Of a stretch of 39,019 nucleotides of DNA, positions 1-39,019 are shown one piece after another; within the stretch, counting starts at the first letter, position 1, and every line of letters begins with the position of its first letter. Below the pieces are notes generated by a model. It saw nothing but the letters and a program-made list of their open reading frames with translations. It searched no databases and was not told where the DNA came from. Position numbers and translations under genes: made by a program. Origin of the DNA: Clostridia bacterium (GTDB taxonomy: Bacteria; Bacillota; Thermoanaerobacteria; Thermoanaerobacterales; Thermoanaerobacteraceae); the NCBI GenBank assembly GCA_012840485.1, contig DULG01000062.1, forward strand, positions 1-39,019, read 5' to 3'.

Positions 1-1
1 A

Positions 2-997
2 ATGGAAGTAGGAAAAGTACCTGTAGAAATACTGAAAAGAAGTGTTTTCCCTTATCTTGGCGTTAAAAGAAAAGAAGTTTTAGTCCACTCCCAATTAGGA
101 GAAGACAGTAGCATAATCGATTTCGGCGAATACGTGGCAGTCCTTTCAACAGACCCCATAACAGCAGCAGAGAAATTAAGTGGCTTTTTATCTGTCATAA
201 TATCCTGTAATGATTTAGCTTCTTGTGGCGCAAAGCCAATTGGAATATTATCAACTATACTACTTCCTGAAGGTACTGAAGAAGCTACTTTACATGGCAT
301 CATGAAAGAAATAGATAGAGCAGCAAAAAAATTAAGCATTGAAGTTTTAGGAGGCCACACAGAAATAACCTCTACAGTAAACAAGCCTATTATAAGCACA
401 ACAGCAATTGGCATAGCTAAAAAAGGTGAATACATAACCACAAAAGGCGCAAAAATAGGCGATGATGTCATAGTTACAAAAGCTTTAGGCCTTGAAGGCA
501 CAGCAATTTTAGCAACTGATTATGAAGATTTGCTGCTAAAGCGCTACAATAAAGATTTTGTCTTAAAAGCACAAAATTTTTTAAACGAAATAAATGTTAT
601 AGAAGAAGGACTTATTGCAGCACAAAATGGTGCAAATGCAATGCATGACATAACAGAAGGCGGAATATTGGGAGCAGCCTATGAAATTGCAGAAGCCTCT
701 GGCCTTGGCATTGAAATATATGAAGAAAAATTGCCAATACGCCCTGAAACAAAAGAAATTTGCCGTTTTTTGGGCATAAACCCTTTAAAGCTCATATCCA
801 GCGGTTCAATGATAATTGCTGCCAGTGATGGAGATAAAATAATCAAATCTCTATCTGAAAAAGGAATACAAGCTACAATAATAGGTAAAATTATAAAAGA
901 AGGGAAATATTTAATAACATCAAAAGGAAAAGAAGAAATAACTCCACCAGAGCGAGATGAGATATATTTAGTAAATAAAGAGAGGATAAAAGTTTAA
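2..997 (+). CDS. AIR synthase-related / HypE-like protein
   Basis: This 331-residue protein belongs to the PurM/HypE (AIR synthase-related) superfamily of ATP-binding, aminoimidazole-ribotide-synthase-like enzymes. Visible family marks are an N-terminal GEDSS segment followed by VLSTDPIT (residues about 33-54), a C-terminal-half NDLASCGAKP segment, GGHTEIT near residue 117, and the second-domain MHDITEGG motif near residue 214. It resembles the stand-alone 'hydrogenase maturation factor-like' paralogues more than a true HypE, because it lacks the C-terminal PRIC-type cysteine tail that HypE uses for thiocyanate transfer. The ATG lies at base 2, so a longer N-terminus beyond the window cannot be excluded. 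No neighbour on the same strand is visible, so its substrate cannot be stated. Confidence 0.8.
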   Translation: MEVGKVPVEILKRSVFPYLGVKRKEVLVHSQLGEDSSIIDFGEYVAVLSTDPITAAEKLSGFLSVIISCNDLASCGAKPIGILSTILLPEGTEEATLHGIMKEIDRAAKKLSIEVLGGHTEITSTVNKPIISTTAIGIAKKGEYITTKGAKIGDDVIVTKALGLEGTAILATDYEDLLLKRYNKDFVLKAQNFLNEINVIEEGLIAAQNGANAMHDITEGGILGAAYEIAEASGLGIEIYEEKLPIRPETKEICRFLGINPLKLISSGSMIIAASDGDKIIKSLSEKGIQATIIGKIIKEGKYLITSKGKEEITPPERDEIYLVNKERIKV

Positions 998-1011
998 TTC
1001 TTGCCTGAAGT

Positions 1012-1340
1012 TGTTGACAAAATATTTATAAAAATCCAGCTTTTATGCTAGAGGGCAGCCTCACGTTTTGAGTCGTGTCTAATGCTCGTTTTGGGCATCC
1101 TTTCAAAATGTCACCCTGAGGCGTAGCCGAAGGGTCTCAGACCTTAAAGCTTAGCTTATTGCATGTCTTTTTTGTCTGAGATCCTTCGCCAGACCCTTCG
1201 TTTCACTCAAGGCTCCGCTACGCTCCGGCTCAGGATGACATGTAAAAATGTTCTTGATGACATAAAAAATTAAACATAACATGCAAATATACAATTTCAA
1301 TAGCTTCGCAATATACCCATAAACATAAAATCTAAACTTT
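1012..1340. other. Gene-free spacer between convergent genes
   Basis: About 340 bases separate the stop of the AIR-synthase-like gene from the end of rluD. The stretch holds the GC-rich palindromic element described separately, a weak hairpin around 1082-1098, and an AT-rich tail. I see no open reading frame with a ribosome site and no tRNA-like fold. The 14-mer at 1012-1025 (tgttgacaaaatat) recurs at 38058-38071 near the IS left end, but in DNA this AT-rich that could be chance. Confidence 0.5.
1109..1242. repeat. GC-rich imperfect palindrome (dispersed-repeat type)
   Basis: The left arm at 1109-1143 reads (a)tgtcaccctgaggcgtagcc and continues to tctcagac. The right arm at 1174-1242 is its inverted copy, beginning gtctgagatcc and ending ctcaggatgaca. 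The right arm is about 35 bases longer and contains extra copies of the cgtagc/cttcg words. The element is much richer in GC than its surroundings. Repeats built from 'GTCATCCTGAG…GAAGGATCTC' are known as dispersed intergenic palindromes in several Firmicutes. That this one is such a repeat is from memory, not from a search. In RNA it would form a long hairpin and could end transcription of either convergent gene. Confidence 0.65.
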
Positions 1341-2264
1341 TTAATGAGTGGAACGTCTTAAAATTTCAATCAACCTTACAAAATACTCAGGAAGAGGAGC
1401 TTCAAACTCCATGTAAACTCCTTTTGTAGGATGCATAAATCCTAAAACACGTGAATGTAATGCCTGCCCTTCCAACTTAAACTTTTGCTTTTTAAAGCCA
1501 TATACTGGATCCCCTACAACAGGATGACCAATATAAGCCATGTGCACTCTTATCTGATGAGTCCTACCTGTCTTTATAACTGCCTCTACTAATGTATTTT
1601 CTTTAAAACGCTCCAAAACTTTGTACAATGTGAGAGCATATCTTCCATCCTCTATTACAGCCATCTTTTTTCTGTCAAAAGGGTGCCTTCCTATAGGTGC
1701 CTCAATTTTCCCCTCTTCATCCTTTATAGCTCCCTCTACAATAGCAATATATTTTTTCAAAACACTTCTCTCTTTTATTTGATTAGAAAGGCTTATGTGG
1801 GCCTTATCATTTTTAGCAACAACCATCACACCAGAGGTATCTTTATCAAGCCTGTGAACTATACCCGGCCTTAAAATGCCATTAATTCCCGATAAATTTT
1901 TACAGTGGTAAAGAAGTGCATTTACAAGTGTACCACTGTAATTTCCTGGTGCCGGATGCACTACCATTCCCTGTGGCTTATTTATCACAATTATATCATC
2001 ATCTTCATAAAGAATATCCAAAGGTATATTTTCTGGCAGTACATCAATTTTCTCTGCCTCTGGGATATTTACAACAACCTCATCATTCTCTTTTACCTTG
2101 TAGCTGGGCTTTACCGTTTTACCATTTACCAAAACAAGCCCATCCACAATCAATTTTTTAATATAAGACCTTGTGTAATCTAACTCTGCCGCAAGAAAAA
2201 CATCTATTCTCTTTCCCTCATCATCTTTTTCTCCCTGCAAAACTACATTGTCAACTATGTTCAT
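1341..2264 (-). CDS. rluD: RluD-family rRNA pseudouridine synthase
   Basis: This 307-residue protein should isomerise uridines in large-subunit rRNA to pseudouridine. An S4 RNA-binding domain occupies about residues 15-75 (RIDVFLAAELDYTRSYIKKLI…NGKTVKPSYKVKENDEV). The RluA/RluD catalytic domain follows, with INKPQGMVVHP near 95-104 and the catalytic motif HRLDKDTSG, whose Asp is at about residue 140. GRTHQIRVHM appears later. Length and order are normal for RluD/YlyB. The ATG lies four bases after the lspA stop, and its ribosome site (AAGGAG) lies inside the end of lspA, so the two are probably co-transcribed and translationally coupled. The lspA-rluD pair is a conserved arrangement in Firmicutes. 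Which uridines are modified cannot be read from sequence. Confidence 0.93.
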   Translation of the reverse strand: MNIVDNVVLQGEKDDEGKRIDVFLAAELDYTRSYIKKLIVDGLVLVNGKTVKPSYKVKENDEVVVNIPEAEKIDVLPENIPLDILYEDDDIIVINKPQGMVVHPAPGNYSGTLVNALLYHCKNLSGINGILRPGIVHRLDKDTSGVMVVAKNDKAHISLSNQIKERSVLKKYIAIVEGAIKDEEGKIEAPIGRHPFDRKKMAVIEDGRYALTLYKVLERFKENTLVEAVIKTGRTHQIRVHMAYIGHPVVGDPVYGFKKQKFKLEGQALHSRVLGFMHPTKGVYMEFEAPLPEYFVRLIEILRRSTH

Positions 2265-2268
2265 CCCA

Positions 2269-2703
2269 TCACGCCTTCTCCTTAAAAATCATAAGATATC
2301 CTAATATAATAGCTCCTATAACTATAAAAGAATCTGCAACATTAAAAACCGCAGGGAAAAATTTAAAATTAATAAAATCTACAACATACCCTAATCTCAC
2401 TCTGTCAATTAGGTTTCCAATAGCACCACCTAAAATCATAGCAAGTGTATAATTATACACACTATTTTCCGGCAGTTTAATCATAGAATAAATTAGCACA
2501 GCCCCTACAATTACTGTTATAACTATAAAAAAAAGAGTCTTATTCTGAAGCATACCAAATGCCGCACCTTTATTTTCTACATAAGTAAGATGAAAAAAAT
2601 TCTTTATAACAGGATAACTCCCCACAGGCATAAGATATTTCACTGCAAGGTATTTTGTCACTTGGTCAAGCAAAACTACAAACGCTACAATAATTATCTC
2701 CAA
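2269..2703 (-). CDS. lspA: Lipoprotein signal peptidase (signal peptidase II)
   Basis: This membrane aspartyl protease removes signal peptides from diacylglyceryl-modified prolipoproteins. Four hydrophobic helices are visible. The family motifs are NKGAAFG, GGAIGNLIDR, VVDFI and FNVADSF; the Asp residues of the last two are the expected catalytic pair. I chose the TTG at 2703 because it sits 8 bases after AGGAGG. An in-frame TTG at 2709 would add two residues but lies only two bases from the ribosome site. The result is a 144-residue protein, normal for the family. It leads directly into rluD. The window itself encodes a probable lipoprotein substrate, the serpin. Confidence 0.95.
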   Translation of the reverse strand: MEIIIVAFVVLLDQVTKYLAVKYLMPVGSYPVIKNFFHLTYVENKGAAFGMLQNKTLFFIVITVIVGAVLIYSMIKLPENSVYNYTLAMILGGAIGNLIDRVRLGYVVDFINFKFFPAVFNVADSFIVIGAIILGYLMIFKEKA

Positions 2704-2771
2704 CGTCAATTCCTCCTATGTATTCATTTGTTTTTGTAACCATATTGCTGTACGAATATATTATACAGAAA

Positions 2772-2830
2772 AATTACAAATTAAACTATAGCTTAATTTG
2801 TAATTAAACCTAAGGCGCTTATTGCCTTAG
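2772..2830 (-). terminator. Tandem hairpins downstream of the GNAT gene
   Basis: Two perfect stem-loops lie between the acetyltransferase stop and lspA. One has 7-bp arms (ctaaggc/gccttag, 2810-2816 and 2824-2830). The other has 13-bp arms of pure AT-rich sequence (2772-2784 and 2793-2805, loop actatagc). Read on the minus strand, the second is followed by TTTTTCTG, so it can act as an intrinsic terminator for the acetyltransferase. A TATAAT lies just beyond it toward lspA and may be its -10 box. Confidence 0.55.
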
Positions 2831-2867
2831 ATGGCTAAAAAAACTGATTAATCTTCTAGTCTATAAT

Positions 2868-3425
2868 CTAATTATTTAATTCATACTCTCTTTTTAAAAT
2901 AGAATATATCTTCATATCCCAAAATCTCCCTTTTATAAAAACTGTTTCTCTCAATATCCCTTCAAACTTCATACCAACTTTTTGCATTACTCTCTCAGAA
3001 GGTATATTTTCTACCTTGCACCTTGCCTGTATTCTATTAAGATTCAACTTTTCAAAACCAAACTCTATTACTTTTTTAACTGCCTCTGTCATAAATCCTT
3101 TATTCCAATACTTCTTACCAAGCACATAACCTATTTCTCCTATCATATTCTTTTCATCAATAAATACATATCCACATGTTCCAATTAATTTGCCATTTTC
3201 TTTTAAATATAGGCCCCAGTCTGAAGGTTCATTATTTGCATATTTTGACAACAAAAGATTAATAAACTTTACAGAATCCTCAATACTTTTATGATATTCC
3301 CATGATACATATTTTGTAACTTCTGGATCACTGGCATATTCAAACATATCTTTCGCATCTTCTAAACTTATTTTCTTTAATATAAGCCTTGGAGTCTCAA
3401 GAACAGATTGATAAAACTTTTCCAT
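2868..3425 (-). CDS. GNAT-family N-acetyltransferase (RimJ/RimL type)
   Basis: This 185-residue protein probably transfers an acetyl group from acetyl-CoA to an amine, typically a protein N-terminus or a small amine in this subfamily. The Acetyltransf_3 pattern is clear. It opens with ETPRLILKKISLEDAKDMFEY. The acetyl-CoA-binding region follows as IGYVLGKKYWNKGFMTEAV (about residues 95-115). The end is typical: NLNRIQARCKVENIPSERVM, then KVGMKFEGILRE. The ATG at 3425 is chosen because AAGGAAG lies six bases upstream. An in-frame upstream extension to 3458 would run through that ribosome site. It is transcribed alone, ending at the hairpins at 2772-2830. The substrate is unknown. Confidence 0.85.
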   Translation of the reverse strand: MEKFYQSVLETPRLILKKISLEDAKDMFEYASDPEVTKYVSWEYHKSIEDSVKFINLLLSKYANNEPSDWGLYLKENGKLIGTCGYVFIDEKNMIGEIGYVLGKKYWNKGFMTEAVKKVIEFGFEKLNLNRIQARCKVENIPSERVMQKVGMKFEGILRETVFIKGRFWDMKIYSILKREYELNN

Positions 3426-3469
3426 ATTTTTTACTTCCTTCCTTAAAAATATATACAATTAATTTTCAC

Positions 3470-4144
3470 TTACAAATTCAACAAATAACCATTCTTCTTG
3501 AGCCAATCTTCCTGCTTTTTATAATCCGGCATTAACATCTTTACTTTTATCCAGAAATTCTTTCCATGATTTCTTTCTTCCAAGTGTGCAAGCTCATGCA
3601 CAACAACATAGTCTATTACAGAAATAGGAGCCATTATAAGTCTCCATGAAAAGTTTAAGTTTCCATTTGAAGAACAAGAACCCCACCTTTTTTGTGCAGA
3701 CGTAATATTTATCTTATTGTATTTTAAATTACTCTTTTGTGCATACCACTTGACTCTTTCAGATATCTTCTTAAAAGCTTCTTTTTTATACCAATCAATA
3801 AAAACCTCTTTTGCTTTATCTAAAAAATCCCTTGAAAGATAAAAACCATCTTCAAACTTAAGAGGAATCTCCTGATTATCTACTATATACAGCTTATAAT
3901 ACTTACCAAGATATAAAAAACCTTCCCCATTAACAAATTCTTTTTGCAAGGCTTTAGGATCCCTTGCCTCTATCTCCTTCTTTTTCTCCTCAATCCACCT
4001 TGAATGCTTTTGTATAACCTCCCAAATTCTCTTTTCATCTACGCCAAAAGGTGCTTTCACTATAAGAGTAGCATTATCTGTAATCTGCAATGCTATTGTC
4101 TTTCTTTTTGAACGTATTATTTTCTCAATCTTTATGTCTAACAT
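3470..4144 (-). CDS. YgjP-like zinc metallopeptidase (DUF45/M48 type)
   Basis: This 224-residue protein has the zinc-peptidase signature HELAHLEERNHGKNFW. H183 and H187 are ligands, E184 is catalytic, and H193 is likely the third ligand. It is preceded by the family's RWGSCSSNGNLNFSWRL segment. The N-terminal half is a beta-rich domain starting IKIEKIIRSKRKTIALQI, as in other YgjP-like proteins. No signal peptide is visible, so it is probably cytoplasmic. An AGGAAGTG ribosome site precedes the ATG. It lies 51 bases after the McrC-like gene on the same strand and is probably the last gene of that transcript. Members of this family are often seen beside restriction systems, but a role in defence here is inferred from position only. 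Confidence 0.85.
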   Translation of the reverse strand: MLDIKIEKIIRSKRKTIALQITDNATLIVKAPFGVDEKRIWEVIQKHSRWIEEKKKEIEARDPKALQKEFVNGEGFLYLGKYYKLYIVDNQEIPLKFEDGFYLSRDFLDKAKEVFIDWYKKEAFKKISERVKWYAQKSNLKYNKINITSAQKRWGSCSSNGNLNFSWRLIMAPISVIDYVVVHELAHLEERNHGKNFWIKVKMLMPDYKKQEDWLKKNGYLLNL

Positions 4145-4195
4145 AATTTCACTTCCTATAATGGTGATAAGATACTTAATTCTTTTTTAAATATA

Positions 4196-6679
4196 CTACA
4201 TCTTATTTCTTATCCTCTTTATAATTGCATTGGGTCTTTTTGAAAATTCTTCTATAGGTATTTTGTCTCGTAAAATATCATCTTTATAGATATTATAATA
4301 ACCCTCATTTATAAATATCGTTAAATTCCCTATTTTAAAGCCTGTTATTTTTGTATTTTCGTCAATCATTTTACTATTAATATTGACTTTTAAAAATTCT
4401 TCTTGATGCTCATACAACCTCTTAAGTTCCAAATAAAGTCTATAGTCTTCTTTTGTTTTTATACAAAGTTCTGATACATTTTTTGCATTCTTAAGAAGAA
4501 ACAAATTAGTATATATACGATTCGTAACTCCAAAAGAACCACAAGTAATAGGTCTTTCAAGCTTATTCCATTCTTCTATTTCAAATTTCACATATAACTC
4601 ATCAGAATCCTTTGGTATTTCTTTTATATCTTTCCTTTTTACTATTTCAAAACCTTTTATCCTACCATAATAGTGTATCCCAGCTTCTTTATCAAATTTT
4701 TTGATTGACTGGTATATCGCAACATATTTAAACTTGATACCGCTAGACTTAATATTTTTATAAGGTATATGATAAAAATTATATTTGAGATTTATATCAA
4801 GCTGCTCTTTACTTGACAACGGAGCAACAAGTACTTCTTTATCATCAAACTTTACTTGATCAAGGTATTCATATGTACCACCTTGAAAAACTGAATCTTC
4901 AAAAGCTGATTCAAAAGAATTATTTATAAGGTCATCTATGAGTTTCTCAACAAGCTTAGTAGAACCAGGTAAAAATGGCAGTCCTCCCACATTAACTTTT
5001 TCAATACTTTTATAAAAATGATGTTCTTTATATTTTTCTTCGTCAGAATATGGAAACAATACAAAAGCCCCGAAAACCATTCTCTCAAAATTTTTATTAT
5101 TTTTATTTTCATACACAATGGCATCACGGTATCTATGCATAGTGTTTATATCCTCTTCTTCCGGACCTGGAGAACGATATTTATTATAATAATCTGTATC
5201 AACAACTGCAGGATTTATTTTGTACTTTGCATCAAGTACATATTTAAATATAGTGTTTGATCCAACTTTACTCAACGATAATATACTATCAGGCATTTGA
5301 GGTGTAGTTGGGATATTATCATATTTAAATTTCTTATTGTACACTAGGGAATATATCTCCCCATTTTTTGGATTTTGATATTCAACACGAGTCTCCTCGC
5401 CTTTTGTCAAAGTAACAGTAAGTCCTCGATTATTAAATTTAATAATACCTTGCTTTACAAGATTATATTTTTCTCTCAATATTGAATTAAGTTTGATAAA
5501 ACACCAATATTCATATAATATAGCCAAATCTTTCATAGATATTTTAAAAATGTATTCCCTTATCATAAGTCCCTTTAAAAGCATAATATAATATTTATAA
5601 ACATCCTTGTATCCTGGCGCCATATTAAGCACAAGGGAAAGTGAATTCATAGTATATATATCTCCAACACCTTTCAAAAAACTGTAATTTAAATGCCTTC
5701 CAAGCTTATATATCATCGCTTCAATGCTTTTTTTAATATTTTCATCAACAATACTTGATTCTTTTTCATAATTTTTCTTAACTAAATTAAGCTTTTTTAT
5801 TATAGATTTTATAATGTATTTTACCAATCTGTTTTCATATGTATCATAGGTAATAGAACTCTTTACAGAGCAAACTTTGTCAACTATTATTTCCCCATCG
5901 ATGTTCTTCACATATTGAGGATGCTTGTTAATCCATTTTATTCCCTCTCTGTCAACCCTTTTTGCAGTATAATATTTGAGTATTTCCCTATCTTTTTTTA
6001 ATACATGATGGGGCATATTTAGCACAATCACGATCGATTTATTTAACTTATCAAACACTTGATTTATAATCGCAAAAAATTCAGTGAGGCTGTTTCCTAC
6101 CTTGTTTTTAGTCATGCTATAAAAGTATGTCCTTTTATAAAAATCAAATATAAGGTTGTATAATTCATTGTTAATATCTTGTAAAAGATCATAATAATCC
6201 TTTTGATAGTCAATTTTAGAAGGAAAAACCTCAATAGTTACCTTTAGATATTCTCGATTATTCACTAGCATAATAAGCTCTGAATATCCAATATCATTTT
6301 TAAAATTAATAATACCTGATAATACTCTTTTGGAAGCACCTACAAAACGTACTTTGTTCCTAATATTTATATTCTCATGCCAAAATGACACCTCATCATC
6401 AGTTTTTTTCTCAATCACAATTTCATAATTTTGCTGTTCATAAAAAAGAGGATAACTATCCCCCGTATATGACACCAACTTATCCTCTATTGGCGAATAA
6501 ATTTTAGCAGTATATTCTGTACACGAGATATATATTTTTGCCCTTACGTTTTCATTGATATTTAAAGCTCCAACATTAGGATGATAGGGATTGCCTTTTA
6601 TTGAAAAATCAAATTTCGGAGTAGAAATATAAAGCAGGTCAACATCAGAGCCAGTATGACGTAAATCCATCTTCTTCAT
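4196..6679 (-). CDS. McrC-like DUF2357 nuclease-domain protein
   Basis: This 827-residue protein is the likely nuclease partner of the McrB-like GTPase encoded upstream. The N-terminal half is a DUF2357-type region. From about residue 455 comes a PD-(D/E)xK nuclease core: MPDSILSLSKVG, then VLDAKYKIN with the D-A-K catalytic pattern, then HRYRDAIVYE, an arrangement typical of McrC/DUF524 proteins. Family knowledge says such subunits cut DNA when loaded by an AAA+ McrB ring on modified or foreign DNA. At 827 residues it is much longer than E. coli McrC (about 350) because of the N-terminal part and a C-terminal extension. The ATG at 6679 overlaps the mcrB-like gene by 35 bases; the next ATG at 6670 is also possible because AAGGAG sits only two bases before the first. 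Confidence 0.8.
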   Translation of the reverse strand: MKKMDLRHTGSDVDLLYISTPKFDFSIKGNPYHPNVGALNINENVRAKIYISCTEYTAKIYSPIEDKLVSYTGDSYPLFYEQQNYEIVIEKKTDDEVSFWHENINIRNKVRFVGASKRVLSGIINFKNDIGYSELIMLVNNREYLKVTIEVFPSKIDYQKDYYDLLQDINNELYNLIFDFYKRTYFYSMTKNKVGNSLTEFFAIINQVFDKLNKSIVIVLNMPHHVLKKDREILKYYTAKRVDREGIKWINKHPQYVKNIDGEIIVDKVCSVKSSITYDTYENRLVKYIIKSIIKKLNLVKKNYEKESSIVDENIKKSIEAMIYKLGRHLNYSFLKGVGDIYTMNSLSLVLNMAPGYKDVYKYYIMLLKGLMIREYIFKISMKDLAILYEYWCFIKLNSILREKYNLVKQGIIKFNNRGLTVTLTKGEETRVEYQNPKNGEIYSLVYNKKFKYDNIPTTPQMPDSILSLSKVGSNTIFKYVLDAKYKINPAVVDTDYYNKYRSPGPEEEDINTMHRYRDAIVYENKNNKNFERMVFGAFVLFPYSDEEKYKEHHFYKSIEKVNVGGLPFLPGSTKLVEKLIDDLINNSFESAFEDSVFQGGTYEYLDQVKFDDKEVLVAPLSSKEQLDINLKYNFYHIPYKNIKSSGIKFKYVAIYQSIKKFDKEAGIHYYGRIKGFEIVKRKDIKEIPKDSDELYVKFEIEEWNKLERPITCGSFGVTNRIYTNLFLLKNAKNVSELCIKTKEDYRLYLELKRLYEHQEEFLKVNINSKMIDENTKITGFKIGNLTIFINEGYYNIYKDDILRDKIPIEEFSKRPNAIIKRIRNKM

Positions 6680-8396
6680 ATCTCCTTACCATATAAATAA
6701 TTTTTTCTGCTGACCTTGGATATACACAATTATCCATATCTTTAAGCATCTTATCACTAACATCCATATCCTCATATTCATACTTGGCTTCATAATTGCC
6801 AGAACATATTTTAAATAATTCGACAAGTATTTTCTTCATACTGATACTGCTTCCGTGTATCCTGGGCAAAATCTTTTGCAATATTTCTAAATCCATCGCT
6901 TCATCAAAATCCATTAAACCATTTAACTCATTGTATATCATATAAAAACTTATTTCATCTCTCACCCTATAACCAAAATGCAAATTTCCTTCTCTTAGAA
7001 CATCATTAATTTTTTTTAAAACCAAAATCACATCATCAATAATTTCCCTATAATCAAGACAATCATTTAATGTTAGAAATTCACTCTTTAAAAAACTATT
7101 GTTTAATACTTTTTCAGTAATTTCTTCGATATCTCCAGCAAAATAATCAAGGTTTACATCAGAAAACTCAATAACATTTGCTCTATCAAGCACTTTTTTG
7201 CTAAAGGGAAACGTAGTCTCATCCATATTAACAGTGCCAATGAAATATAAATTTTCAGGTATGTACAAATTGCCATATTCATGGAAAGAATCTTCATCTA
7301 ACAGTTCTTTGTTCAAAAGGGGATCTGTAACAATTCTATCGCCATCCTTTTTTCGTGACTCTATAATTGAAAGAATATCGCTGAAATAATACTCTACACG
7401 TGCAAGGTTCATTTCATCCAATACAAAAAAGTAAGGTCTATTTATATCGTTTATAGCCCTTTTTATAAAATTTGTTAAAACTCCAGGATGAAATTTATTA
7501 TGCATATCTTTGTAACCTAATAATTCCGTAGAATCTGACCAGTCGGGTCTTACAGGTACCAACATAAATCGTCCATTCTTCGTATTGCAACCTATAGCCT
7601 CCGCAAAAAGTCTTGCAAGTTTGCTTTTCCCTGTACCTGAAATACCTGCAAGAATTAAAAATGGCTTTGACTTCAAAGATAAATAAAAATTTTCTATTAA
7701 CTTATCATTGTAGCTAAACCCATGATTTTTTATGTAACTTTTTATGTAATCAAGTTCATCTTTGACGTTATAACTAGTATCGTTGTCAGGTATATAATCT
7801 TCCTCATTTTCATATATTTGTTCCTTATCTTCACCGCTTAAAACAGAAACATTTTTATAAATATTTATCAAATCATGAAGGTCATTTTTTAATGTTTCAT
7901 CATCTGGTAAATCATCATTCTCATATTTTTTATAAAATATTGTCCCTTTTTCATAAAATTCATTGCCAATTGATAAATTATTATCTGTATTCCATCCCTT
8001 TGCCTCCATTTTACTCCTTATCTTTAAAGCAAGAGATAACATTTTTTTAATGGCCACAAGTTTACCATATTTATCTTTTAACTTAGTATAGCCTTGATTC
8101 AAAGTTAAATATAGCCTTTTCATATCAGAAGAAAATAGATAAACAATATATACCCCTTCCATTGTAGTTTGTGTAATATTTTTGTCCATAATAGCAACCC
8201 AAGGAATTTCTGCCCAGTTACCTTGACCATTAGAGCCTTTAATAAAATATTCATCACCTATAAAATCAAATTTTTGTATCTCCTGAGGTATTTCTTTTCG
8301 TAATATATCTCCTATTCTATTTCCTTTAAATGGCTGTGAGGTTCTTGCTTTTATATAATTATCCATAACCTCTTTAAAAAGAGTCTTTAGTGACAT
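6645..8396 (-). CDS. McrB-like AAA+ GTPase of a type IV-like restriction system
   Basis: This 583-residue protein has an N-terminal MrcB_N/DUF3578-type specificity domain (about residues 10-150, with IPWVAIMDKNITQTTMEGVY and LTLNQGYTKL). A McrB AAA+ domain follows: Walker A GISGTGKS (251-258), Walker B VLDEMNLARVE (325-335), the McrB signature GTVNMDETT (386-394), and R404 in VLDRANVIEF as arginine-finger candidate. In known systems this subunit forms a ring that recognises modified DNA and drives the McrC nuclease with GTP. The N-terminal domain would set specificity, and I cannot read which base mark it binds. It is first in its operon, 124 bases after res, with a GAAAGGTAAG ribosome site before the ATG. 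Confidence 0.88.
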   Translation of the reverse strand: MSLKTLFKEVMDNYIKARTSQPFKGNRIGDILRKEIPQEIQKFDFIGDEYFIKGSNGQGNWAEIPWVAIMDKNITQTTMEGVYIVYLFSSDMKRLYLTLNQGYTKLKDKYGKLVAIKKMLSLALKIRSKMEAKGWNTDNNLSIGNEFYEKGTIFYKKYENDDLPDDETLKNDLHDLINIYKNVSVLSGEDKEQIYENEEDYIPDNDTSYNVKDELDYIKSYIKNHGFSYNDKLIENFYLSLKSKPFLILAGISGTGKSKLARLFAEAIGCNTKNGRFMLVPVRPDWSDSTELLGYKDMHNKFHPGVLTNFIKRAINDINRPYFFVLDEMNLARVEYYFSDILSIIESRKKDGDRIVTDPLLNKELLDEDSFHEYGNLYIPENLYFIGTVNMDETTFPFSKKVLDRANVIEFSDVNLDYFAGDIEEITEKVLNNSFLKSEFLTLNDCLDYREIIDDVILVLKKINDVLREGNLHFGYRVRDEISFYMIYNELNGLMDFDEAMDLEILQKILPRIHGSSISMKKILVELFKICSGNYEAKYEYEDMDVSDKMLKDMDNCVYPRSAEKIIYMVRRYEEDGFTSYWL

Positions 8397-8520
8397 TTTT
8401 ATCTTACCTTTCTCAAAAATATAAATTTCTCTAGTTATTATTCAAAATATCCCATTTTTATTTAATTAAACACTTTATATATTTCGACATGTATTTTAAA
8501 AATTCCTTCTTAAGCCTCTT

Positions 8521-11500
8521 TTAACTTCCTTTCACTACATTATTTTTTTGAATACTTCTATTTACAATATCTTTAAATCTTTCATAGCTATTGACCCAAT
8601 CAAAAACTACATCACTGGATACGGTGGCAAAATGTTTACGGGCACATTCAATTTTGGCTTTTTCCACATCGGTTAAATTAACTCTTTCTTTTTCAAATTT
8701 TGATTCCACAATAAAATACAACTTTGCCTTATGATCATCAACTTTATGGATTATTGCCCAGTCAGGGGTATAATTTCCATAAGGGGTTTCAATGACAAGT
8801 CCTCCCTTTTTCAATTTTGTAAAGAGAAGAACATCAGGATCTTCATCAAGGCTTCTTGCAAATTCATACTCCCCATGACTATCTACACGGATATATTTCT
8901 GGAGAGCTTTTCGGTATTCTTCTTTTGTTTTATATGCTTTTTTAGCACTTTCATTTAGCATCCATTGTTCAATTTCATCCACAGCAAAAATATTCTTCTC
9001 TTCAAACACAACTCCATCCAAAACCTCATATTCTATATTCTTAGCCTGGAATTCATTCAATTTATTCTGAAGAATCTTAATTACTTCATCTAAAATCTCC
9101 TGTTTCTGTAATAAAATTTTATTTTCCAAAGCCGAATAAATTCTGATTAAAGCTTTCCTTGGTAAGAAAGTTTGATGCATGAGATAATTTATTATTTCAA
9201 AATCACTTTTATTATTTTCTATTTCTTCTATTCCAAGATTAATTGTAAATTTAGCAGGATCATGTATTTGCAACTCATTAGATTTTTTGAAATCTATACC
9301 TCCTGTTGCTATTTCATATTGACGATAAATAAATTTATTAGTTAGATGTTTATTAATTTCTTCTATACTTTGTTTAATAAACTCCTCTTTATCAATGTTT
9401 ACATGGTAAATTGTTCTTTTGTTTATTCGTTCACGTAATTCTGCTAAAAGCTTTTGAAATTCTTTTTCCGTTACAAAACTGTGGTATCCATTTTCTACAG
9501 GTTCTTCATCACCATTTTTAATCTCAATTCGTTTACTACCTTTTGCTTTCATATTTTCTATAAATTTCTCTTTAATAGCTTCCTGATACGGTTGTAAAAT
9601 TGCATTTGTAAAATCATAATATATTATCTCTGCTGCATCTTTCGTTAGTTGGTTAGTTTTAGCATTAATAATTCCAGCATTAATAAGTTCAGTCCTAAAA
9701 GCTTCTACTGTATCTGCCACAAGAAATTCCTCTGGAATCCCAGCGTCTGCCAAGGTTTGATAAATAACTTCAAAAGTAACTTCTTCCTGATCTAGTCCTT
9801 CCTCCAATCTAAAATCTTTTTGCAAGGCTTCAGCGAAGTGTTCGTAATAGTCATTGGCAATTACAGTCAAAACATTTATTTCACTGTCAAAACACCGGTT
9901 TCCATAAATATCCACTGGCAGTCGCAAGCCTCGTCCTATTTCTTGCTTTTTAGCAATTTCTGAACTTCCTTTTTTTAATGTACACAGTTGGAAAACATTA
10001 GGGTTATCCCAGCCTTCTCTTAAAGCTGAATGAGAAAAAATAAATGCCAATGGTTCATCAAAAGAAATTAGTTCATCCTTTTTCTCTAAAATAAGTTGTA
10101 TTCCACGTTCAATATCTTCCTGGGATTTAGCTTTTACCTCCAGTTCATCTTTTTCCCAGTCCCAATCTTCTATTTCAGTTTCATTGTTTTTCTTATCCCG
10201 TGCAAAGTAACCTTCTCTTACTTTTTGCACATTCTGGTATTCAGGAAATAAATCAGGATATTTTTTAAAAAGTTCATTATATCTTGGATCTTTAATTACT
10301 TTCTCATATTCCTCATCAAAAATGCGGGCATAAATTCCTCGGCCGTCAGGTGCTTCACTATCTCTAAAATTTTTAACCCGATCTATAAAGAAAAGGGACA
10401 AAACTTTGATTTTATAGCCTTTTTCTAAAATTTTTAGTTGTTTTGTTAAATGCGTTTGTATAGTTAAACGGATTAATATTCTGATTAAGTCCAGTTCATC
10501 TAAATTATAATTATTTTCTCCTTCTTTTAATATTAAGATACCTTCCTTATAACCAATTTTCAATCCGTTAATTTTGTGCGGGTCTTCCAATACAATCATA
10601 TCTCTATATTGGGATAATTCTCCGGATAATTCATAAAGGCTTACCCCTTTTTGCACATTGAAGGTACGTAATTTAACCTGCCCGCCCGGTTCACGATAGA
10701 AAATTTCAATTTTTGCTTTTAAGTCCCGGGTAAATTCTATATAACGAACATAAGGGTAGTCTTTACTGATATTGCCATAAACAGTTTTAACCTCAATTTT
10801 CTTTACTAAATCCTGTTTATAAGCCTGGTACGAATCAAGTTTATATACTTGATGGTAAAGCTTTTTATGAGTTGCTGAATACCTTAAAATGAATAGCGGA
10901 TCCAATTCTTCAATAGCCTTTAAAGAAGCACTTTTCTTTTTCCCATTTCCTTCAAGTCGCTGTGGTTCATCTATAATGACAATTGGTTTAGTATATTTTA
11001 TTAGGTCCCACAAAACTCGCCCTCTTTCATCTTCTCTGCGAATTTTATTGCTGTCTTTATTAAATGCCTGTATATTCATAATTACAATGCGTAAATCCCT
11101 AGCTTCCACAAAGTCCATTAACTTATTTAAATTATTCGAATCATAAACGAAAGCATAATTTGAAATGTCAAGGTCATAAAGGGTTTTTAAATGTTCTTTC
11201 AAAATTTCAATATTTTTTTCTACTCCTTTACGAATAGCCACTGTAGGCACTACAATTATAAACTTTAAAAAATTATAATTTTTATAGAGCTCCAAAATAG
11301 TCCGCAAATATACGTAAGTTTTACCAGTACCTGTTTCCATTTCTACAGAAAAATTATATATAGGCTGTAAATCAGTAGATGGAAAGAGCATGTTTTGAGT
11401 TTGTATTTCTCGTAAATTTTCTAGAATAACATTCCTTCCTATGTCCAATCTATTCCTTATAATTTCCTCAGATATACGTCCTATATGTCGGGTTTTCCCA

Positions 11501-11619
11501 CGATAAATTACATCCCCCAGCTCCCGATCTTGTCCTCTAAAAAGGGTTACAACTGAGTTGATAGCTTTCTTTTGGTATTCTAAATTATCATCAAAGTTAA
11601 ATATAACTTTCCTTGTCAT
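8521..11619 (-). CDS. res: Type III restriction enzyme Res subunit (helicase-nuclease)
   Basis: This 1032-residue protein is a superfamily 2 ATPase joined to a C-terminal nuclease, as expected for type III Res. Walker A is METGTGKTYVY (K at about 100). Motif II is IIDEPQRLEG (217-220 are DEPQ) and motif III is YSATHKK. Motifs V/VI are HSALREGWDNPNVF and QEIGRGLRLPV. The C-terminal PD-(D/E)xK nuclease shows TPDWAII (D953) and VESK (E972, K974). All catalytic residues I can look for are present, so it should be active with Mod. The ATG follows AAGGAG with 8-base spacing and lies 12 bases after the mod stop, so it is the last gene of the four-gene operon. It should cut DNA at a distance from unmodified sites after translocation. 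Confidence 0.92.
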   Translation of the reverse strand: MTRKVIFNFDDNLEYQKKAINSVVTLFRGQDRELGDVIYRGKTRHIGRISEEIIRNRLDIGRNVILENLREIQTQNMLFPSTDLQPIYNFSVEMETGTGKTYVYLRTILELYKNYNFLKFIIVVPTVAIRKGVEKNIEILKEHLKTLYDLDISNYAFVYDSNNLNKLMDFVEARDLRIVIMNIQAFNKDSNKIRREDERGRVLWDLIKYTKPIVIIDEPQRLEGNGKKKSASLKAIEELDPLFILRYSATHKKLYHQVYKLDSYQAYKQDLVKKIEVKTVYGNISKDYPYVRYIEFTRDLKAKIEIFYREPGGQVKLRTFNVQKGVSLYELSGELSQYRDMIVLEDPHKINGLKIGYKEGILILKEGENNYNLDELDLIRILIRLTIQTHLTKQLKILEKGYKIKVLSLFFIDRVKNFRDSEAPDGRGIYARIFDEEYEKVIKDPRYNELFKKYPDLFPEYQNVQKVREGYFARDKKNNETEIEDWDWEKDELEVKAKSQEDIERGIQLILEKKDELISFDEPLAFIFSHSALREGWDNPNVFQLCTLKKGSSEIAKKQEIGRGLRLPVDIYGNRCFDSEINVLTVIANDYYEHFAEALQKDFRLEEGLDQEEVTFEVIYQTLADAGIPEEFLVADTVEAFRTELINAGIINAKTNQLTKDAAEIIYYDFTNAILQPYQEAIKEKFIENMKAKGSKRIEIKNGDEEPVENGYHSFVTEKEFQKLLAELRERINKRTIYHVNIDKEEFIKQSIEEINKHLTNKFIYRQYEIATGGIDFKKSNELQIHDPAKFTINLGIEEIENNKSDFEIINYLMHQTFLPRKALIRIYSALENKILLQKQEILDEVIKILQNKLNEFQAKNIEYEVLDGVVFEEKNIFAVDEIEQWMLNESAKKAYKTKEEYRKALQKYIRVDSHGEYEFARSLDEDPDVLLFTKLKKGGLVIETPYGNYTPDWAIIHKVDDHKAKLYFIVESKFEKERVNLTDVEKAKIECARKHFATVSSDVVFDWVNSYERFKDIVNRSIQKNNVVKGS

Positions 11620-11631
11620 TTAGCCCACTCC

Positions 11632-13509
11632 TTAAATAAACTCTACTCTGTAAGTCTGGTCTTTTCCCTGGTTAAAAAGCTTTATTTGTGTATCAAGTCT
11701 GTGCAAAATATTTAACTTCAAAGAAATATCATCATCAAAAGCACTATCTCTAAAAATAATTTTTATCGGTTTTGGTTCTAAAGAAGCTATTTTATCCACA
11801 ATATCACTGGTAATCGTTTCTTCAAGACATACTACTACACTATCGGCGAACATATATGTTCGATTCCCTATATTGGTAAGTTTTTCAATTTTAGATGTAA
11901 GTGGGAAATCTCTGTGACGTAGCATAATCTCATAAACTACATCAATATCAGTAAAGCCAGGATTAAAGTCTAAAGCATCCTTAACAGAAAGAGCGCTTTC
12001 GCTTAGAGTAATCTGCTCACCGTCAAAAACCTCATCATTCCATCGAATATTTGTTTCAGCTACCTTAAAAACTTTAAAACCAATATCAAGGTCATCAATC
12101 CACTCCTTATCCTTAAATTCTTCTTTAATCTTTTCTCCAGCCCTACGAATCCTTTCTTTACCAATATCAGCAATAGTTTTAAAGCCAGCTTTATAGGCTT
12201 CAGAATCCTCATCTACCTTTTCAGGGAGTTGCACCATAATAAATTTGCGTTTGCCACCATCTTCTGCATTAAGCTGCATAACTGCATGGGCTGTTGTAGC
12301 TGAACCAGAAAAGAAGTCAAGAATAACCATTTCCCTATCGTTTATAAATTTTATTAAGTTTAAAACAAATTTAACTGATTTTGGATAAGGGAAAATCTTA
12401 TCGCTATTAAACAGTTCACTAATATCTTGTTTTCCTTCAACAGTCCCTCCAAAATTAGTTGTAAGGCTCCTAGGTTTTTTACCTTTTTCATTCAATCTCT
12501 GTTTAAATTGTATAGACCAACTCCCATCATCCTTTTTTACAAATCTTATTTCTCCGTTTTTTAAATCTTTTTCAAATCTTTCTTTTGAGCGTATCCAATC
12601 ACCATTTATAATAGTTCCATCTGGAGCCATAATATCGTAATTTATGGGATTTTTTAGACCTGGTCTTGCAAAAGTATCCCAAAAATATCTACCGAATTCA
12701 TCTTTTTCCTTATATCTTTTTAAATATTCTTCATCATGTTCAATAAACATTTCATCTAAGTAAAGAATATCTTTACAATAAACTAGAATATAATCATGTT
12801 CTTTTACTATGTATTTACTATCACTTCCACCGCCAATCTTTGATTGCCTGATAAATACACCAACAAAATTCTCCTCCCCAAAAATCTCATCACAAATCTT
12901 TCTTAAATTTGCCACTTCATTATCATCAATACTAATAAAAATTACTCCATCATCGGAAAGCAAATCTTTAGCTACTTTTAAGCGTGGATACATCATATTC
13001 AACCAATTGGAATGGAAGCGTGCAGAACTTCTCTGGTTTTTAATTAATCGCTCACCATTCTCGTCAAGTTCGCCTTCTTCTTTATCACTTTCTTCTTTTA
13101 ATTTTTTGAAATTATCTTTATAAATAAAATCATTGCCAGTATTATAAGGTGGATCTATGTAAATCATTTTTATCTTGCCATAGTACGAATTTCTAAGAAG
13201 TTTTAAGACCTCTAAGTTGTCTCCTTCAATATAAAGATTTTCTGTAGTATCTGGGTTTTTACTCTCTTCAGGTACGTATTTTAAAGTTTTTCCAACCACA
13301 TCGGTTAAAGCAAGCTGTTTGGCCAGTGTCTTTCCTGGCCAGGTAAGCTCATATTTTTCCTTTCCTACTTCTTCAAATTGACCAAGCTCTTGCTTTAGCG
13401 CCTCAAAATCTACCTGACCATCTTTTACTGCCGCAGGAAACAATTCAACAAGTTTTTTAAGATTATCTTGAACTGGATTAAATATTTCCTTTGACACTTT
13501 GTTTTCCAT
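11632..13509 (-). CDS. mod: Type III-like DNA methyltransferase Mod subunit
   Basis: This 625-residue protein is an adenine-N6 or cytosine-N4 DNA methylase of the beta class. The catalytic motif IV comes first, YIDPPYNTGNDF (DPPY at 119-122). The S-adenosylmethionine-binding motif comes later, ILDFFSGSATTAH (398-406). The segment between, about residues 220-395, would be the target-recognition domain and is the part expected to vary between strains. The N-terminal 60 residues and C-terminal 150 residues are typical of Mod proteins that bind Res. It starts 13 bases after the DUF4391 stop and runs into res. In known type III systems Mod supplies both methylation and site recognition. The target sequence cannot be read here. 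Confidence 0.92.
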   Translation of the reverse strand: MENKVSKEIFNPVQDNLKKLVELFPAAVKDGQVDFEALKQELGQFEEVGKEKYELTWPGKTLAKQLALTDVVGKTLKYVPEESKNPDTTENLYIEGDNLEVLKLLRNSYYGKIKMIYIDPPYNTGNDFIYKDNFKKLKEESDKEEGELDENGERLIKNQRSSARFHSNWLNMMYPRLKVAKDLLSDDGVIFISIDDNEVANLRKICDEIFGEENFVGVFIRQSKIGGGSDSKYIVKEHDYILVYCKDILYLDEMFIEHDEEYLKRYKEKDEFGRYFWDTFARPGLKNPINYDIMAPDGTIINGDWIRSKERFEKDLKNGEIRFVKKDDGSWSIQFKQRLNEKGKKPRSLTTNFGGTVEGKQDISELFNSDKIFPYPKSVKFVLNLIKFINDREMVILDFFSGSATTAHAVMQLNAEDGGKRKFIMVQLPEKVDEDSEAYKAGFKTIADIGKERIRRAGEKIKEEFKDKEWIDDLDIGFKVFKVAETNIRWNDEVFDGEQITLSESALSVKDALDFNPGFTDIDVVYEIMLRHRDFPLTSKIEKLTNIGNRTYMFADSVVVCLEETITSDIVDKIASLEPKPIKIIFRDSAFDDDISLKLNILHRLDTQIKLFNQGKDQTYRVEFI

Positions 13510-13522
13510 TTTGTTACCCCTC

Positions 13523-14248
13523 CTAAATAGCGATTATTTCATTTAATCTTAAAAGAATATTTTTTATTTCTGAATTAAAGCTTGCTTTTTCCGCTAATGT
13601 GATCGACTTGCTCAGATGATTTTGGAGATTTATGATTTTCTTTAGAAGCATCATAATTTCATTCATTTTTTCAATATCATAAAAGATTTTGGTCTCTAAT
13701 GCCTTTAAAGCTCCCCCCCACAAACGTTTATATGTAATAAGATAGGCTTTAGTTATAATTTCTGTGTAAAAGGTGAGTTTGTTAGCAGTGTTTAATATTT
13801 TAGCAAAAGCTAAATATTGATCAAATAATGTTGCATTTTCATCTGGGAAAAATAAAGAACTTCTCTGAGTAAAAATTATATCATCTATGACAATTTCCTG
13901 CGAATCAATTTTACTTAATCTTTTTAAAGCAAAACAGTACAGGTAATTGCCTTTATTATCAATAAACCGTAATACCGCAGGAGGTTTAACTATTTTTTGT
14001 AAAATTCCGCCAATAAAATTAGAATACTTTAAGTCATTAACTTTTATATCAAAATAAAGAATAGCTTGATAGTTATAATCATTGTTTATTAATGACGGTA
14101 TTTCTTCTCCAATTATTTGGTGTGTTAAAATTATTCCTTTAACATCTTCTTTAAATTTTTGTTTCTCTTGTTTTGTTAGTTCCCCGGTTAAAAAGGTTTT
14201 TATATCGAAATTTTTATCAATCTTATATCTCTCAGGTACTCCAAGCAT
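13523..14248 (-). CDS. DUF4391 family protein in the restriction operon
   Basis: This 241-residue protein matches the DUF4391 type in length and overall pattern: an alpha/beta N-terminal two thirds (IGEEIPSLINNDYNYQAILYF, and a stretch reading CFALKRLSKI) and a helical C-terminus with a leucine/isoleucine heptad (MMLLKKIINLQNHLSKSI, about 195-212). No catalytic motif or membrane segment is visible. The family has no settled function. It starts directly after the helicase stop (TAA then ATG) and lies 13 bases before mod, so it is translationally coupled to both. The helicase-DUF4391-mod-res order suggests an adaptor between the helicase and the modification enzymes; that is inference. Confidence 0.7.
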   Translation of the reverse strand: MLGVPERYKIDKNFDIKTFLTGELTKQEKQKFKEDVKGIILTHQIIGEEIPSLINNDYNYQAILYFDIKVNDLKYSNFIGGILQKIVKPPAVLRFIDNKGNYLYCFALKRLSKIDSQEIVIDDIIFTQRSSLFFPDENATLFDQYLAFAKILNTANKLTFYTEIITKAYLITYKRLWGGALKALETKIFYDIEKMNEIMMLLKKIINLQNHLSKSITLAEKASFNSEIKNILLRLNEIIAI

Positions 14249-17200
14249 TTACATCACCACAAGAAAGGATACTAACTCAAAATCATCAGCACTTGTATGG
14301 GCAAATTCATTTTCGTAGCCACCAAAGTCAAAAATACTTGTTTCAGCTTTTCTTTCTTCCTCACCTTTAATACTATCAATTGCCTTATTCAAAAGATTTG
14401 AATAAAAGCTCATATCAGTTGCATTTTTAGTTTGCTGATTAAACAAATCAATTAGTTCGGTATTTGGTTTATTTTTCCCATAAGAAAGCTTTCTAAATTG
14501 CATTAAAGTCTCTCGTGAACTACCGCTTCCAAAATATATTTCACCGTCATGGGTAACATAAATTAAGTAATAGGGGTAAAGAGAACTATTACTTTCAGGC
14601 TTAGTATTATCTTCAAGATGCCTAAAGCAAAAGATACAACCTGGTTTTTCCCCTTTAACCACAGAATAAATTCCTCTCGGTACTTTTTTTATTTCAGGAT
14701 GACTACGCACATACATGGACAACTCATATAGGTAATCGTTCATATTTAGGTCTGTTATAGAAATATTATCTGATAATTCATCAATATCAACTATTTCATT
14801 TTGCAATCGTTCCAATTGCTTTTTACGAAAGTCGAAGTCATTTAAATCTGGATTTAATATATCATCTTCTCCGGTTGCAGTCAAATTTACCGCCAGCATT
14901 TTTTGTTTGACACGGTATTCTAATTGAAGATATTCATTTAATTCTAAATTCGGGAAAAAATTTATCATAGCTATTCGTTCATTTTTGCTTCCAATCCTAT
15001 CAATACGACCAAAGCGTTGAATTAAAATAACTGGATTCCATTGAATATCATAATTTACCACGCAATCAGCATCTTGAAGGTTTTGTCCTTCGGAAATACA
15101 ATCAGTAGCAATAAGAATATCTATTTGTTCATTTTCGGGTAATTTTCTCCCTAATTTAGAATTGGGAGAGAAATAAGATAGTATAGTATTAAATTCTTTA
15201 GAAATATTTAGCGTTGTTTTAGGTTCGCCTGTCCCAGTTACAAGCGCAGTATGAATTCCATGTTTTTTCATTTCTTGTGCAAGAGTATCATAAAGATAAT
15301 ATGCGGTATCAGCAAAAGCAGTAAAAATTAATACTTTTTTATTGCCTGGATTATAAGGTGTCTTAGTTATTTTTTCTTCTAAAAAGTTTAATAAGGTTTT
15401 TAATTTTTCATCTCTCTGTTCTTGCAGAACAATATCAACACTTTTCAATAATTCTTCTATTTTCCCTTTATCGTGATATAAGTCAGCCAAATATATTCCT
15501 TTCATTAAATGATTAACATTTATTTCATACTTATAATCCAATAATAATTCTTCATCGTCATCTGATTCTTCAAATTCTACTTCTAAATCTTCACTACTTT
15601 TTTCAAGCAATTCTATATATCTATCAATTCTCTGAAGAAGACGTTGTAAAGTCTCCCTAAAAGCATAAACAGAGCTTTCTAACCTTTTAAATAAATTGAA
15701 TCGGTGTAGTACGGAAACAAAATATTCTCTTTCTTCATGATTAAATAGCACTCTGTCACCACGAACTGTTTGGAATTTTTCTACATAATATTGCTTGTAT
15801 TCAGGTTTAATGTATTTCATAGGTTGATAAACTGCAAGTGTTAACATATCAAGCTTTTCATCTGTATCATAAAATTTTAGTAATTCCCCTTTGCTATCAA
15901 TTTCTGGTTTATAAGTTTTTGGTGGAAGTTTTTCAGGAAAACTACCTATTTCATCATTGCCATAATACATAGTGATATGCTTACGACTTCTCGAAATTGT
16001 AACCATTTCAAGAAGTTTAAAAAATTCTGATGGAAGATTATCCAATAAATCCTTTTTATTTCTATTTGGCTCTTTAATCCAATCATTTATTACTTTTTGC
16101 GCTTTTTTTAATACCCCTTCAATGCTGGAAATGCCATCTTCCTTAAAAGCTTCGTCATTATCTATAGTAATTGTGCTCAACTGATTTTTTAAGTCATTTA
16201 GAGAATTGTTTACAGGTGTAGCTGTCAGCATTAAAACTTTTGTTCTAACCCCTTTTTTAATAATTTCATTTATCAATCTTCCATAACGTGAAAGTCTTTC
16301 CGGATTATCATTGCGATTTCTAAAGTTATGGGACTCATCAATAACAACCAAATCATAATTTCCCCAGTTTATTCTGGATAAATCAAGGCCGCTACGGGAT
16401 CTCCCAAAACGACGACTTAAATCACTATGACAAAGAATATCAAATGCAAACCGATCTCTCGCAAAACGGTTATCTATGTAAGAATTTCTGAATGAATCCC
16501 AGTTATCATACAACTTTGCCGGTGTTAAAACTAAAACTCTATGCTGTCGTAACTCATAATATTTTATTATAGCTAATGCTTCAAAAGTTTTTCCAAGCCC
16601 TACGCTATCAGCAATAATGCAGCCATTATATTTTTCAATTTTGCGTATAGCAGAAACCACTGCATCTTTTTGAAATCGAAAAAGACTTTTCCAAATCTCA
16701 GTATCTTTAAAACCAATATGATCGCTTTCAAATCGCTCTATATCGGAATCTAATTGGTCTCCAAAAAGTTCATAAAGGGTAAAAAAATAAAGAAATTCCG
16801 GATCGTATTCTTTATAAATGAAATTAAGATTTTCTAAAAGTTGCTTCTTGAAATCTTCTGTATATCCCTTATTGTTCCAAATAAGTTCAAAACTTCTTTT
16901 AAGTTCTTTGACCTGTTTCGAATCAGTAATTTCTATATTAAAATTCATTGGAACTATACCATTTTTCCTGGTTTTGCGGATAATTTCCAAAGAAGAATCC
17001 CCAAAAACTCCATAGTCTTCATCTATTAATATGAAATTGCTTTTTAAAAGCTCTTTCTTTTTTATCCTTTTTACATTCACGTGTTTTTCAATAAAATTAT
17101 ACATACTACGAGCTTTGCTTAGATGCCCCAATTTATTTTTTTCAACTATTTCATAGGAGTTAAAAAATATATTATCAGCAATTCTACCAATTTCAAATTC

Positions 17201-17410
17201 CCGAGAAATTTCTTTGCCAGTAGGAATATAAGTAGAATCTCTTAGAACAAGATTTATTTCTTTGACTTTTTCCATGTCGAATTGCAATTCACTAAAAACA
17301 GAAAGTGTTAATTTATCATTAACAATGTTTATTGTACTATTCTTTTTATTTTTAAGTATAGTTTTTATCCGTTGTATTAAAACATCATTGGAATTTATTA
17401 CTTCAGCCAT
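14249..17410 (-). CDS. SNF2/RapA-like helicase of the restriction operon
   Basis: This 1053-residue superfamily 2 ATPase shows Walker A IADSVGLGKTFEA (about 267-277), Walker B VVIDESHNFRNR, motif III LTATPVNNS, and a C-terminal helicase lobe with ILIATDCISEGQNLQDADCV and motif VI IQRFGRIDRIGS. It has the HepA/RapA style of a DNA translocase. The first ~240 residues hold no obvious enzyme motif. FILIDEDYGVFGDSSLEII followed by FNIEITDSKQVKELKRSFE recalls the second half of a phospholipase D-like fold without a clear HxK, but that is tentative. The ATG at 17410 is chosen because GAGG lies 9 bases upstream; a GTG at 17425 has no ribosome site. It heads the four-gene operon. DrmD of DISARM is a comparable SNF2 helicase, but the DISARM core genes drmA, drmB and drmC are absent. 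Confidence 0.82.
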   Translation of the reverse strand: MAEVINSNDVLIQRIKTILKNKKNSTINIVNDKLTLSVFSELQFDMEKVKEINLVLRDSTYIPTGKEISREFEIGRIADNIFFNSYEIVEKNKLGHLSKARSMYNFIEKHVNVKRIKKKELLKSNFILIDEDYGVFGDSSLEIIRKTRKNGIVPMNFNIEITDSKQVKELKRSFELIWNNKGYTEDFKKQLLENLNFIYKEYDPEFLYFFTLYELFGDQLDSDIERFESDHIGFKDTEIWKSLFRFQKDAVVSAIRKIEKYNGCIIADSVGLGKTFEALAIIKYYELRQHRVLVLTPAKLYDNWDSFRNSYIDNRFARDRFAFDILCHSDLSRRFGRSRSGLDLSRINWGNYDLVVIDESHNFRNRNDNPERLSRYGRLINEIIKKGVRTKVLMLTATPVNNSLNDLKNQLSTITIDNDEAFKEDGISSIEGVLKKAQKVINDWIKEPNRNKKDLLDNLPSEFFKLLEMVTISRSRKHITMYYGNDEIGSFPEKLPPKTYKPEIDSKGELLKFYDTDEKLDMLTLAVYQPMKYIKPEYKQYYVEKFQTVRGDRVLFNHEEREYFVSVLHRFNLFKRLESSVYAFRETLQRLLQRIDRYIELLEKSSEDLEVEFEESDDDEELLLDYKYEINVNHLMKGIYLADLYHDKGKIEELLKSVDIVLQEQRDEKLKTLLNFLEEKITKTPYNPGNKKVLIFTAFADTAYYLYDTLAQEMKKHGIHTALVTGTGEPKTTLNISKEFNTILSYFSPNSKLGRKLPENEQIDILIATDCISEGQNLQDADCVVNYDIQWNPVILIQRFGRIDRIGSKNERIAMINFFPNLELNEYLQLEYRVKQKMLAVNLTATGEDDILNPDLNDFDFRKKQLERLQNEIVDIDELSDNISITDLNMNDYLYELSMYVRSHPEIKKVPRGIYSVVKGEKPGCIFCFRHLEDNTKPESNSSLYPYYLIYVTHDGEIYFGSGSSRETLMQFRKLSYGKNKPNTELIDLFNQQTKNATDMSFYSNLLNKAIDSIKGEEERKAETSIFDFGGYENEFAHTSADDFELVSFLVVM

Positions 17411-17534
17411 TCTCCTATCCCTCACCTTTTAGTAACCTATCATATATAATAACATACTGCATAAGAATATTACATAAACCTCTATAAATCAAAAAATGTA
17501 TTTTAGCACGCCTAAGAGTTTAACACATTTACAG

Positions 17535-18437
17535 TCATTCTTCAAAATAGTCATTATCAATTCTTTTTATCTCGTATAGTTCCTGTATTGTTACACCAAC
17601 ATTAAAATCTATCATATATTCAGCTAATTTATGTCCATCGATTAAAATTATTTTTTTACTTGTTAATCTTTCAACATATTCTTTAGCATCTTTTGTAAAA
17701 TTAGAAGTTGTTATAAAAATACCTTTACTTGCCCCTTGTCCCTCTAAAGCTCCTGCAAATGCTTGAACTACTGGTCTTCCAACAGGGCTATCTTTCCATT
17801 TTTTGGCTTGTATATAAATTTTGTCAAGTCCTAGTTTATCTTCATTGATTATACCATCTATTCCCTCATCATTTGTTTTTTGGGTTCTTTCCTTTGCTTC
17901 TTCCTTAGAACCCCCATATCCCATTTTTATTAACAAGTCTAACACTATTTCTTCGAATTTATAAAAGTCTACTTCTTTTAACTTTTCCAATAATTCGTCT
18001 ATTAGAGAATCTTTTATTTCATCATAAGCATTGCTAATTCTTTCAAATGGTGTCATATTGCCTATCGGGGGCTTTTTAGGAGGTTCTGGTAATTTCTTGG
18101 CCTTTTTAAATTTTCTGAAATTTTCATACCTCATTAAAAATTCATCATCTAACCGTTCAATTCGCTCTGTAAGTACCTTTTTGCCTTCTTCTGTAATCTT
18201 AAATTCTCCTCTTTTGGGAGACTCTATAAGTCCTGCCTTTTTTAAATATGTAGCCGCCCATCCTATTCTATTATAAAAAATTTTAATACCACTCTCACGT
18301 CTTGAATTTACTTCTTTCTCTGTTAAGTTAAATACATTTTTAAGTTTTTCTTCTAATTCTTTATACTTGTGTGTTTCATCATCAGAAAGAATTTTAAGTA
18401 ATGGCAACATAATCTCTTCATATGTAGGTATAGCCAT
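17535..18437 (-). CDS. mrr: Mrr-type restriction endonuclease
   Basis: This 300-residue protein has an N-terminal winged-helix Mrr_N domain (residues 1-90: PTYEEIMLPLLKIL, then RIGWAATYLKKAGLIESPKRG and FKITEEG). A C-terminal Mrr catalytic domain spans about 155-285. The endonuclease core reads KMGYGGSKEEA, then NDEGIDGIINED (D194), then IYIQAKKWKDSPVGRPVVQ (Q210-x-K212), the usual D…QxK form of the PD-(D/E)xK fold. FITTSNFTKDAKEYVE completes the family pattern. Mrr enzymes cut methylated foreign DNA as type IV restriction. It stands alone, about 120 bases upstream of the helicase operon with an AT-rich gap between. Its methylation-dependent activity would have to tolerate the mod methylase nearby. 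Confidence 0.9.
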   Translation of the reverse strand: MAIPTYEEIMLPLLKILSDDETHKYKELEEKLKNVFNLTEKEVNSRRESGIKIFYNRIGWAATYLKKAGLIESPKRGEFKITEEGKKVLTERIERLDDEFLMRYENFRKFKKAKKLPEPPKKPPIGNMTPFERISNAYDEIKDSLIDELLEKLKEVDFYKFEEIVLDLLIKMGYGGSKEEAKERTQKTNDEGIDGIINEDKLGLDKIYIQAKKWKDSPVGRPVVQAFAGALEGQGASKGIFITTSNFTKDAKEYVERLTSKKIILIDGHKLAEYMIDFNVGVTIQELYEIKRIDNDYFEE

Positions 18438-18520
18438 TTTATCAACCCCTATTTTATGTATCTTTATATATATTCAACAAAACTTTATAAAATCCTTTAA
18501 AACTATATATGAAAATAGAA

Positions 18521-18551
18521 AACAGGCATCAATTAAAGCATATTGCCTGTT
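18521..18551 (-). terminator. Intrinsic terminator after the membrane protein gene
   Basis: Arms aacaggca (18521-18528) and tgcctgtt (18544-18551) form an 8-bp stem. On the minus strand it is followed by TTCTATTTT, and on the plus strand by TTTTTT, so it could work in both directions. It isolates mrr from the upstream gene. Confidence 0.65.
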
Positions 18552-18621
18552 TTTTTAATATATTTTTTATTTATATAATCTGTCTTTAATTCTTAATAAG
18601 CATTTTTCTTTGAGTATATAC

Positions 18622-19320
18622 TTAACGAATATATTGATAATGTATAGTACCATCGTCATCTATTATATACGGCATATTTTCTTTTTTAAGAATGTCTATT
18701 ATAATATTTCTTTGCTCCTTATTACTTTTATTAAATTCATCAATAAGTTCATGTATTTTTTGTAAATCACCAAGACTTTTTGTTTTATTATAATTGATAT
18801 AATTATTGACTATTTCTTTGCTAAGTTCAATTTGCGAAAATATATTTTCTTTTAGCGGTGTTAACGTAGATATATTAGTATCATTTATTTCATTTTTTAA
18901 TAAATCTATTTTATTTTGAATAATAATTAAGTCTTGTTCTGTTGTCGTAATATTAGCAGAATTAAGGTAGCTTATTAAATCTTTTTCTACTTTATTTACA
19001 TTTTGAATATAATCACTTATTTTTGCTTGTCGACTCTTTAAATCTTTTAAAAATACACTACTTGAGGTATTTTTGCTTTCTGTAAGTAAGCCAGCTCTTA
19101 ATAATATGGGTTTTATCCATGTAGATATAGCAAAAGCATTCCATAAAAATATTAATATTGGTATAATACTTATTAAAGATATAGCTTTTGTATAGGTTCG
19201 TGGTCTATAATTTTCATTAACATAACTAAGTGGCTCCTCTATCCCCTTCCTTCTTTTTTCTTCTTCATATTCTCTTATTTGTCTTAAAAATTCCTTTTGC
19301 CTCTCATTTTTAAATGCCAT
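18622..19320 (-). CDS. Unrecognised single-pass membrane protein with coiled coil
   Basis: I do not recognise this 232-residue protein. It begins with a charged cytoplasmic segment rich in Glu/Arg/Lys (residues 1-30, RQIREYEEEKRRKG). One transmembrane helix follows at about 45-67 (ISLISIIPILIFLWNAFAIS). The rest, from about 85 to 220, is predicted helical, with heptad-like stretches such as IIQNKIDLLKNEIND and IHELIDEFNKSNKEQ. There is no signal peptidase site and no enzyme motif. The ATG at 19320 is preferred over an in-frame TTG at 19329, since GGGGG lies 9 bases before the ATG. The gene is flanked on both sides by terminators with similar arms, so it is a separate transcription unit between the CRISPR operon and mrr. 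A defence role is only suggested by position. Confidence 0.65.
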   Translation of the reverse strand: MAFKNERQKEFLRQIREYEEEKRRKGIEEPLSYVNENYRPRTYTKAISLISIIPILIFLWNAFAISTWIKPILLRAGLLTESKNTSSSVFLKDLKSRQAKISDYIQNVNKVEKDLISYLNSANITTTEQDLIIIQNKIDLLKNEINDTNISTLTPLKENIFSQIELSKEIVNNYINYNKTKSLGDLQKIHELIDEFNKSNKEQRNIIIDILKKENMPYIIDDDGTIHYQYIR

Positions 19321-19478
19321 GAATTCCAACCCCCATAGACTTATAACCAGATGGATACTTTATATTTAAAATGCCTCTTAATAATTTCTATATAATTTTA
19401 TTAATTCCTTCATTATCAAGTACAATTTTACAATATTTTAAAACTTTAGTATGAATATTTTGTAATATTTATTAAATA

Positions 19479-19512
19479 AAAACAGGCATGAATTTATGTA
19501 CAGTGCTGTTTT
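19479..19512 (-). terminator. Intrinsic terminator of the CRISPR effector operon
   Basis: On the minus strand AAAACAGCA pairs with TGCCTGTTTT (one bulged base) and is followed by TATTTAAT. The arm word aacaggcat at 19481-19489 is the same as at 18521-18529 in the next terminator. Confidence 0.6.
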
Positions 19513-19525
19513 TATTAATATATCG

Positions 19526-20566
19526 TTATTTCATCTCTACAAATTTACCCTTAATTAGTTGATGTTTATCTAACTTAAACCCATTAAAATTTATAATTTT
19601 ACTTCCTACATTTATATAATAGCCTGCTTCTTGAACTCTTGGGATATTTTGAGTAAAGTCAAATTCTGCAAGAAGTTTAATTTCTCCTTCAAACTCTATA
19701 TTATTTGAGAACTCCAAAAATTGTTTTGTTATTGAATCTGATTCTATACTTGCTGTTCCACTTTTTGTAATATTCCACTTGCTAAGTTCTTCTGTTGATT
19801 CAATACTCAAGTTTAATAATCCCAATTCACCAAAGCCATATTTAATATCTCCACCAATATAAACTTTTGAAAAAATATTTGATAAAAAAGCTGTTAGTTC
19901 ATCATACTCTTTCTTTTCGCTTTCATCGTTTTTATTAATATTTTCTTCTGCGTTTTCGTTATTATTGCTATTTTTTATTAAAGAGTTTATCTCTTTAATA
20001 GCTTCATCCTCAAATCCAATCAAACCCACCCAGTAAAGTTGATTTAAATTATTTTCTCTACTTTTTTCTTCCAAATCTAATTTTGATTTTGGCAGTATAT
20101 ATTCAAATTCATGTAAACTTTCATCCTTCGCACTTCTTAATAGAGGTTCTAAAGCAGTTGAAACAAGCGTATCAACAAATTCAAATTTAAATTTATCTTT
20201 GCTAATAAACTCCTCTTTTTCATTATCCTCTCTATTTTGTTCAGACTTATCATTACGAAGAGATTTTTTAAATGCAAAATCCCCTTTTTTATATTGAGGA
20301 AATAATTCCTGAAGAACTGTAGATTTACGTTCTAAAGAATTCTCTATTTTTTGCTCTATTGCAGGATAAAAATTAGTAATTTTTTCAAATAATTTTTTAG
20401 CTCTTTCAATTTCACTATACCCAATTCTCTTTAAAAATTGATTTGTTAAGGCTCCCCACATTGTCCAACCTGGGACAAAAACTTCTGTTTCGTTAATTAC
20501 TCCCCACTCAACAGAGCCTATATGTATTGGCTGGCTTTGTTTAAAAATTAGCTTATACCATATCAT
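19526..20566 (-). CDS. RAMP-family CRISPR type III subunit, possibly Cas5-like
   Basis: This 346-residue protein is last in the type III operon. It starts as many RAMP proteins do: YKLIFKQSQPIHIGSVEWG, then VFVPGWTMWGALTNQFL (about 33-49) where Cas7/Cas5 RAMPs have a 'PGSSLRGAL' segment. A late glycine-rich stretch, KVYIGGDIKYGFGELGLLNL (about 232-251), is the likely RAMP G-rich loop. Between them is a long acidic, Asn/Glu/Lys-rich insert (about 195-225). By elimination it should fill the Cas5 place that caps the crRNA 5' handle (Cmr3 or Csx10 role), as Cas7-type subunits are already present, but I cannot recognise it as Cmr3. A GGGGG ribosome site precedes the ATG, three bases after the cmr5-like stop. 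Confidence 0.65.
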   Translation of the reverse strand: MIWYKLIFKQSQPIHIGSVEWGVINETEVFVPGWTMWGALTNQFLKRIGYSEIERAKKLFEKITNFYPAIEQKIENSLERKSTVLQELFPQYKKGDFAFKKSLRNDKSEQNREDNEKEEFISKDKFKFEFVDTLVSTALEPLLRSAKDESLHEFEYILPKSKLDLEEKSRENNLNQLYWVGLIGFEDEAIKEINSLIKNSNNNENAEENINKNDESEKKEYDELTAFLSNIFSKVYIGGDIKYGFGELGLLNLSIESTEELSKWNITKSGTASIESDSITKQFLEFSNNIEFEGEIKLLAEFDFTQNIPRVQEAGYYINVGSKIINFNGFKLDKHQLIKGKFVEMK

Positions 20567-20569
20567 TTT

Positions 20570-20923
20570 TTATTCCCCCATAGCCTTTGCATGGTATCGG
20601 GCATAGATTAACACTTTTTCAAAAAGTTCTTTGAAAAAAAGAAGAGACGACAAATCTCCTGCAATATTTTGGAAAAAATTTTCATAATTTAAGATTTGTA
20701 GATTTAAATCTGGATATACCACTTTAAAAAGGGGCTCAAATTTCTTCATGACTTCATTTCCGTCTACCTTTTTGTCTGATTTTGCATAAACCCACATAGC
20801 GTAAACGCCATCATTAGAAAGAACGCCTAAAAGTTTACTTATTTCATTTTCACCTAAAATTTTCTCATTTACAATATCAAAAGCTATTTTATTTAATGTA
20901 TATTCGAGATTATTTTCGCTCAT
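20570..20923 (-). CDS. cmr5: Cmr5-like small subunit (Cas11) of type III effector
   Basis: This 117-residue all-helical protein fits the small-subunit (Cas11) place of a type III complex. The segment KLLGVLSNDGVYAMWVYAKS (about 27-46) matches the Cmr5 pattern of a short helix, a Gly turn and 'laF..s'. LSSLLFFKELFEKVLIYARYHAKAMGE at the end is the second helical pair. Small subunits line the target RNA along the filament of Cas7 subunits. Start and upstream stop overlap as ATGA, so translation is coupled to the cas7-like gene. Assignment rests on size, position and this one segment. Confidence 0.7.
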   Translation of the reverse strand: MSENNLEYTLNKIAFDIVNEKILGENEISKLLGVLSNDGVYAMWVYAKSDKKVDGNEVMKKFEPLFKVVYPDLNLQILNYENFFQNIAGDLSSLLFFKELFEKVLIYARYHAKAMGE

Positions 20924-22131
20924 TTTTGTTCACCCCCATTAGGGTCATCACTACTTTCTTCTAATTGACCTTCAGTATCTTTATCACAATTCGTATTTTT
21001 ATCATTAATCTCTAATTCAATTCTCCCAAAACCTCTTGTTGTCATACCACCAATACCTAATGTATTAAAAAAGTGTTTGGAACTACATAAAGCATCCTTT
21101 AGCATGCCATAATCAGGCAAATCTTTTATTTTATCTAATCCTTCAAAAGCTGATTTATCAAATATTCTTAAATCTCCATAGAATATCGTCCCTCTTGGTA
21201 TTGCCTCAGAAGTAAAAAGTGCACCTTCTTTTGCTGCTCCTGTTATTGGATCTATTGAGACAGATGTTCTTACTTCAAGATTGGAATTTACAATTTGAGA
21301 GAATAAGCTTTCAGGGACAATAACAATTTTATCAGGAGTAAACTCAAAATCGCCAATCTTTATTTCATTTAGATTGATTGAAAGATTTCCCACTTTATAA
21401 GGTAAATAAATCCATCCAAGATTTATGTGCCCTTTATCCTTCCCCTCCTCTAATTCTTTTAAAGCAATACAAAATTTTTGTTCTTCTGAATTTAATTTTT
21501 CATCTATTTCTCCTTCTATCTTTTCATCATATAATTTAGCATGTTTTAATATTTCCTTTGTTGTTATCCACTTTGTTCCAAAACGTGTAAAGACCGGGAA
21601 AAACAAAATATTTAAATCACTAAAATGAATCAACCCTTGCCAGCTTAAATCTTTCTTTGAAAAGCCAAATCCTTTGCAAATTATACAATGTCCACAATGA
21701 CCTGTCTTGCCTTTATCATCTGTAGCAAAAGGCGCATTTGATAACTCTTCTTGTGGAGTATTATCCTGCCCAGCACAGGTAATTTTAGCAGTCACATTAC
21801 CATAATAGAAATGCCAGCCATTATTATTCCACTTGCTTGGATTTTTCTCAATCCACGTTTTAATTTTTTCATCCAAAGTATTTTGATCAATACTTTTAAT
21901 ATCATTCATGCCAGGCTGTTTATTTTTAATTTTGGATATTAACTCAAGTGTCGCATAATACCTCCAAGTTCCTGCTAAACTTGAACCAGGAATTTTAGGA
22001 AGCTTTGTTATTGGGTCTCTTACAATTGTATTATCAACTCTTCCTATGGTATAACCGCCTGTCCCAATATAAATTGGGTCTGTTGCCATTCCATAAACTC
22101 TTAATTCCTTAACAGAATCATTTTTACACAT
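20920..22131 (-). CDS. Csm3/Cmr4-like Cas7 backbone subunit with zinc-finger insert
   Basis: This 403-residue RAMP protein is the probable backbone subunit that binds crRNA and cuts target RNA. Its N-terminus has the Csm3/Cmr4 pattern GYTIGRVDNTIVRDPITKLP, then PGSSLAGTWRYYA. D33, in GRVDN, sits where Csm3 and Cmr4 carry the Asp needed for cleavage of target RNA every six bases. A four-cysteine cluster (C119, then C146, C149 and C152 in HCGHCIICKGFG) should bind zinc, as in several Cas7 insertions. The G-rich loop GIGGMTTRGFGRIEL is at 359-373, followed by a charged, disordered tail. GGAGGTATAG with good spacing precedes the ATG, and the csx11 stop is four bases upstream. At 403 residues it is longer than Csm3 (~210) or Cmr4 (~290). 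Confidence 0.82.
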   Translation of the reverse strand: MCKNDSVKELRVYGMATDPIYIGTGGYTIGRVDNTIVRDPITKLPKIPGSSLAGTWRYYATLELISKIKNKQPGMNDIKSIDQNTLDEKIKTWIEKNPSKWNNNGWHFYYGNVTAKITCAGQDNTPQEELSNAPFATDDKGKTGHCGHCIICKGFGFSKKDLSWQGLIHFSDLNILFFPVFTRFGTKWITTKEILKHAKLYDEKIEGEIDEKLNSEEQKFCIALKELEEGKDKGHINLGWIYLPYKVGNLSINLNEIKIGDFEFTPDKIVIVPESLFSQIVNSNLEVRTSVSIDPITGAAKEGALFTSEAIPRGTIFYGDLRIFDKSAFEGLDKIKDLPDYGMLKDALCSSKHFFNTLGIGGMTTRGFGRIELEINDKNTNCDKDTEGQLEESSDDPNGGEQK

Positions 22132-22134
22132 TTT

Positions 22135-25100
22135 CTATACCTCCTTTAAAGCTTTATGCCAAAATTCAAACATATCTAAGAAAAGCTTTAAGTTTTGTTT
22201 ATTCAGTTTTTCTTTGAGTTGATTATGAAGTTTTTCTTTGTTTATCTTTCCATTTTCTTCTACATCATTTTCATTTATCTCAAAAATAGTACTAAGCATT
22301 AAAAACATCTTTTCATCTTCATGAGGTTCAAGAATATTCATAAAAGCAGATGTAAGGAAAATTGCAGAAGAATTATCATCAGACTCAATCTTTTCATAAA
22401 TCAAACCTATTAACTTATGTAATTTAGCACTATTTTGCCTATTTACAAAAACTTCCTTAAACTTCTTGAATTTGTTCCAATAAGCATCTAAATCGTATGG
22501 TCTATTGTTTTTTAAGTGGAGATATCTTTTTACAGGTTGTCTTTCTTTATCATAATAAATGTCATTTCTTCTTGTGTTTGTATCTAAAAATTCAAAGTCA
22601 AATGTATTAGGGATTATGGTAATTTCTACATCATCATCAATCTCATCAATGTTAGATATCCAGCATTTATAGCTATCTTTTGGCTTCATATAAAATTCAT
22701 AACCTTTGGTATGCTTGTCCCAATATGAAGAATAATAGTTCTTGGTTCCATTTGACTTTAACAATTCCTCTTCCTCTTTATATTCTAATCTCTCTTTAAT
22801 CATAGAAACCTTTCTCGATATTTCCAATTTTTCTCTATCCTCTATATCTCTCCTAATTTTCCTTAAAGCTCTTATGCCTAAATAAAGAGGCTTTTTATAA
22901 TCTTGAATTATTACCCCTATATGTAATGGTAGTTTTCCATAGACAAATTTAAAATTTTCATCATATTTTTTCATAACATTATCAACCAAATTTGGCACAT
23001 ACTCAGCAGGTATGATAAATTGCCAGCTAATTGGTGTAGGGTCAATAATAGAAATATAAGGTTGGTAATACTCAAATTTTGTACTATCATTTAAATTAAG
23101 TGATGTTCCTATATCCTTCTTATCCTCATATTTTTTAAGATTAAACTTTTTATCCTTTGTCAAATCTTTTATGTTGGATATCAAATAAACCTTTCCTTTA
23201 TCAGCCCAAAAAATTGCCTCTCCATCATAATACTCGCCATATGGAATCTTAACATTTTCCCAATAATACCTTTCTTGCCTATTTTGAGGAATACTTGCAT
23301 AAGTACATATATTTGCTTTTATATCCTCAAAAAACTCCTTTGTACTTTCCCATATCCTTCTCAACCTCGCTGGAGAAGGATTTTTTCGAAGGAGAAATTG
23401 AAGAATAAGTGTAGATAAAAAGTCTATGTCTGAATTGTCAAGTTTTTCCCAATGAATTTTTCTATTATCAAAATCTATTTTTAATTTTAATGGTTTATTT
23501 TGATCTTTATCCCAATCATCTAATTTTTTATAAATAAATTTTTCCCATCTGGCCCCAATAGAACGTTCAAGTAAGATATTTTTTATTAACCCGACAATAA
23601 AAGCAAAACAAAAAATATCTATTATTAAATTTGGTCCCTCAGGTTGATAATAATTTTTCCATTTGTCCAAAAAAATTTCAGAATTATCTATAGAAAATAT
23701 TTGATCGCTATTTTTATTTAAAACAGATTTAGTTTTGTCATTTTTATTGCTTTCTTTTATATTGTCCCACTCTACATTTAAAAAATGGAAGAAATTTCTG
23801 TTAAATAAATCTAAAATCATTATATCTTCACTATCGGGTGGTAAAATATTTTTTCGGGGCAGTAGATTAATAATTTTTCTCTTTACTTTCTCATAAGGTG
23901 TTTGAATTCCATCTTTGTCAAATAACTCAACAAAACTCTTAATACTATTTAAATTTCTAAAAGAATTGAAGTCTCTTAAATTTTTGTTACCTGAAGTTAA
24001 AAAATTGGTATAATATTTTCTTACTTCTGCTAATAATGTATTTAAATCTGATTTTAAATTCTTAAAATCCTCTTCTCTCACCAACAAACTATTCAACATA
24101 TCTCCATTTAACCAGTCCTGTAGTTCAAATTTCATTGTCACCAATGCAACTCTACCATTTTTATCCTTTAATTCATCCATCCAAATAGTTTCTTTACTCG
24201 TATCTTCAAGCCATTTGTCAATCCTACCTCTTGTTTTCTTTTCAAAACAAACATCACAAATATTTTTATCATCATTTCTTCTATCTGATTTGAAGACCAA
24301 TCTTTGCCCACAAACCTGACATATACCAATTGCTTTTCCACTTTCTGATTTTTCGATAGATATGTCAACTTCTTTTTTACTCCAATTTGCTTTTAAAAAA
24401 TTTTCTTTAGCCTTTTCAAGAAGATATGACAAATTCATTATGCCACGGGATGTTTTAGTAAGAAAAATAGCAGGGTAAAACTCATCAAAAGATTTATCTT
24501 TAAAAATATCTATAATTTTTTCTTCTATTTCTTTTAAATCATCACTTAGTTTTGCTAAACTGCTTCCATCCTCTAAATCTCTTCCTAAGCCCTCGCCTAC
24601 CAAGAAATAAATTCCTGTTTCATCACGATATATTTCATTTCCAATAGGATAATCATATTCTAAAAGTTTTTTAATTTTATCATCGATTTCCTTTGAAACT
24701 TCTCTATACCATTCTATTTGCTGAGGTTTATAGCCTTTTTCTGCCAACTTTAGTTTATCATATTGTATACCAAGAATACGCCAATTGATATTATTAGGAT
24801 TATTCTTATAATCGTTCAACTTATTCTTGCTGTCTTTAATGATAGTTAAATTAGCTAATACTGCCTTAAACATAGTAGTAGTCATATAAGCCTGATCCCA
24901 GAGAGTAACATCATTTACAGGAAAACGAGAATCACTTAAAAGCCTTGAATACCAATTCTTAACCTCTGTGAAAATAAATTCTTTTATTTCTTGCCAATTA
25001 GGTTTTTCATAATAATTATTACAGGATAAAAAGTTATGAAGCTTATTGTAAAAGCTAATCCTTGCATCATCAAAATCTTGCGATTCTACATTTTTTTTAA

Positions 25101-25521
25101 AGGACCCAAAAGCATTTGAAATCCATAAATTACCTTCTAACTGTTCTTTTGGAGAACCTTTCTCTATACCAGAATTTATATTTTCGCAGCCGCGAAAGAA
25201 AATTTTTTTAACAAAATCTAAAGAACTTTCACCACCTTGCATTATTTCTTTCAGTTTTAAATTAGGTATAAAAGTTAGGTCTATTTGTATAGCATTTATA
25301 AAATCTTTAAGTTGTTTATCAACTTGTGTAAGTTCGGTATCTAAAAATTTATCAACATACTCTTTGTAACTTGACCATTTATAATTCGAATTTGGGAAAT
25401 ATGGTTTCCAAAATGAAAATCCAACATGTGTTTTACCTAAGTTAAATAATAATGCTCCTATTTCAGCCTTTAAAATTTCATCTTTATACTTCTTTAAATT
25501 TTCCAAATTTAGCCCTGACAT
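22135..25521 (-). CDS. csx11: Csx11-family Cas10 large subunit, enzymatic sites degenerate
   Basis: This 1128-residue protein is the Cas10-type large subunit, of the Csx11 form that marks type III-C. The N-terminus aligns with the HD nuclease domain: KAEIGALLFNLGK, where the metal-binding His-Asp of 'LLHDLGK' is replaced by F26-N27. A Cys4 zinc finger follows (C401, C404, C422, C425; CQVCGQRL and ICDVCFEKK). Palm 1 begins NGRVALVTMKFELQDWLNG (about 455-473). Palm 2 is at about 825-885, ending KLPLHIGVIIQDYKKPL. At the place of GGDD it reads PTPISWQFIIPAEYV. No GGDD and no HD dipeptide occur anywhere. Family knowledge says III-C Cas10 has a dead cyclase; loss of HD too is an observation here. 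The ATG at 25521 (GAGGTG ribosome site) is preferred over GTG at 25530. It overlaps cmr6 by 13 bases. Confidence 0.82.
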   Translation of the reverse strand: MSGLNLENLKKYKDEILKAEIGALLFNLGKTHVGFSFWKPYFPNSNYKWSSYKEYVDKFLDTELTQVDKQLKDFINAIQIDLTFIPNLKLKEIMQGGESSLDFVKKIFFRGCENINSGIEKGSPKEQLEGNLWISNAFGSFKKNVESQDFDDARISFYNKLHNFLSCNNYYEKPNWQEIKEFIFTEVKNWYSRLLSDSRFPVNDVTLWDQAYMTTTMFKAVLANLTIIKDSKNKLNDYKNNPNNINWRILGIQYDKLKLAEKGYKPQQIEWYREVSKEIDDKIKKLLEYDYPIGNEIYRDETGIYFLVGEGLGRDLEDGSSLAKLSDDLKEIEEKIIDIFKDKSFDEFYPAIFLTKTSRGIMNLSYLLEKAKENFLKANWSKKEVDISIEKSESGKAIGICQVCGQRLVFKSDRRNDDKNICDVCFEKKTRGRIDKWLEDTSKETIWMDELKDKNGRVALVTMKFELQDWLNGDMLNSLLVREEDFKNLKSDLNTLLAEVRKYYTNFLTSGNKNLRDFNSFRNLNSIKSFVELFDKDGIQTPYEKVKRKIINLLPRKNILPPDSEDIMILDLFNRNFFHFLNVEWDNIKESNKNDKTKSVLNKNSDQIFSIDNSEIFLDKWKNYYQPEGPNLIIDIFCFAFIVGLIKNILLERSIGARWEKFIYKKLDDWDKDQNKPLKLKIDFDNRKIHWEKLDNSDIDFLSTLILQFLLRKNPSPARLRRIWESTKEFFEDIKANICTYASIPQNRQERYYWENVKIPYGEYYDGEAIFWADKGKVYLISNIKDLTKDKKFNLKKYEDKKDIGTSLNLNDSTKFEYYQPYISIIDPTPISWQFIIPAEYVPNLVDNVMKKYDENFKFVYGKLPLHIGVIIQDYKKPLYLGIRALRKIRRDIEDREKLEISRKVSMIKERLEYKEEEELLKSNGTKNYYSSYWDKHTKGYEFYMKPKDSYKCWISNIDEIDDDVEITIIPNTFDFEFLDTNTRRNDIYYDKERQPVKRYLHLKNNRPYDLDAYWNKFKKFKEVFVNRQNSAKLHKLIGLIYEKIESDDNSSAIFLTSAFMNILEPHEDEKMFLMLSTIFEINENDVEENGKINKEKLHNQLKEKLNKQNLKLFLDMFEFWHKALKEV

Positions 25522-26828
25522 TTTCCCCACCTCGTTCCTTCAATATCCCCATTAATGCAATAATACTTTTCCCTATCTATTAACTCAAAAGTTCCCCATC
25601 CAAGCTTTGTTTTTGCGCCTATTCCATTCTGTGATACTTTTTCAATTGCCGATGTGAGATTTTCTAAATCTTTTTCTGCTTCCTTTTTTATTACATCATT
25701 TTCTTTTAAAACTGCATCAAAAGGAATGTATATAATTTGCAATAATCCTTCCGTTCCTTCTGGGACTACCTCATAATAAATAGGTTGTGTTCCTGCTCTT
25801 TTTCTTCTGTCATGGGGATTGATTACTTCTAAAGAAAGTCTGTCAAAATATGTAGGATAAAATATGGCTCTTCCTTTATGTGTTTGAAACTCTATTGGAA
25901 GATCTTTATTATCCTTTTGAAGTTTCTCAGAAATTTTCTCGTAAAGAATGTCTTTAAGTGTTTCATATGAATTTTGGCTATTAATTTCATCTATAAGATT
26001 TTTGTCTATTCTCATTCCAAGTTCAAATAATATAAATTCTAAAAGTTTTCCCTTAAACTTATCTAAATCTCCATTTTTACCCTGTAAATAATCCTCAATA
26101 GTTTTTATACTATCTGAGCCTGCACCAAATATTCTTAAGTAACTATCAATAACTTCTTTCTTTTCATTAAAGTTGTCTTTTTCATTAATTAATTCTTTAA
26201 ATGCCCCTGCTAAAGCTCCCTTCCATCCGCTTCCTCTTATCATTGGTACTTTAAAAACTTTCTCTTTTAATATTGGATTTGAAATAATATAAAATTCATC
26301 ATCATCTTTTGAAAAGTAAGGCTGTTTTAGTTTGAATTTTGCTTGGATGATAAATGAGTAAATGGGGAATTTATTAATATACTCATTAACTATATTAGTA
26401 GTCAAGATTCCTGAAATAAAATTAACATCTTTTAACTGTATATCATCTTTAAAAAAGAAATTTTCATCATCTTTTATAATCTTTTCCTTTAACCAAGTTA
26501 CTGGAAAATCTTTTGTCGTTTCATTAGACTTATTTTTTTTTAAAAATATAAACAATTCACCATTTAATTTTTTTGATTTTTCTCCTTCAAGTTCAGATTT
26601 ATAAACTTCATTAGATAAAACAAACGGAAAATCTTTTTTGAGACTTTCTACTTTATATCTATCAATACTGATTATTTTTGGGTTATTGTTTTCTTCTTTT
26701 TTAAACAAATAATCTTCTATTTTCCCCTCACTTTTGTACTTAAAATAATACTTACAGTACGATATATATTGGCTTAAATTTTCTACATTATCAACATTTA
26801 TTTCAATTAATGCATCATATTTAATCAT
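25509..26828 (-). CDS. cmr6: Cmr6-like RAMP subunit of type III effector
   Basis: This 439-residue protein is a Cas7-type RAMP. It has PMIRGSGWKGALAGAFKELI (about 195-214), the 'PGSSLkG' loop of RAMPs, and a C-terminal G-rich loop GIGAKTKLGWGTFEL. Between them GRAIFYPTYFDRLSLEVINP then HDRRKRAGTQPIYYEVVPEG matches the Cmr6 layout of 'vvFlDA.P…lelDimnPH…P.Pi'. In Cmr complexes Cmr6 sits at the 3' end of the crRNA beside Cmr1. The first ~150 residues are extra compared with a short Cmr6 and carry no motif I recognise. The ATG at 26828 has GGAGGTG six bases upstream and overlaps the cmr1 stop by 8 bases. An in-frame ATG at 26846 lacks such a site. Confidence 0.72.
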   Translation of the reverse strand: MIKYDALIEINVDNVENLSQYISYCKYYFKYKSEGKIEDYLFKKEENNNPKIISIDRYKVESLKKDFPFVLSNEVYKSELEGEKSKKLNGELFIFLKKNKSNETTKDFPVTWLKEKIIKDDENFFFKDDIQLKDVNFISGILTTNIVNEYINKFPIYSFIIQAKFKLKQPYFSKDDDEFYIISNPILKEKVFKVPMIRGSGWKGALAGAFKELINEKDNFNEKKEVIDSYLRIFGAGSDSIKTIEDYLQGKNGDLDKFKGKLLEFILFELGMRIDKNLIDEINSQNSYETLKDILYEKISEKLQKDNKDLPIEFQTHKGRAIFYPTYFDRLSLEVINPHDRRKRAGTQPIYYEVVPEGTEGLLQIIYIPFDAVLKENDVIKKEAEKDLENLTSAIEKVSQNGIGAKTKLGWGTFELIDREKYYCINGDIEGTRWGKCQG

Positions 26829-27915
26829 TTCGTTCACCTCCCTCATAAAGTTCTAACAAATCAACGATAGATAAAAACCCTCCGACGTAATTTCCATTTT
26901 CTTTCTTTATGTATGGTAAAATTTTAGACCCTTGAGGTAATAAATCTTCATTGTTTGGAGGCTTTTTAGTAGTGCCAAAAATCTTATGCCTTTTTTCTGT
27001 ATCTCCTCCATTACTTTTGTCTTTTGCCCTTTCTTTTGCTTTTATTTTTATTAATTCTTTAATAACCGCTTTTAAATTTTGGTTTGAAATTTGATTGCAT
27101 AATATTTTTATATTTTTATCATTACTTCCTTGAATTTGGCTTAAATTATCAAAACTGTTGACTAATTCTAAATACTTACTCAAATCAACTCCTTCATCTT
27201 TCTTATTCTCAAAACTAAAATTAAATTTCTTATTATTTTTCCAGTCATCTTTCGTATCATTATTTTGTTTTACTTCAATAGCCTTTAACCTGCCATAACC
27301 AATGTTCCATTTACCTCCCCAGTAGCCATACTTGTCCATAAAATTTAAAAGAGGATAAAATATACTGTCTAAAATCTCTTCTTCAACTAAAAATTTAACT
27401 TCAAATATTCCATAAAAATATGGATTTGGAAAATAAAAAACAGACCAGTCCTTATCGCTTCTTTTAGAACAATCACTATTCTCCTTGACATTCTCATTTA
27501 CTTTAGAAACACAAATTCTGCCTGGTAAATTTAATTTGTTACCAAAACAATAATCATATAATGGTTTTATCTCTTTTATTTCTATTAATCCCCTCCATCC
27601 AGTTGTGCCAAATATAATAGAAGGTACAGGAATATTCATTTCTATTAAAGTCTCAATTTGCGATTTAACGTCTGTACTATTGCTTTTAAGCTTCTTTTTA
27701 AACTCATCTTGGTTAACCTCTTCCTCAAACCGTCCTTTTTTACTGTCAAAATCCTTTTTTGAGAGAATCCCCATAAAATAACAAATCACTTCAAACCAAA
27801 ACCTCAAACTTCCCATTAAAGAAGAAGGTCTAATTTTTATATTCTCCTGCCATGCATCGCCTGTCCACAATGGAGTTATTGTCTCTAAATCAACATTAAT
27901 TTCTTTTTTACTCAT
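26821..27915 (-). CDS. cmr1: Cmr1 RAMP subunit of type III effector
   Basis: This 364-residue protein starts with the plain Cmr1 pattern: INVDLETITPLWTGDA, then IRPSSLMGSLRFWFEVICYF (about 10-48). Later SIIFGTTGWRGLIEIK and NFMDKYGYWGGKWNIGYGRLK (about 195-215, the G-rich loop) complete the RAMP fold. Cmr1 lies at the crRNA 3' end and helps in target RNA capture. It is the first gene of the six-gene operon: AAGGAG lies 8 bases before the ATG and a candidate promoter lies upstream. The middle and end are Lys/Asn-rich (DKSNGGDTEKRHKIFGTT), like many RAMPs of thermophilic Firmicutes. Confidence 0.85.
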   Translation of the reverse strand: MSKKEINVDLETITPLWTGDAWQENIKIRPSSLMGSLRFWFEVICYFMGILSKKDFDSKKGRFEEEVNQDEFKKKLKSNSTDVKSQIETLIEMNIPVPSIIFGTTGWRGLIEIKEIKPLYDYCFGNKLNLPGRICVSKVNENVKENSDCSKRSDKDWSVFYFPNPYFYGIFEVKFLVEEEILDSIFYPLLNFMDKYGYWGGKWNIGYGRLKAIEVKQNNDTKDDWKNNKKFNFSFENKKDEGVDLSKYLELVNSFDNLSQIQGSNDKNIKILCNQISNQNLKAVIKELIKIKAKERAKDKSNGGDTEKRHKIFGTTKKPPNNEDLLPQGSKILPYIKKENGNYVGGFLSIVDLLELYEGGERND

Positions 27916-27976
27916 ACCAAAAACTCCTTTTTATAATAATACATCCCAACTAACTCTATACCAAAAATCTTCCTAC

Positions 27977-28005
27977 ATATAACAATATTCTACATAACTT
28001 TCCAA
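27977..28005 (-). promoter_or_regulatory. Candidate promoter of the type III CRISPR operon
   Basis: On the minus strand TTGGAA (28005-28000) and TTATAT (27982-27977) are spaced by 17 bases, about 60 bases before the cmr1 ATG. A second pair, TTGGTA-N17-TATTAT, lies closer to the gene, so the exact promoter is uncertain. Confidence 0.3.
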
Positions 28006-28039
28006 ATTCCTGCTAAGAAAATATATTTTATAAACAAAA

Positions 28040-28080
28040 ATGTCGTTGATTGGTTTAATTATCTCACCCATCAGCGACAT
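28040..28080 (-). terminator. Terminator of the mscL-side transcript
   Basis: atgtcg(t)tgat and (a)tcagcgacat form a stem of about 10 bp with one G-U pair. On the minus strand it is followed by TTTTTGTTT. It lies just after the small gene at 28102 and separates the housekeeping genes from the CRISPR operon. Confidence 0.65.
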
Positions 28081-28101
28081 TTAAATTATAAGATTTATAT
28101 A

Positions 28102-28263
28102 TTATTTATTTATGATTTTTATCCTTTCTTCATATTCTTTTTCAAACTTTTTAAGCCATTTTTCAAATCTCTTTTTAACTTCATAAGGTGCGTCTTTTTT
28201 TAATTTTAATACTTGCTTTTCGTCTAAATATTCATAAAACTCTTCTGGAATAACAGGTATCAT
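28102..28263 (-). CDS. Small hypothetical protein, 53 residues
   Basis: An open frame encodes 53 residues starting MIPVIPEEFYEYLDEKQVLK and ending ERIKIINK. It is highly charged and helical throughout (EVKKRFEKWLKKFEKEYEER), with alternating Lys/Glu patterns typical of a thermophile protein. AAGG lies four bases before the ATG, which is a modest ribosome site. It is 37 bases after mscL and just before the terminator at 28040, so it would be co-transcribed with mscL. I do not recognise a family. The codon pattern and the fit between gene and terminator favour a real gene. Confidence 0.5.
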   Translation of the reverse strand: MIPVIPEEFYEYLDEKQVLKLKKDAPYEVKKRFEKWLKKFEKEYEERIKIINK

Positions 28264-28300
28264 TTTGCCTTACTCTTTTAAATTAAAATTATGTTTTTAT

Positions 28301-28678
28301 TCATTTTTCTTTTAACACATCTAAAATTTCCCTTAAAAGTTTTACTTCCTCTGAAAGCTCAGGAGATGCTTGTGGTGTTTGTTGTTGTTGTTGTTCTTTG
28401 CGATTTTTGATTGTATTAATAGGAGCTACTACAAAAAAATATATTGCGGCAGCTATAACTATAAAGTTAATAACTGCATTTATGAAGTTGCCTATTGATA
28501 TAGGTCCGAATTTAATAGCAGAAAAGTCTGGTGCTCCAAATATTGCTCCGATTAATGGAGTTAATACATCAACAACTAAAGAATTGACAATCTTATTAAA
28601 TGCTCCACCTATTATTACAGCTACAGCTAAATCTAAAACATTTCCTCTCATAATAAATTCTTTAAATCCTTTTAACAT
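28301..28678 (-). CDS. mscL: Large-conductance mechanosensitive channel MscL
   Basis: This 125-residue membrane protein opens a wide pore under membrane tension and protects cells from osmotic downshock. The N-terminus is diagnostic: KGFKEFIMRGNVLDLAVAVI, then IGGAFNKIVNSLVVDVLTPL (TM1, the pore-lining helix). TM2 is at about 65-88 (INAVINFIVIAAAIYFFVVA), followed by a short QQQQQ linker and the C-terminal helix LSEEVKLLREILDVLKEK that bundles in the pentamer. Length and order are normal. AGAGGAG precedes the ATG. The DUF2207 gene ends 42 bases upstream. Confidence 0.97.
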   Translation of the reverse strand: MLKGFKEFIMRGNVLDLAVAVIIGGAFNKIVNSLVVDVLTPLIGAIFGAPDFSAIKFGPISIGNFINAVINFIVIAAAIYFFVVAPINTIKNRKEQQQQQTPQASPELSEEVKLLREILDVLKEK

Positions 28679-28719
28679 AATTTTCTCCTCTCTAAAATAA
28701 ATTATTGTACATTTTTATT

Positions 28720-30516
28720 CTACCTCGCTCCTCCTCCGCCACCTCCAAATCCTCCTCCACCTCCAAAGGATGAACCGGAAGAAGAGGATGGCATTACATT
28801 TTGTGAAAAACTCTGTGAAAATGCTATTAAAGAAGTGCTAAAACTATCTGCAAAATTTTTTATGTTCATTGTCCCTGCAAAAGCAGGTACATACCAGTCA
28901 ATCTCTTGGACAGGAGCATTTAGTTCTTTCATGGCTTTTAATACCTCTTTTGCCACACCTAAAGCTGTACCATATACTAAATATTTCTCCCATATGACTA
29001 AAGAAGCTGGAGGATATTGTGAAATTAATGAAAAATCCTTTAAAAACTTTTTAAAAGCATTCCATTTTAATGTAAGCAATTTTCCTTCGTAAGAATATTT
29101 TTTTATGCCAAATCTATAAATACTTGCATGTATAAGCCCGGATACAGAAATTATTATAAATAATACATTTAAAATAACAAGTAGACCATTAAAAGGCAGT
29201 GTTGCAATTACAATAATGTTTAAAAATGAATACAAAGTTATAATTAGCCATAAATATACATATTTATTTACCTCTTTGTATTTCTCAATTGTTATCCATT
29301 TATTTTCATCATACACTTTTTTCTTTACTATTTCTTCAAACTTTTCTTTAAACTCGCTAAATTTCTTTTTGTCAATATCAGATAAATAAAATTCATCTCC
29401 ATAAGTTTTGTATTCAAAAAGCAAAGCCTTTAAATCTTCACTTAAACTTTCATCTACTTCTTTATCAGTTAATACAATTTTATACTCAGGGCTTGAACCA
29501 AATAGTCCTTTCTTTGCTTCTTCTTTTATTTTTAAATATCCCCTTCTTGCCAGTTCTAATATTGATGCAATGATTGAATCAGAACCTACAGTTTCAAACT
29601 TATATACAAGCATTTCAACCCATGCAGGTGGGCAGTCTATTGGTACTTCTCTTTCATATATACCTTCATATAAAACTTCAGGCTCTTTACCATATTTTTG
29701 TTTTATCTTTGTAGATATTGACACTGCTAAACCTAAAAATACAAGAAAAAGTATTAAATAGGCCTTTTCTAAATTTTTAGATAAAATCTCCTTTTGTTCT
29801 TGACTTTTTTGCCATGCCTCTTCCTGTGCTAAAATTTTATCTCTTCCATTTTCAGATATTAATATAACATTATTAGGGTTAAAGTTTTTAATATAGCTTT
29901 TTGGAAATACAAGTCTTACCTCTACCCAATGCTTAGAAGGTATGTTTCCAGCATAAGCTATTATGCCGCTTTGGTCGTTTTTAACGCCAATTTTCCCTTC
30001 AATTTTAGGATGAAGCCAATAATTTATATCTTGTACATTAACAATTTGGGAAGGCAAATTTACTTCAACCCAAAGTGCTGGAAGACTTTTATCCCACGCG
30101 CTTCCCCAAACTTTCCAATAAAACTCTGCCACATCCTCATAGATTTTTAAGCCTTTTAAAACTTTATATTTAATCCTAAAAGTCTTTATTTCATTATTAG
30201 CTTTATATTTCCAGGTTATTTTGTACTCTTGTTTACCTTTTGCAAAGTCAAAATTAAGGGGAGTCTCTTTACCATCCTTAATTTCACTCACTGACACATC
30301 TTTTATCTCATAATCCCCTGTTGGTATGATTAACCATGCTTCAGAAAAAGAGCCATCAAACTTATAAGTTATATCATTTGTTACATCCATTTCCCCATTA
30401 TCTTGAATAAAATAATATATTTTAGCTTCTTTTAAACTATAATCTTTAGCGTATACCTCTGAAAAAGGTGTAAAAAATAAAAATAATACTGCAAATATTA
30501 AAAGGACTCTTTTCAC
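28720..30516 (-). CDS. DUF2207 membrane protein with Gly-rich tail
   Basis: This 598-residue protein has an N-terminal signal peptide (VLLIFAVLFLFFTPFSEVYA) and an extracytoplasmic beta-rich domain typical of DUF2207 (DYSLKEAKIYYFIQDNGEMD, WRYKAN-like segments such as ITWKYKANNEIKTF). Membrane segments lie at about 247-262 and in a pair around 410-455. Between them is a soluble domain with LARRGYLKIKEE, a winged-helix-like stretch common to the family. The end is GSSFGGGGGFGGGGGGAR, also a family habit. The function is unknown. I prefer the GTG at 30516 over the TTG at 30519 because GGAGG then lies 7 bases upstream. It follows the TauE gene by 14 bases and is probably in one transcript with it. 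Confidence 0.85.
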   Translation of the reverse strand: MKRVLLIFAVLFLFFTPFSEVYAKDYSLKEAKIYYFIQDNGEMDVTNDITYKFDGSFSEAWLIIPTGDYEIKDVSVSEIKDGKETPLNFDFAKGKQEYKITWKYKANNEIKTFRIKYKVLKGLKIYEDVAEFYWKVWGSAWDKSLPALWVEVNLPSQIVNVQDINYWLHPKIEGKIGVKNDQSGIIAYAGNIPSKHWVEVRLVFPKSYIKNFNPNNVILISENGRDKILAQEEAWQKSQEQKEILSKNLEKAYLILFLVFLGLAVSISTKIKQKYGKEPEVLYEGIYEREVPIDCPPAWVEMLVYKFETVGSDSIIASILELARRGYLKIKEEAKKGLFGSSPEYKIVLTDKEVDESLSEDLKALLFEYKTYGDEFYLSDIDKKKFSEFKEKFEEIVKKKVYDENKWITIEKYKEVNKYVYLWLIITLYSFLNIIVIATLPFNGLLVILNVLFIIISVSGLIHASIYRFGIKKYSYEGKLLTLKWNAFKKFLKDFSLISQYPPASLVIWEKYLVYGTALGVAKEVLKAMKELNAPVQEIDWYVPAFAGTMNIKNFADSFSTSLIAFSQSFSQNVMPSSSSGSSFGGGGGFGGGGGGAR

Positions 30517-30532
30517 CAAACCACCTCCAAAA

Positions 30533-31288
30533 TTACATTCCTCTCACCCAAAAAATCAGTGCCAAAATGATTCCCCATAAAACTACAAAATTCTTTACTT
30601 TTCTGCTGTCAAATCTTTGAGACATTATAGCCCCTAAATATCCTCCCAATGCAAATCCTATCATGAGAATAAAAGCAAAAGGCCATACTACTTTTCCACT
30701 AAAGAGTAAAATTAAACCGGAAGTGACATTTATAAAAAGTGAAAGAAGGTTTTTTATACCATTTGCTGTGTGTATATCGGTAATACCTGCAATTCCTAAA
30801 GTGGCAAGCATTAAAATGCCTATACCTGCTGCGAAGTATCCGCCGTATAAAGAAGTAAGAAATTGAAGTATAAAAACTATTACTAAAGAGCTTTTTCTTT
30901 CACCTCTATCTCCATTTAAATTAAATTTATGTATTATGTCATTTAATGCTAAAACCACAGTAGCGAACAAAACTAAAAAAGGCACAATAAAATCAAAGAC
31001 TTTGTGAGGAGTTATCATAAGAAGATAAGCTCCTAAGATACCCCCAAGTAAAGAAGGCAATGTCAGAAACCTTAAAAGCTCTTTCGTCTGATACAGTCTT
31101 TCTTTAAATGCCCATGCACCTGTGACAGAACCAGTCCAAAGAGCAACAGTATTTGTTATATTGGCAGATAGAGGATTTATTCCAACCCATACAAGAGCAG
31201 GAAAGGTTATTAAAGTACCCCCTCCTGCTATTGCATTAGTAGCTCCTGCTAGGGTAGATGCTACTAAAACTATGATGTAATACTCCAT
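30533..31288 (-). CDS. TauE/SafE-family anion permease
   Basis: This 251-residue integral membrane protein has about seven to eight hydrophobic helices. The first repeat shows ASTLAGATNAIAGGGTLITF then PALVWVGINPLSANITNTVA, the TauE/SafE signature. The second repeat carries YGGYFAAGIGILMLATLGIA. Family members move sulphur-containing organic or inorganic anions, or related compounds, across the membrane; the substrate here is not known. Its ATG shares one base with the TGA of the nitroreductase gene (TGATG), so the two are translationally coupled. Confidence 0.88.
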   Translation of the reverse strand: MEYYIIVLVASTLAGATNAIAGGGTLITFPALVWVGINPLSANITNTVALWTGSVTGAWAFKERLYQTKELLRFLTLPSLLGGILGAYLLMITPHKVFDFIVPFLVLFATVVLALNDIIHKFNLNGDRGERKSSLVIVFILQFLTSLYGGYFAAGIGILMLATLGIAGITDIHTANGIKNLLSLFINVTSGLILLFSGKVVWPFAFILMIGFALGGYLGAIMSQRFDSRKVKNFVVLWGIILALIFWVRGM

Positions 31289-31908
31289 CAGATAATCTCC
31301 CCAAATTCTTCAAATTTAAATCTATAGGCTCTTGGCAGTAACTCTTTACTCGGGTCCTTGTAACCTATCGCTATTATCATGGGAACTATTTTTTCCGCAT
31401 CTATTCCTAAAAATTCCTTCATCTTTTCCTCGTTAAAACCATCCATAGGATGAGTTTCAAGGCCATAAACTCTTGCAACTATCATTATATTCATTGCAAA
31501 AAGTGCAGTATCTCTTATGGACTTTCTTTTAGCTTGCTCCATGTCTTTCCACACTTCAAGGACCCTTTCTTTTGCTGATTCTCTCCTTTCTTTTTGCATA
31601 TACCCCAGTTCTACAGAACTGTCTAAAACTCTGTCTATATGTTCAAAAGCTGCTTTTGGATTTGCTATTAAGACAATTACAGCCGATGCATCTTCCACTT
31701 TTTGTTGGTTAAAACAGATTTCTTTGAGAATTTTCTTTTTTTCTTTGTCCTTTACAACTATGACCTCCCAAGGCTGAAGATTATTAGCTGAAGGCGCTGT
31801 AGCAGCTACCTCAAGGACTTCTCTTATAAGGTCATCGGATATTTCTTTTGTCGTGTCAAAAAATGTGATAGACCTTCTCTCTGTTATAAGTTTCTGGCAT
31901 TCTTTCAT
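31288..31908 (-). CDS. Nitroreductase-family flavoprotein
   Basis: This 206-residue protein has the FMN-binding nitroreductase pattern. It starts ITERRSITFFDTTKEISDDL, with the Arg-Arg-Ser that contacts FMN. LEVAATAPSANNLQPWEVIV is the second FMN contact, and MIIAIGYKDP near the end is the usual closing motif. Such enzymes use NAD(P)H to reduce nitro compounds, quinones or other electron-poor substrates; the natural substrate is unknown. AAAGGAGAG precedes the ATG. It is first in a transcript with the TauE permease and the DUF2207 protein, and is divergent from the sigma factor gene. Confidence 0.9.
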   Translation of the reverse strand: MKECQKLITERRSITFFDTTKEISDDLIREVLEVAATAPSANNLQPWEVIVVKDKEKKKILKEICFNQQKVEDASAVIVLIANPKAAFEHIDRVLDSSVELGYMQKERRESAKERVLEVWKDMEQAKRKSIRDTALFAMNIMIVARVYGLETHPMDGFNEEKMKEFLGIDAEKIVPMIIAIGYKDPSKELLPRAYRFKFEEFGEII

Positions 31909-32044
31909 ACTTATACACTCTCCTTTTTTAATCCAGAATTACAAAGGTAACCTAAAATTGGTATGCCCAGTTTTTAAAAAATGCCGATAATAGATTTATA
32001 TTCTCCATAAAAGTATGAAATCCTTCCTGCCTTTTTGAAAAAAG

Positions 32045-32073
32045 ATTTAGAACAAACTCTTTTGAGTTATAAT
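32045..32073 (+). promoter_or_regulatory. Candidate promoter before the first sigma gene
   Basis: TATAAT at 32068-32073 has a weak -35 match (TTTAGA, 32046-32051) 16 bases upstream and lies about 100 bases before the sigma gene. The rest of the divergent spacer (31909-32175) is AT-rich, and I see no other clear signal. Confidence 0.3.
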
Positions 32074-32175
32074 CGAAATAACAACAAATTTTTGCATATT
32101 TCATATTTTTAATTTGTTTACTTTTTCATCCCCCAAACGTCTTTATTAATGAAAAGTCATAAGGAGGAGGAGTTA

Positions 32176-32640
32176 ATGTGGCAGGATTTGTACAAAGCTG
32201 CATTCTATTATTTACTTAAATTGGGTGTACCACAGGCTGACGCTGAAGACATAGCCCAAGAAGCTCTGCTTTCCACATACTTGAATTTAGACGGCATTCA
32301 AGAGGGAAAATTAAAAGCTTATGTTTTGACTGCGGCGCGAAACAAATACACTGATTATCTGCGCAAAACCAAAAAAGATGTGACAGTTTCTATTATAAAT
32401 GTCTTTCCTCAAAGTACCTTTTCAGAGTTTCAACAGATTGAAAATAAAGAAGTAATAAAAAAAGCAGTTAATAGGCTTACTCTCAATGAGCAAAAGCTCT
32501 TTTACCTTAAATTCATATTAGAAATGTCAAATGAAGAAATTTCCTCTTACTTAAAAACCAATTCCAATACAGTAAAGACAATGGTATGGAGACTAAGAAA
32601 AAAATTAAAAGAATATTTAAAAGAGGAGGAGAAAAGTTAA
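32176..32640 (+). CDS. ECF-type RNA polymerase sigma factor (first module)
   Basis: This 154-residue protein is a two-domain sigma-70 factor. Region 2 reads GVPQADAEDIAQEALLSTYL then KLKAYVLTAARNKYTDYLRK (about 20-65). Region 4, a helix-turn-helix, is RLTLNEQKLFYLKFILEMSN then EEISSYLKTNSNTVKTMVWR. The ATG at 32176 is chosen because AAGGAGGAGG lies just upstream; an in-frame ATG at 32149 would place that site inside the gene. The stop abuts the ATG of the next gene, a membrane anti-sigma factor, which is the usual arrangement. The signal it answers is not evident; the partner resembles the SigM regulator YhdL family in the domains it carries. Confidence 0.85.
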   Translation: MWQDLYKAAFYYLLKLGVPQADAEDIAQEALLSTYLNLDGIQEGKLKAYVLTAARNKYTDYLRKTKKDVTVSIINVFPQSTFSEFQQIENKEVIKKAVNRLTLNEQKLFYLKFILEMSNEEISSYLKTNSNTVKTMVWRLRKKLKEYLKEEEKS

Positions 32641-33552
32641 ATGGGATCAGGTTTAAATAAGCCAATAGGCGATATACCTTTTGACGAAAAAGCTTTTTTG
32701 CGCAAAGCTCGTTTTAAAAGCATACTTCGCATAATAATAATTTCTTTAATTATCGCCATAGGTGTTTTTGTATTAACCATCATAATTTCTGAAATGATGC
32801 TGCAGAATCAAGAAAACCGCATAAATAGCTTTTATCCGGATATTGTTAAATTTACAGAACCTAATACCTTCGCAATTTCAGGAGAAAGTTATAATGTCAG
32901 GCTATTCGGGCGGCAAAAAGAATATTATCTTTTAAGGTTAATAGGAAATAAGCCTTATCCTGCCGGAATAGTCACAGTTGATTTTGATATCTGGGGAGGA
33001 GAGCAATTTAAAGGAGACAAATCTTTAGCCATACCAGAAGGTACAAAAGAGTACCTTGCTCCTTATGCCGTGCCAAAATTAAAATTTTACAATCCCGCAG
33101 TAAAATACGATAAAGTTATAAGAGAGTTTGATGTACTAAAAAATATACCTAACGATAATCTCGTTGAAATGGCTTTATCTTTTGACAGGCCTTTAACCCT
33201 CAGCGAAATTAAAACTATTATACCTGAGGATTTAAAGTTAATGTGGGGTGCTGTTTTGGTTTTTGAAGAAAACGACTATAAAGAAAAAAACTATCTTGCA
33301 GAAAGATTGGTGGGAAACCCCTATATTGACAGCCGTGATGGCGAAAAAGAATTTTTAAAAGAACTGGAACAACTCAGTAATTTGCAAAGTTATTCTTCGA
33401 CAAATCTAAAAAGAACAGTAAGTTTTTTAAAGGAAAAGGGCATAAAATACTACGGAGTTGTAGTAGTGGGACATCCTGAATCCTTACAAAAGTTGTCCTC
33501 TAATTCAATTATAAGGGGAGCAGTTTTAGGTATAGTTACAACTCCTTATTAA
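32641..33552 (+). CDS. Membrane anti-sigma factor (Sigma_reg_N/C type)
   Basis: This 303-residue protein has a short cytoplasmic N-terminus (FDEKAFLRKARFKSILR, about 15-31, the sigma-binding part by analogy). One transmembrane helix follows at about 32-52 (IIIISLIIAIGVFVLTIIIS). A large extracytoplasmic domain of the Sigma_reg_C type follows, with VEMALSFDRPLTLSEIKTII and YYGVVVVGHPESLQKLSSN. It should hold the preceding sigma factor at the membrane until a signal releases it. GAGGAGGAG precedes the ATG, which directly follows the sigma stop codon. A long hairpin lies 80 bases downstream. Confidence 0.82.
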   Translation: MGSGLNKPIGDIPFDEKAFLRKARFKSILRIIIISLIIAIGVFVLTIIISEMMLQNQENRINSFYPDIVKFTEPNTFAISGESYNVRLFGRQKEYYLLRLIGNKPYPAGIVTVDFDIWGGEQFKGDKSLAIPEGTKEYLAPYAVPKLKFYNPAVKYDKVIREFDVLKNIPNDNLVEMALSFDRPLTLSEIKTIIPEDLKLMWGAVLVFEENDYKEKNYLAERLVGNPYIDSRDGEKEFLKELEQLSNLQSYSSTNLKRTVSFLKEKGIKYYGVVVVGHPESLQKLSSNSIIRGAVLGIVTTPY

Positions 33553-33631
33553 CTCAATCGAGTACATCCTTTTCCTTAAACCATCGCATACCTGCGAAAG
33601 TTAATATAACAAAAATCAAAGGTCCTGCTAC

Positions 33632-33680
33632 AAAGGGAAAAAGGCGGTTGTTCTATTATATCACCGCCTGTTTTCCCTTT
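33632..33680 (+). terminator. Terminator after the first sigma/anti-sigma pair
   Basis: aaagggaaaaaggcggt and accgcctgttttcccttt form an almost perfect stem of about 17 bp around the loop tgttctattatatc. The inner core aggcggt/accgcct (33642-33648, 33663-33669) followed by GTTTTCCCTTTT works as an intrinsic terminator. Confidence 0.7.
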
Positions 33681-33722
33681 TCTAGTGACTCAATTATATA
33701 ATGGCTTTTCTTGTACTATAAG

Positions 33723-33750
33723 GGAACTTTTTATCAATTTTCCCCTCTTA
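33723..33750 (+). promoter_or_regulatory. Putative ECF promoter of the second sigma operon
   Basis: GGAACTT (33723-33729), 16 bases, TCTTA (33746-33750). The GGAAC -35 core is the classic ECF type. The same layout, GGAACAT-N16-TCTAA, lies before the serpin. A start of transcription near 33757 leaves room for GAAGAGGTGA and the TTG start at 33790. Confidence 0.5.
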
Positions 33751-33789
33751 TATAGTAGAGGGAGCTCCCAAAGAAGAGGTGACAACACA

Positions 33790-34389
33790 TTGGATATAAC
33801 AGATGTTATTAAAAAAGTACAAAAAGGCGATTTTGAAGCTTTTGAATATCTCATGAAATCGCAGGGCCCAAAAGCATTGAAAACCGCATATCTTATCACA
33901 GGCAAAAAACATATAGCTGAAGAATGTGTGCAAGAAGCATTCCTTCAGTGTTACAAGAAAATTTACCAGCTTAAAAACCCTCAAGTATTTGAAAGCTGGT
34001 TTTATAGGATTTTAACTAGGATATGCTGGGGCACTATCTCAAAAAACAAAAACAATGTTTCATTGGAAGCTTTGAAAGAAGCAGGACAAGACTTTCACTC
34101 AGAAAAGGACAATACAGAAGAAATTTATGAAGAAAAAGAGCTAAAAAAGCTTCTCATTTACAACCTGTATACATTAGACCCTCACTACCGCACAATAATA
34201 ATTCTAAAATTTTATCAAGACCTTTCAATAAAAGAAATTGCAAGAATAATGGGATTGCCTGAAGGAACTGTAAAATCCCGACTTCACAGGGGGATAAAAA
34301 AATTAGAAGAAAAGCTAAAAGGCGTCCCTTTAAACACCTACAGGCCTGTAGGTAATCCTCAATTGCAAGGAGGAATTAAGGATGAATAA
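33790..34389 (+). CDS. ECF-type RNA polymerase sigma factor (second module)
   Basis: This 199-residue protein has sigma region 2 at about 10-80 (DFEAFEYLMKSQGPKALKTA, then ECVQEAFLQCYKKIYQLKNP, then FESWFYRILTR) and region 4 at about 115-165 (DPHYRTIIILKFYQDLSIKE, then IARIMGLPEGTVKSRLHRGI). It fits SigV/SigW/SigM-like ECF factors. I take the TTG at 33790, with AGAGGTGA upstream, as the start. An open extension to 33685 would span the putative promoter and has no ribosome site. The stop overlaps the start of the next gene by 8 bases (ATGAATAA), so the anti-sigma-like protein is translationally coupled. The matching promoter pattern suggests autoregulation. Confidence 0.85.
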   Translation: MDITDVIKKVQKGDFEAFEYLMKSQGPKALKTAYLITGKKHIAEECVQEAFLQCYKKIYQLKNPQVFESWFYRILTRICWGTISKNKNNVSLEALKEAGQDFHSEKDNTEEIYEEKELKKLLIYNLYTLDPHYRTIIILKFYQDLSIKEIARIMGLPEGTVKSRLHRGIKKLEEKLKGVPLNTYRPVGNPQLQGGIKDE

Positions 34390-35275
34390 AAAAGAAGAAT
34401 TTGAAATCTTACTCAGTCAAACTTTAAAAGAAAAAGCCGAAAAAATTCAGTTTGATGAAGATTTAATTGCAAATATAAAAGAAAGAATACTTTTAAATAA
34501 AAAAGGAGGAGATATTGTAATGAGATTAAAGATTATGCCTTTATGGAAAAAAGCTGTTGCTGCAGTTGTCATTACAGCTTTAACAATGGGAATTGCTTTA
34601 GGAGTATCTCCATCGGCAAGAGCAATGGCAAGTGACACCTTTATAAAATTTGGAAAAATAATGATGAGAGTAGTAGAGGAAGGAAAAGACTTTATAGTAT
34701 TAAAAGGCACAGATGAGAAAGGACATGAGATGAATATAGAAATGAGGAAAATTGAAGCTGGAGATAAAAATGCTCCTGTAGAAGCATTGCCACAACCAAA
34801 GAAATTCTCATCAATAGAAGAAGCAGAAAAATACCTTGGAATACCAATAAAACTCCCTTCATACCTTCCTGAAGGATATAAATTACACACTATGATGGGA
34901 GATAAATATTATCATAAAAGCTTAGGAAAAGAAGGTAAAAATTTTACAGCAGTATTTATAAATGAACAAAATAATCAGATAAAAACCATAAGTTATAACA
35001 TACATCCATCACCCATTCCCCTTTCTACTTTTACAAGCCATGCAACAAAAGTAGAAGAGGTCAATATAAATGGTATTACTGGTTACTGGATAGAAGAAGA
35101 ATTTATTGGACTTTCCTCTAGCGAAAATGAAAATTCTGATAAGAAATTAAGTGAAAGAATAGGAACAGTAAAACACTATCACCTTTACTGGCAGTCTAAT
35201 GGTATGACATATGGTCTGAACGGTCAAAATCTTACAAAAGAAGAGGCAGTGAAAATAGCAGAGTCAATCAAGTAA
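34382..35275 (+). CDS. DUF4367 anti-sigma-like membrane protein
   Basis: This 297-residue protein is likely the anti-sigma partner of the ECF factor. The cytoplasmic N-terminus (about 1-50) is helical and ends at a transmembrane helix at about 57-75 (VAAVVITALTMGIALGV). The outer part is a DUF4367 domain: SIEEAEKYLGIPIKLPSYLP, GITGYWIEEEF and a final YHLYWQSNGMTYGLNG. AGGAGG lies 8 bases before the ATG. A second strong site, AAGGAGGAG, lies inside the gene before M47 (ATG at 34520), just ahead of the membrane helix, so a shorter form without the sigma-binding segment could be made. A strong terminator follows the stop. Confidence 0.8.
   Translation: MNKKEEFEILLSQTLKEKAEKIQFDEDLIANIKERILLNKKGGDIVMRLKIMPLWKKAVAAVVITALTMGIALGVSPSARAMASDTFIKFGKIMMRVVEEGKDFIVLKGTDEKGHEMNIEMRKIEAGDKNAPVEALPQPKKFSSIEEAEKYLGIPIKLPSYLPEGYKLHTMMGDKYYHKSLGKEGKNFTAVFINEQNNQIKTISYNIHPSPIPLSTFTSHATKVEEVNINGITGYWIEEEFIGLSSSENENSDKKLSERIGTVKHYHLYWQSNGMTYGLNGQNLTKEEAVKIAESIK
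34504..34522 (+). promoter_or_regulatory. Internal ribosome site in the DUF4367 gene
   Basis: aggagg at 34504-34509 is followed after about ten bases by an in-frame ATG at 34520 (M47). It is as good as the site at the annotated start and would give a 251-residue protein beginning just before the transmembrane helix. Confidence 0.45.
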
Positions 35276-35282
35276 AACTCTC

Positions 35283-35324
35283 CTGCCTAGAAAGCTTATT
35301 ATAAAGCTTTCTAGGCAGTTTATT
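35283..35324 (+). terminator. Strong intrinsic terminator of the second sigma operon
   Basis: A perfect 15-bp stem (ctgcctagaaagctt, 35283-35297; complement at 35304-35318) closes a six-base loop and is followed by TTTATTTTATC. It lies eight bases past the DUF4367 stop. Confidence 0.85.
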
Positions 35325-35343
35325 TTATCTAAAATTATTTTAT

Positions 35344-35371
35344 GGAACATTTAATGATGTAATTCGTCTAA
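35344..35371 (+). promoter_or_regulatory. Putative ECF promoter of the serpin gene
   Basis: GGAACAT (35344-35350), 16 bases, TCTAA (35367-35371), with the same spacing as before the ECF sigma operon. It can also be read as TGGAAC-N16-CGTC, close to the Bacillus SigM/SigW/SigX consensus. It sits between a strong terminator and the serpin ribosome site. Confidence 0.5.
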
Positions 35372-35407
35372 CTTAGTAGAAGAACACAGGAGAGGGTGAT
35401 ATTTATC

Positions 35408-36682
35408 ATGGAAATTTTAAAACTCAAAAAGCTTTTTAAAGTACTACTCAGCATCATAATATTCATTGCAATGTTAATGAATATAACAGGATGTTCCTTT
35501 TCCACCTCAAAAGTTCAAGCTGCAAATTTGATGGAAGGAATAAAAGCAAATCCAGTAAGTGAAAAAAACATAGATGAAAAGTTTATCTATAACACAGCCG
35601 ACTTTTCAATTGAACTTTTCAAAAATTCAATTGATGACAAGGAAAATTCCCTAATCTCTCCCCTTTCAGCGATGCTGGCATTAGCTATGACAGCAAACGG
35701 AGCAGATAATGAAACTCTTGCACAAATGGAAAAAGCACTGGGAAAAGACATTTCCATTGAAGATTTAAACAAATACCTGTACACGTATATGAAAAAGCTT
35801 CCCAATGAAGAAAAATCAAAATTAACTATCGCCAATTCAATATGGTTCAAAGAAAATGATTTTATGCCCTCTAAAGATTTTCTTCAGATAATTGCAGATT
35901 ACTATAAAGCCGATATTTTTAAAGCTGCTTTTGACAGCAGTACAGTAAGTGACATAAACAACTGGGTAAAATCGAAAACAAATGGAATGATTGACAAAAT
36001 ATTGAACAAAATTGCCCCAGAAGATGTCATGTATCTGATTAATGCTGTTACTTTTGATGCAGAATGGGAAACAGTATATGAAAAGCACAATATATATAAA
36101 GATGTATTTACTGATATAAACGGAAATAAACAGAAAGCTGAATTCATGAGGTCGGAGGAAAATTTTTATATTGAAGATAAAAATGCAATTGGTTTTATCA
36201 AACCCTACGCAAAAAAACATTACAGTTTTGTAGCCATTCTCCCTAATGAAAATATATCAGTGAATGAATATATTAAAACACTCACGGGAGAAAAGTTTAT
36301 AAATTTGATCAAAAATGCAAAAATAACTTTGGTACATGCATCTCTTCCAAAATTTAAGTATGACTATGAAATCAACCTTAATAGTACCTTAGAATCCCTC
36401 GAAATGAAGGACGCTTTTTCACCAGAAAAGGCAAACTTTACTAAACTAGGAACTTCTTCTGTCGGTAATATTTTTATATCAGAAGTCCTTCACAAAACCT
36501 TTATATCTGTTGATGAAAAAGGAACAAAGGCAGGAGCTGTAACATCAGTCGATATGACGTCCACAGGAATGCCAGTAAATCCTAAAATAGTAAAATTAGA
36601 TAGACCTTTTGTATATGCAATTATTGACAATAAGACAAATTTACCTATTTTCATTGGCACAGTGATGAGTATAAAAGATTGA
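35408..36682 (+). CDS. Serpin-family serine protease inhibitor, lipoprotein
   Basis: This 424-residue protein is a serpin. It begins with a lipoprotein signal: a hydrophobic helix then NITGC, whose Cys would be lipidated, so the inhibitor is probably tethered outside the membrane. The serpin core shows FSIELFKNSIDDKENSLISP (fold start), LANAVTF-like strand segments such as YLINAVTFDAEWETVYEKHN, and LPKFKYDYEINLNSTLESLE. The reactive-loop hinge DEKGTKAGAVTSVDM (EKGT then small residues) fits an inhibitory serpin, and RPFVYAIIDNKTNLPIFIGTV closes it. Serpins of this group, such as tengpin, are known from Thermoanaerobacter-type thermophiles. The ATG has GGGTGAT seven bases upstream. It follows the second sigma module and has a matching ECF-like promoter. 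Confidence 0.93.
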   Translation: MEILKLKKLFKVLLSIIIFIAMLMNITGCSFSTSKVQAANLMEGIKANPVSEKNIDEKFIYNTADFSIELFKNSIDDKENSLISPLSAMLALAMTANGADNETLAQMEKALGKDISIEDLNKYLYTYMKKLPNEEKSKLTIANSIWFKENDFMPSKDFLQIIADYYKADIFKAAFDSSTVSDINNWVKSKTNGMIDKILNKIAPEDVMYLINAVTFDAEWETVYEKHNIYKDVFTDINGNKQKAEFMRSEENFYIEDKNAIGFIKPYAKKHYSFVAILPNENISVNEYIKTLTGEKFINLIKNAKITLVHASLPKFKYDYEINLNSTLESLEMKDAFSPEKANFTKLGTSSVGNIFISEVLHKTFISVDEKGTKAGAVTSVDMTSTGMPVNPKIVKLDRPFVYAIIDNKTNLPIFIGTVMSIKD

Positions 36683-36694
36683 AATAATTAATAT

Positions 36695-36731
36695 TAATGA
36701 GGGTTTAAGCAATTGCTTAACTCCTCTCATT
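36695..36731. terminator. Terminator between convergent serpin and transglutaminase genes
   Basis: aatgag(gg)tttaagcaa and ttgcttaa(ct)cctctcatt pair with small bulges. The stem lies between the two stop codons and overlaps the stop of the minus-strand gene, so it may serve both directions. Confidence 0.55.
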
Positions 36732-37800
36732 TATAATCAAAATATCTTTCTGAAAATTTTTCTTTGTCCCACTTATGGTCTTTTTCTATCTGTTTCTCTG
36801 TTAGGTTAAAATAAGTATACATCACTTTATCTCCTCTGTCAGGAACTGGGTCATCCCATGTAACATCTATATAGCGGATCTCTCCATTAATCTTTACCAT
36901 ACTCCATGCATGAGGCACTGCTTTTCCATTGCGTATACCAGTTCCTGAAACTCCAATACTCTCTAATCCAGCCATATTTGCCAGCAAATTAAAAGCAGCA
37001 GTATAGCCCTGACACACTCCTACTCCTTTTATCAATACTCCATAAGCGGTAAAAGACTCTATGGGAATTGTATTGTTAATATAATTTTTGTAGTCATATT
37101 TTGTGTGTTTGACTATATAATCATGAATGGCTTTAGCCTTTTGCAATTCATTCATACCAGGAGTTATTATTTTAGAAATTATCTCTTTCGCTTTTGATTC
37201 TGTTTCATTTTTCATCTGTTCTATTTCTTCTCTTGAGTAAAAATAATTAAAACTAATCGTTATTTTACTTAAGCCAGTGTTATAGCTTACAACTGAGACA
37301 GTCCATTTATCTGTATATCCCAGGTCGGGATGCTGTGAAAGAACTAATTTAGCAGTATCAGATATACGCTTTATAACCTCTTCACTTGTGTAATTACTTC
37401 CTATAGATTCGTAGAAAGAAGGGGTCGCAATAAACGTTACTTCACCTTCTGTTTTACTAAGAGCATGTTTTATAACAAGGTACAAATCTTTTTCACTATT
37501 AACTGAAGTTAATTTATCAAAGGAAGTATCTTGTAAAGAATTTTTCAAAGGAGGTATTTCATCTGTAGTAGTCTTACTTCTAAAATCAATTATTAAACGC
37601 CCATTATCCCATATTATTCTATTTTCCAAAGCAGCCTGTAGATTTGATAAAAACTCTGTTACAGATTTTGAATTAATAAATTTATTTTCAGCCAAAGAAA
37701 TTTTTTCTTTAAAGGCTGTCACTAAATTTTTAGAATCAAAATTTAAAAACACTGCAAATATTACTGCAATTAATAACAACCAAAAGACATTTTTACGCAA
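36727..37800 (-). CDS. Transglutaminase-like cysteine protease-fold protein
   Basis: This 357-residue protein has an N-terminal membrane anchor or signal segment (VFWLLLIAVIFAVFLNFDS). A C-terminal transglutaminase-like domain carries the triad: C263 in GVGVCQGYTAAF, H297 in VPHAWSMV and D312 in RYIDVTWDDP. The ~200 residues between are a helical and beta region of no clear family. Members of this group act on peptide or isopeptide bonds outside the cell; the substrate is unknown. The TTG at 37800 is used as start because AGGGGGT lies six bases upstream. A TGG-TATAAT extended -10 box is at 37864-37856. A small hairpin (CCTAAA/TTTAGG) overlaps the ribosome site. Confidence 0.85.
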   Translation of the reverse strand: MRKNVFWLLLIAVIFAVFLNFDSKNLVTAFKEKISLAENKFINSKSVTEFLSNLQAALENRIIWDNGRLIIDFRSKTTTDEIPPLKNSLQDTSFDKLTSVNSEKDLYLVIKHALSKTEGEVTFIATPSFYESIGSNYTSEEVIKRISDTAKLVLSQHPDLGYTDKWTVSVVSYNTGLSKITISFNYFYSREEIEQMKNETESKAKEIISKIITPGMNELQKAKAIHDYIVKHTKYDYKNYINNTIPIESFTAYGVLIKGVGVCQGYTAAFNLLANMAGLESIGVSGTGIRNGKAVPHAWSMVKINGEIRYIDVTWDDPVPDRGDKVMYTYFNLTEKQIEKDHKWDKEKFSERYFDYK

Positions 37801-37810
37801 TTTTGTACCC

Positions 37811-37829
37811 CCTAAATTTTTTCTTTAGG
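37811..37829 (-). promoter_or_regulatory. Hairpin overlapping the transglutaminase ribosome site
   Basis: On the transcript CCTAAA pairs with TTTAGG over a 7-base loop of mostly A, and the second arm runs into the AGGGGGT ribosome site. The stem is weak (6 bp). It could lower translation or be chance. Confidence 0.25.
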
Positions 37830-37911
37830 AGCTTATTCTAAATCTTACTGCTTCAATTATACCATACAAAAAATTTTTTATGAATAAATCTAGAAAAGAA
37901 GATGCAAATTA

Positions 37912-37941
37912 TTGACGAAAGCTTGTTTTGTATGCTATAAT
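37912..37941 (+). promoter_or_regulatory. Sigma-A-type promoter of tRNA-Trp
   Basis: TTGACG (37912-37917), 18-base spacer, TATAAT (37936-37941) with TGC just before it, an extended -10. It lies 11 bases before the tRNA, as expected for a stable RNA gene. Confidence 0.8.
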
Positions 37942-37952
37942 AAAAATCGCAC

Positions 37953-38028
<76 letters not shown>

Positions 38029-38035
38029 TAAAAAT

Positions 38036-38056
38036 AAAGGCTTTTAGCCTTTCAGA
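38036..38056 (+). terminator. Short terminator-like hairpin after tRNA-Trp
   Basis: aaaggct (38036-38042) and agccttt (38046-38052) form a 7-bp stem with a three-base loop. It has little T tract after it, so it is weaker than the hairpin at 38074-38110. Confidence 0.4.
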
Positions 38057-38073
38057 CTGTTGACAAAATATCG

Positions 38074-38110
38074 GGAACCCGTTATTATGAGAAGGGTTCC
38101 TTGTTTTTTT
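38074..38110 (+). terminator. Terminator hairpin at the IS left end
   Basis: ggaaccc (38074-38080) and gggttcc (38094-38100) form a perfect 7-bp stem, followed by TTGTTTTTTT. It can end tRNA transcription. If the IS starts near 38054, it may instead belong to the element and shield the transposase from outside transcription. Confidence 0.65.
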
Positions 38111-38139
38111 ATGAAGCAAAAGAGGAGAGGAGAAGAAAG

Positions 38140-39019
38140 ATGTTATCAAAGAAACAGGATGTCAGACATCAAATAGAATTTGTAAGCATAGATCAGTTAG
38201 TTTCAAAAGATCACCTTTTAAGGAAGATAGAAAGAGTTATAGATTTTAGTTTCATATATGATTTAGTAAAAGACAAATATTCCGAAGATCATGGCAGGCC
38301 AAGCATAGATCCAGTAGTATTAATAAAAATCCTGTTTATTCAGTATCTTTTTGGCATACCCTCAATAAGGAGGACAATATCAGAGATAAAAACAAATGTG
38401 GCATATAGGTGGTTTTTAGGGTATGGGCTAACAGAAGAAATACCTCATTTTTCAACATTTAGCCAGAATTACATAAGAAGATTCAAAGGGGCAGACATAT
38501 TTGAGAAAATATTTACGAAGATTTTAGAAGAAGCAATAAGACATGGGTTAGTAAATGCGGAGGAAGTATTCATAGATTCAACCCATGTAAAAGCAAGTGC
38601 CAACAAGAAAAAATATACAAAAGAAATAATAGAAAAAGAAGCCAGAACTTATCAAGAAAAACTAGAAGGAGAAATAAACAAAGATAGAGAAGCTCATGGT
38701 AAAAAGCTATTAAAGAAAATCAAGACAATAAAGACGAAAGAAGTGAAAGTAAGCAAAACAGACCCAGATAGCGGAATGTTAAACAAAAATGAAAAAGAAA
38801 AATGTTTTGCATATTCCTTTCACACAGCCTGCGATAAAAATGGATTTGTATTAGGAGTAAAAGTTGAAGCTGCAAATGTCCACGACAGTGTAATGTTTCA
38901 AGAAGTATTAGAAGAAGTTGAAAAGAGAGTAGGAAAACCAAAAGCAATAGCAGTAGACGCAGGCTATAAAAATCCGTACATATTAAAGACAATATTTGAT
39001 AAAGAAATAATACCGGCAG
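38140..39019 (+). CDS. IS1182-family transposase, N-terminal part
   Basis: The frame is open to the window end and encodes 293 residues, so the protein is truncated only by the window edge. The N-terminal DUF772 domain is clear: IDQLVSKDHLLRKIERVIDF, then GRPSIDPVVLIKILFIQYLF, then RWFLGYGLTEEIPHFSTFSQ. The DDE catalytic region starts with VFIDSTHVKASA (D146) and continues with AVDAGYKNPYIL (D273); the Glu would be beyond the edge. Members are usually about 450-480 residues. The ATG at 38140 has AGAGGAGAGGAGAAG upstream. I see no stop or frameshift in the visible part, so it may be active. Confidence 0.85.
   Translation, partial: MLSKKQDVRHQIEFVSIDQLVSKDHLLRKIERVIDFSFIYDLVKDKYSEDHGRPSIDPVVLIKILFIQYLFGIPSIRRTISEIKTNVAYRWFLGYGLTEEIPHFSTFSQNYIRRFKGADIFEKIFTKILEEAIRHGLVNAEEVFIDSTHVKASANKKKYTKEIIEKEARTYQEKLEGEINKDREAHGKKLLKKIKTIKTKEVKVSKTDPDSGMLNKNEKEKCFAYSFHTACDKNGFVLGVKVEAANVHDSVMFQEVLEEVEKRVGKPKAIAVDAGYKNPYILKTIFDKEIIPA

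Follow-up and report, generated by a model that had tools for sequence, protein, structure and literature searches.

The ECF operon, the serpin gene and their promoters

The window, a 39,019-nt stretch of DNA from a Clostridia bacterium (genome G000), contains an operon for an ECF sigma factor (hereafter the neighbour ECF) and a presumed anti-sigma factor, followed by a serpin gene. One ECF-type promoter lies in front of each unit (P1 before the operon, P2 before the serpin gene). The features, all on the forward strand, are as follows.

32149..33552, +: separate ECF operon just upstream (ECF and Sigma_reg_N/C anti-sigma-like protein), with another promoter type, GTTTAC-N16-CGTC
33723..33729, +: −35 element GGAACTT of P1; the remnants in G003, G007 and G009 keep GGAACTT
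33744..33750, +: −10 element CCTCTTA of P1, with C at −12
33790..34389, +: neighbour ECF sigma factor (sigma2 and sigma4), TTG start, SD GAGGTG, Gly at the Asp position of the region 2.4 DXXR
34382..35275, +: presumed anti-sigma factor, DUF4367 outside, with a short N-terminal part and a hydrophobic segment at about residues 55-74; overlaps the ECF stop codon
35283..35318, +: intrinsic terminator with a 15-bp stem, separating the ECF operon from the serpin gene; kept in the other species
35344..35352, +: −35 element GGAACATTT of P2, 9/9 invariant in five species
35365..35371, +: −10 element CGTCTAA of P2, with G at −12, 7/7 invariant in five species; fits the distant ECF regulon described below
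35408..36682, +: serpin, probable tengpin orthologue and predicted lipoprotein (ITGC lipobox); alternative GTG start at 35396

The neighbour ECF scores above the Pfam cut-offs for Sigma70_r2 and r4_2 and above the cut-off of TIGR02937, which places it among the ECF (group IV) factors, and its best solved relative is SigW. From the operon arrangement and the topology we infer that the DUF4367 protein is its anti-sigma factor; no solved structure resembling this protein by sequence was found, and the literature search returned no paper joining DUF4367 with an ECF factor and nothing relevant on DUF4349. The ECF gene of the separate operon upstream, a second one besides the neighbour ECF (window 32086-32640, behind the promoter-like GTTTAC-N16-CGTC), has an ATG at 32149 that is probably too early, and the ATG at 32176, after AAGGAGGAGG, fits better.

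The serpin (Pfam Serpin, 1.2e-91) aligns with T. tengcongensis tengpin (PDB 2PEE, 2VH4) over nearly its full length (E 2.9e-219 to 2PEE), ungapped over 387 residues that include the N-terminal extension of 2PEE, and is a probable orthologue. Specifically, it has the fold sequence, the N-terminal extension and, read by eye, the inhibitory hinge EKGTKAGAVTSV of a tengpin-type serpin. With an ITGC lipobox, seen by eye, in the signal peptide, the serpin is probably a surface lipoprotein, in agreement with the cell-surface inhibitor proposed in a preliminary description of this DNA. The gene is present in five of the ten genomes of the genus, and a sixth, G003, retains only its last codons. A convergent gene for a transglutaminase-core protein lies 3′ of the serpin gene (window 36727-37800) and, in every related genome examined, adjoins the serpin gene or what is left of it, though at only 55-64% identity. 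A published account of the transcriptional control of tengpin was not found in the literature.

Sequence and conservation of P1 and P2

P1 consists of GGAAC (33723-33727), a 16-nt spacer and CCTCTTA (33744-33750), and P2 of GGAAC (35344-35348), a 16-nt spacer and CGTCTAA (35365-35371). The preliminary description had given them as GGAACTT-N16-TCTTA (33723-33750) and GGAACAT-N16-TCTAA (35344-35371), each just upstream of a gene start, and its coordinates and spacing are exact. About 40 bp separate P1 from the TTG start codon of the ECF gene, and about 40 bp likewise separate P2 from the serpin start (ATG 35408 or GTG 35396). By the spacing established for Tt-RpoE1, we infer a transcription start at about A33757 for P1, and the start at P2 is predicted at about A35378. 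The terminator upstream of P2 (−25.2 kcal/mol, z −6.65) closes the ECF operon, so that the serpin gene needs a promoter of its own; no forward sigma-70-like site was seen in the interval from the terminator to the serpin gene.

The bare pattern proves nothing by itself, since its counts in the genome and in the window are at chance level. In particular, GGAACNT-N16-TCTNA has six matches in the 2.65-Mb genome and seven in the reversed control, and for a version allowing two mismatches the window is no richer than its shuffles. With GGAACWW-N14-CGTCTWA and at most one mismatch, the genome contains six sites, of which two lie inside ORFs and four just 5′ of genes, namely those for the serpin, the neighbour ECF, a distant ECF on another contig, and a secreted YcdB/SLH (YcdB-repeat/S-layer-homology) protein. 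A matrix was built solely from the promoters of the distant ECF and YcdB/SLH genes, with no sequence from the window, and applied to all 28-mers on both strands of the window. P2 ranks first (24.4 bits) and P1 second (16.4 bits); the top score over 40 random windows is 17.7 bits. The score of P1 is thus within the random range, and the case for P1 therefore rests on conservation and position.

Across the five species that bear the serpin, P2 has GGAACATTT invariant at 9/9 positions, AATTCGTCTAA at 11/11 and the positions between these two at 0/8; TTAGTAGAA is also kept almost entirely. P1 is retained in G007 and G009, both with the same CCTCTTA, and is almost unchanged in the remnant in G003, which reads CGACTTA; the DNA 5′ of P1 in G007 is unrelated to that in G000. 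GGAAC-N16-CCTCTTA is also found elsewhere in the genus, with one extra site in G000 inside an ORF and three others that have a common, unrelated, GC-richer spacer. Taken on sequence evidence, this conservation makes a convincing case for both P1 and P2 as genuine ECF-type promoters, as the preliminary description had supposed.

Two features of the pair had been overlooked. The similarity of P1 and P2 extends downstream (TATAGTAGA and CTTAGTAGA), and their −10 elements differ at the decisive position (CCTCTTA versus CGTCTAA). The TAGTAGA start region common to both might have pointed to a single shared sigma factor, an idea that was dropped because other ECF promoters here start alike (GTAGAAGG, ATAGAAG). 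Another ECF group of the genus (L082, L023, L024, L028, L029, L031, L033 and L035) has a conserved TGAAC-N16-CGTT promoter, followed in most cases by a GTAGAAGG-like start region.

The distant ECF and −10 recognition

The distant ECF (G000:C89:52296-51724) is paired with a zf-HC2/DUF4349 anti-sigma factor, and its top NCBIfam model is RpoE, scoring under the curated cut-off. Its surroundings (G000:C89, locus L041 1577-8991) form an envelope neighbourhood, with a polysaccharide deacetylase, a PspC-like protein (by eye), a GH18 protein and the YcdB/SLH target. Exact GGAAC-N15-18-CGTCTAA occurs at 22 sites in the ten genomes of the genus, every one before a member of one of three families: the distant ECF, the YcdB/SLH protein, whose gene lies about 2-16 kb from that of the distant ECF, and the serpin. 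In the wider family, matches to GGAAC-N16-CGTCTAA in a second genus precede a YcdB homologue. The distant ECF itself is found in 17 of 20 family genomes, preceded by GGAAC-N16-CGTC in 16 of these and by the N17 version in G003. Its own promoter in G000 reads CGTCAAA, so that T at −9 is not strict. G004, the sole one of the ten genus genomes without the distant ECF, lacks the serpin as well, and its YcdB/SLH promoter is intact in front of a reading frame that stops at 58 aa. P2, with GGAAC-N16-CGTC(T/A)AA conserved just 5′ of the serpin gene, has the motif of this regulon, and P1, with CCTCTTA and thus without G at −12, does not.

The closest published system is Tt-RpoE1/Tt-TolB of Thermoanaerobacter (Caldanaerobacter) tengcongensis (PMC3397946), a related thermophile, which likewise combines an ECF with a membrane anti-sigma factor, a 16-nt spacer and a CGTC-type −10. 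There, the −10 determinant is GTC at −12 to −10, the Asp of the region 2.4 DXXR reads the −12 G, and self-control was shown in vitro; substitution of this Asp by Ala relaxed the preference at −12, with G tolerated, and did not reverse it (PMC3397946). The systems differ in the −35 element (tGTTAC there, GGAAC here) and in the anti-sigma factor, which is TolB-like there and DUF4367 (neighbour) or zf-HC2/DUF4349 (distant) here. As a positive control, the G000 orthologue of Tt-RpoE1/TolB (contig C32), a third system, keeps the published promoter TGTTAC-N16-CGTC, which validates the approach. E. coli sigma-E (RpoE) shares the −35 element GGAACTT, and RpoE is also the best model, below cut-off, for the distant ECF; its anti-sigma factors are others, the host here is Gram-positive, and the −10 here is CGTCTAA or CCTCTTA.

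Region 2.4 reads DYMR in the distant ECF and GTIS in the neighbour ECF, and the base at −12 tracks this difference, with G in the promoters of the distant ECF and C in the neighbour's own promoter. Region 4.2 is alike in both (KSRLHR and KSRLWR), and GGAAC could therefore be used by both. Since the Asp-to-Ala substitution in Tt-RpoE1 relaxed the preference at −12, the neighbour ECF might still read P2.

P1 probably serves autoregulation of the ECF/DUF4367 operon. The operon is a candidate autoregulated unit by its conserved ECF-type promoter and distinctive −10 element; the self-control of the neighbour ECF put forward in the preliminary description is plausible to this extent, with recognition of P1 by its own sigma factor presumed.

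The neighbour operon has decayed in relatives. Among the ten genus genomes, the ECF/anti-sigma pair is intact in G000 only. In G007, the ECF gene is frameshifted, in homopolymers where sequencing errors are possible, and the anti-sigma gene is absent regardless; in G009, the anti-sigma gene is likewise missing and the ECF breaks off at about residue 114; in G003 (C1, around 1416666), a deletion scar leaves the ECF promoter and about 17 ECF codons directly followed by the final 62 codons of the serpin gene. No trace of the neighbour ECF was found in G002 and G005. P2 and an intact serpin gene are retained in G002, G005, G007 and G009 without a working neighbour pair. A scan of genome contigs for relatives of the neighbour ECF gave only proteins of 31-34% identity, in Amphibacillus and Rummeliibacillus, so that a close outgroup is wanting, and a class-level search gave only one relative outside the genus, at 31%.

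Control of the serpin gene

Taken together, the data suggest that the distant ECF, rather than the neighbour, is the main activator of the serpin gene, and we consider it probable that the serpin belongs to the small envelope regulon of the distant ECF, an assignment made from a small species sample and with the pairing of sigma factors and promoters deduced from sequence. The neighbour ECF would drive its own ECF/DUF4367 operon from P1, and P2 would fire the serpin gene as a separate transcription unit behind the terminator. The distant ECF would control itself, the YcdB/SLH protein and, via P2, the serpin. Envelope or surface-protein stress, as the presumed signal, would relieve the zf-HC2/DUF4349 anti-sigma factor, and the tengpin-like lipoprotein serpin would then be made and block proteases on the cell surface; that the signal is protease stress is a guess.

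The linkage of the neighbour ECF or its remnant to the serpin gene or its remnant in four genomes (G000, G007, G009 and G003) suggests a functional link and argues against this assignment, and survival of the promoter after loss of the neighbour is weak evidence, because the losses may be recent. The preliminary description had the neighbour ECF run a local regulon of its own operon and the serpin, a model that fits this linkage, the −35 GGAAC and 16-nt spacing common to P1 and P2, and the similar recognition helices of region 4.2. We nonetheless regard it as distinctly unlikely, given that the −10 elements are unlike, that the exact P2 motif also occurs in the distant ECF's own promoter, that the neighbour does not have the Asp that reads −12 G, and that four genomes keep the serpin and P2 without a working pair. 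Both ECF factors may instead read P2, so that two envelope signals converge there, with the private CCTCTTA isolating the neighbour operon from the distant ECF. The neighbour, without the Asp that enforces G at −12, may accept G or C, P1 and P2 have the top window scores with the distant ECF's matrix, and the linkage would be accounted for; against this, related species with the serpin dispense with the neighbour, and such overlap seems rather unlikely.

That neither match is a promoter, with housekeeping promoters or read-through accounting for transcription of the genes, would agree with the chance frequency of the short pattern in the genome. Such an accident is highly improbable in view of the strong footprints in five (P2) and four (P1) genomes, the first and second ranks with an out-of-sample matrix, the strong terminator before the serpin gene, and the interval behind it without a forward sigma-70-like site.

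Bifidobacterium breve offers a parallel in which a regulator adjoins a bacterial serpin gene and related species keep the serpin without the regulator (cited in PMC8012564); the regulator there is a protease-inducible two-component system, in contrast to the ECF factors here, and induction by protease is shown only there.

A broader reading, possible though doubtful, is that two ECF pathways meet at the serpin promoter, one a conserved, genus-wide envelope ECF and the other the linked ECF/DUF4367 system, which has decayed repeatedly and in which loss of the Asp that reads −12 G accompanies a private CCTC −10 element. If true, this convergence would be a case in which co-resident ECF factors have split their −10 specificity. 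Under the preferred assignment to the distant ECF, that factor, the YcdB/S-layer protein and the serpin make up a small, testable regulon, and the conserved P2 would tie tengpin, a bacterial serpin known from structural work, to an uncharacterised envelope ECF and a YcdB/S-layer protein. The repeated loss of the adjoining sigma factor from beside a promoter that stays calls for caution in assigning ECF regulons by adjacency.
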